A stretch of 38,430 nt of DNA from a virus. Both the position numbers and the translations under genes were made by a program. The notes below the pieces were generated by a model that saw nothing but the letters and a program-made list of their open reading frames with translations, was not told where the DNA came from and searched no databases. The stretch spans positions 1 to 38,430 of the IMG/VR virus record IMGVR_UViG_3300008267_000130; one strand, written 5' to 3'. This document shows positions 1-38,430 of the stretch, in pieces. Numbering within the stretch: the stretch's first letter is position 1; each line of letters opens with the position of its first letter.

Positions 1-1
1 T

Positions 2-727
2 TCTACAGAAATGGTGCAATCTTGCCGTGAAAAATATGAAGAGCGCCGCAAACAAGAATCAGAAAATGTTGGTATTGAAGAAAAATTAGAGTTAGAAAAA
101 AAATTAAAAGCAGATATCCATACAACCGAAATGAACATAAACAGTATCCAACAAAAGATCACAAATCTTTATAAGGATAATGGTTATCATATTTCTAGGT
201 TAGAGACACTTGAAGAACAAAAACAAGAGTTATCTGATAAGCGTAAGGAGTTTGCCGCATACGACCTTTACCTAAAGGCGATGCATCCAAACGGCATCAG
301 TTACCAAGTTATCAAGCAAAAATTACCTATTATCAATAATGAAATTAATAAAATTCTTGCTAACGTAGTAGATTTTCAAGTATTTCTTATAAACGACGAT
401 GATAAGCTTGATATTATGATTAAACATCCAAAATATGATGCTAGACCATTAGAAATGGGTAGCGGTAGCGAAAAATCACTAGCTTCTATTGCTATTAGAT
501 TAGCATTCCTAAATGTTACATCGTTACCAAAGAGTAATATTTTCTTCCTTGATGAGCCGGGAACTAGCCTTGACGCTGATAATTTAGGTGGTTTTATTCG
601 TATTTTGGATCTAATTAAGGGATATTTTGATGTCGTTTTATTGATTTCACATCTAGATATATTAAAGGATGCTGTTGATGGCCAAATTAATATTGACAGC
701 CGTAACGGTTTTGCCCATATAGGATAA
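2..727 (+). CDS. 46: Recombination endonuclease subunit gp46-like (SMC/Rad50-type ATPase), 3' part
   Basis: C-terminal part of a Rad50/SbcC/gp46-type ATPase, which works with the gp47 nuclease in end processing and recombination-dependent replication. The frame is open to the left edge, so the 5' end is missing; the ATG at 11 is probably internal. The first 80 or so visible residues are a charged coiled coil. The C-terminal ABC half follows: a signature-like GSGSEKSLAS, a Walker B IFFLDEPG near residues 178-185 counted from the ATG at 11, and an H-loop LLISHLD. In this family the coiled coil separates the Walker A half from this half, so Walker A should lie upstream of the window. Assignment to gp46 rather than a host SbcC rests on the phage context. 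Confidence 0.88.
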   Translation, partial: STEMVQSCREKYEERRKQESENVGIEEKLELEKKLKADIHTTEMNINSIQQKITNLYKDNGYHISRLETLEEQKQELSDKRKEFAAYDLYLKAMHPNGISYQVIKQKLPIINNEINKILANVVDFQVFLINDDDKLDIMIKHPKYDARPLEMGSGSEKSLASIAIRLAFLNVTSLPKSNIFFLDEPGTSLDADNLGGFIRILDLIKGYFDVVLLISHLDILKDAVDGQINIDSRNGFAHIG

Positions 728-742
728 TTGGAGGGCATATGA

Positions 743-991
743 TTGGGTGTGCTAAAAGAAGTGGAGAAAGAATTGAAAGAAGAATTAAAAGAGAAAGAAA
801 ATGATCGCGGTGTGATTGATATTATTACCGCTAAAGCTATCTCGCGAAAGCTGCTAGTATGGATAGTAGCAACAGTCTTTATGGGTCTAGGTAAGATAAC
901 GCCAGACGAATGGACTGCTATATCGCTTGGATATGTTGGGGTAGAAGGTTTTTCTGATATTGCGATGAAATGGAAACATGGCTCAAAGTAG
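743..991 (+). CDS. Small holin-like membrane protein
   Basis: 82 residues with a very charged Lys/Glu N-terminus, then one clear hydrophobic stretch (LLVWIVATVFMGLG) and a second weaker one (WTAISLGYVGVEGF). The layout SRK-hydrophobic-ITPDEW-hydrophobic recurs in small holin-like phage proteins. I place the start at TTG 743 because GGAGG at 730-734 lies 8 nt upstream. The ATG at 739 sits only 4 nt from that site and opens a 21-codon frame without resemblance to anything. Two envelope proteins follow directly, which fits a lysis group, but no endolysin is visible nearby. Holin is an inference from size, topology and context; a plain structural membrane protein is possible. Confidence 0.5.
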   Translation: MGVLKEVEKELKEELKEKENDRGVIDIITAKAISRKLLVWIVATVFMGLGKITPDEWTAISLGYVGVEGFSDIAMKWKHGSK

Positions 992-1009
992 CCAGAAAAG
1001 GATAAATAT

Positions 1010-1405
1010 ATGGAAACTGTTAAATCACTCGTAGGAGATCTTTGGATGAAAATGAAACTTTTGGTTGGGTTAGTAATTGCTGGTCTAGCTGTTGGTGCCG
1101 TTGCATGGCGTCAGCATGTACAAAATGGTTTAGCTGGTGTTGAGCAAAAAGCAAAAGAGGAAGCTGCTAAGGAAGAAGCCGCCAAGAAGCTAGCAGAAGA
1201 AACTGCAAAGTTAGAAGCAGAAGCTGCTGCTAAGAAAGCTGCGCTTGAAGCTGACGAGGCCAAGAAAAAAGCAGAACTAGAAGTTGCCACTAAGGAAAAG
1301 GCTGAAAAACTTAAAAAGGCAGACACAAAAGAAGTTAAAAAAGAAGCTGCAAAAGTTCTTGGCCTAAAAGAATCCAAGAAAGGCAGACCTAAGAAGAATG
1401 AATAG
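1010..1405 (+). CDS. N-terminally anchored coiled-coil protein, possible i-spanin-like
   Basis: 131 residues. A single membrane segment at about residues 15-33 (MKLLVGLVIAGLAVGAVAW) is followed by some 80 residues of Ala/Lys/Glu coiled coil and a basic tail ending GRPKKNE. An N-terminal anchor plus a long coiled coil is the topology of Rz-type inner-membrane spanins, and the next gene starts 8 nt before this one ends, as spanin pairs often do. The sequence is low complexity, so similarity searches will be unreliable. An AAAAGGA ribosome site lies directly upstream. A general virion or envelope coiled-coil protein is the main alternative. Confidence 0.45.
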   Translation: METVKSLVGDLWMKMKLLVGLVIAGLAVGAVAWRQHVQNGLAGVEQKAKEEAAKEEAAKKLAEETAKLEAEAAAKKAALEADEAKKKAELEVATKEKAEKLKKADTKEVKKEAAKVLGLKESKKGRPKKNE

Positions 1406-1865
1406 ATATAAAAAATTAATTGCAAGTCTTACCCTACTAGCTTATCTGGTGGGCTGGACTCCTATTGCCTACGCCGAAGAAACTGACGTGGACGATGATG
1501 GTGTTGGTGATTATGTAGAATTAAAGGAAACTGAGGTTGCACCATTTGATGGTTTTCTACTACATAAAGATGCAATGGTAAAGCTAATAACAGAAAGAGA
1601 AGCAGAAGTATCTAGGATGAAGTTAAGTTTTGATACAACTCAGAAGAAACTACAGCTAGACTTAGAAACAATAACCAAGAAAAAAGATCTTGAACTACAG
1701 ATCAATAAAGAAATGTACGAAGCTCTTTTAAAAATTAAGCAAGATAGAGTAGACCAACTAAGTTCCCAGCAACGCTGGGGTGATGTTAAGTTGTTTGTTG
1801 GTGTAGTAGTTGGTATTGGAATAACTTTAGGAGTTCTATCAGCAGCAGTTCAGGTGAGCAAATGA
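1398..1865 (+). CDS. Exported coiled-coil protein with C-terminal membrane segment
   Basis: 155 residues. The N-terminus is a typical signal peptide (basic start, hydrophobic core LIASLTLLAYLVGW, likely cleavage after AYA near residue 26). There is no lipobox Cys, so it is not a classic o-spanin. An acidic stretch (EETDVDDDG), a PFDGFLLH motif and a coiled coil of about 80 residues follow, then a membrane segment near residues 131-151 (FVGVVVGIGITLGVLSAAV). I recall similar PF-G-LL coiled-coil proteins with a C-terminal anchor as proteins of unknown role in marine phages. It overlaps the previous gene by 8 nt and the next by 4 nt, implying coupled translation. A part in lysis or envelope disruption is suggested only by context. 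Confidence 0.55.
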   Translation: MNRYKKLIASLTLLAYLVGWTPIAYAEETDVDDDGVGDYVELKETEVAPFDGFLLHKDAMVKLITEREAEVSRMKLSFDTTQKKLQLDLETITKKKDLELQINKEMYEALLKIKQDRVDQLSSQQRWGDVKLFVGVVVGIGITLGVLSAAVQVSK

Positions 1866-2242
1866 AGCATGATCTAAATTATATTGCAGCTCTAGAAAAA
1901 GCTATGAAAGAACAATACGGTAATAAATCTATAGAAAATCCTAGAGGGGATTGGGATCCACAAAAACAAAAACAGTTCTTAGAAGAAAGTAAAGAATTAT
2001 TAAAAAAAGAATACTCAGCAGAAAGTAATAGGGAAAAGATAGATTTAGATGGTGTTTTAATTCCAAAGAAACTAATTAATAGGAATAATCATCGCTATTG
2101 CCAGTATTGCGATACATATTCTTTTAACCGTAATGATGATGTATATTTTGCAAAGTTTGATTGTTGTACCAAATGTTTTGTAAAATATATAGAAGATAGA
2201 GAAGAACGTTGGAAATCTGGTTGGCGACCAAACGGAGCATAA
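1862..2242 (+). CDS. Cys-rich (zinc-ribbon-like) hypothetical protein
   Basis: 126 residues. The N-terminal half is helical and charged. The C-terminal half carries YCQYC at about residues 79-83 and CCTKC at about 100-104, which could bind one zinc ion in a treble-clef or ribbon arrangement, and ends in a basic/aromatic tail (ERWKSGWRP). The start overlaps the previous stop (ATGA). Its place just upstream of the terminase region recalls small zinc proteins of T4-like marine phages, but I cannot assign a function. An HNH nuclease is unlikely because no suitable His/Asn motif is present. Confidence 0.6.
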   Translation: MKHDLNYIAALEKAMKEQYGNKSIENPRGDWDPQKQKQFLEESKELLKKEYSAESNREKIDLDGVLIPKKLINRNNHRYCQYCDTYSFNRNDDVYFAKFDCCTKCFVKYIEDREERWKSGWRPNGA

Positions 2243-2245
2243 AAT

Positions 2246-2785
2246 ATGGCACTTACCGTATATGAAGTAGTAAAAGGAATCTACGCAGCTATCCACAATA
2301 AGCACCACGGCGCTATTGATGAAGATGGCAAGCTAGTAGAAATTGGTCTAAAGCGCGAAGATCAGCCAATTAAAGATCAAAAAGTCATGGATGGCTTTGG
2401 TATTGCGCTTCATGGTAATATATTAATGGTTAAATATCACAGCGTAGAACCACTAGCTAATCTTCACGAAAAGCGTTTTGATCGTGAAGTTGAGGCACGC
2501 ATACACGATATTACTAAACATATTCAAAAAGAATTTAGCAAGCATACAGGTGCTAGCTTAAGATTAAAAGAAGTTGGTGATCCAAAGATTCTTGTTGAAA
2601 CTGGTAATCGCATCAAGGTTATGGTTAAGGCTCAAATGGCTTTTGAAGTGCTAAACCTAAAAGATCTAGCAGTTATTGGTGCGCCTTCTGATGCTGCAAA
2701 ACAAAAAATTGCAGAAATAGAAAAGTATAATAAGTCATTAACCAAAGGCAAAACAAAACCAACAAACGTAACCCGTCCTAAATAA
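2246..2785 (+). CDS. Conserved T4-like marine phage protein of unknown function
   Basis: 179 residues, no membrane segments and no known catalytic motif. The start has GGAG about 6 nt upstream. The first half has mixed alpha/beta character with a conserved-looking GLKRED...VMDGFGI...GNILMVKYHS layout; the middle (ARIHDITKHIQKEFSKHTG) is helical; the tail is Lys-rich. I recall this layout (IGLKRE, VMDGF, L.I.Y.S, then a helix IA.~~KKEYKK.TG) from unassigned proteins of marine T4-like phages. Lying directly before the large terminase it could be virion-linked or a packaging accessory such as a small terminase, but nothing in the sequence proves this. Confidence 0.55.
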   Translation: MALTVYEVVKGIYAAIHNKHHGAIDEDGKLVEIGLKREDQPIKDQKVMDGFGIALHGNILMVKYHSVEPLANLHEKRFDREVEARIHDITKHIQKEFSKHTGASLRLKEVGDPKILVETGNRIKVMVKAQMAFEVLNLKDLAVIGAPSDAAKQKIAEIEKYNKSLTKGKTKPTNVTRPK

Positions 2786-2797
2786 TATGGTGAATAT

Positions 2798-4372
2798 ATG
2801 TCAGAGGAGTTATCTGTTGAAGAAATAAAGAAAGAAATTATTAAGTGTGGCAAAAATCCTGCATACTTTCTTAAAAATTACGCAAAGATAACGCATCCAG
2901 ACAAAGGCACAATCCCTTTCAAGACATATGATTTCCAAGATGATCTGCTAGACAACTTCCGTGATCACCGTTTTAATGTAATAGTAAAAGCCCGCCAGCT
3001 TGGTATTTCTACCATCTGTGCGGGCTATATTGCTTGGATGCTTTTATTTTATAAAGATAAAAACGTTCTTGTAATGGCCACAAAATATAACACAGCCAGC
3101 AACATGGTTAAGAAAGTTAAATTTCTTGTTAAGAACGTACCGGATTGGCTAAAGATTGCAACAGTAAATGTTGATAATAAACACTCGTTTGAATTGACAA
3201 ATGGCTCACAAGTTAAGGCCATACCAACAAGTCCAGATGCTGGCCGTTCAGAAGCTGTATCGCTGCTTGTTGTTGACGAAGCGGCACATATTGAAAACAT
3301 GGAAGAAATATGGACAGCTCTTTATCCTACCATTTCTACGGGCGGTCGTTGTATTGCTCTTTCATCCCCAAATGGTATGGGAAACTGGTTTCATAAAACC
3401 TATGAAGATGCACAAAACAACCAAAATTTATTTATTCCAACAAATCTTCCTTGGGATGTACACCCAGACCATGACCATGAATGGTTTGAAAATGAAACTA
3501 AAAATCTTGCAAAGCGTGAAATAGCACAAGAATATCTTTGTTCGTTTAATGCATCAGGCGAAACAGTTGTAGACCCAGAAGATATGGAATGGTTACGGAA
3601 GAGCGTTAGTGAACCTAAGTATAAGTCTTGGGTAGATCGTAATTATCATATTTGGAAACCTTATAACCATCAAGGCAAATATCTTCTAGTGGCTGACGTT
3701 GCGCGTGGCGACGGTGCAGACTATTCTGTATTTCATATAATAAATGTTTCTACTATGGAACAAGTTGCGGAATATCAAGGTAAATGTGAACCAGATCAAT
3801 TTTGCAAGCTTCTCATAGATGCTGGTCGTGAATATGGCAATGCTTTAATAGTTATTGAAAATAACAACATTGGTTTTACTGTAGCCCAACGAGTAGCAGA
3901 AATAGGTTACCGCAATCTTTATTATTCTAATAAAAATAGCCATGAATATGTTGATGCAAATATGGCATATGGCAATAGCGCTGTTGTTCCCGGTTTTACA
4001 ACTTCTGTTAAAACCCGTCCGCTTATTATAGCAAAACTAGATGAAATTATTAGAAATAAGGCAATTCATATTAATTCTGCAAGACTAGTTAGGGAATTAG
4101 AAAAATTTATTTGGGTACATGGAAGACCAGAAGCCCAAAAAGGGTATAACGACGATCTTGTAATGTCTCTTGCAATAGCTTGTTGGGTAAGAGATATTAC
4201 TGTAATTAACAATCAGAAAGATGTAGAATTGAACAAAGCTTTAATCTCGTCAATAGGTAAAAGCAAAGTTGTTTTAAATACATCAATTCAAGGCATGAAT
4301 AACTACAAAGAGCTTGTAGACGACAACACTAAAAAAATGTATCGTGACATGGCTTGGATATTTAAGGGATAA
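2798..4372 (+). CDS. 17: Terminase large subunit (gp17-like)
   Basis: 524 residues. This is the packaging motor ATPase and headful nuclease that docks on the portal and pumps DNA into the prohead. ATPase domain: Walker A variant ARQLGIST at 65-72 (T4 type), Walker B LLVVDEAAHI at 156-165 with D160/E161, and coupling motif LSSPNG at 188-193. RNase H-fold nuclease domain: acidic residues D300 (LLVADVARG), E354 (IVIENNN) and D452/D453 (NDDLVMS). The length is somewhat below the 610 residues of T4 gp17. The ribosome site is weak (GGTGA). Only 3 nt separate it from the portal gene. No HNH or intein insertion interrupts it. Confidence 0.96.
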   Translation: MSEELSVEEIKKEIIKCGKNPAYFLKNYAKITHPDKGTIPFKTYDFQDDLLDNFRDHRFNVIVKARQLGISTICAGYIAWMLLFYKDKNVLVMATKYNTASNMVKKVKFLVKNVPDWLKIATVNVDNKHSFELTNGSQVKAIPTSPDAGRSEAVSLLVVDEAAHIENMEEIWTALYPTISTGGRCIALSSPNGMGNWFHKTYEDAQNNQNLFIPTNLPWDVHPDHDHEWFENETKNLAKREIAQEYLCSFNASGETVVDPEDMEWLRKSVSEPKYKSWVDRNYHIWKPYNHQGKYLLVADVARGDGADYSVFHIINVSTMEQVAEYQGKCEPDQFCKLLIDAGREYGNALIVIENNNIGFTVAQRVAEIGYRNLYYSNKNSHEYVDANMAYGNSAVVPGFTTSVKTRPLIIAKLDEIIRNKAIHINSARLVRELEKFIWVHGRPEAQKGYNDDLVMSLAIACWVRDITVINNQKDVELNKALISSIGKSKVVLNTSIQGMNNYKELVDDNTKKMYRDMAWIFKG

Positions 4373-4375
4373 CAC

Positions 4376-6253
4376 ATGGCAGATCCAAAATTTTCTCCAC
4401 AGAATAGAAAATATGCACGTAACCAAAATTTAAAAAACGAAGACTCGCAGCTTTTTAAAAGCTTAACCAGATTATTTTCTGGGCCTATAGTAAACTTTCG
4501 TCAGCAGGCACAACTTCGTTTCCGTCGTCGTGATTTAAATAAATTTAATTTTAAATCTGCTTCCGGTAAACAATTCCAAAAGACAAGTTATAACCCATTT
4601 GATGCTATTCAAGCCAATATTATGGCTAACCAAACTCGCGCTGAACGTTATAGCGATTTTGATCAGATGGAATTCATGCCTGAAATTGCAAGCGCTCTTG
4701 ATATTTACGCAGATGAAATGACAACACATAGCAGCTTTAATAAAATGTTGCATATCGATTCATCCAATCAAGAGATTCGTGGCATCCTTGAGACACTTTA
4801 TTATGATGTATTGAATGTTCAATTCAGCCTATTTGGCTGGTGCCGTACAATGGTTAAGTTTGGTGATATGTTCCTTTATCTTGATATCGATCCAGAACTA
4901 GGCGTCAAGAACGTAATTGGGCTACCAACGCCAGAAGTTGAACGTCTAGAAGGCCAAGATAAAACAAATCCAAGCTATGTTCAATTCCAGTGGAACACAG
5001 GTGGTTTAACTTTTGAAGCTTGGCAAATTGCACATTTCCGTGTATTAGGCCAAGATAAATACAGCCCATACGGTACAAGCATTCTAGAACCAGCGCGTCG
5101 TATTTGGCGTCAATTAACACTATTAGAAGACGCCATGATGGCATACCGTATCGTGCGCGCACCAGATCGCCGTATCTTCTATATTGACGTTGGTAACGTA
5201 GCTCCCGAAGACGTAGACCAATTAATGCTCAAGATTCAAAATCAAATGAAGCGCAACATGATTGTTGATCCAACAAGCGGTCGTGTTGATCTTCGTTATA
5301 ACCCCATGAGTATCGATGAAGATTATTTCATCCCAACTCGCGGCGGTTCAGCAACAAAAGTAGAAACACTTGCTGGTGGTGCTTTCCAAGGCGATATTGA
5401 TGACGTTAAATATCTACGTGATAAATTATTTAGTGCCATTAAGATTCCAGCTTCTTATCTTTCCCGCGCAGAAGGTGGTGATGAAGATAAAGCAACATTA
5501 GCACAAAAAGATATCCGCTTTGCTCGTACTATCCAAAGATTACAACGTGTAATTGTTGCAGAATTAGAAAAAATTGGTATTATTCACCTTTTCACTCTTG
5601 GATATCGTAATGAAGATTTATTGAATTTTAAATTACGCCTTAATAACCCATCTAAGATCAGCGAATTACAAGAGCTTGACCACTGGAAATCAAAGTTTGA
5701 AGCTGCAAATCTTGCCAAGGATGGTTTCTTTAGCAAGCGCTGGTTAAGTGAAAAATTATTTAATCTATCAGAACAAGAATTTAAGAAGATACAACGTGAA
5801 ATCTTCTACGATAAACAATTTGAAAAGGCGCTTGAAGCAATAGGCGCAACACCAGCAGAAGGAGGCGAACCACCAGCGGGTGGAGCAGCGCCAGAACTAC
5901 CAGCAGAAACACCACCAGAGACTCCAGAAGCGTCTCCAGAAGTCACAGCCCCAGTACCACCGGGAGGAGCGGCACCGCCACCAGCAAAACGCAATGATTA
6001 TGAACCCACAAAAGCTGATGGGCGTAAGAGATCGCATTTAAAGAAGTGGATGCGTTCACAAGCTATGCCAGAAGCAGTTGGTGGTATGACAGACCGCTCA
6101 CTTAATAAAGGATATCAAGAAATAGCTTCTTTAGCTTCGCTAGAGGAAGATTTAAGCACTAATTATATAGATGCTGAAGAGCGCAAATTGCATCAAGTCA
6201 ATCAGGATATAAAAAATCTGTTGGCTTCTTTGGAGAAAAAGAATGCAAAATAA
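4376..6253 (+). CDS. 20: Portal protein (gp20-like)
   Basis: 625 residues. The portal forms the dodecameric ring at the unique vertex through which DNA enters. Features: a phage portal pattern such as MEFMPEIASALDIYADE (about residues 97-113), DKYSPYGTSILEPARR and a middle region with RAPDRRIFYIDVGN and ERxxKxQ-like helices. The C-terminal end differs from T4: residues about 490-540 are a Pro/Ala/Gly/Glu linker, followed by about 85 residues that are basic, then helical. That linker probably makes a flexible tail inside or below the head. The gene overlaps the next by 11 nt. Confidence 0.94.
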   Translation: MADPKFSPQNRKYARNQNLKNEDSQLFKSLTRLFSGPIVNFRQQAQLRFRRRDLNKFNFKSASGKQFQKTSYNPFDAIQANIMANQTRAERYSDFDQMEFMPEIASALDIYADEMTTHSSFNKMLHIDSSNQEIRGILETLYYDVLNVQFSLFGWCRTMVKFGDMFLYLDIDPELGVKNVIGLPTPEVERLEGQDKTNPSYVQFQWNTGGLTFEAWQIAHFRVLGQDKYSPYGTSILEPARRIWRQLTLLEDAMMAYRIVRAPDRRIFYIDVGNVAPEDVDQLMLKIQNQMKRNMIVDPTSGRVDLRYNPMSIDEDYFIPTRGGSATKVETLAGGAFQGDIDDVKYLRDKLFSAIKIPASYLSRAEGGDEDKATLAQKDIRFARTIQRLQRVIVAELEKIGIIHLFTLGYRNEDLLNFKLRLNNPSKISELQELDHWKSKFEAANLAKDGFFSKRWLSEKLFNLSEQEFKKIQREIFYDKQFEKALEAIGATPAEGGEPPAGGAAPELPAETPPETPEASPEVTAPVPPGGAAPPPAKRNDYEPTKADGRKRSHLKKWMRSQAMPEAVGGMTDRSLNKGYQEIASLASLEEDLSTNYIDAEERKLHQVNQDIKNLLASLEKKNAK

Positions 6254-7067
6254 GCTAGAAAAACCAAAATTTAAGCACAATAAAAAACGTAATACTGCGT
6301 TTTTATTTGAAGCCCTAGTAAAAGAATTAACTAAGGCAGCTATGTACGACGATAAAGGCAAACAAAAAGCTATCTCGTCTATATTAAAAGAACATTTTCG
6401 TAAAGGCTCGCTCCTTGACCGAGAGCTTACTCTTTATAAAGAAATTTATGAAACAAAAGAATTTCCTAAAGAAATAGCAGAAAAGTTATTAAATGAAGTA
6501 AAAAATGAACACGATAAGTTAAACGAAGCAGATGTTTATACAGAGCAAAGCAAATTAATAGCAAAAATTAATAAACTTATTGGTATGCAAGTTTATGATA
6601 ATTTTGTTCCACAATATAAGACTCTTGCCACTTTATCGCAAATTTTTAATCCTGCCGTACAAGTAAAACAAAAAGTTCTTCTAAAACAAGAATTACTACA
6701 AACAATAACATCAAAGCGTGAAGAGAAAAAAGTTGTTCTAGAGAGCATTGATGCGCTAGCATATAAGCGTTTTATTGAACGATTCAACGAAACATATGGT
6801 CAAAGCTTACTTCAAGAACAAAAAGAACTATTAAATAAATTTGTAAACCACGGCGAAGAAGATATTGAATTAAAACTATATGTAAGTGAAGAAGTAGAAC
6901 GTATCAAAAATAAATTAAATAATATTGTAATAGAAGAAGAAATAGTAAATAAAAAACTTCAAAGTGTAAAGGAATCTCTTCGCTCATTAAAAATTAATAC
7001 AATTGATGAAGCACTTATTAAAAAATTAATGCTTATTCAAGAATTTGCTAGCGAGGTACAACAATAA
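6243..7067 (+). CDS. Probable prohead core/scaffold-associated helical protein
   Basis: 274 residues, almost entirely helical and charged, with no membrane segment. The N-terminus (NKKRNTAFLFEALVKELTKA) and the following LYKEIYETKEF pattern resemble a family I know from distant T4-like phages between portal and protease, usually left unnamed. The C-terminal 100 residues form a coiled coil (EEVERIKNKLNNIVIEEE). In T4, the gap between gene 20 and gene 21 holds core proteins gp67 and gp68, so a prohead-core role is the natural guess from location. It starts inside the portal gene and its stop overlaps the next ATG (TAATG). Confidence 0.5.
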   Translation: MQNKLEKPKFKHNKKRNTAFLFEALVKELTKAAMYDDKGKQKAISSILKEHFRKGSLLDRELTLYKEIYETKEFPKEIAEKLLNEVKNEHDKLNEADVYTEQSKLIAKINKLIGMQVYDNFVPQYKTLATLSQIFNPAVQVKQKVLLKQELLQTITSKREEKKVVLESIDALAYKRFIERFNETYGQSLLQEQKELLNKFVNHGEEDIELKLYVSEEVERIKNKLNNIVIEEEIVNKKLQSVKESLRSLKINTIDEALIKKLMLIQEFASEVQQ

Positions 7068-7627
7068 TGCCATTAGCATTAAATGTAAAGCCATCATCAA
7101 CAGATGATTTGACTCTTGTAATAAAAAACAAAAATGTTAAAAAAGTCTCTTTAGCGATAAGAAAAACGCTTGATGGCAATCTTATTGTTCAAGATCACCA
7201 CACGATGAATATCATCGTAATGCCAGAAAAAGGAAAAATTTTAGCATTCCCAAAAGGCGAATTTACGCAAGATTGTTATACCGATCAAGACCAATTATTC
7301 CAATATCTTGTTTCTTCTGGTGTTGTTGCTCCTGAAACTGTCGTTGGTGGTAATATTTATGGTTCCTTAGAAGCTGCATTTAATAAAGATAAAACTGGAG
7401 ATGAGGAGCCACTCGAAGTTGTAATACTTAACATTTCTAATTTCCTAAGTAAAGATAAACAAGAATATAGTGTTCGTAAGAAGTTTATTGATGATTTAGA
7501 GAAAGAATTATTACAACCAGACGAAGAAACCAGTACAGAACTTGGCGAAGTACCACACGAAAAATTCAAAGGTTCTATACCAAAGTATGGTTTTCCAACA
7601 CGCGGTATTTACCGTTACAATTACTAA
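7067..7627 (+). CDS. Hypothetical protein in head gene cluster
   Basis: 186 residues. The first 90 residues look beta-rich (DLTLVIKNKNVKKVSLAIRK, IIVMPEKGKILAFPKGEF); the centre describes an interaction-like acidic segment, and the end (KYGFPTRGIYRYNY) is aromatic and basic. No catalytic or metal site is apparent. It starts by one-base overlap with the previous stop (TAATG) and ends the same way, so it is likely translated in a coupled series with its neighbours at 6243 and 7627. Being inside the portal-to-protease block suggests a late, virion-associated role, but I do not recognise the family. Confidence 0.5.
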   Translation: MPLALNVKPSSTDDLTLVIKNKNVKKVSLAIRKTLDGNLIVQDHHTMNIIVMPEKGKILAFPKGEFTQDCYTDQDQLFQYLVSSGVVAPETVVGGNIYGSLEAAFNKDKTGDEEPLEVVILNISNFLSKDKQEYSVRKKFIDDLEKELLQPDEETSTELGEVPHEKFKGSIPKYGFPTRGIYRYNY

Positions 7628-7926
7628 TGACACAGTTATTAACTTTTATACTTGCTTGCTATGGTATGACAATGATTGTTGTTTATAGCAAAATTTTTGA
7701 AGGTGTTAGAAATAATCTATACTCTTTTAATAATGAATTGTTAACATATATGCTAAAATGCTGTATGTGTATGGGTTTTTGGGTAGGAATTATTAACGCA
7801 ATTTGTTTTTTTGATCTACCTTTTGGAGTGATGGTTGCTGGTTCTATTTCAAGTGGTACAAGCTATTTCCTAAGCCGTCTTGTAGATGATGATGGAATAT
7901 TGATAAAACTTAAGAAAAGCGACTAA
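7627..7926 (+). CDS. Small membrane protein, DUF1360-like
   Basis: 99 residues with three hydrophobic stretches: about 4-22, 40-60 (around CCMCMGFWVGIINAI) and 64-84. The CMCMGFW motif resembles the C-x-GFW signature of DUF1360-type phage and bacterial membrane proteins, whose function is unknown. It begins by one-base overlap with the preceding stop. A membrane protein inside a head-assembly block is unusual; T4 proheads assemble on the inner membrane, so a membrane-linked role in head initiation (in the manner of T4 gp40) is conceivable but unproven. Confidence 0.55.
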   Translation: MTQLLTFILACYGMTMIVVYSKIFEGVRNNLYSFNNELLTYMLKCCMCMGFWVGIINAICFFDLPFGVMVAGSISSGTSYFLSRLVDDDGILIKLKKSD

Positions 7927-7934
7927 TTATTAAC

Positions 7935-8348
7935 ATGAAGATTACAAAAGAAAAACTTAAGCAGCTTATAAAAGAAGAGATTGGCGGTATGCCACAATAT
8001 CCCGGTAATGGAATTATGCCGGGATATGGGTTTATGTTGAACGCCAAGAATGGCCAAATGCCAGATAATCGCACATATCAGCCATACCAAGGCTCAGAAC
8101 CATATGAGACAGACCCAGTACAAACACACATAGAAGGTGGAGTTGTTTATGTAACTCAAGGTAAAAACATGTTTCAGCTTGTGTTTGATAACGATAGCTT
8201 GACAAGCGGACACGTTATACCAGTTGGCGAATATAAGTTTACTATTGAAGCAGGTATGATTACTTGGTTTGATAATACACCAGCTAATGTTCGTTTTGAT
8301 GCTGATCTAGAAAAGCAAATTATGGATTTTAGCGGAAGGGAAAAATAA
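7935..8348 (+). CDS. Hypothetical protein with possible capsid-targeting N-terminus
   Basis: 137 residues. The N-terminus MKITKEKLKQLIKEEIGG is a short amphipathic helix followed at once by a flexible Gly/Pro/Met segment, then a beta-rich domain. The helix resembles the N-terminal capsid-targeting peptides of T4 internal head proteins, which are removed by the gp21 protease after (L/I)xE; here IKE at about residues 12-14 would fit. The protease gene lies only 116 nt downstream. I infer an internal head or prohead passenger protein. The rest (GGVVYVTQGKNMFQLVFDND) is not recognised. Its stop overlaps the start of the small ORF at 8348. Confidence 0.5.
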   Translation: MKITKEKLKQLIKEEIGGMPQYPGNGIMPGYGFMLNAKNGQMPDNRTYQPYQGSEPYETDPVQTHIEGGVVYVTQGKNMFQLVFDNDSLTSGHVIPVGEYKFTIEAGMITWFDNTPANVRFDADLEKQIMDFSGREK

Positions 8349-8458
8349 TGCGTACAGAAGTTACATTTACACGTCGCTATATGCTCCAACCTGTTCGTCG
8401 CTGCTGCTCGGGATCAATATTCGTGCGGGTTGCGCCCGCTTATAATTTAAATAGGTAA
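8348..8458 (+). CDS. Possible 36-residue Arg/Cys-rich peptide
   Basis: A short frame opens on a TAATG overlap with the preceding gene and runs 36 codons to TAA, ending 6 nt before the protease start. The product is basic (RRYMLQPVRRCCSG) with adjacent cysteines. The overlap type is the same as at 7067 and 7627, which supports real translation, but composition is unlike a folded protein. The DNA of its 3' half also holds a small hairpin (GCGGG at 8425-8429 pairing with CCCGC at 8435-8439) followed by TATAATTT at 8441-8448, so the segment may instead be a regulatory spacer ahead of the protease gene. Confidence 0.3.
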   Translation: MRTEVTFTRRYMLQPVRRCCSGSIFVRVAPAYNLNR

Positions 8459-8464
8459 CAAATA

Positions 8465-9064
8465 ATGGCAGAACTAATAAGAGAATTTTATGAATTATGC
8501 GAAGGTGGTTTTTGCCAAGATCTTTTAACTGAAGAAGAAAAGTTAGAAGTTAAATCTGGCAAAGTCACATATCTTACTGGAAAAATGCAAGAAGCCGATG
8601 TCAAGAATGGCAATGGCCGCAAATATCCAGAAAAGATTCTTCGTAGAGAAATGGAAAAATATCAAGAAGTAATTCGCGATAATAGAGCTTTGGGTGAGTT
8701 AGACCATCCAGAAAGCTCTGTTATCAATTTAAAAAACGCTTCCCATATAGTTTTAAAGACTTGGTGGGACGGTCCTGCTGTTATGGCAAAAATTAAAGTT
8801 TTAAATACGCCAAGCGGCCAAATACTTAAATCACTTGTAGAAAGCGGAGTAAAACTTGGTATTTCGTCTCGCGGTCTTGGTTCAACAAAACAAGTTAATG
8901 GTGTAACTGTAGTTGATGATGATTTTCAGCTCATTTGTTTCGATATGGTAAGCGAACCATCAACACCAAATGCTTATATGATGAAAGAAGCAAAAGATAG
9001 ACTAAAGAAACAAGAAAAAAATGTTAGACTTAACGAAATGCTTGATAAAATATTAGGCGGTTAA
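8465..9064 (+). CDS. 21: Prohead core protease (gp21-like, peptidase family S77)
   Basis: 199 residues. This serine protease matures the prohead by cleaving scaffold and capsid proteins after (L/I)xE. The sequence shows the family pattern: KNGNGRKYP at 47-55, catalytic His81 in GELDHPE, and the catalytic Ser in GISSRG (S133 or S134). The length is close to T4 gp21 (212). The C-terminal 25 residues are charged and could be trimmed in self-processing. The substrates are in the same cluster: gp22-like scaffold at 13545 and capsid protein at 14666, which carries LRE at 58-60. Confidence 0.93.
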   Translation: MAELIREFYELCEGGFCQDLLTEEEKLEVKSGKVTYLTGKMQEADVKNGNGRKYPEKILRREMEKYQEVIRDNRALGELDHPESSVINLKNASHIVLKTWWDGPAVMAKIKVLNTPSGQILKSLVESGVKLGISSRGLGSTKQVNGVTVVDDDFQLICFDMVSEPSTPNAYMMKEAKDRLKKQEKNVRLNEMLDKILGG

Positions 9065-9065
9065 T

Positions 9066-9491
9066 ATGGACGGAATGGATAAAGAAACCCTAAAAGAAAT
9101 ACTAAAACCAATCCTTAAAGAGAGCATTCGTGAAGTGCTTTTGGAAGAAGGCTTGCTTAAAATGTTAAGCGAAGTTAAAGCAAACGAAGTAAAAGCTTCC
9201 GTTAAGAAACCAACATATAGCAAAGAATTCACAAAAGATGTACAACCAATAGCGGAAATAAAAGACCAGAAGAAAGAAGAAGCTCACCAAAAAATGCGTA
9301 GTGAGCTAAAGAAAAAAGGCTTATTAACAAATAAATTTGATCCTTTTGCGGGTACAAAGCCATTAACCGAAGCGCAAGCAGTAGGGAATGGAATGGCCAG
9401 AGATCCACAAGATGAAGGAATAGATATTAGCGGTATTATGGATATAGCCGCAGGAAAGTGGCAAGCCCATTTGGGCGGAAAGAGAAAATAA
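9066..9491 (+). CDS. Probable prohead core protein
   Basis: 141 residues. The N-terminal 40 residues are an amphipathic helix rich in possible protease sites (ILKE, VLLEE), the middle is Lys/Glu-rich, and the end is a conserved-looking segment, DEGIDISGIMDIAAGKW. I recall the DISGIM..A..W ending from proteins between protease and capsid genes in marine T4-like phages. It follows the protease by one base. A scaffold or core component degraded during maturation fits location, charge and cleavage-like sites; no direct motif proves it. Confidence 0.45.
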   Translation: MDGMDKETLKEILKPILKESIREVLLEEGLLKMLSEVKANEVKASVKKPTYSKEFTKDVQPIAEIKDQKKEEAHQKMRSELKKKGLLTNKFDPFAGTKPLTEAQAVGNGMARDPQDEGIDISGIMDIAAGKWQAHLGGKRK

Positions 9492-9492
9492 A

Positions 9493-9765
9493 ATGTCAGT
9501 CAAGAGTCCAACACATGCAAGTGCAGAATTACCTCCCGGCGTAAAGCCATCTTTAGAAATGAATGATTATCTAATCAAAAAATTTCTAAAGAGCTGCAAG
9601 AAAGAAGACCTACAAAAGAAAGTATTCGATAAAAGCGCGGATGTTCGCCGTTTTGAAACGCCACGCCAAAAAGAACGCAAAGAAAAGCGTATTGCTAAAG
9701 AACGTGCATTACGTGAATATGCGGAAACACAAAGACTAGCAAGCGATGATAAAAAACGTCGTTAA
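9493..9765 (+). CDS. Ribosomal protein bS21-like small basic protein
   Basis: 90 residues, strongly basic. Residues 29-78 follow the bS21 layout: a helix with KKFLKSCKKEDL (compare xRFKRSCEKAGx of bS21), then VRRFETPRQKERKEKR (compare the bS21 pattern of Arg-rich turn, Phe/Tyr, E-x-P, then a long basic helix). Phage-encoded bS21 homologues are known from pelagiphages and many uncultivated phages, where exchange into host ribosomes has been proposed. Position between prohead genes rather than among early genes is odd, so a DNA- or head-binding basic protein with chance similarity remains possible. Confidence 0.55.
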   Translation: MSVKSPTHASAELPPGVKPSLEMNDYLIKKFLKSCKKEDLQKKVFDKSADVRRFETPRQKERKEKRIAKERALREYAETQRLASDDKKRR

Positions 9766-9777
9766 GAGGAATATTAA

Positions 9778-10197
9778 ATGGCAGATCAAGTTTACGTACC
9801 AAAGGCTGGTTTAAATACAGTTGGCAACTATCAAGTAAGCGGCATTCCATTTGTTACTGGAGTTGTTAACGTTCCCGCTAACACTAATACTCCTTTAGAA
9901 ATTGCCTTCCCGTCAGTTACACAAAATATCATGATTCATAATCATGACGGTAGCGTTCCTTTAAGAGTTGGTTTTAGCGCTAATGGTGTAAAAGGTACAA
10001 ATTATTGGATAGTTGATGAAGAGAATAATAATGGCAAAGGAAGGCCATATGTGGAAATGCGTGTTAAAACAACTAAAATTTATTTATTAAGTAACACGAC
10101 TTCTGCTGTAACTGGTGCTGTAATTATGGCTGAACTAACTGGTATTGAAGGTTATAATTTAGCAACCGTATATAGCGGCGCATCAGGAATTGGTTAA
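9778..10197 (+). CDS. Small beta-rich virion-type protein
   Basis: 139 residues, nearly all short beta strands, without Cys, coiled coil or membrane segments. It contains PLRVGFSANGVKGTNYWIV, a pattern I recall from small structural proteins of marine phages. AGAGG lies 7 nt before the ATG. It ends 3 nt before the large fibre gene, so the two are co-translated. A head decoration protein or a small fibre/adhesin partner is likely, with no means to decide from sequence alone. Confidence 0.45.
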   Translation: MADQVYVPKAGLNTVGNYQVSGIPFVTGVVNVPANTNTPLEIAFPSVTQNIMIHNHDGSVPLRVGFSANGVKGTNYWIVDEENNNGKGRPYVEMRVKTTKIYLLSNTTSAVTGAVIMAELTGIEGYNLATVYSGASGIG

Positions 10198-10200
10198 TAA

Positions 10201-13200
10201 ATGAAAATACTTTCTAATGTAACAATGGCCGGTAATGTAAGCATGTCCTCAACCAATAAGGACACGTTTACTATTGGCAGTGAATTAGAAAGAGATAACC
10301 CAAACGCAGATGAACTAAAAGTATGGGCTAATGCTAATTTTTATAATGATGTAATAATTGGTAGCAGTTCCGCAGATCAATTTACTATTAGGGCCGGAAC
10401 AGTAAATTTATCTGGAACTGCGTTTGTTAACAACAGCACAACAAATTTATATGTTGCTAAAAACGGTTCCGATTCTAATACCGGCTTAACAAGTGGTTCT
10501 GCATTATTAACTATTCAAGCCGCTGTTGATAAACTTGCTACATTAAATGCGACAACAAATGATAGAGAAGTATTTCATGTAACAATCAATATCGCAAGCG
10601 GTTCATATGAAGAAACTGTTAATGTTGTTAATAAAGGTGTAGGCAAAAGCGACAGCAATCTTTTAGTTAAGTTTGTTGGCGAAAGAGAAATATTACATGC
10701 AGCTATACCAACAACAGGTGCGATAACTGTAGATCCAGATGTTGGAATTGATAACGGTGTTCAATGCGGCGTTAAGTTAGTATTTACAGGCTCACAGCCA
10801 GCGCAAGATTCGTTAATTGGTTGTTTCCTAATATCCAGTGACGGTTATAGAACCGCTGTAATTAACTCGCATTCTGGTAGTAATTTTTATATAAATTCAG
10901 TTGGTTTTGGAAGTAATGATCAGAATCAAACCGTTAATATAGTTAGACCAGCAACCGAAGTAAAAGGTTTCTTCCGCACTGCTGGTATTAATGGTGCAAT
11001 TGCATATGATACAATACGTATAATAGCATTTGACAATGGAGAAAACTGCCTTGGATTTGGTGGGTTTTCTGGGCCTCCAAACAATCTTGAATATTGGTCT
11101 AATCAAAAATATGTTTCTGTTTCAAGAGATGAAATTTTTGCATATAACTGTCAAATCCAAAATAGCGGTACGGTAAATTTTGTATTCCCGCCATTTATGC
11201 AATTTATAAACGGTTATATCTATGGTGCAAGCGGCACTCTAAATTTAATAAATTTTGCACAATCAGATAAATTAAACTTTCTTGGCTCATTTTTTAAAGA
11301 TGCTTACCTAAATTTTAATGGCTATAAGTCTCTAAGTTTTGAATATTCTAATTTTAAAGATACAAATGGCTCTTTAAATAATATAATCTCTTGTATTGGT
11401 CCCAAAAAAATTTCTTATAGTTCTGTTAATGATTATCTTGTAATTGGTAATGTTGGCATTAGTTTTCTCCCAAATTTTGTTTGTAAAAGCGCATATATAA
11501 TTTCATATGATAGTTCAATAACTTATTATCCTGATTCTTATTTTATTGGGCCTTTTGGTAGAATTATAGATGCATATGAGTCCAATATAGATTTTTATTA
11601 TGGTGGCAATGGTCCTCCAAGCGGAAGTCACTATTTTTCTGGAAGTTTAGAGGGCGATAGATTATTTATCTTAAATCAAAGTTCTTTTTTAAAAGGGCAA
11701 GGGCAATTAAACCTTAGTAACGTTTATATCTCCGGTAGTTATCCTCTATTCTATGTTAATAACTCAAAAATAATTTATACTCACGCTTTACCAATAACTG
11801 CGTCAATTACATCTTCTAATTATGTTGAATATGATGTACAACTAGATGACGTAGCAGGATATAAATATACAGATTTTCCTATAGTGAATCAGCAAGGTTC
11901 GCTGCTCGATAACAGAGTAGTATATTATGATATTAAAACAGATACAAAAATTCCATTCTTCGCAGAAGATGTAACAATATTAGATTCTATTACGTCTAAT
12001 AACGGCTATAAAGTCAACGGTAATTTAGTAGTTGGCGAAGCAGAATATGACTTATCTGGTTTTGCTGGTGCAGGTGCTTATGAGTCGGGTTCTAAATTTA
12101 CAGATGCATTTGGTAGCTCTGCTGCCGAAATAGTTATTGGCCACTATTCTTCAAGTAATTATGGAATAGATAAAGATATTATTGATATATATAATGGATA
12201 TTCTGGCATTTCTGTTTGGAGTGATGGTATAGACTTTTTTTCACCAGATGGATTTATTTCTTTACAACAAATTATTTCTACGGTAAACGGTGGTGGCGGT
12301 GGCGGCTATGCTGACTCTGCTGTTTTCCAAGAGTCTTCATCCTACGAGCCATATGGTGGTGGTACTGGTAGTTATTTCTCCGGTACAGTTATAATGGATG
12401 CTAGCAATTCTTCGCAAGGCCGTATTGAAATAGGCCATATATCAGCAAGTGGTTATCAAACCGATAGTGATATTATAAGAGCAGGAGTTAATAATACACG
12501 TTTAACGGTATATGACGGCGATATACAGTTTGAATACAATAATAATTCAATTAATCTAAGTCAAATTTATGATTCTATAAATGGTGGCGGTTCCGCAATA
12601 ACAAATCTACAATCTACTGGATCTGGCGAATCTCTTGTAAGAGATGTTAATAACGGTACTGGATATCTACGTAGTTTAAAAAGTACATCAACCGTAAATA
12701 TAATTCAGCAAACAAATGAATTAGAAATAGCAGTTAATCCAAATCTAACATTAACATCCTTAACTTCACAAGGTACACTAATTGTCAGCGGAAACGTTCA
12801 GTTAGGTGATCAATCAACAGATATAACAACGGTAACAGGACAGTTAACTGCGTCTAACGGCATCGAAGTTGCTGGGAATATAGTCCCAACAGCCTCTGGT
12901 TCATATTCTCTTGGATCATCAGCCAAGCCATTTAAAGAAATATTTGTTGGTAGTGGGTCTATTTCTATTGCTTCTCCATACTCTGGCGTTGTTTCAACAA
13001 CAATTAGCAACAATAGCGGCAACTTAGATATTTCTGCTGGTGGTGTTAACTTAGTTGGCACAGGGTCATTTATTGGTTCCGGTTATGGTTTATATGGTAT
13101 ACTTGGACCAAATATTAAACACACATACGATTTCTTAACAGCAAGCGGACAGTCTGCTTCTGCTGGCTCTTCTGTTGTATATTTAAATAATGGTAATAAC

Positions 13201-13470
13201 CCATCAGATTATGGTTTGCCAGATATAACTGGTCACGATGGTCTTATGATACATATAAGAAACTTAAAAAATCAACAAGCAACTATACGCCCATACGGCT
13301 CACAAAAAATAAATGATGTTGTAGGGACACATAATATTGCTGGAAATGGTTATGAAGCGTTTCACGCTGTAAGCCAGAGTTCTGGCGTGTCATGGTATAC
13401 AATGTTTAGTTCTGTTGCTTTATTTTTCAGTCTTCAAGATTGGTGGTGGTGGTACAATTTGTTATCATAA
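10201..13470 (+). CDS. Large beta-helical fibre or adhesin
   Basis: 1089 residues, rich in Ser, Asn, Gly and Tyr, with few charges. Residues 1-80 contain two short repeats of the DTFTIGS / DQFTIRA type seen at the start of phage fibre proteins. At about 83 YVAKNGSDSNTG begins a DUF1565/pectate-lyase-like right-handed beta-helix that spans roughly to residue 590. Two copies of a 60-residue module follow (641-700 and 741-798), then a stalk (SGSYSLGSSAKPFKEIFVG) common in marine phage fibres. The chain ends in four Trp encoded by TGG repeats. It probably recognises or decorates surface glycans; a glycan hydrolase activity cannot be shown. Its position between head genes, not after the baseplate, allows a head-fibre role too. 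Confidence 0.7.
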   Translation: MKILSNVTMAGNVSMSSTNKDTFTIGSELERDNPNADELKVWANANFYNDVIIGSSSADQFTIRAGTVNLSGTAFVNNSTTNLYVAKNGSDSNTGLTSGSALLTIQAAVDKLATLNATTNDREVFHVTINIASGSYEETVNVVNKGVGKSDSNLLVKFVGEREILHAAIPTTGAITVDPDVGIDNGVQCGVKLVFTGSQPAQDSLIGCFLISSDGYRTAVINSHSGSNFYINSVGFGSNDQNQTVNIVRPATEVKGFFRTAGINGAIAYDTIRIIAFDNGENCLGFGGFSGPPNNLEYWSNQKYVSVSRDEIFAYNCQIQNSGTVNFVFPPFMQFINGYIYGASGTLNLINFAQSDKLNFLGSFFKDAYLNFNGYKSLSFEYSNFKDTNGSLNNIISCIGPKKISYSSVNDYLVIGNVGISFLPNFVCKSAYIISYDSSITYYPDSYFIGPFGRIIDAYESNIDFYYGGNGPPSGSHYFSGSLEGDRLFILNQSSFLKGQGQLNLSNVYISGSYPLFYVNNSKIIYTHALPITASITSSNYVEYDVQLDDVAGYKYTDFPIVNQQGSLLDNRVVYYDIKTDTKIPFFAEDVTILDSITSNNGYKVNGNLVVGEAEYDLSGFAGAGAYESGSKFTDAFGSSAAEIVIGHYSSSNYGIDKDIIDIYNGYSGISVWSDGIDFFSPDGFISLQQIISTVNGGGGGGYADSAVFQESSSYEPYGGGTGSYFSGTVIMDASNSSQGRIEIGHISASGYQTDSDIIRAGVNNTRLTVYDGDIQFEYNNNSINLSQIYDSINGGGSAITNLQSTGSGESLVRDVNNGTGYLRSLKSTSTVNIIQQTNELEIAVNPNLTLTSLTSQGTLIVSGNVQLGDQSTDITTVTGQLTASNGIEVAGNIVPTASGSYSLGSSAKPFKEIFVGSGSISIASPYSGVVSTTISNNSGNLDISAGGVNLVGTGSFIGSGYGLYGILGPNIKHTYDFLTASGQSASAGSSVVYLNNGNNPSDYGLPDITGHDGLMIHIRNLKNQQATIRPYGSQKINDVVGTHNIAGNGYEAFHAVSQSSGVSWYTMFSSVALFFSLQDWWWWYNLLS
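12121..12594 (+). repeat. Two diverged copies of a fibre module
   Basis: Within the fibre gene, codons 641-700 (12121-12300) and 741-798 (12421-12594) encode related modules: (E/R)I.IGH.S.S.Y..D.DII near the start and a Gly run (NGGG) at the end. They are separated by a 40-residue Ser/Gly/Tyr-rich linker. The match is at protein level; nucleotide identity is modest, so the duplication is old. Confidence 0.6.
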
Positions 13471-13510
13471 AATAATGTTTTTAGATCTTTTTGTAATTGT
13501 TAGCACTATT

Positions 13511-13525
13511 TATAACAAAGTTATA
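13511..13525. promoter_or_regulatory. Perfect inverted repeat upstream of scaffold gene
   Basis: TATAACAAAGTTATA is a perfect 6-bp inverted repeat with a 3-nt centre, 20 nt before the start of the gp22-like gene in the 74-nt gap after the fibre gene. Its left arm also resembles the T4 late element TATAAATA at 6 of 8 positions. It could be a late promoter core, a protein-binding site or a weak RNA hairpin. Confidence 0.3.
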
Positions 13526-13544
13526 CAAAATTAGAGGTATTATA

Positions 13545-14642
13545 ATGTCTTCATTGCTTGAACAAGCTATTGCCGATGCAAAGATGTTAAAGGAAACAGC
13601 GCGTAAAAATGCAGAAGCGCAGATTCTTGAACACTTCTCGGATAAAATTAAACAAAATATCGAAGCACTTTTAGAGCAAGAAGCTGGTGTAGATGTTCCA
13701 TCCGTTCCAACAGAAGAACCAGCAGCACCAGAAATGGATTTATCTCCAACTCTCCCAGCACCAGAAACAAAAAAAGTTATGGATAAAATTCCAGCAGCTT
13801 ATCTTGGCGAAGATGTCTCGCAAGAAGTTGAAATCGATCTTGATACGCTAGTTGAAAAAGTTGAAAGTATGGAAAAAGAGCTTAATGTTAAAGCACCAGA
13901 AATTTCAACATTTGAAGAACGCCCAGCGGTTGAAAAACCACAAGAACATCTTCCAGCAGCCGAATTAGCAGAATCTCTTGAAGAAGGCACTGAATTTGAA
14001 GAAAAAGTTGAAGAAGCTCTAGAAGAAGAAGGTTTAGAAGTTGAAGAAACACTAGACGAAGAAATGCAAATTGATATCCAAAATACGCGTCCCGGCGGTA
14101 TCAATATGAGCGAACTTGAAATGAAGAAACAAGTTGCTATTGCTAAGGCTCTTGAAACCCAACGTGACGCCCTTATGGAACAAGTTAAAGAACGCAACGA
14201 AGCGATTCTTCAACTATCAGAGCATAACGAATTATTAGAAGAAAAATATAAAACAGCTTTTTCAAAGCTCAAGAAGTCAGTTGAGATCAACTCAGCGCTA
14301 AAAGAAAATCTTAAAAAAGTTACAAATACACTAAACGAAGTTAATATTGTAAATGCAAGATTACTATATACAAATAAAATTTTAGGAAATGTCTCCTTGA
14401 ATGAGCGTCAAAAGTCACAAATTGCCGAAACCATTTCCAAAGCAACAACGGTAGATGAAGCTAAAACGATCTACGAAACACTTAAAGGCACAATGCAAAC
14501 TGTAGTTGAAAAACGCACAGTACCACAATCATTGTCTGAAGCTGTTCAAAGAGCGCCAAGCCCATTCTTACCAAGAAATAACAACCCAAGCGCAGATCCC
14601 ATTGCGGAGCGCTGGAAACTAATTGCAGGTATAAAAAAATAA
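13545..14642 (+). CDS. 22: Prohead core scaffold protein (gp22-like)
   Basis: 365 residues using the ATG at 13545, chosen because GAGG lies 7 nt upstream; a TTG 48 nt earlier lacks a ribosome site. The scaffold fills the prohead and is cut to peptides by gp21 on maturation. Residues 1-40 are helical, about 45-185 are extremely acidic and Pro/Glu-rich, and about 190-330 are a long coiled coil with VNARLLYTNKIL and SLNERQKSQIAE...TVDEAKTIYETL, a pattern I recognise from gp22-like proteins of distant T4-like phages. Directly upstream of the capsid gene, as in T4. It is longer than T4 gp22 (269), mainly through the acidic part. Confidence 0.85.
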   Translation: MSSLLEQAIADAKMLKETARKNAEAQILEHFSDKIKQNIEALLEQEAGVDVPSVPTEEPAAPEMDLSPTLPAPETKKVMDKIPAAYLGEDVSQEVEIDLDTLVEKVESMEKELNVKAPEISTFEERPAVEKPQEHLPAAELAESLEEGTEFEEKVEEALEEEGLEVEETLDEEMQIDIQNTRPGGINMSELEMKKQVAIAKALETQRDALMEQVKERNEAILQLSEHNELLEEKYKTAFSKLKKSVEINSALKENLKKVTNTLNEVNIVNARLLYTNKILGNVSLNERQKSQIAETISKATTVDEAKTIYETLKGTMQTVVEKRTVPQSLSEAVQRAPSPFLPRNNNPSADPIAERWKLIAGIKK

Positions 14643-14665
14643 TACCAAAATAAACGGAGAAAAAA

Positions 14666-16441
14666 ATGGCAAATATTTTAGAAAGACTTACCGAAGGAAC
14701 GGTAGTCCAAAACAAGAAAGCAGAAAGCGTAGCACTATTAAGCAAGTGGGAAAAAAGCGGTCTACTAGAAGGTATCGATAACGAATATCAACGTGGCGCA
14801 ATGGCAGTTCTCCTAGAGAACCAAGCCAAAGAACTACTCCGCGAAGCTAATACAATGTCAAGCGGCGACGTTCAAGGTTTCGCAGCAGTTGCGTTCCCAA
14901 TCGTTCGCCGTGTATTCGCTGGCCTAATCGCCAACGATCTCGTTTCAGTCCAACCAATGAGCCTTCCATCAGGCCTCGTATTCTTCATGGATTTCAAGCG
15001 CGGTAATGATATTGGTAACGTAGGTGATCTAGCACAAGTAGCTGGCGAATCATTCTATGGTGATCGCGTTGGCGTTCAAATCACTGGCGGCGTTCGCGTA
15101 GACGGTGTTGATTATGCTGAAAAGGGTTTCTATGCTCTTGCTAACGGTTACAACAAAGCACGCTATGTTGAATCAGTTGCAACCAATAGCGTAGGCGTTT
15201 CATTCAGCCACTTTGGTCTTGCGGCGGCAACAGATACACAACTTGCATCAGTACGTTGGGATGCGGATTTAGTTAACGATACAACTTTATATCCATCAGC
15301 CTCAGTCATCACTGTTCCACTTTCTGCTCTAACCAAGCGTGACCTAATTGCTGTACAAGATCTATTCTCGTTATCAGCAGTTCAAAAAGCTACAGCAGTT
15401 GCCGATGCAGTTGGTGATGCAACTGGTACATCTGCACTTTGCGGTGGTAATGTTAAGGTTATCCGTCGTTTAACCCGCATCGAAGGTACAGATCTTAAGA
15501 TCGTTGTTGCTGGTAATACATCAGCCGGTACCCTTTCAACAGCAGCTCTATTTGATGTTGGTGGTTATCTCGTACTTTCATTCCCAATCAAGGACCAAAT
15601 TAATGCAGTTGGCGACAACGCATTAGGCGCTCTAAAAGGCGGCGAACCTTGGGCACTTGAAAATACATCAAGCATTCCAGAGATTAAGCTACAAGTAGAT
15701 AGCTTCTCAATCACCGCTCGTTCACGTAAGCTCAAGGCTGTCTGGACCCCAGAATTAAGCCAAGATCTAAATGCTTACCACAACCTCGACGCTGAAGTTG
15801 AATTAACCTCAATTCTCAGCGAACAAATTGGTCTTGAAATTGATCAAGAAATCCTAAACGATCTAATCAAGGGCCAAACCGCTGGTGTTAAATACTGGTC
15901 ACGCCGTCCCGGTAAGTTCGTAAACCGTAATACAGGCGCAGAACTAGGTACAGCAGATTCATATGCTGCACCACCAGACTTCACTGGTAACGTTTCAATG
16001 TGGTACGAAACATTACTAGAAACCGTTAACGACGTTTCAGCTAACATCCACCGTAAGACACTACGCGGTGCTGCTAACTTCATCGTTGTTTCGCCAGAAG
16101 TTGCAAATATCCTTGAATTCACCGCTGGCTTCCGCGCTACCGTTTCACACGATAGCGAAAAAGGCTCAACCGGTGCAGTCAAGGTTGGCGCTATCAACAG
16201 CAAGTTCGACGTAATTGTTGACCCATACTTCCCACGTAACATCATTCTCGTTGGTCGTAAGGGTGCATCATTCCTCGAAAGCGGCTATGTTTATGCTCCA
16301 TACGTTCCACTACAAACCACACCAACCATCTTCAATCCTGACACCTTCGTACCAAACAAGGCTGTCATGACCCGTTATGGTAAGGCGATGGTCCGCCCAG
16401 ACATGTACGGTCTTGTTGTTATCCAAGATCTACTTGGCTAA
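14666..16441 (+). CDS. 23: Major capsid protein (gp23-like)
   Basis: 591 residues, HK97-fold capsid subunit of T4 type. The N-terminal prosequence (1-60) is helical and ends in LLREANTM, which fits gp21 cleavage after (L/I)xE: LRE at 58-60, cut before A61. The gp23 core follows, with DVQGFAAVAFPIVRRVF (68-84), VQPM (95-98), long insertion-like variable parts, and the C-terminal KAMVRPDMYGLVVIQDLLG typical of the family. The ribosome site is CGGAGA. Codons lean to C-ending forms more than in neighbouring genes, as expected for a very highly expressed protein. A strong terminator follows. A shorter paralogue of its N-terminus lies at 37460. Confidence 0.96.
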   Translation: MANILERLTEGTVVQNKKAESVALLSKWEKSGLLEGIDNEYQRGAMAVLLENQAKELLREANTMSSGDVQGFAAVAFPIVRRVFAGLIANDLVSVQPMSLPSGLVFFMDFKRGNDIGNVGDLAQVAGESFYGDRVGVQITGGVRVDGVDYAEKGFYALANGYNKARYVESVATNSVGVSFSHFGLAAATDTQLASVRWDADLVNDTTLYPSASVITVPLSALTKRDLIAVQDLFSLSAVQKATAVADAVGDATGTSALCGGNVKVIRRLTRIEGTDLKIVVAGNTSAGTLSTAALFDVGGYLVLSFPIKDQINAVGDNALGALKGGEPWALENTSSIPEIKLQVDSFSITARSRKLKAVWTPELSQDLNAYHNLDAEVELTSILSEQIGLEIDQEILNDLIKGQTAGVKYWSRRPGKFVNRNTGAELGTADSYAAPPDFTGNVSMWYETLLETVNDVSANIHRKTLRGAANFIVVSPEVANILEFTAGFRATVSHDSEKGSTGAVKVGAINSKFDVIVDPYFPRNIILVGRKGASFLESGYVYAPYVPLQTTPTIFNPDTFVPNKAVMTRYGKAMVRPDMYGLVVIQDLLG

Positions 16442-16465
16442 TAAAAATTAAAAGCTGAAAAGCTG

Positions 16466-16494
16466 CCCCGCCTCCAAAAGAGGCGGGGTTTTTT
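16466..16494 (+). terminator. Rho-independent terminator after capsid gene
   Basis: A perfect 9-bp GC-rich stem, CCCCGCCTC (16466-16474) with GAGGCGGGG (16480-16488), loop CAAAA, then six T. It lies 25 nt past the capsid stop and should end most transcription of the head block. Confidence 0.93.
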
Positions 16495-16533
16495 ATTATT
16501 TAAAAACTACTTATTTTCACAGAGGAATAATAT

Positions 16534-17811
16534 ATGGCATATCCTGTACTTACGCCAGCTTCAAATAGTTCAAAAAGTATATTACCCCAAACTGGTAGTA
16601 TCCTAAATGTTGTAACTGGCACATTACCATTTGGCGTTTATGTAAACCCAAACTACTGGTCTACATCGCAGATAGATCTTTATAAGCAAGGTTCTGCTGA
16701 ACAGGTTGCATTTGTTTATCGTAAATTAGGTGGTGACGTTCTTGATATCGAAATTGTTGAAAATCAAGTCCATGCAGCTTATGAGGAAGCGTGTTTAGAA
16801 TATTCGTATCTTCTTAACATACATCAAACAAAAAACTCTCTAGGACGCGCCCTTGGCTCTAAAACAGGGTCTTTTGATGAGAAGGGCCAACTAACAGGCT
16901 CAGATATATCGGGAGATCAACATTTAGAATTAAAATATCCTAAATTTTCATTAGGCTATGCTCAAAGAGTCGGCCAAGGATATTCGCAAGTAGCTTCATT
17001 AAACGGTACGGAACCGATCTATTCGGCATCAATACCAGTTAAAGCAGGCGTACAAGATTATGATCTACAAGCAATATTGATGGCGTCCCCATACCATAGC
17101 GGAAACGTAGACAATAAACGCGTACTTATTAAAAAAGTATATTATAAAACAACAGCCGCATCATGGAATTTTTATGGTTACTTCGGCGGTCTTAACGTTG
17201 TTGGCAACTTAAGCACATATGGTCAATATGCTGATGATAGCACGTTTGAAGTTATACCAGTATGGCAAAACAAACTACAAGCTATGGCATATGAAGACGC
17301 TATTAAAACAAGAGTGTCTGATTATTCTTATCAAATTAAAAATAATATGTTAAGAATTTTTCCAGTTCCTTCAACAAGCGGTCCTATCAATTTTTGGTTT
17401 GAATATCAATTACCTGTTGATCCATTCTCTGGGCAGAGTGATAATATCACTGATGCCCAAACAGATGGCGTCAACAATATGAATTCTATTCCATTTCAAA
17501 ACATACCATATGATAAAATTAATTCAATTGGTAAGCAGTGGATACGCCGTTTTTGTTTATCGCTTTGTAAAGAAATGCTAGGCCATATCCGCAGTAAATT
17601 CGCTACAATACCAATCCCCGGCGAAACAGTTACTTTAAATGGTCCCGCACTTGTTACAGAGGCGAAAGCAGAGCAAACGGCATTACGGGATGAGCTAATT
17701 AAAGTTCTTGATGAAACAACATACGATAAACTTCTTGAGCGTGATGTTGCAATTAGCGAAAATTCTCTTAAGATTCAATCGCCAATTCCAAACCTAATCT
17801 ATGTAGGATAA
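16534..17811 (+). CDS. Neck / head-completion structural protein (probably gp13-like)
   Basis: 425 residues. The N-terminal 60 are Ser/Thr-rich; the pattern VYRKLGGDVLDIEIVENQVHAAYEEACLEYSYL is seen in virion proteins just after the capsid gene in distant T4-like phages, where neck genes 13 and 14 sit. The C-terminal third (RIFPVPS...FWFEYQLP, then a helical WIRRFCLSLCKEMLGHIRSKF) resembles connector-type proteins. No enzyme motifs. Three nt separate it from the next gene, which is gp14-like, so gp13 is the best guess, but a direct T4 gp13 match is not obvious. Confidence 0.6.
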   Translation: MAYPVLTPASNSSKSILPQTGSILNVVTGTLPFGVYVNPNYWSTSQIDLYKQGSAEQVAFVYRKLGGDVLDIEIVENQVHAAYEEACLEYSYLLNIHQTKNSLGRALGSKTGSFDEKGQLTGSDISGDQHLELKYPKFSLGYAQRVGQGYSQVASLNGTEPIYSASIPVKAGVQDYDLQAILMASPYHSGNVDNKRVLIKKVYYKTTAASWNFYGYFGGLNVVGNLSTYGQYADDSTFEVIPVWQNKLQAMAYEDAIKTRVSDYSYQIKNNMLRIFPVPSTSGPINFWFEYQLPVDPFSGQSDNITDAQTDGVNNMNSIPFQNIPYDKINSIGKQWIRRFCLSLCKEMLGHIRSKFATIPIPGETVTLNGPALVTEAKAEQTALRDELIKVLDETTYDKLLERDVAISENSLKIQSPIPNLIYVG

Positions 17812-17814
17812 TAG

Positions 17815-18309
17815 ATGGCTAAAAAGAAAAATAAATGGGAACAGCCGGAAGCTCCACCACCACCACTGTTCACAGGTCAAAAAGAAAAAGATCTTGTTAA
17901 GCAAGTAAATGATGAGCTTATTGAGCGCGTAATAGGTCAATCTGTTGTATATTATCCAATAAGCTTAGAACATACAAATTTTCATCCTTTATATGGTGAA
18001 GCGTTGAGAAAAACTTTTCTACCACCAGTGCATATACACGCACTTGTAGAGTGGGAAGGATACAAAACAACAACAAACAATTTTGGCGTAGATAGGCGTC
18101 CAAGTATTATTGTACATTTTCATAAACGTCGTCTTACAGAAGACCAAGATTTATATGTACGTGAAGGCGATTTTCTTTTTTATGATGATGCATATTTTGA
18201 AATTGTAACATTATTAGAACCAAAGCGTTTATTTGGTGATGCAAAATATAAGATGGAAATAGCTGCAAAATGTATTAAAGCACGCCAAGGCATTTTTGAT
18301 GCTAAATAA
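17815..18309 (+). CDS. Neck protein (probably gp14-like)
   Basis: 164 residues. A charged/Pro-rich N-terminus (EAPPPP) leads into a conserved core: RVIGQSVVYYPISLEHTNFH, then VDRRPSIIVHFHKRRL, then EGDFLFYDDAYFEIVTLLEP and LFGDAKYKMEIAAKCIKAR. A beta-rich domain with a GDF..Y....FEI pattern and a final sensing of an F-G-x-x-K-ME strand is what gp14-type neck proteins show. Shorter than T4 gp14 (256). Placement before the sheath supports a neck or head-tail joining role. Confidence 0.65.
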   Translation: MAKKKNKWEQPEAPPPPLFTGQKEKDLVKQVNDELIERVIGQSVVYYPISLEHTNFHPLYGEALRKTFLPPVHIHALVEWEGYKTTTNNFGVDRRPSIIVHFHKRRLTEDQDLYVREGDFLFYDDAYFEIVTLLEPKRLFGDAKYKMEIAAKCIKARQGIFDAK

Positions 18310-18340
18310 ATGGATTTTGGGAAAAAAAGTATCTATTTAT

Positions 18341-18348
18341 TATAAGTT
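18341..18348 (+). promoter_or_regulatory. Candidate late promoter upstream of tail sheath
   Basis: TATAAGTT matches the T4 late element TATAAATA at 6 of 8 positions. It lies 40 nt before the sheath ATG in the longest gap of this area (79 nt). It sits in the loop of a weak inverted repeat, TCTATT (18332-18337) with AATAGA (18351-18356). Chance occurrence is likely in AT-rich DNA, so confidence is low. Confidence 0.3.
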
Positions 18349-18388
18349 TTAATAGATTTAGAAATTACAGTTTTAGGAGAATATATTA

Positions 18389-20923
18389 ATGGCTATTGAA
18401 AAGTTCAGATTTGTATCCCCCGGCGTACAAGTCAATGAAATAGACGAAAGTGTTATTCAGCCACAACCACCAGCAATTGGGCCAGTTGTTATTGGTCGTA
18501 CTGCTCGCGGTCCTGCTATGCAACCTGTACAAGTTACAAATGTTGCTGAATTAGAAAGAGTCTTTGGCCCTGCCTCAAATGGTGTTGTAGGAGCCGCTGA
18601 TGTTTGGCGTACTGGTGTTCCAACCTCACCAACTCTTGCTACATATGCCGCTAGAGCGTTCTTAGCAAATTCATCTCCAGTAACTGTTGTTCGTCTTGCT
18701 GGTGTTGATAAAAACGGTGGTTCGGACGAACCCGGCTGGACAGTTGGCGGTAACGTTTATGGCTTATTCAGCGTTAATGCATCTAATACTGGAGCCTTAT
18801 CGGCAGTATTTTATACAAATGCCACAACTGTTATTCAGATTGATAGCGGAAGTGGTAGCTTTACTATAAATAATTCTGCATCTGTTACTGGCGGCGAATT
18901 TGTTTTAAAAGTTAGCGGAGCAACTTCTGAACAAACATATACTGCTTCACTAGAAGCAGCATCAGGTAGCTTTGTAAGAAAAATTTTCAATACAAACCCA
19001 ACAAGATTCAGCACAAGCGATGTTTCTTCTGATATTTCACAAAATTACTTCTTAGGTGAAACTTTTGAAAATACCCTACAAACTGGTTACACAAAAGTAT
19101 ATCTTGCGCAACTTTCTTCATCATTTAAGACATTTGAAGTAGAAGCGGAATCTGCTGAAAGCGGTTATGTTATTAGCGATCATTCAGATAATCTTGCTGC
19201 AAATGCTATTAATCTATTTAAATTTGTTGGTTTAAATGGTGGCGCAAGCACTTCAAGAGATATCAAAATTTCTATTGAAAATGTGCGTGCATCAAAAAAT
19301 ACAAATGTAACAAAATATGGTACATTTGATGTAGTTGTTCGTAAGTTATTTGAACCAACAGGCGCTCCTGTTGTTCTAGAAAGATTTACGGGTGTTAATT
19401 TAGACGTAAACTCTGGTGATTTTATTGCAAAGCGTATTGGTGATTCTTGGCGTGAATGGGATATGGCAAATTCCCGTTATGTTGAATATGGTTCATATCC
19501 AAATCGCTCATCATATATTCGCGTACAAATGGCAGAAGCAGCTAACGGGGTACAAGCAGATATCCCACCAGAGGCTCTACCACACGGTTTCATAATTAAA
19601 GGCAGACCATCTATAAGCGGAGCAAGCGTAGCCGCTCTCACTGGTGGCTCTACATATCCAACAATTTCATTACTATCCCCCGGTGGTTCTGAAATAAATG
19701 CTTCCACAGCAAAATCAACAAGATTTGGTCTTAAGTCGCATCCAACAAACAACGCTGACCTAGTAGATATCCTACGTCAAAAACCATCTGCTGGCGCGAC
19801 AGCATCAGATACAGTATTCTCTACCCGTTATATCCAAGGTACAGCAACTGGATTTAAAACATATACTGCTGGCACAAGAAACAGTCTTGATTTACTAACA
19901 GGTGGTTATGTTCTTGGATTTGATCTTCCAATGTACGGCGGCAGCGATGGTAGCGATATTACCGAAGCGGAACCATTTGTTAATGAATTCCTTCTAGACG
20001 ATACAGTAGATGAAACAACTAGCGCACCATATAGATCAATAAAGGCCGCGATTGATATTGTTGCAAATCCTGAAGTCCTTGATATGAATCTACTAGTTAT
20101 CCCCGGTCTTAAGAACGCTGCTCTAACCAGTTTAATGGTTGAAACATGCAAAGCCCGTGGCGATGCTATGGCAATTATCGATCTAGAAGGTGATTACAAG
20201 TACTCATATGAAACAAACAATAACGTGGCAGTAAGACCATCAAACACAACAGATGTTATTACAAATCTAACTGCTCGCGCTATAGACAATAGCTACGGTG
20301 CTGCTTATTTCCCAGCGGTATTCGTACAAAGCGAAGGTATCTTCCTACCAGCTTCAATTGCTGCTCTTGGTGCATTTGGTGGTACAGAAGGTCGTAGTGC
20401 CCTTTGGTTTGCACCAGCAGGCTTTACAAGAGGTGGATTAACCCAAGCTAATGCTGGTATCGGTGTTACAAAGACTGCTCTGCAATTAACTTCTGCTGAT
20501 CGTGATGCCCTATACGAAGTTAATATTAACCCAATTGCAACATTCCCAAGTGAAGGCGTTGTTATCTTTGGTCAAAAGACCCTACAAACAACTCCAAGCG
20601 CTCTTGACAGAGTAAACGTTCGCCGTCTTTTGAACTTTATCAAGAAGCAAATTTCAGTTGCAGCAACTCGCGTTCTATTTGAACCAAACGTTCAAACAAC
20701 TTGGAATAACTTCAAAGGTATTGTTGAGCCATTCCTTTTTGCAATTAGAAGTGCATATGGCCTTGATGATGCGCGTGTTGTACTTGATAGCACAACAACA
20801 ACTGCCGATCTTGTAGACCGCAATATCATGTACTGCAAGATCTTATTAAAGCCAACTAGAGCAATAGAATTCATCGCAATTGATTTCGTTGTTACAAACT
20901 CTGGCGCTTCTTTCACAGAATAA
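18389..20923 (+). CDS. 18: Tail sheath protein (gp18-like)
   Basis: 844 residues. This is the contractile sheath subunit polymerising around the tube. The N-terminus FVSPGVQVNEIDES is the classic sheath opening that forms inter-subunit handshakes, and the C-terminal 150 residues (VNVRRLLNFIKKQISVAATRVLFEPN, then AIEFIAIDFVVTNSG) match the conserved sheath core. The middle 300 residues are beta-rich Ser/Gly/Thr-rich insertion domains; the total is longer than T4 gp18 (659). By eye, codon use in the last third looks more like the capsid gene than the first part does. AGGAGA lies 8 nt upstream of the start. Confidence 0.95.
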   Translation: MAIEKFRFVSPGVQVNEIDESVIQPQPPAIGPVVIGRTARGPAMQPVQVTNVAELERVFGPASNGVVGAADVWRTGVPTSPTLATYAARAFLANSSPVTVVRLAGVDKNGGSDEPGWTVGGNVYGLFSVNASNTGALSAVFYTNATTVIQIDSGSGSFTINNSASVTGGEFVLKVSGATSEQTYTASLEAASGSFVRKIFNTNPTRFSTSDVSSDISQNYFLGETFENTLQTGYTKVYLAQLSSSFKTFEVEAESAESGYVISDHSDNLAANAINLFKFVGLNGGASTSRDIKISIENVRASKNTNVTKYGTFDVVVRKLFEPTGAPVVLERFTGVNLDVNSGDFIAKRIGDSWREWDMANSRYVEYGSYPNRSSYIRVQMAEAANGVQADIPPEALPHGFIIKGRPSISGASVAALTGGSTYPTISLLSPGGSEINASTAKSTRFGLKSHPTNNADLVDILRQKPSAGATASDTVFSTRYIQGTATGFKTYTAGTRNSLDLLTGGYVLGFDLPMYGGSDGSDITEAEPFVNEFLLDDTVDETTSAPYRSIKAAIDIVANPEVLDMNLLVIPGLKNAALTSLMVETCKARGDAMAIIDLEGDYKYSYETNNNVAVRPSNTTDVITNLTARAIDNSYGAAYFPAVFVQSEGIFLPASIAALGAFGGTEGRSALWFAPAGFTRGGLTQANAGIGVTKTALQLTSADRDALYEVNINPIATFPSEGVVIFGQKTLQTTPSALDRVNVRRLLNFIKKQISVAATRVLFEPNVQTTWNNFKGIVEPFLFAIRSAYGLDDARVVLDSTTTTADLVDRNIMYCKILLKPTRAIEFIAIDFVVTNSGASFTE

Positions 20924-20947
20924 TTAAAGTAATAGGAGAATAAATAA

Positions 20948-21478
20948 ATGGCTTTCTGGAGCGAAACAACATTAGATCCAAAGCGTCAGTTTAAGTTTAA
21001 GGTTTCGTTTACGCTACTTGGGCAACAAGATTCACAGTTCATTGCCCAATCTGCGCAACGACCACAATATACAATTGGCGACACAACAAAGGTAGATTTT
21101 TTAGATAAGCAATTCCACTTTCCCGGTAAAATTACTTGGAATACAGTAGATATTAAGTTTGTCGATGCAGAAGGTGCGCCAAATGCATCGCGAGCTTCAT
21201 ATGCTTATCTGATCAATGCTGGCTGGGTAAATCCACAATTTACTGGTGGTCAAAACCCAGACTTTAGCACAATTTCTAAGCGTGCAGCAGTAGCAAATGG
21301 CGGCGTAGTTACAGTTAACGTTCTTAATTCATTAGGCGCAGTTCTTGATAAATGGACATTGAGAAATGCATTTATTACAAAAGTCGCTCTTAATGATCTA
21401 GACTATACACAAGAAGGTATTTTAACTGCAACTTATACTTTCCGTTACGATTGGGCTGATTATAGCCAAAACGAATAA
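20948..21478 (+). CDS. 19: Tail tube protein (gp19-like)
   Basis: 176 residues, close to T4 gp19 (163). It builds the inner tube around which the sheath contracts. Family pattern: MAFWSETTLDPKRQFKFKV start, SAQRPQYTIGDTTK, a DKQFHFPGKITWNTVDIKFVD strand pair and a closing YTFRYDWADY. It follows the sheath by 24 nt with AGGAGA upstream of the start. The next gene encodes a clear but diverged relative of this domain. Confidence 0.94.
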   Translation: MAFWSETTLDPKRQFKFKVSFTLLGQQDSQFIAQSAQRPQYTIGDTTKVDFLDKQFHFPGKITWNTVDIKFVDAEGAPNASRASYAYLINAGWVNPQFTGGQNPDFSTISKRAAVANGGVVTVNVLNSLGAVLDKWTLRNAFITKVALNDLDYTQEGILTATYTFRYDWADYSQNE

Positions 21479-21511
21479 AGTAAGCTTTTTTTAAAAACAG
21501 CCTACTTATAT

Positions 21512-21519
21512 TATAAATA
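21512..21519 (+). promoter_or_regulatory. Candidate T4-type late promoter (exact TATAAATA)
   Basis: TATAAATA is identical to the T4 late promoter element. It lies in the 64-nt gap after the tube gene, with the next ATG at 21543 and a GAGG ribosome site between. T4 late promoters need only this element, the gp55 sigma factor and the sliding clamp, so no -35 box is expected. gp55 is not in the window. Confidence 0.6.
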
Positions 21520-21542
21520 CTTTCATATAAGAGGGCGCTGAT

Positions 21543-23528
21543 ATGGCTTTTTGGGATAATCCATCTGATTTGTTACCTAAACAACAAAACAGGTGGATTA
21601 TTTCTTTTGGTAAACATGATGTTACAGACGCAACAAATATTAATAAATTACCATTTTATTTTGCTAAAAGCGTTGATCGACCATCGTTTGACATAGGCAT
21701 CATACAGGCAAAATACCTTTATTCTCATACGTTTAATTTCCCTAAAAGACCTGTTTGGAAACCAATAAAAATAACATTTTATGATGCAATTGTTACTGCT
21801 GCTCTTGAAAGAGGATTAGGACAAAAATTTATTACGGATTATACAATCAGTAGTAATAAAAAACAAGCTGTAATTATTGATTCCCACCGCTCAACACAGC
21901 TATTTTTTTATAATCTATTACTTGAAGCAGGATATATACAGCCACAAGATAAAGACTATAACGAAGATAACAATTTAAGATTTAGATCTTACCCTTTTAA
22001 GAGTTCTTTAATTTCTTCTTTAGTTGGAGAAGATAATAAATTAACAATATATGAAATTCCTCCATTTTTAACGGATAAAGATAAAATAAAAACAAATCCA
22101 GAAGGCATAAGATTAGGAAAAAATTATAAATTTAATGATGATCTGAATATTGGTAAAGAAGATGCCAGAGAAGATCAGCGTACAGTTTACAGTACGCTAC
22201 AAACTTTTAAAGAAAATGCTTATGAAGGTTGGGAATTATATAATCCATTAATTTCAGATGTTAATTTTGATAGATTAGATTATACATCAGACCTTATTGC
22301 TTCTGTAACAATAACTTTATATTATGATTGGGCAAAATTAATTTTACAGGGAACTGGCGCGGTTCCAAAATCCCCATCTGTAACAGAAAAAAAAGCAGAA
22401 GAAAAAAAGCAAGAAACTCCTATGGTTGAAGAAGCAAAAAGTAAACCTACAGGTGGGCAACCACCAGTAGAACCACCAGCGCCAGTGCCACCACCAGCGC
22501 CACCACCAGTAGAACCACCAGTAGAACCACCAGTAAAACCACCAGCGCCAGTGCCACCTACAGGCGGTCAACCAATTTTAGAAAAAATTGGCGGTAAAGA
22601 AGACAATCTAGAAGAAAAAATATATTCTAATCCTACACCACAAGAATTTAGAAATGGCGGTGTTATTGGCGGAACAATAAAACTTGGAGGTATATCTGCT
22701 CCTAAAGAACCAACTCTTTTAGATATATTAAATGAAAATCCAGTAGATTTTGGCAAACCTACAATTCCAAATATACCAGAATCTAAACCAGAATTTCCTA
22801 TTGGTTTTACATCAAGAGGCGAGTCATCAAATCCAGATCTTTCGCTTAAACCAGCAGGGCCAAGAGAAATTACAATAGAAATACCAAAATTAGGTGAAAA
22901 AGCTCCAACGCCTCCGCTAGAATACATAGAAACGCCAGTTCCAGAAATAGAACGCAAACCAGCAAATATTCAACCAGAATTTCCAGATTCTAGACCGGGT
23001 GAAATAGAAGAATTAGATGAACAAATAGCACAAATAAAAAGAATAGGCGAGGAAACTGAAAGAAGGGAGAAGACAGCAGAATTAGCCAAAAAAACATTTG
23101 GTGACCTTGTATATGAAAAAAAGGCAGAAATGCCCGGAATACCTGTGTATAACCCAGAACCTATAACAGAAGAAAGATTAGAGGCTTATGAATCTTTTGA
23201 AGGTCAAGGAGAAAATACAAGAAAAGTTGTTGAGCAAAGAAAAGAGCTGATAACAATACCAGCAGGTACAAGAGTTGTTGATTATCAAGATCCGTTTAAG
23301 GTAACATTTACCGATTATGAATGGAGAAGCTCCGGCTTGCTAGAAAGTGCGCCATATAAAACATATGTCGATTTTCTTACAGGCGGAAGGGAATGGGACA
23401 CACTTAGCCCAGATGAAAGATTTACAATTAATGAACAATTAAGCCAATTTGAAACAGAAGCTGAAGTCTATGCAGAACAAAGAAGAGAGCGTAGAAGAGC
23501 AAGTGTAAGGCGAACCAGCCAGCAATAG
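21543..23528 (+). CDS. Second tail-tube-like protein with long Pro-rich extension
   Basis: 661 residues. Residues 1-270 are a diverged tube domain: MAFW start, SVDRPSFDIG (tube: SAQRPQYTIG), SHTFNFPKRPVWKPIKITFYDA, and closing DRLDYTSDLIASVTITLYYDWAKL. It holds an insertion near 90-210 absent from the first tube protein. Residues 280-345 are Lys/Glu- then Pro-rich, 345-560 are charged and low complexity, and 560-661 form a more ordered end (TRVVDYQDPFKVTFTDYEW) with a very basic tail. Tube paralogues in T4 (gp48, gp54) start the tube at the baseplate, so an initiator or tip role is plausible. The extension could reach outside the tube. Confidence 0.7.
   Translation: MAFWDNPSDLLPKQQNRWIISFGKHDVTDATNINKLPFYFAKSVDRPSFDIGIIQAKYLYSHTFNFPKRPVWKPIKITFYDAIVTAALERGLGQKFITDYTISSNKKQAVIIDSHRSTQLFFYNLLLEAGYIQPQDKDYNEDNNLRFRSYPFKSSLISSLVGEDNKLTIYEIPPFLTDKDKIKTNPEGIRLGKNYKFNDDLNIGKEDAREDQRTVYSTLQTFKENAYEGWELYNPLISDVNFDRLDYTSDLIASVTITLYYDWAKLILQGTGAVPKSPSVTEKKAEEKKQETPMVEEAKSKPTGGQPPVEPPAPVPPPAPPPVEPPVEPPVKPPAPVPPTGGQPILEKIGGKEDNLEEKIYSNPTPQEFRNGGVIGGTIKLGGISAPKEPTLLDILNENPVDFGKPTIPNIPESKPEFPIGFTSRGESSNPDLSLKPAGPREITIEIPKLGEKAPTPPLEYIETPVPEIERKPANIQPEFPDSRPGEIEELDEQIAQIKRIGEETERREKTAELAKKTFGDLVYEKKAEMPGIPVYNPEPITEERLEAYESFEGQGENTRKVVEQRKELITIPAGTRVVDYQDPFKVTFTDYEWRSSGLLESAPYKTYVDFLTGGREWDTLSPDERFTINEQLSQFETEAEVYAEQRRERRRASVRRTSQQ
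22452..22568 (+). repeat. Proline-repeat coding microsatellite
   Basis: Codons 304-342 of the second tube protein repeat units of CCACCAGTAGAA and CCACCAGCGCCA type, encoding PPVE and PPAP motifs. It is flanked on both sides by similar ACAGGTGGGCAACC-like segments (TGGQP in the protein), so the block may have grown by slippage or unequal recombination. Length variation between related phages would be expected. Confidence 0.8.
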
Positions 23529-23539
23529 AAAGGTAAAAC

Positions 23540-24415
23540 ATGAGGAATAACCTAGAAGAACAATTAGAAAACCTAAGACAACAAGGCGGTAAAGACGTAA
23601 TACCAGAAGTTGCAACAAGTGGTGTACTTAATTTTGTTGCTATAACTGAAATGGTTGAAATTCCTTCAAGGGGAAAATTTTACCCATCAGAACATCCACT
23701 CCACGGCAAAGATTGTGTTGAAATTAAGCAAATGACGGCTAAGGAAGAAGATATATTAACAAATAAGTCTTATATCAAGAAAGGTATATTACTAGATAAA
23801 TTAGTAGAATCACTTCTTGTTAATAAAAGTATACCTGTCCAAACGCTTTTAGTTGGCGATAAAAATGCAATAATTATTGCGGCAAGAGCGTCAGCATACG
23901 GCCCAGAATATAAAGTTGCTGTTTCTTGTGTAGAATGTGGAAGTAAAAATAATTTAAATATTAATTTAGAAGATAAAGAGCTTAGAGATACAGAAGAAAT
24001 AGATAGAGATTTAGAATTAAATCCCAATTTAAAACACACAAGATTTGAAAATGGTTCTATTCTTTTCCAATTGCCAAAAACAGGATGGCAAGTTAAATGT
24101 AAGTTGCTGAATGGTGATGATGAAAAGCGACTTATGGGTTTTTTGGAAACAAAAAAACGGATGAGTGAAAATACAGACCTAACTGTTTTAGAACAACTTT
24201 TTGTTATCGTCGAAGAAATAAATGGCATATCAGATAAAAAAATATTGGATCAAGCAATAAGTATTATGCCAGCCTTTGATGCAAAATTTTTAAGAACAAC
24301 TTATGCTAAATTAATTCCAAATGTAACAATACAAAAACGTTTCTCTTGCAGTACGTGCGCTGCCGTACAAGAATTGGAGGTTCCTTTTACGCAGGAATTT
24401 TTTTGGCCTAAGTAA
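23540..24415 (+). CDS. Tail assembly chaperone / baseplate hub assembly protein (gp26-like)
   Basis: 291 residues. After a helical start, VEIPSRGKFYP at 39-49 and VEIKQMTAKEEDILTN at 60-75 give the pattern of gp26-type proteins of T4-like phages, annotated as baseplate hub or its assembly factor. Four cysteines, C130/C133 (SCVECG) and C270/C273 (SCSTC), probably bind zinc and bracket the second half. The stop lies 28 nt before a short ORF in another frame, and the tape measure follows. In most long-tailed phages that place is held by tail assembly chaperones made as two proteins by frameshifting; I infer this locus plays that role. Confidence 0.65.
   Translation: MRNNLEEQLENLRQQGGKDVIPEVATSGVLNFVAITEMVEIPSRGKFYPSEHPLHGKDCVEIKQMTAKEEDILTNKSYIKKGILLDKLVESLLVNKSIPVQTLLVGDKNAIIIAARASAYGPEYKVAVSCVECGSKNNLNINLEDKELRDTEEIDRDLELNPNLKHTRFENGSILFQLPKTGWQVKCKLLNGDDEKRLMGFLETKKRMSENTDLTVLEQLFVIVEEINGISDKKILDQAISIMPAFDAKFLRTTYAKLIPNVTIQKRFSCSTCAAVQELEVPFTQEFFWPK
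24398..24404 (+). other. Candidate programmed frameshift site (T7 run)
   Basis: Seven T at the end of the gp26-like gene (codons GAA TTT TTT TGG, 18 nt before the stop). A +1 or -2 shift here enters the frame that continues through 24405-24587 without a stop, giving a C-terminally extended protein. A -1 shift ends after about three codons. GGAGG at 24376-24380 lies 17 nt upstream and could act as an internal Shine-Dalgarno stimulator. The shift itself is inferred. Confidence 0.35.
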
Positions 24416-24443
24416 TGATTATCAAAAAAATATTTATGAACAA

Positions 24444-24587
24444 ATGTTTCTTCTAAAGCACTATGGCGGCTGGTCTTTTATTGAGATATATAATTTACCA
24501 GTTGGTTTAAGAGATTGGTTCTTTGAAAGATTAAGTAAAGAAATAAAAGAAGAAGCAGAAAGATACAAAAAAGCTTCACAGAAATAA
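24444..24587 (+). CDS. Small downstream chaperone-like ORF (GT-type partner)
   Basis: 47 residues from the first in-frame ATG, but the frame is open upstream through the end of the gp26-like gene. No ribosome site precedes the ATG, so it may be expressed only as a frameshift extension. The sequence LLKHYGGWSFIEIYNLPVGLRDWF, here cited as LLKHYGGWSF then YNLPVGLRDWF, followed by a charged helix, resembles small proteins after gp26-like genes in marine T4-like phages. If translation runs from the frame shift, DYQKNIYEQ is included, matching the usual YIYEQ opening of that family. It ends 3 nt before a terminator stem. Confidence 0.6.
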   Translation: MFLLKHYGGWSFIEIYNLPVGLRDWFFERLSKEIKEEAERYKKASQK

Positions 24588-24590
24588 AAA

Positions 24591-24616
24591 AGCGCAGATT
24601 TGTCTGCGCTTTTTTT
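24591..24616 (+). terminator. Rho-independent terminator before tape measure
   Basis: Perfect 8-bp stem AGCGCAGA (24591-24598) with TCTGCGCT (24603-24610), loop TTTG, then six T. A run of A before the stem would let it work on the other strand as well. It separates the chaperone-like locus from the tape measure unit. Confidence 0.92.
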
Positions 24617-24623
24617 CTATTTG

Positions 24624-24631
24624 TATAATTA
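24624..24631 (+). promoter_or_regulatory. Candidate late promoter upstream of tape measure
   Basis: TATAATTA matches the T4 late element at 7 of 8 positions. It lies just past a strong terminator and 26 nt before the tape measure ATG, where a new promoter is needed. No -35 box is seen at 16-18 nt upstream, which favours a late rather than a sigma70 promoter. GAGG follows near 24642. Confidence 0.5.
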
Positions 24632-24656
24632 TTATATAACTTGAGGTAGTTATTGT

Positions 24657-27593
24657 ATGGCTAACGAGACTGAGGGCACAAACGGTACGTCGCTTGATCC
24701 AAAAAAAATAGCTGAATTAGCTAAAAGCCTAGACATGTTAAAAACTGTCTATGCAGATTTAGAAAAAGCTATAAAAGACAAAGGATTTTTACCAGCAATA
24801 AACGATGCAAAAGAATTAGCCCAAGAAATAGCAAATTTTAGAAAATCAGCTTCTGGCGATATTATGGCTGTATCAGAGGCATACGATGATTTTAGCTCAA
24901 AATTAAGAATCGCAGCAGAAACAGCACAAAAAACATTAAGAGATTTTTATCAAGAACAAGCAAAGAATCAACAAGAATTTGATAAAAATTTAACTGATCT
25001 AACTAAAAAATTACCAGAAGGCCTTAAACATTTAGGAAAACGTGAAAATTTTCAGGATTTTCTAGATGGTTTTGAAAATATGAAAGAGAGCATTATATCT
25101 GCTCAAAATGTATCTTCTTCAAAACTACAAGGTTTAGCATCTGATATAGGAAATTATAGAACAGCAATACAATCTCTTGAAAAAGTACAAGATAGAAGCG
25201 ATAAACAAGAGCAGCAATTATTAAAAACAAAACAAAATTTATCAAAAGCTGAACAAGATTTTCAAAAAGAAAAAAGAAAACTTCAAGAAACAGAAGCTAG
25301 AGGTATTTTACAAAACATAGAAGCTGCAAAGTCTAAGGCACAAGAAACACTAGAAACAATTAAAGCAACAGCGGCTCGCAGAGAAGAAGCTGCGGCATAT
25401 CTTCCTCTAATACGTCTACAACAGATACATACCGATTCTCTTAAAGAAGTAAATAAGGGAATGGGTGGACTTATTGATGCCCTTACTGGCGCATCAGGTA
25501 AATCTAATTTGTTTGCTTCGATGTATATTGCAATGAGTGCAGGTGCTGATAAGTCAAAAGGTAGTATTTTTAATTTAAGTACAGCAATATCATCGGGCCT
25601 AAAACAATCATTCTTAGATCCAGAAAAGGCCGCTAATAGATTTTTCAATGTTCTTAATGAAAGAGTTGTTAAGTCAAGCTTTGAATTTGATAAAATTGGT
25701 GCTAGTATTGGTAAAGCAACAGGAGGCTTTAGACAGGGCTTTGAAGAAATAAGTCTTAAGTTTGGCGGCACAACCATCACAGAACTTTCAAAATATGGCA
25801 CTACCTTAGAAAGTTATGGAAAAACATATGAAGGCCTAACAAAATCAATTGGCGCGTTTAATAATATGACAGGCATGCAGCGTAGAGTTTTGATGGACGC
25901 TGCGACTTCTATGGAAACTCTAGGCGTTTCTGCGTCTACGTTTGGCGGAATTGCTGCAACATATATGGCATCTTTTGGAAAATCCGCTAGTGGTGCTAAA
26001 GATGTTATAAATGGGCTTGCAAAAGATGCCTTAGCACTTGGAAAAAGCGTTGAACAATATACTGCTGCTTTTGAACAGGCATTAAGCAAAATTTCTGGTT
26101 ACGGTCGAGAAGCAACAAAAATTTTCAGAGAGCTAGAAGCAGTCTCGGCTGCGACAAAAGGTGTAGTAACGTCAGCAGACCTATTATCTATTAGTGATAA
26201 GTTTAAAGATTTTGATAGCGCAGCAGAATCCGTATCAAAATTAAATGCAATGCTTGGCGGCATGTCGGTTGACATGCTTTCAATGATGAAAGCAGACCCA
26301 GCAGAGCAAATCATGATGATTAAGCGAGCCGCTCAAGATTCCGGATTAGAATTTGAAAAATTAAATATAGGTTATAAACGTTTATTAGCAGAATATTTTG
26401 GCGGCGACGTAAGAAAAGCAGCAGCATTCTTTAAAGCAGATATAATGGAAGCGCAGCAGCTTATTGATAGACAAATAGTTTCGGAAGAAGAACTTGCAGA
26501 AGCAAAAGAAAAAAATGTTGATGCTCAAAAGAAACTAGATGCTCTCCTAACAAATATTAAAATTAATTTAAGCCCAATAGTTGAGGGACTTTCTACCGTT
26601 GTTGGATGGATTGGAAAATTATTAAATTTTCCCGGTGGTCCCCTTATTGGTACGCTTGGCATGATTGGTTTTGCGTTTGCTGGTATGAGATTAGCAATAA
26701 GATTTATTACTGCTGGTGTTATGGAAGCAGCAACACGTTTCGGTACTTCATTCCCAACTATGACAGGTAATGTCAACGCTACTACTGTTGCTGTTGGCCA
26801 ATTAAATACAGCTCTTTTGCAAACATCACAAAATGCTGGTATGGCAGCTCAACAAATAGCCACTATGCGTGCAGCGGCTAGTGGTGGTGGCCCTACGCCT
26901 GCTTTAGCAGGAGGTGGTGGCGGTGGTGGCCCCGCGATGATGCCAGTAGGCGGCGCTGGCGGCGGTGATTTAGGTGCCCCAGCAAGCGGCGGCAGATTCG
27001 CTGGTATAAAAAACTTCGTTTCTAGTAATAAAGTGCAAATTGGTGCTACTGCTGCCGTGATTGCTCTTGGAGCAGCAGCATATTGGGCGTTAGGGAAAGT
27101 AAAAGAAAAAGAGGAACAACAAAACAAGCAAAGGCTTGAGCAACAAAAAAGGGATACTCTTGAACAAGATCCATTTAGCGAAAGCGGCAGAATACCTTTA
27201 GAAGATACACAGCAATCGGGCGATGATTATGTTGGAACATTATCAATTGACCCAACAACCGCAAAACCAAAAATAACAAGCCTTACGCGAGCCAAAATGA
27301 GCGAGTCGGATAAAATTAGTCCATTGGTCAATACTGGTGCTGGCGTTTCTTCTTTTTCTTTACAAAGGCCGGGAGGCCAGTTAGGTACGATGCCTGCAAC
27401 ACAAGCAGCTTCTTCCTTTACAAGTAATTTAGAAAATAATATTGGCGCTAAAGCAGAGCTTTCTTCCAGAGCCTCAACACAAATTCCGCATTTATCTTTT
27501 ACGCTTGACCGTCAAGATACAAGAAAAATTGCGTTGCATGTACAAAATTTACAAGAATATGATAGCAAAGTTGGAACAAGTATAATATCATAA
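24657..27593 (+). CDS. Tape measure protein (gp29-like)
   Basis: 978 residues. It sets tail length and sits inside the tube. The N-terminal 250 residues are long coiled coil; the middle is Ala/Ser/Gly-rich helical with short hydrophobic patches; strong hydrophobic segments lie near 658-690 (GTLGMIGFAFAGMRLAIRF) and 794-815 (IGATAAVIALGAAAYWALG). Between them is a Gly-rich linker around 738-780. This mix, the size and the position right after the chaperone-like locus are typical of tape measures; T4 gp29 is 590. If about 1.5 angstrom per residue holds, the tail would be about 140 nm at most. No lytic domain seen. Confidence 0.85.
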   Translation: MANETEGTNGTSLDPKKIAELAKSLDMLKTVYADLEKAIKDKGFLPAINDAKELAQEIANFRKSASGDIMAVSEAYDDFSSKLRIAAETAQKTLRDFYQEQAKNQQEFDKNLTDLTKKLPEGLKHLGKRENFQDFLDGFENMKESIISAQNVSSSKLQGLASDIGNYRTAIQSLEKVQDRSDKQEQQLLKTKQNLSKAEQDFQKEKRKLQETEARGILQNIEAAKSKAQETLETIKATAARREEAAAYLPLIRLQQIHTDSLKEVNKGMGGLIDALTGASGKSNLFASMYIAMSAGADKSKGSIFNLSTAISSGLKQSFLDPEKAANRFFNVLNERVVKSSFEFDKIGASIGKATGGFRQGFEEISLKFGGTTITELSKYGTTLESYGKTYEGLTKSIGAFNNMTGMQRRVLMDAATSMETLGVSASTFGGIAATYMASFGKSASGAKDVINGLAKDALALGKSVEQYTAAFEQALSKISGYGREATKIFRELEAVSAATKGVVTSADLLSISDKFKDFDSAAESVSKLNAMLGGMSVDMLSMMKADPAEQIMMIKRAAQDSGLEFEKLNIGYKRLLAEYFGGDVRKAAAFFKADIMEAQQLIDRQIVSEEELAEAKEKNVDAQKKLDALLTNIKINLSPIVEGLSTVVGWIGKLLNFPGGPLIGTLGMIGFAFAGMRLAIRFITAGVMEAATRFGTSFPTMTGNVNATTVAVGQLNTALLQTSQNAGMAAQQIATMRAAASGGGPTPALAGGGGGGGPAMMPVGGAGGGDLGAPASGGRFAGIKNFVSSNKVQIGATAAVIALGAAAYWALGKVKEKEEQQNKQRLEQQKRDTLEQDPFSESGRIPLEDTQQSGDDYVGTLSIDPTTAKPKITSLTRAKMSESDKISPLVNTGAGVSSFSLQRPGGQLGTMPATQAASSFTSNLENNIGAKAELSSRASTQIPHLSFTLDRQDTRKIALHVQNLQEYDSKVGTSIIS

Positions 27594-27606
27594 TAGGAAC
27601 ACGCTA

Positions 27607-28680
27607 ATGCTTTTTGCAGATAAGAAAATTAATTTAGCAATTGAGTCGGTAAATCCAAAACAGACTATTTTTTTTAAAGCATTTTTAGAAAAAAGCGATT
27701 TACAAGTAAAATTTTTAGATGAAAATTTAAAATATACACCATTTGGTTATATTAATAATACTATACTTACAAAGACCCAATATAATGTAGATTTTTCTTT
27801 TAATGTTTTTGCAGAAGATAGAGAGCAAGCAATACTAAATTATGATGATCTTCATATTCTTCTTCATATGATGAAACCAAATTATAATTTTGCGTACTCT
27901 CAATATATTCCAAGACCTGAGAACTTATTTGGAAATATAAAAATACAATTTGAAGGCATGCCACAGTTAAGAAAAGATGGAGAAAAGGCACTACCAGTTT
28001 ATGTAACAAATTTTAATTATCAAATTAATAAAGATTTAGGCTATATTCTTGCTCCATTTGTGCCTAGATTTGTTAGACAATCAGCAACTTCCGACGCAAT
28101 AACTCCAGAATTTAAAAAGTTTCTTCAAGATAATGGAAACCCAGAGGCTGGTGTTTCTCCAACTACAGAACGTAAAGCCTTAAATAATTCAAGAGGTGTG
28201 TCTGAAAATATTATTTATTATGAACCACTTGGTTTGAAGAAAGATTTTGATAATGCTAAAGATAGATTAATACCATTAGGGTTTAAAATTGATATAACAG
28301 GTCGTGTACTTCTAAAAGTAGAAGATTCGGTAAGGGTTATAGACATAAAAGACGATGCGCCTATACAATCTACTAGAGATCCGTCAGAAACTATTATAGA
28401 AAGAGTTTTTGGTCGAACTTCTGGAGTAGAAAATCCACAATCGTTAGATGCAATTGCAGCACTTATAGCAATAACTAAAGGAGAAGATTTTTATCAATCA
28501 AAAAATTTAGAACAAATGCTGAGAGAAACAAAAGCGGCTATTGATAGTAAATTGATTTTATCTGATGGCAATGCTGGAACTGCCGTAACAGGAGAAGCTG
28601 ATGCAGCAACAAAAAGTAGAAAGCAAAAAAATTATGATAATTTTATATCAAAAATAAAAAAACAAGCAGTAAATGGGTAA
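27607..28680 (+). CDS. Baseplate or tail-tip structural protein
   Basis: 357 residues. The first 155 form a conserved-looking domain: TKTQYNVDFSFNVFAEDREQ, LHILLHMMKPNYNF, LFGNIKIQFEGMPQL, TNFNYQINKDLGYI. I know this pattern from unnamed virion proteins near the baseplate genes of marine T4-like phages. It is beta-rich and resembles distal-tail or tube-initiator domains (gp48/gp54 class), though I cannot choose one. The remainder is charged and partly low complexity, with no catalytic motif. TAGGAA precedes the ATG by 8 nt, and 5 nt separate it from the gp53-like gene. Confidence 0.55.
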   Translation: MLFADKKINLAIESVNPKQTIFFKAFLEKSDLQVKFLDENLKYTPFGYINNTILTKTQYNVDFSFNVFAEDREQAILNYDDLHILLHMMKPNYNFAYSQYIPRPENLFGNIKIQFEGMPQLRKDGEKALPVYVTNFNYQINKDLGYILAPFVPRFVRQSATSDAITPEFKKFLQDNGNPEAGVSPTTERKALNNSRGVSENIIYYEPLGLKKDFDNAKDRLIPLGFKIDITGRVLLKVEDSVRVIDIKDDAPIQSTRDPSETIIERVFGRTSGVENPQSLDAIAALIAITKGEDFYQSKNLEQMLRETKAAIDSKLILSDGNAGTAVTGEADAATKSRKQKNYDNFISKIKKQAVNG

Positions 28681-28685
28681 ATAAA

Positions 28686-29027
28686 ATGTATGATAGATAT
28701 AGAAAAACGCAAAAAATAATAAACCAATCTGATGTTTATAAGACTTATTTTCAAAAAAATAAAATAAAAAGCATAACACAATATGCTACTTATAGATTTG
28801 GTAATTTAAAAGATATAAGTAAAACAGACATACAGTTTGTTTTGCATACTGTTGAGCCTTTTGAAAAACTTTATAATATATCTAACAAATATTATAATTC
28901 ACCAGAATATGGCTGGCTTATTTGCTACTTAAATGAAAAACCTAATGAAATGGAAATATCCGCTGGCGATATTTTAAAAATATATTATCCGATAGATGAA
29001 GTTTTAGGGTTATTAAACAATGTCTAA
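28686..29027 (+). CDS. 53: Baseplate wedge protein (gp53-like, LysM fold)
   Basis: 113 residues; T4 gp53 has 196. The start has the gp53 pattern: short helical N-terminus with YKTYFQKNKIKSITQYAT, then a LysM-type half: VEPFEKLYNISNKYYNSPEYGWLI, YLNEKPNEMEISAGDILKIYYP. In T4, gp53 clamps wedges together in the baseplate using its LysM domain. The DP/SPEYGW and AGDIL..Y.P pattern is the strongest evidence. It overlaps the next large gene by 8 nt. Confidence 0.72.
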   Translation: MYDRYRKTQKIINQSDVYKTYFQKNKIKSITQYATYRFGNLKDISKTDIQFVLHTVEPFEKLYNISNKYYNSPEYGWLICYLNEKPNEMEISAGDILKIYYPIDEVLGLLNNV

Positions 29028-32000
29028 AAATTTAGATTCAAATATACAGCAAAAAGCATTATTTTATAATATAGACACAATTTACAATGAAATTGTTACT
29101 AATAGGTTATTAGGGCCAAGTTTAACACCAAAAAAATTTAATAATGTTAAATTTTTTCATAAAGATCCACCCTCACCTTCTGGTGGTGCTATTCAAACTC
29201 CTAGAACCTATAACAAAGAAGAGTCAATTAATTTACTAACAAGACAATCTTCTATTTTAGGTAATAACGCTATCCCAACGGCTGGTTCTGCTCTTGGACT
29301 ATTTGCAGATAAACAATCTGATACTGGTATAAATCCTGATTTAGAATACAATTTTATACACGCTTTAATATTTACCGAAACCGAACAGGATCAAACAGAT
29401 CCAAATAAATTTCAAACAAAGTTTTGGATTTGTGATATAGACGAAATTAATAAACAAGTTAATCAGGAACCAAAACCAAGATTCATGTTTAATAAAATTG
29501 AGATAATAAATAAATCTAAAGAAGCGTTTACTCTTAGATCTAATTATCAAGTTGTTTTTAATATTGCTTTTAACTATTTTGAAGACTTAAAAGAGGAAAT
29601 AATAACTTTAAAAAATTTAAGAAACCTAAATGAAACTAAAAAAATACCTTTATTAAAATTAATTTATCCTCTTTATAATTTTAATACAAAAGATAAATTA
29701 ACTCATAAAGCAAAAGAAGCAAGAACTGGTTCTGGTTTAATTCTAGTGCAATCGTTGGCATATGGGCAAGGAGAATTTTTTAAAAATTTTTACGAGGATA
29801 TTGGCGGGCTTCCGCTTTTAACAAAATTACACCATTTGACATTTCACAAGCATGAATTTGATGTATTCAAATCAAACAATGCTTCTTTCATACCTTTTGA
29901 AAATGAATTAACAATATATTTTATTTCTTATGAAGCAGCAGAACAGCCATCTTTAGAAAAACATAGTGAAAGTATCGGTAATATAAACGAAAATATATAT
30001 TATTTATTAAAGGAACCAATCCCCGGTATAGCTTTTTCTAAATATACTACTCAACTTGGTAGAATGCAGATCAATAAAAGAACTGGCAACAAAGAAGTAG
30101 ACTTAAATGCTAAAAGAGTAATACATAACGCGAATGATTCTCCATTTGATGCTTTTATTGCTTCTCTAGACGCGTATAATAAATCAATAGAAGCACTAGA
30201 AATTGCTGTTGAATGCGTTGAGCAAAATCGCCCAATACCAAATTATACAAAAGTATGGAATATAGTAGGCGAACTAGAAAAAAAATATACGGGAGCAGCT
30301 TTTGTCAAAGAGGCAAAAAATGCAATTGTTGATTTTAGAGACGCTTCTTTATCAATTAAAACAAGATTAAACATGAATATGGTTTATTATTTGTTAAAAA
30401 ATATGACAACATATTCTGTTCCTATAAAACAGGATCTTTTAATAGAATACTATTCCGCAGATTTTTTTGATTCATTTATAAAAGTATTTGCTGATAATTT
30501 TACTGGTGCTACCCTAACAGGTGCTTTTATTGGTGGCGGCTTAAACGCGCTTGGTGCCACAGCAGTATCAACCCCAGTAGGCGCTCTTGTAGCTGGTATC
30601 GGCTTGGGAGGATATGCTGCTTATAAAGGCGCTACTGCTAGTGGCGATGTTTATGAAAAAAATATTTATAGGCTTAGAGAAAATTTTAAAACAGCAATTA
30701 GACAGATAAAAGTTAATTCATCTCTTCCCTCCTTTGTGCCATCTCCGCAAGATATTTATTATGATGCTTCTACAGGTATAAATCTCTTTGGTAATGAAAC
30801 ACGACCTTTTTTGCGTGGGCAAGGTGGAGTAACATCTGGCCAAACAACTGGCGGTCTTATTGGCAATACAGAAACAGAAAAAACTAGAGTATTAGATCAA
30901 ATTAAAAAAGCCGTTGATATTGAAATAAATGATCAAACTATACAAACTGATTTTGATTTACATTTTTTATTTTTTGGACAAATTGTAGATTATGTTATGT
31001 CTGTTACAAAAAATTGTGACATGCTCATGGGAGGTAGAAATTTCCCATATGATGCGAGTGGAAAAAGTTATTTTATAAATTATTATTGGACTCCAATTTC
31101 TTTAGCAGCATATTCAGACTTCCTAAAAAGAAAATTTTTAGATTCGTCAAGCTATCAATATTCCGTAGAAGCTTTTTTAAAAGATCTAGTAGAGGAGTTA
31201 TTAAAAAATTCTCTTGCAACAAATGGTATTGTTAACGAATTTTTCAAAGAAGCCGTGCCATCGACTATAAGATTTCAATCAATTACGCAGATGAAGAAAT
31301 TTAAAACAGACAAAGAAAAATCTACAACTGCTGCGTTAGCTGAAGAAGATATGCTTGATGACCAAAAATTTTTAGACGTAAAACAAGATCTTGTTTTATC
31401 TTCCACTGTTACTTCGGATTATTATGGTACAAAAAAATTATATTGTGTATTAGCAGAACAAAATTTAAGATTTTATGATTTTTATGCAAGCTCAAAAAGC
31501 AAAAATCCTCCATATCAAGTAGACCAAAATCCTCAACGCTTTCAAGAAAGAATTATAAAAGAGCATTTATTCCCTTGCATACGTATAAAATCTACAGATA
31601 CCTCTGGTAGTATTTTAAAAAATAAAAATTTAACCTTTAGAAGAATGGATAATGCTAATCTGATGCTTGGAACAATCATAGACTCAAGCCCAGCTTTTAG
31701 ATTGCCATACGAGGTAACAGGTGAGCTAAAGGCTTACTTAACTTTCTTTTTTGACGTTGGTAATTTGTTTTTTATAAGCCCGCCAGAGGGTAGAAAGGGT
31801 AATCTTAATCTCACAGATACTTTTGGTTTTGCTGGTCTTTATATCGTAAAAGGATGCAGTTTTAGTTATATTTTTCAAAATAGCAATGGTGGAAAAATTA
31901 GTTTACCAAATTTAGATTCAAAAGTTATTTTTAGTGGATATTTAATATCGTATGGCGATGGTTATAAGCCAACATCTCAAACAGAAGTTGCTGTAAATAG

Positions 32001-32043
32001 AAAAGATATATGTAATGATATACCAACCTTTGTAGCAAATTAG
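29020..32043 (+). CDS. Large baseplate / tail structural protein
   Basis: 1007 residues, very AT-rich. I do not recognise a T4 counterpart. The first 350 residues are beta-rich and resemble baseplate proteins of marine T4-like phages; about 380-480 are helical; 494-540 is a Gly/Ala hydrophobic segment (GAFIGGGLNALGATAV, then ALVAGIGLGGYAAYKG) that looks like a membrane hairpin; the C-terminal third is beta-rich, ending FRLPYEVTGELKAYLTFFFD and LYIVKGCSFSYIFQNS. A membrane-like hairpin in a baseplate protein could insert in the host envelope at infection. Function is inferred from position between gp53-like and a second tail protein. Confidence 0.55.
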   Translation: MSKNLDSNIQQKALFYNIDTIYNEIVTNRLLGPSLTPKKFNNVKFFHKDPPSPSGGAIQTPRTYNKEESINLLTRQSSILGNNAIPTAGSALGLFADKQSDTGINPDLEYNFIHALIFTETEQDQTDPNKFQTKFWICDIDEINKQVNQEPKPRFMFNKIEIINKSKEAFTLRSNYQVVFNIAFNYFEDLKEEIITLKNLRNLNETKKIPLLKLIYPLYNFNTKDKLTHKAKEARTGSGLILVQSLAYGQGEFFKNFYEDIGGLPLLTKLHHLTFHKHEFDVFKSNNASFIPFENELTIYFISYEAAEQPSLEKHSESIGNINENIYYLLKEPIPGIAFSKYTTQLGRMQINKRTGNKEVDLNAKRVIHNANDSPFDAFIASLDAYNKSIEALEIAVECVEQNRPIPNYTKVWNIVGELEKKYTGAAFVKEAKNAIVDFRDASLSIKTRLNMNMVYYLLKNMTTYSVPIKQDLLIEYYSADFFDSFIKVFADNFTGATLTGAFIGGGLNALGATAVSTPVGALVAGIGLGGYAAYKGATASGDVYEKNIYRLRENFKTAIRQIKVNSSLPSFVPSPQDIYYDASTGINLFGNETRPFLRGQGGVTSGQTTGGLIGNTETEKTRVLDQIKKAVDIEINDQTIQTDFDLHFLFFGQIVDYVMSVTKNCDMLMGGRNFPYDASGKSYFINYYWTPISLAAYSDFLKRKFLDSSSYQYSVEAFLKDLVEELLKNSLATNGIVNEFFKEAVPSTIRFQSITQMKKFKTDKEKSTTAALAEEDMLDDQKFLDVKQDLVLSSTVTSDYYGTKKLYCVLAEQNLRFYDFYASSKSKNPPYQVDQNPQRFQERIIKEHLFPCIRIKSTDTSGSILKNKNLTFRRMDNANLMLGTIIDSSPAFRLPYEVTGELKAYLTFFFDVGNLFFISPPEGRKGNLNLTDTFGFAGLYIVKGCSFSYIFQNSNGGKISLPNLDSKVIFSGYLISYGDGYKPTSQTEVAVNRKDICNDIPTFVAN

Positions 32044-32050
32044 GAAAAAA

Positions 32051-33310
32051 ATGTTAACTGATCAAAAAATTTTTGATATTGGAATTACTAATGGAACGCA
32101 AAATATTTTTCTAGTTGGAAAATTTTTTGAAGAATTTGTTCTCCAAAAAGAGTATTTCCCATATCAATTTGATGGCTGGTATCAAAATAAAAATTATGGT
32201 AAAATTAATAACAATGGAAAAGCAATTTTTCCTAAAACAGCAGCTCTATCATTTACAACAAATCAAGAATCTACTAATCATAAAAATTTAGTTTTTGTTT
32301 CTGATGCTTTTAATGATTTTAAAAAATATCATCTTTCATTAAAAGATACAAATAAATTAACTAATAATAATTCGATATATACAAATTTAACTGTTAGAAA
32401 ATCTCTCAATGATGCAACAGATCAATACATAGTTTTTATTAATAGACTTTATGAAGTTTTTTATGATACTTTTTTAACAGTTAAATATAAATCAAAATTA
32501 AAAAATTTTTCTTCGTTTATTCCATATTTTTTAAAGTTTATTAAAATTATTTCAGAAATTTCTCCAATAACAAGAAGCCAATTTATAAAAAGCAGAGTTT
32601 GTGATTCTAATCTATCTGGTCTAATTATAGATTTTGACACAAGTTTAAATTATGCAAGTTATAAAATTAAATCTGATAAATATATAAGTGATCCAAATTT
32701 TGAAGTATTTTTAGATTCAGCGAAGCGTTTTGGCTTTTTTGTTGATAGAAACGCTCCTTGGAAAATTGTAGCTGATTTAGAATCACCGGTAATGAAGGAT
32801 TACTATAAAAAATATAATATGAGTAATCTTGACGAAGTATTTAATACCTGTTACCATATAGCATATTACACCGATATTCCAACTCTTATTAATACTTTAA
32901 TAAGTTTTTGGAATTTAACAGCATCTCAAGAAGGCTTTACAAGTGAAAAAACAGAATCTAAAAATTGTTCATCTCTATTTGTGTCTGTAAATTCGCTTAA
33001 TCAAATAACTGAAGAGGTGTTTTATAGAAATTATTCTGAGGAATGGATATTGCGTCTATATGCTTATGTAAGAATTTTAGAATCGCGCATAAATATTACA
33101 CAAAGAAATTTTGAAATTATCTACTCAGAATCAATAAAAATTAATAAATATAAAAGTAGAGACTCCGCAGTAGATTATATAAATCGTAAAATAGATGATT
33201 TTGCTGCTCAAAATAAAAAACCAAAAATTGTGTTGACAAAGCCAGAAGATCTTGTTAGACTGTTATCATCACAACTTACTAGCGAAGCGGTTGGCGACAT
33301 AACTTTTTAG
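32051..33310 (+). CDS. Conserved tail/baseplate structural protein
   Basis: 419 residues. Patterns such as SRVCDSNLSGLIIDFD (about residues 185-200), FFVDRNAPWKIVADLESP and YYKKYNMSNLDEVF...YHIAYYTDI match a family of unnamed structural proteins found in T4-like marine phages. It is mostly helical with a beta-rich core; no membrane segment, no enzyme motif. It begins 7 nt after the large tail gene, with an AGGAAAA site, and is the last of the AT-rich tail block; the next gene belongs to replication. Confidence 0.6.
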   Translation: MLTDQKIFDIGITNGTQNIFLVGKFFEEFVLQKEYFPYQFDGWYQNKNYGKINNNGKAIFPKTAALSFTTNQESTNHKNLVFVSDAFNDFKKYHLSLKDTNKLTNNNSIYTNLTVRKSLNDATDQYIVFINRLYEVFYDTFLTVKYKSKLKNFSSFIPYFLKFIKIISEISPITRSQFIKSRVCDSNLSGLIIDFDTSLNYASYKIKSDKYISDPNFEVFLDSAKRFGFFVDRNAPWKIVADLESPVMKDYYKKYNMSNLDEVFNTCYHIAYYTDIPTLINTLISFWNLTASQEGFTSEKTESKNCSSLFVSVNSLNQITEEVFYRNYSEEWILRLYAYVRILESRINITQRNFEIIYSESIKINKYKSRDSAVDYINRKIDDFAAQNKKPKIVLTKPEDLVRLLSSQLTSEAVGDITF

Positions 33311-33317
33311 GTGATCC

Positions 33318-34526
33318 ATGACTTTTCAAGTTCTTGATACAAAGAATGAGTGCGTAGGATTTTACAAGAACGGAGAGCTTATCTATAAAAATATTATTGA
33401 AGAGTTAGATGGTACATGGAATTATACTTCTATCTTACACGGTAAAGATATTCAATACGCCCAAATCTATGCGGGTGGCAAGTCTCTTGATGAATGCTGC
33501 CCAGAGTATCTAAAAGATGAATGGGAACGAGTCAATAAGAAGCTTAAAGCTTTCTTTAATTCATTCCTAGAATCAAAAGTCTCACTAACAGAAAATTGTA
33601 TTTTTGATTTGACGCCAGAACGCTACCTAAAGGAATATTATGATGTCAAATGTAAAATTACCGATCACGTATTTAAAACGTATCCACAGCCACCAGAATA
33701 TACGTTCTATAGAGAATTCACTGAGTTTATTGGTCATATTTCCGCTAGGAGTCTGCAACTTGATAGTGCGTGGCTTAGTGGCAAACTTTATGATATCCAA
33801 GCTAAAAAACTATGGGAAAAAATTAAAAATGGCCAAACATCAATAAACTATAATTTATTTGGTAGTGTTACTGGTCGTTTAACCGTTGAAGAAGACAGTT
33901 TTCCAATTTTAAATCTAAATAAAAATCTTAGAAGTGTAATTAAGCCACAAAATGATTGGCTTGTAGAATTAGACTTAAATGCAGCAGAATTAAGGACTGC
34001 GTTAGCTTTGCTGAACAAAACACAACCCGAAGGAGACTTACATGAGTGGTCTGTTGGAAACATATTTGGTAATGGAGTTACTAGGGCTATTGCCAAAGAC
34101 ACAGCAACAAGTTGGCTCTACAATTCCAAGTCAAAACTCGCAGTCCAGTACGACAAGCAACTCTCAGACTTCTACAACAAAGAAGCGCTAAAAGCTTTAT
34201 ATTGGGTCGATGGTGTTATCTATACTCCTTTCCATAGAAAAATTGTAGCAGATGAGCATCATGCTATTTCTTATCTGAATCAAAGCACGCTTATTGATCT
34301 ATTCCATCGACAAATTTTAAAGATGAATAAGCATCTTGAAGGTAAGCGTAGTTTCGTGGCATTCCTTGTACATGATTGTCTTGTTTTAGATTTAGTTGAA
34401 GAAGAGAAAAATATTCTTGTAGACTGTATCCGTACACTTAGCGATACTCAATGGGGCACTTTTCCTGTAAACGTTAAGATCGGCCCTAATTACGGCGATA
34501 TGAAAAAAGTAAAGTTGAAGGTATAA
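33318..34526 (+). CDS. Divergent family A DNA polymerase, palm/fingers part only
   Basis: 402 residues, much shorter than Pol I. The polymerase core is visible: VTGRLT at 184-189 (TGRLSS in Pol I); motif A LDLNAAELR with D219, E224, R226; motif B as R256-x3-K260-x7-Y268; motif C VHDCLVL with H352, D353. The second acid of motif C is Cys354, where Pol I has Glu, and the O-helix Phe is Thr264. The end GPNYGD resembles the closing strand of Pol A. No exonuclease motifs are visible in the N-terminal 170 residues. T4-like phages usually carry a family B enzyme; a split family A polymerase is known in Rhodothermus phage RM378. Activity is uncertain given the missing Glu. Confidence 0.72.
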   Translation: MTFQVLDTKNECVGFYKNGELIYKNIIEELDGTWNYTSILHGKDIQYAQIYAGGKSLDECCPEYLKDEWERVNKKLKAFFNSFLESKVSLTENCIFDLTPERYLKEYYDVKCKITDHVFKTYPQPPEYTFYREFTEFIGHISARSLQLDSAWLSGKLYDIQAKKLWEKIKNGQTSINYNLFGSVTGRLTVEEDSFPILNLNKNLRSVIKPQNDWLVELDLNAAELRTALALLNKTQPEGDLHEWSVGNIFGNGVTRAIAKDTATSWLYNSKSKLAVQYDKQLSDFYNKEALKALYWVDGVIYTPFHRKIVADEHHAISYLNQSTLIDLFHRQILKMNKHLEGKRSFVAFLVHDCLVLDLVEEEKNILVDCIRTLSDTQWGTFPVNVKIGPNYGDMKKVKLKV

Positions 34527-34527
34527 G

Positions 34528-35349
34528 ATGGATACAGTAATTGGAATAGGACCAGATGGTTGCCGTATTGCAGATGAATTTGCTAAATACCCACAATACG
34601 ATGTTTATAAAATCAGTACTGGTATAAATGGACAAAACTGTTTTGCGCTACAAGAAAAAAACACACCAGAAGAATATGAAAACAGCGTGCCAGATCTAAC
34701 GCAGTTCTTCTCTGATGTTGAAGGTGATGTGTTGTTTGTCATTGGAGGCGGTAGCAAGATCAGCGGTGCTTCTCTTCAGATAATGAAGTACATAAAAGAC
34801 AAAAATATACACGTTCTCTATAAACGTCCAGTTCTGTCAGAATTAAATAAAACATCTTTGCTACAAGAAAAACTTACATATAATGTTTTTCAAGAATATG
34901 CACGGTCGGGTATCTTTAAAAAACTTTTTATTGTTTCAGAGGAAAGTTTAGAAGAAGTAATTGGTGATGTATCAATTCTAGATTTTAAAAATGCAGTTGA
35001 CAAACAAATTGTTAACGTGATACACTACACAAATATTTTTCAAAACACGGAAGCAGTCCTAGACAATAGCGAACCGCCAAAAGAGATAGCGCGTATCTGC
35101 ACATTTGGTACGCAAGATATGCAAAGTGGAGAAGAAAAACAGTTCTTTAATCTACAAAATATTTGTGATAAAATTTATTTTTTTGCTATAAAAGAAGAGG
35201 ATTTGAAATCCGACAAGAAACTAATTAAGAATATAAGGGAGCAACTTTCAAAAAACGAAATTCGACCATCCTACCGTGTTCATAGCACTAAACATCCACA
35301 ATCTTTTTGTTATTTTATTTCGTACAGCAGCAGAATACAAGAAGGTTGA
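34528..35349 (+). CDS. Possible FtsZ/tubulin-like protein
   Basis: 273 residues. It opens directly with a nucleotide-fold strand and Gly loop, TVIGIGPDGCRIADEF (3-18), comparable to the first loop of FtsZ and tubulin (GVGGGGNNA, GQAGNQI). A second strand leads to GGGSKISGAS (73-82), in place of the tubulin signature GGGTGSG, then an exposed strand HVLYKRP, like VVTRPF of FtsZ, and KLFIVSEESLEEVIG like FtsZ LIVIPND.LL. A helix FKNAVDKQIVNVIHYTNIF follows. The order and spacing match, but the signature is not exact and the usual C-terminal domain is short. I also recall this family, unnamed, from marine T4-like phages. A general Rossmann protein is the alternative. Confidence 0.42.
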   Translation: MDTVIGIGPDGCRIADEFAKYPQYDVYKISTGINGQNCFALQEKNTPEEYENSVPDLTQFFSDVEGDVLFVIGGGSKISGASLQIMKYIKDKNIHVLYKRPVLSELNKTSLLQEKLTYNVFQEYARSGIFKKLFIVSEESLEEVIGDVSILDFKNAVDKQIVNVIHYTNIFQNTEAVLDNSEPPKEIARICTFGTQDMQSGEEKQFFNLQNICDKIYFFAIKEEDLKSDKKLIKNIREQLSKNEIRPSYRVHSTKHPQSFCYFISYSSRIQEG

Positions 35350-35374
35350 CAGCGGCAAGAACATCTGCTATAGT
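35346..35374 (+). promoter_or_regulatory. Sigma70-type promoter upstream of small gene and gp32
   Basis: TTGACA (35346-35351), exactly 17 nt, then TATAGT (35369-35374), one mismatch from TATAAT. The -35 box overlaps the TGA stop of the previous gene. A start site near 35381 gives a leader of about 14 nt before ATG 35395, with GGAGG in it. It should drive the small gene and probably gp32 in the early or middle stage. Confidence 0.85.
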
Positions 35375-35394
35375 TATTGACACTGGAGGCCACT

Positions 35395-35631
35395 ATGAAG
35401 GCATACAAGGGTACGTTTCTGAAGAAGGATGGCGAGCGTCGTGCAATGCGGTTCCTCAAGATTAATGATCTTCCTAAGAACTTTATGGAGGGCAAGATCA
35501 AGGGCAATCAAAAGCACAAGCTTGCCGAAGGCATGGAACTTGTGTGGGATATTGATGAAAGTGATTTTCGCATTTTCAACCATAACATGAGGGTTGACAA
35601 CATCGAAGAGTTTGAGTATACTCTTCGCTAA
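35395..35631 (+). CDS. Conserved small protein upstream of gp32
   Basis: 78 residues from ATG 35395, preferred over TTG 35377 because GGAGG lies 5 nt upstream and the promoter would start transcription between them. The protein is short and likely beta-rich: MKAYKGTFLKKDG, RAMRFLKINDLP, KLAEGMELVWDID and FRIFNHNMRV. I recall this K-A-Y-K-G-TF..KDG...M.F...DLP layout from small unassigned proteins of marine phages. It could be an SH3-like or small regulatory domain. Being first in a unit with gp32 hints at a role in replication or early takeover. Confidence 0.6.
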   Translation: MKAYKGTFLKKDGERRAMRFLKINDLPKNFMEGKIKGNQKHKLAEGMELVWDIDESDFRIFNHNMRVDNIEEFEYTLR

Positions 35632-35678
35632 CAAGTGGACGGGAGATTCACCGAGCTACTACTAAAGGAGCAAGACAC

Positions 35679-36431
35679 ATGGGTATCGATCTAAGCAAAA
35701 TGAAGGCCAAGCTAGCTGCACTACAAGGTAAGGGCGAGGGCAAGACCGCGTTCTGGCGTCCCGAAGAGGGACAAGCATCACAGATTCGCGTCGTAAGCAC
35801 TAATGATGGCGATCCATTCAAGGAATTCTGGTTCCATTATGAAATCGGCAAGAACTCCGTTCTATGCCCAAAGAAGAACTTTAAGGAAGATTGTGCTATC
35901 TGCAATTTTGCTAACAAGCTCTTCCGTGAAGATACTGAGGACTCACGCAAGATGGGTAAGAAGTTCCTACCACGTCAACGCTTTTTCTCACCAGTTGTTG
36001 TTCGTGGCGAAGAGAAGGATGGCGTTAAGGTTTGGGGCTTTGGTAAGAACGCCTATCAAGACCTTATCAACCTAGTCCTTAATCCAGACTATGGTGATAT
36101 TACTGACCCAGAGGGTGGAACAGACCTAACGATCCTTTCAACAAAGGCTCCCGGTCAATCATTCCCAACTACCAAGATTACTCCTGCTCGTAAGACCAGC
36201 AAGCTTTGCCAAGGCACTAGCGAAGAGTGCAGGGAGCTTCTTGATAGCGTACCAGATTTTGATTCGCTACATGAGCGTAAGACTTCAGCCGAAGTTGCTG
36301 CTATTCTAGATGAATATCTAGCTAGCGATGCGTCAGCCGAAGACGGCTCAAGCGAAGTCAAGATGGGCGGCGGCAAGACAGCTAAATCAACCAGTGCTGT
36401 TGACAAAGCTTTTGCCGACCTACTTTCATAA
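35679..36431 (+). CDS. 32: Single-stranded DNA-binding protein (gp32-like)
   Basis: 250 residues. It coats single strands in replication, recombination and repair and recruits UvsX loading factors. Core OB-fold with a zinc site: H53, C63, C72 and C75; the spacing C-x8-C-x2-C after a His is close to T4 gp32 (H64, C77, C87, C90). Basic N-terminal segment GIDLSKMKAKLAAL for cooperative binding; Ser/Asp-rich linker and C-terminal tail VDKAFADLLS for partner contacts. AAGGAG lies 8 nt upstream. Codons are strongly C-ending, typical of high expression. In T4 this gene is autoregulated; the 47-nt leader here shows no obvious pseudoknot. Confidence 0.9.
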   Translation: MGIDLSKMKAKLAALQGKGEGKTAFWRPEEGQASQIRVVSTNDGDPFKEFWFHYEIGKNSVLCPKKNFKEDCAICNFANKLFREDTEDSRKMGKKFLPRQRFFSPVVVRGEEKDGVKVWGFGKNAYQDLINLVLNPDYGDITDPEGGTDLTILSTKAPGQSFPTTKITPARKTSKLCQGTSEECRELLDSVPDFDSLHERKTSAEVAAILDEYLASDASAEDGSSEVKMGGGKTAKSTSAVDKAFADLLS

Positions 36432-36453
36432 TAATATAAACTAGTATAAAGTT

Positions 36454-36487
36454 GGTGGGCAGAGGGCTATAATGCTTTCTGCCCACC
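36454..36487 (+). terminator. Hairpin between gp32 and uvsX, with -10-like element in its loop
   Basis: A perfect 10-bp stem GGTGGGCAGA (36454-36463) with TCTGCCCACC (36478-36487), followed only by TTCATTT, so a weak terminator or attenuator. The 14-nt loop contains TATAAT (36468-36473), an exact -10 box; no good -35 box lies 16-18 nt upstream. AAGGAG of uvsX (36495-36500) lies 7 nt past the stem. It may both damp read-through from gp32 and start a separate uvsX message. Confidence 0.6.
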
Positions 36488-36505
36488 TTCATTTAAGGAG
36501 ATAAC

Positions 36506-37447
36506 ATGGCAAAAAAGTTTGATTTAGATGCGTACAAAAAAAGCGTAGTTGCTGCACCAGTAGAAAAAAAACCAGATAAATATGTTGTATTAGACGAATG
36601 TCTACAAAGTGTTATTGGCATTCCCGGCGTTCCACTTGGCCATATCACACAGGTTTATGGTAAAAGTGACACAGGCAAAACATCGCTACTATTCCACGCA
36701 GCAGCGCAAGCCCAAAAACAAAATGTCCTTCCAGTGTTTATTATGACCGAAGGCAAGGTTGATTGGAGCCGTGCAGAAAAGATGGGCGTTAATGTTGAGC
36801 AATGTATTATTAACGAAGACTGCCAGACTCTAGAGGATGTATTCGCAGCCATTGACCGTATTGTTACCGACGTTGGCATGGGCGAACTACCAATGGATAC
36901 ACTTATTCTATGGGATTCAATTGGTTCACTACCAAGCAAAGACGAAGTTGTTGTCAACAAAGATGGTACAACCGACCGCAAACCAAGCATGATGAAAGCT
37001 GCTAAGGTTATTCGTGAACATATTCGTGTACTAAGTAAGAAAATCAACAATACACGCAATATAAGCTTCCCTAAAGCAGTTGGGCTAATGGCACTCAACC
37101 AAGCCTATACAAAGCCCCCAGAGAGCGCCTACGGCCATTCTAGCCTTGTTCCTTATGGTGGGGATGGTGTTTGGTATGCGGCTAGTGCTGTATGGCAAAT
37201 GAAAAAGATCAAACGTCTATCTGCAACAAAGAATAAGATGGCTTTTGACTTTGCGCTTATCTCACGTATTTCGGTACAAAAGAATCATATCACCGACCTT
37301 ATGATGGAAGGCGACTTCGTTATTACATCTGACGCTTTTATCCCTAATGAGAAAAAAGCTATTGATGATTATAAAGATGCTCACCGCGAACAATGGGGCG
37401 AATCAGAAATTTATGAAGCTGAAACTGGCGAAATGCTAGATTCTTAA
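36506..37447 (+). CDS. uvsX: UvsX / RecA-like recombinase
   Basis: 313 residues (T4 UvsX 391). Strand-exchange ATPase used in recombination-dependent replication with gp32 and UvsY. Walker A GKSDTGKTS at 52-60 with K58/T59; Walker B LILWD at 133-137; catalytic Glu region MTEGKVDW at 80-87; a gap-facing loop near NNTRNISFPKAV; VGLMALNQAY as the RecA-type strand before the DNA loop; C-terminal EAETGEMLD tail. Shorter than T4 at both ends. It shares the local C-leaning codon use with gp32. A capsid-like small gene follows 12 nt later, most likely on the same message. Confidence 0.92.
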   Translation: MAKKFDLDAYKKSVVAAPVEKKPDKYVVLDECLQSVIGIPGVPLGHITQVYGKSDTGKTSLLFHAAAQAQKQNVLPVFIMTEGKVDWSRAEKMGVNVEQCIINEDCQTLEDVFAAIDRIVTDVGMGELPMDTLILWDSIGSLPSKDEVVVNKDGTTDRKPSMMKAAKVIREHIRVLSKKINNTRNISFPKAVGLMALNQAYTKPPESAYGHSSLVPYGGDGVWYAASAVWQMKKIKRLSATKNKMAFDFALISRISVQKNHITDLMMEGDFVITSDAFIPNEKKAIDDYKDAHREQWGESEIYEAETGEMLDS

Positions 37448-37459
37448 AAGGACAAAAAC

Positions 37460-37876
37460 ATGCAAACATCAGAACAGTTAGTAGAGAAGTGGGAAGAAAG
37501 TGGATTACTAGAAGGAGCAGTTAACAAGAGTGGCCTATCATATGCTCTAGAACATGCTGCAAGCCATCTACTTGAATATTCAGCGGGTAAATATGATGAC
37601 AGTGAAGTACAGTTTGCTGCATCAGTTACCTTCCCTGTTATTAGGCGTGTACTTGGGGAGAAAGAATTCTCATTCGTGCCAATGTATAAAGATGTAAATT
37701 ACACAAGAGAAGTAGAATTCGTAGAGTACGCAGGAGAAGAAGCAGAAGCCCAAGTCTGCCAAGCAGTTGCAGAAAAGATGAAGGAACGTGTTTCTAAATA
37801 TCCAAACCTAAAGATTCACGGAGTTTCCGCAGAATGCCAAAAGGGCGGATTTAATCTACACTTCCTCTGCTCATAA
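37460..37876 (+). CDS. Truncated paralogue of the major capsid protein N-terminus
   Basis: 138 residues. Residues 7-75 align with residues 24-98 of the capsid protein at 14666: KWEESGLLEG (10-19) against KWEKSGLLEG (27-36), HLLEYS (36-41) against LLREAN (57-62), VQFAASVTFPVIRRV (50-64) against VQGFAAVAFPIVRRV (69-83), VPM (73-75) against QPM (96-98). It keeps an LxE site (LLE, 37-39) that gp21 could cut. The remaining 63 residues (REVEFVEYAGEEAEAQVCQAV, here cited as REVEFVEYAGEE) are unrelated to capsid core, so it cannot form an HK97 shell subunit. It is in the uvsX unit, not in the late head block. Regulator, decoy or internal head protein are options. Confidence 0.72.
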   Translation: MQTSEQLVEKWEESGLLEGAVNKSGLSYALEHAASHLLEYSAGKYDDSEVQFAASVTFPVIRRVLGEKEFSFVPMYKDVNYTREVEFVEYAGEEAEAQVCQAVAEKMKERVSKYPNLKIHGVSAECQKGGFNLHFLCS

Positions 37877-37887
37877 TTAAGTAAGAC

Positions 37888-37916
37888 TTGATCTACTGGC
37901 TCCACTGTGCTACTAT
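37888..37916 (+). promoter_or_regulatory. Sigma70-like promoter overlapping the terminator
   Basis: TTGATC (37888-37893), 17 nt, TACTAT (37911-37916); each hexamer matches consensus at 4 of 6. The -10 box is in the loop of the terminator hairpin. A start near 37923 would make a message beginning in the 3' arm, with GGAG 7 nt before ATG 37937 unpaired. The leader of about 14 nt resembles that of the promoter at 35346. Confidence 0.5.
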
Positions 37917-37936
37917 CTAGGCAGTGGAGCTTTTTT
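37899..37936 (+). terminator. Terminator that also holds the next gene's ribosome site
   Basis: 9-bp stem GCTCCACTG (37899-37907) with CAGTGGAGC (37922-37930), 14-nt loop, then six T that run straight into ATG 37937. It ends the uvsX/capsid-like unit. The GGAG site of the next gene (37926-37929) is inside the 3' arm, so read-through RNA would hide it. Confidence 0.88.
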
Positions 37937-38161
37937 ATGTCTAAACTTGAATGGACTACGCTAGATCTTAAACACGCAGGGAAAGTTAAAATTATTGGCG
38001 ACAATGGCCCTATCAAAATTATTATTGGTGGCCCAAGACCCGAAGATGGACTATATTGGTGGCACGTTAAAGTAGAAGAAAAAGGCTATGCCTCAACTAT
38101 TGAGGAGGCTAGACAAATGGCGCTTAATAGTGTAAAGTACGATCTTGAGGAGGCCGAATGA
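37937..38161 (+). CDS. Small hypothetical protein
   Basis: 74 residues from ATG 37937; the in-frame ATG at 37907 is inside the terminator loop and has no ribosome site. The protein is acidic with beta strands (GKVKIIGDNGPIKIIIGGP, then GLYWWHVKVEEKGYA) and a C-terminal helix that begins STIEEARQMA, a pattern common in small phage proteins with a single-domain fold. No known function. The 3' end overlaps the next ATG by 4 nt (ATGA). Confidence 0.6.
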   Translation: MSKLEWTTLDLKHAGKVKIIGDNGPIKIIIGGPRPEDGLYWWHVKVEEKGYASTIEEARQMALNSVKYDLEEAE

Positions 38162-38346
38162 GATACCTTGTATTTGATGAGCCACACCAAACAGGTAATA
38201 GAAAAATAAAACGTACCGAAGAGGAAGCAATTAAATATCAACGTGAGTATGCTCTAAAAAAATATAATTTTGTTTATCCATATGACCAACAAGCACTTGA
38301 TGATTATATTGCTACTAATTGGGCATATTGGGTGGAGGAACTATGA
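38158..38346 (+). CDS. Small hypothetical protein
   Basis: 62 residues, acidic/aromatic, helical. TEEEAIKYQREYALKKY and ALDDYIATNWAYWVEE suggest two helices. GAGGAGG immediately upstream is a strong ribosome site. Overlaps both neighbours by ATGA junctions, so it is translated as part of a coupled string of small early-type genes. Not recognised. Confidence 0.55.
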   Translation: MRYLVFDEPHQTGNRKIKRTEEEAIKYQREYALKKYNFVYPYDQQALDDYIATNWAYWVEEL

Positions 38347-38430
38347 GATTTATTGGCAGTTGGCACCACAAATACTTTGGTATTGAACTAAAAAATGGTA
38401 TGGCGTATTATGTTGGCGCAACCTACCCAG
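38343..38430 (+). CDS. Start of a further small gene, cut by the window edge
   Basis: An ATG overlapping the previous stop (ATGA), preceded by GGTGGAGG, opens a frame that stays open for 29 codons to the right edge (MRFIGSWHHKYFGIELKN...). The overlap style matches the two genes before it, so it is likely real. Product unknown; 3' end is missing. Confidence 0.55.
   Translation, partial: MRFIGSWHHKYFGIELKNGMAYYVGATYP

Follow-up and report, generated by a model that had tools for sequence, protein, structure and literature searches.

Why does a T4-type myophage carry, among its replication genes, a small gene whose product begins like the N-terminus of its major capsid protein (MCP), and what might this product do? 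The window, i.e. the whole stretch of 38,430 nucleotides analysed here, is a 38.4-kb viral contig with its genes on the plus strand and is probably a genome fragment. Terminase, portal, prohead protease, putative scaffold, MCP and tail genes are followed by a replication segment with a family A DNA polymerase, a gp32-type SSB and uvsX. Judged by MCP and uvsX, the nearest isolates are Flavobacterium phages 'immuto'. The small gene and its protein are called P0001 below, and the following features of the window are relevant to it:

8465-9064, plus strand: prohead (head maturation) protease
13545-14642, plus strand: probable scaffold, assigned from its position before the MCP gene and its Glu-rich coiled character only; no family match was found
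14666-16441, plus strand: gp23-family MCP, 591 aa
14717-14920, plus strand: MCP residues 18-85, the segment homologous to the small protein
36506-37447, plus strand: uvsX-type recombinase, first gene of the unit shared with the small gene
37460-37876, plus strand: small gene P0001, MCP-N-terminus-like protein of 138 aa
37460-37657, plus strand: P0001 residues 1-66, homologous to MCP residues ca. 18-85 (KWExSGLLEG, FP, RR)
37703-37873, plus strand: P0001 residues 82-138, C-terminal beta-alpha-beta-beta domain, conserved in the relative P0004

Only 12 nt separate uvsX from P0001, and AAGGA is found just 5' of the P0001 start codon (ATG). The initial annotation described the gene as lying about 21 kb from the MCP gene, behind uvsX and before a terminator, which is correct, a hairpin being found after it.

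Relationship to the major capsid protein

Derivation of the small protein from the MCP N-terminus, proposed in the initial annotation, is borne out by BLASTP, shuffling, phmmer and hhalign. BLASTP aligned P0001 to the MCP of the window with 27 of 66 residues identical (41%, E=3e-11); without composition correction the score was 45.8 bits, as compared to 28.9 bits for the best of 2,000 shuffles. As a single phmmer query P0001 retrieved about 80 related MCPs of the clade (E 1e-7 to 5e-5), and profile alignment of the small-protein family with 15 MCPs by hhalign gave a significant match (Prob 98.1, E=1.1e-13) over residues 3-81, with VPM placed against QPM. The matched part of the MCP runs from about residue 18 or 21 to 85, or as far as 98 with the VPM/QPM end included. 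The match of about 70 residues noted earlier thus holds over some 66 residues family-wide, whereas the VPM end is found in the P0001 copy only.

Significant homology of P0001 is limited to MCP N-termini. There was no match to Pfam (PF07068, the Gp23 model) or PHROG and no HK97-type capsid core, and T4 gp23 itself lies beyond the reach of the family profile. Judged from its sequence, P0001 is a partial MCP paralogue, not a capsid protein. A recent duplication of the phage's own MCP was rejected as its source, as this MCP is not the best match and the three small proteins known (see below) cluster together.

With gp23-type MCPs, P0001 shares about 66 homologous residues, the predicted order of three helices, and the KWExSGLLEG and FP motifs of the prosequence and N-arm. 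Unlike these MCPs it is free-standing, has a C-terminal domain of its own, is encoded among replication genes, and is devoid of the capsid core, the cleavage-like site and the Gol-equivalent block. The T4 vertex protein gp24 is another product of gp23 duplication (PMC9958956), but gp24 is a whole capsid protein encoded beside gene 23, whereas P0001 comprises the N-terminal module only and is found elsewhere in the genome.

Predicted structure

AlphaFold2 modelling of P0001, based on aligned family members and MCP N-termini, gave a best model (pLDDT 89, pTM 0.85; other four models 52-69) with helices at residues 4-12, 23-41 and 47-65, followed by a strand (82-89), a helix (97-111) and two strands (118-127 and 130-137). 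The N-terminal helices predicted for the MCP (17-31, 40-65 and 70-89) match those of P0001 in register, so that the predicted helix layout of residues 1-66 agrees with that of the MCP N-terminus; the full-length MCP model is poor outside this region (pLDDT 46) and was used only for these helices. P0001 is thus predicted to consist of three helices in the layout of the MCP prosequence and N-arm, joined to a beta-alpha-beta-beta domain. Neither outcome named in the initial annotation as refuting, a missing profile match or a deviating N-terminal fold, was obtained.

That the protein diverges into a separate C-terminal part, as noted initially, is supported: residues 82-138 are conserved in P0004 and have no outside match. 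Searches with the C-terminal half had no hit up to E=10 among phage records and none among viral contigs, nor any credible match in Pfam, PHROG or PDB sequences. The predicted fold likewise gave no credible match with Foldseek against the PDB (best E 0.48) or with VIA (best Z 3.9). In BFVD, the best fold match was a 96-aa protein of Erwinia phage Y3 (E=1.5e-3, 8% identity), followed by a weaker match to a ctPuP5 protein (E=0.037, 29% identity); a Tad2-like PaBG protein (E=0.04) was too weak a match to use.

Residues retained and lost

Multiple sequence alignment revealed that K10, W11, G15, L16, L17 and G19, which are invariant in 68 MCPs, are present in all three small proteins, as are the KWExSGLL(E/D)G motif and F58-P59. 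Because residues invariant in the MCPs are kept in all three, the small proteins probably use the same partner contact as the MCP.

The processing signals are not kept. The small proteins begin at about MCP position 18, the first ca. 17 residues of the MCP being gone, and lack the LTE↓G sequence found among these first residues in 54 of the 68 MCPs. A cleavage-like site, ELL(R/K)E↓(A/S/T), occurs in 58 of the 68 clade MCPs and in none of the three small proteins. It resembles the N-terminus of T4 gp24, MAKINELLRES, from which the prohead protease removes the first 10 residues, i.e. after LRE (PMC9958956). The earlier suggestion of a retained (L/I)xE-like cleavage site is therefore not upheld: P0001 has four L-x-E triplets, and the one at residues 37-39, LLE, is off register and is not common to the other two proteins. 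All three carry an LVE triplet at residues 7-9. That the cleavage-like site is gone would fit a part not meant for MCP-type processing.

Family-wide similarity stops near residue 66, before the Gol-equivalent block GLIANDLVSVQPMSLPSG, which we take to be the Gol region of T4 gp23; the correspondence comes from the T4 sequence, and the exact limits of Gol are presumed. The size and conservation of Gol have been described (PMC3014915). This block is not retained in the small proteins, with VPM alone remaining, in P0001. The match common to the family consequently ends short of where Gol lies, and a Gol-based decoy for Lit is not supported, this block being the very part missing from the family.

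A small accessory family at two genomic sites

Whole-contig searches of related phages yielded two full-length relatives:

L098:5274-5735, minus strand: P0004, 153 aa, 49% identical to P0001 over all 138 residues
L099:4415-4840, plus strand: P0005, 141 aa, 25% identical to P0001

Both are located between a Zn-ribbon ORF of 81-83 aa and nrdA, in the order helicase - nrdB - thioredoxin - Zn-ribbon - small gene - nrdA. No relative other than these two came up when P0001, its C-terminal half, P0004, P0005 or the family alignment served as the query. Plasmids contained no family member, and species-level bacterial and archaeal genomes contained no relative of the family or of the window's uvsX. The contigs searched are or may be fragments, and absence of the family elsewhere is to that extent weakly supported.

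The three small proteins cluster apart from the 68 MCPs (support 0.86, which is modest and based on only ca. 66 residues), and their reading frames are intact. For the pair P0001-P0004, dN is 0.46 and dS 1.57 (near saturation), with similar ratios in both halves, which argues that the C-terminal half is constrained coding sequence as well. P0005 is much more diverged in the C-terminal part (17-18% identity to the others vs 33-38% in the N-terminal part), yet a common fold is suggested by the layout of this part and its GF.L..HLL end.

The initial annotation proposed a search of related phages for the same gene beside uvsX. Homologues do exist, but they lie beside nrdA, and the site behind uvsX is empty in L083 and L085, where uvsX is directly followed by a terminator hairpin and the next gene (MSKLEWTTL...). 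The uvsX of L083 is 95% identical to that of the window as protein and the DNA ca. 76% over 5.4 kb. In L084, a 407-aa gene and a 145-aa HNH-like ORF occupy positions 64-1786 after uvsX; since other genes are found there, the place behind uvsX is a variable insertion site. In L105 and L106, nrdB is followed by nrdA with no small gene between them. The family is accessory and occupies two sites, both in replication or nucleotide-metabolism blocks.

GroES/gp31-like co-chaperonin genes are located a few genes after nrdA (L105:5020-5310, plus strand; L099:9500-9784, plus strand; L098:362-646, minus strand). The L105 gene product passes the Pfam Cpn10 cut-off, and the L098 and L099 proteins are homologous to it.

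Expression of the small gene

Four elements of the replication part bear on expression:

35346-35374, plus strand: sigma-70-like site TTGACA-17-TATAGT, replication segment
35594-35622, plus strand: second sigma-70-like site, replication segment
36454-36487, plus strand: hairpin ahead of uvsX with TATAAT in the loop (terminator/promoter unit)
37888-37936, plus strand: unit after the small gene, with TTGATC, 17 nt, TACTAT inside a hairpin, then six T

The genes uvsX and P0001 form one unit between two hairpins that carry -10-like elements in their loops, P0001 being the last gene, and this shared unit makes co-transcription with uvsX probable. Plus-strand matches to TTGACA-N16-18-TANNNT occur four times in the window, all at 33.2-35.6 kb in the replication segment, and the capsid region has no comparable promoter. 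Expression of P0001 with uvsX and before the capsid, as suggested initially, is plausible from the shared unit and from the restriction of strong promoter-like sites to the replication segment, a layout that supports earlier synthesis without proving it. The T4 late promoter sequence TATAAATA is not enriched in the window (5 observed vs 5.9 expected), so that the timing of capsid expression cannot be read from the sequence.

Compact terminator-promoter units of this type, with a -35-like hexamer before the hairpin, a -10 element in the loop and often a T run, are found around uvsX at the same places in L083, L084, L085, L086, L088 and L089; in L086 the unit has TTGACA-17-TAGAGT inside CCGCCAGTG... 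An RNA reading through such a unit would form the terminator hairpin, and the following transcript would be initiated on that very DNA.

Possible function

At a rough probability of 0.4, we propose that P0001 is a stand-alone MCP 'address' module which engages the scaffold, or GroEL with the phage co-chaperonin, and thereby adjusts how MCP folds or assembles. An ancestral clade MCP would have contributed the prosequence and N-arm helices, which were severed from the rest of the protein, fused to a new beta-alpha-beta-beta domain and relocated to the replication segment. This module would most likely bind the partner that the same residues contact in nascent MCP, which may be the scaffold core or GroEL with a phage GroES-like co-chaperonin. 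Produced together with uvsX and earlier than the capsid (as we infer from the layout above), it could load, occupy or pace this partner and so influence MCP folding or head assembly, including when and how MCP enters assembly. Somewhat more tentative is the wider proposal of a new phage protein family that derives from a discarded MCP N-terminal address, is made alongside recombination proteins prior to the capsid and controls capsid entry via the scaffold or GroEL/co-chaperonin.

T4 uses GroEL with gp31, which is matched by the GroES-like gene that L098 and L099 each carry ca. 5 kb downstream of their small gene. This neighbourhood is not specific, because L105 has the co-chaperonin gene after nrdA with no small gene beside nrdA. 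The T4 gp23 N-terminus strongly targets fusion proteins to GroEL (PMC3012670); by analogy, the residues kept in P0001 may do so as well. In T4, 65 N-terminal residues of gp23 are removed (PMC9958956), which drives the changes for shell expansion (PMC9026906), and the helices retained in P0001 come from the portion of gp23 with a role prior to maturation. T4, too, has a small head gene directly behind uvsX, gene 40, which encodes the head vertex assembly chaperone gp40, though P0001 is not a gp40 homologue (no BLASTP alignment, hhalign Prob 1.6). Of the functions suggested in the initial annotation, a brake or nucleator of assembly still ranks first; the GroEL link, absent from that annotation, is at least as well grounded. 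The accessory, patchy occurrence fits a role in an arms race as well.

Among the alternatives, the one that survives best is that the fragment was reused for something unrelated or is slowly decaying and near-neutral, its capsid origin being uninformative on present function. Only three members are known, P0005 is strongly diverged and several relatives lack the gene at these sites. We nevertheless consider it unlikely, since the KWE..GLL motif is exactly as in MCPs, which argues for a conserved partner, and intact frames with dN/dS near 0.3 (at a dS near saturation) speak against a neutral fragment.

An internal head protein, in which the MCP-derived N-terminus docks on the scaffold core and the C-terminal domain is cargo for the next host, appears rather improbable. 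The T4 proteins IPI-IPIII, with their capsid targeting sequence, likewise combine a short N-terminal docking element with a variable remainder and occur patchily (PMC9026906), and the more variable C-terminus of P0005 agrees with this pattern; the LVE triplet could serve as a short propeptide site, although L-x-E triplets are common by chance. The putative docking part of P0001, however, is MCP-derived and comes without a clear cleavage site, both LTE↓G and LL(R/K)E being missing. The small proteins have pI values of 4.8-5.0 and so differ from the T4 set, for which a basic character is described (PMC9026906), and the module is found in no other protein of 43 whole contigs, a result that also led us to reject a general packaging tag. 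The initial suggestion of an internal protein is weakened by these findings.

Less probable still is a decoy or shield, an early mimic of the MCP N-terminus occupying a capsid-sensing host defence. Such defences exist (PMC9712102; PMC11312562), and the gene resembles many anti-defence genes in being accessory, placed on the early side and mobile between sites. Yet, besides the lost Gol-equivalent block, the E- and P-loops through which Sau-Thoeris senses the capsid hexamer (PMC11312562) are both absent here. There was no PADLOC match, in a library of defence, not anti-defence, proteins.

The least probable reading is that this diverged, accessory and probably early copy of an assembly contact poisons the heads of co-infecting phages or satellites using the same scaffold or chaperone contact, much as satellites redirect capsid assembly with small proteins, but there is no evidence of a target, and the phage's own heads would be at risk as its MCP carries the same motif. 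P4 Sid and SaPI CpmA/B are small satellite-encoded proteins acting on head assembly; they are not known to consist of MCP prosequence.

Whether the gp23-type prosequence binds scaffold, GroEL or both is difficult to address with the complete protein, because the latter assembles. A module that has apparently been cut out and kept in a small protein with the conserved motif opens this question to direct tests. Part of a capsid gene would have become an accessory gene of T4-type phages, and its product is a candidate for assembly control or anti-defence.

Other features of the related contigs

Where the Zn-ribbon ORF overlaps the small gene (by ca. 60-70 nt), a perfect 12-bp direct repeat, AGAAAAGTGGGA, is found at L099:4398-4409 and 4438-4449, 40 nt apart, and likewise in L098; it is possibly a recombination scar. 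Directly after nrdA, both contigs encode a lipoprotein-like protein of 516 aa (L099:6647-8197, plus strand; L098:1926-3476, minus strand) that matches Pfam Thiol_cytolysin (E=6e-43), which is unusual in a phage. In L106 (5948-9153, plus strand), nrdA is split by a GIY-YIG-like ORF and has an intein-like C-terminal end (...DITVEDNHNFYANGILVHNC), as read by eye only.
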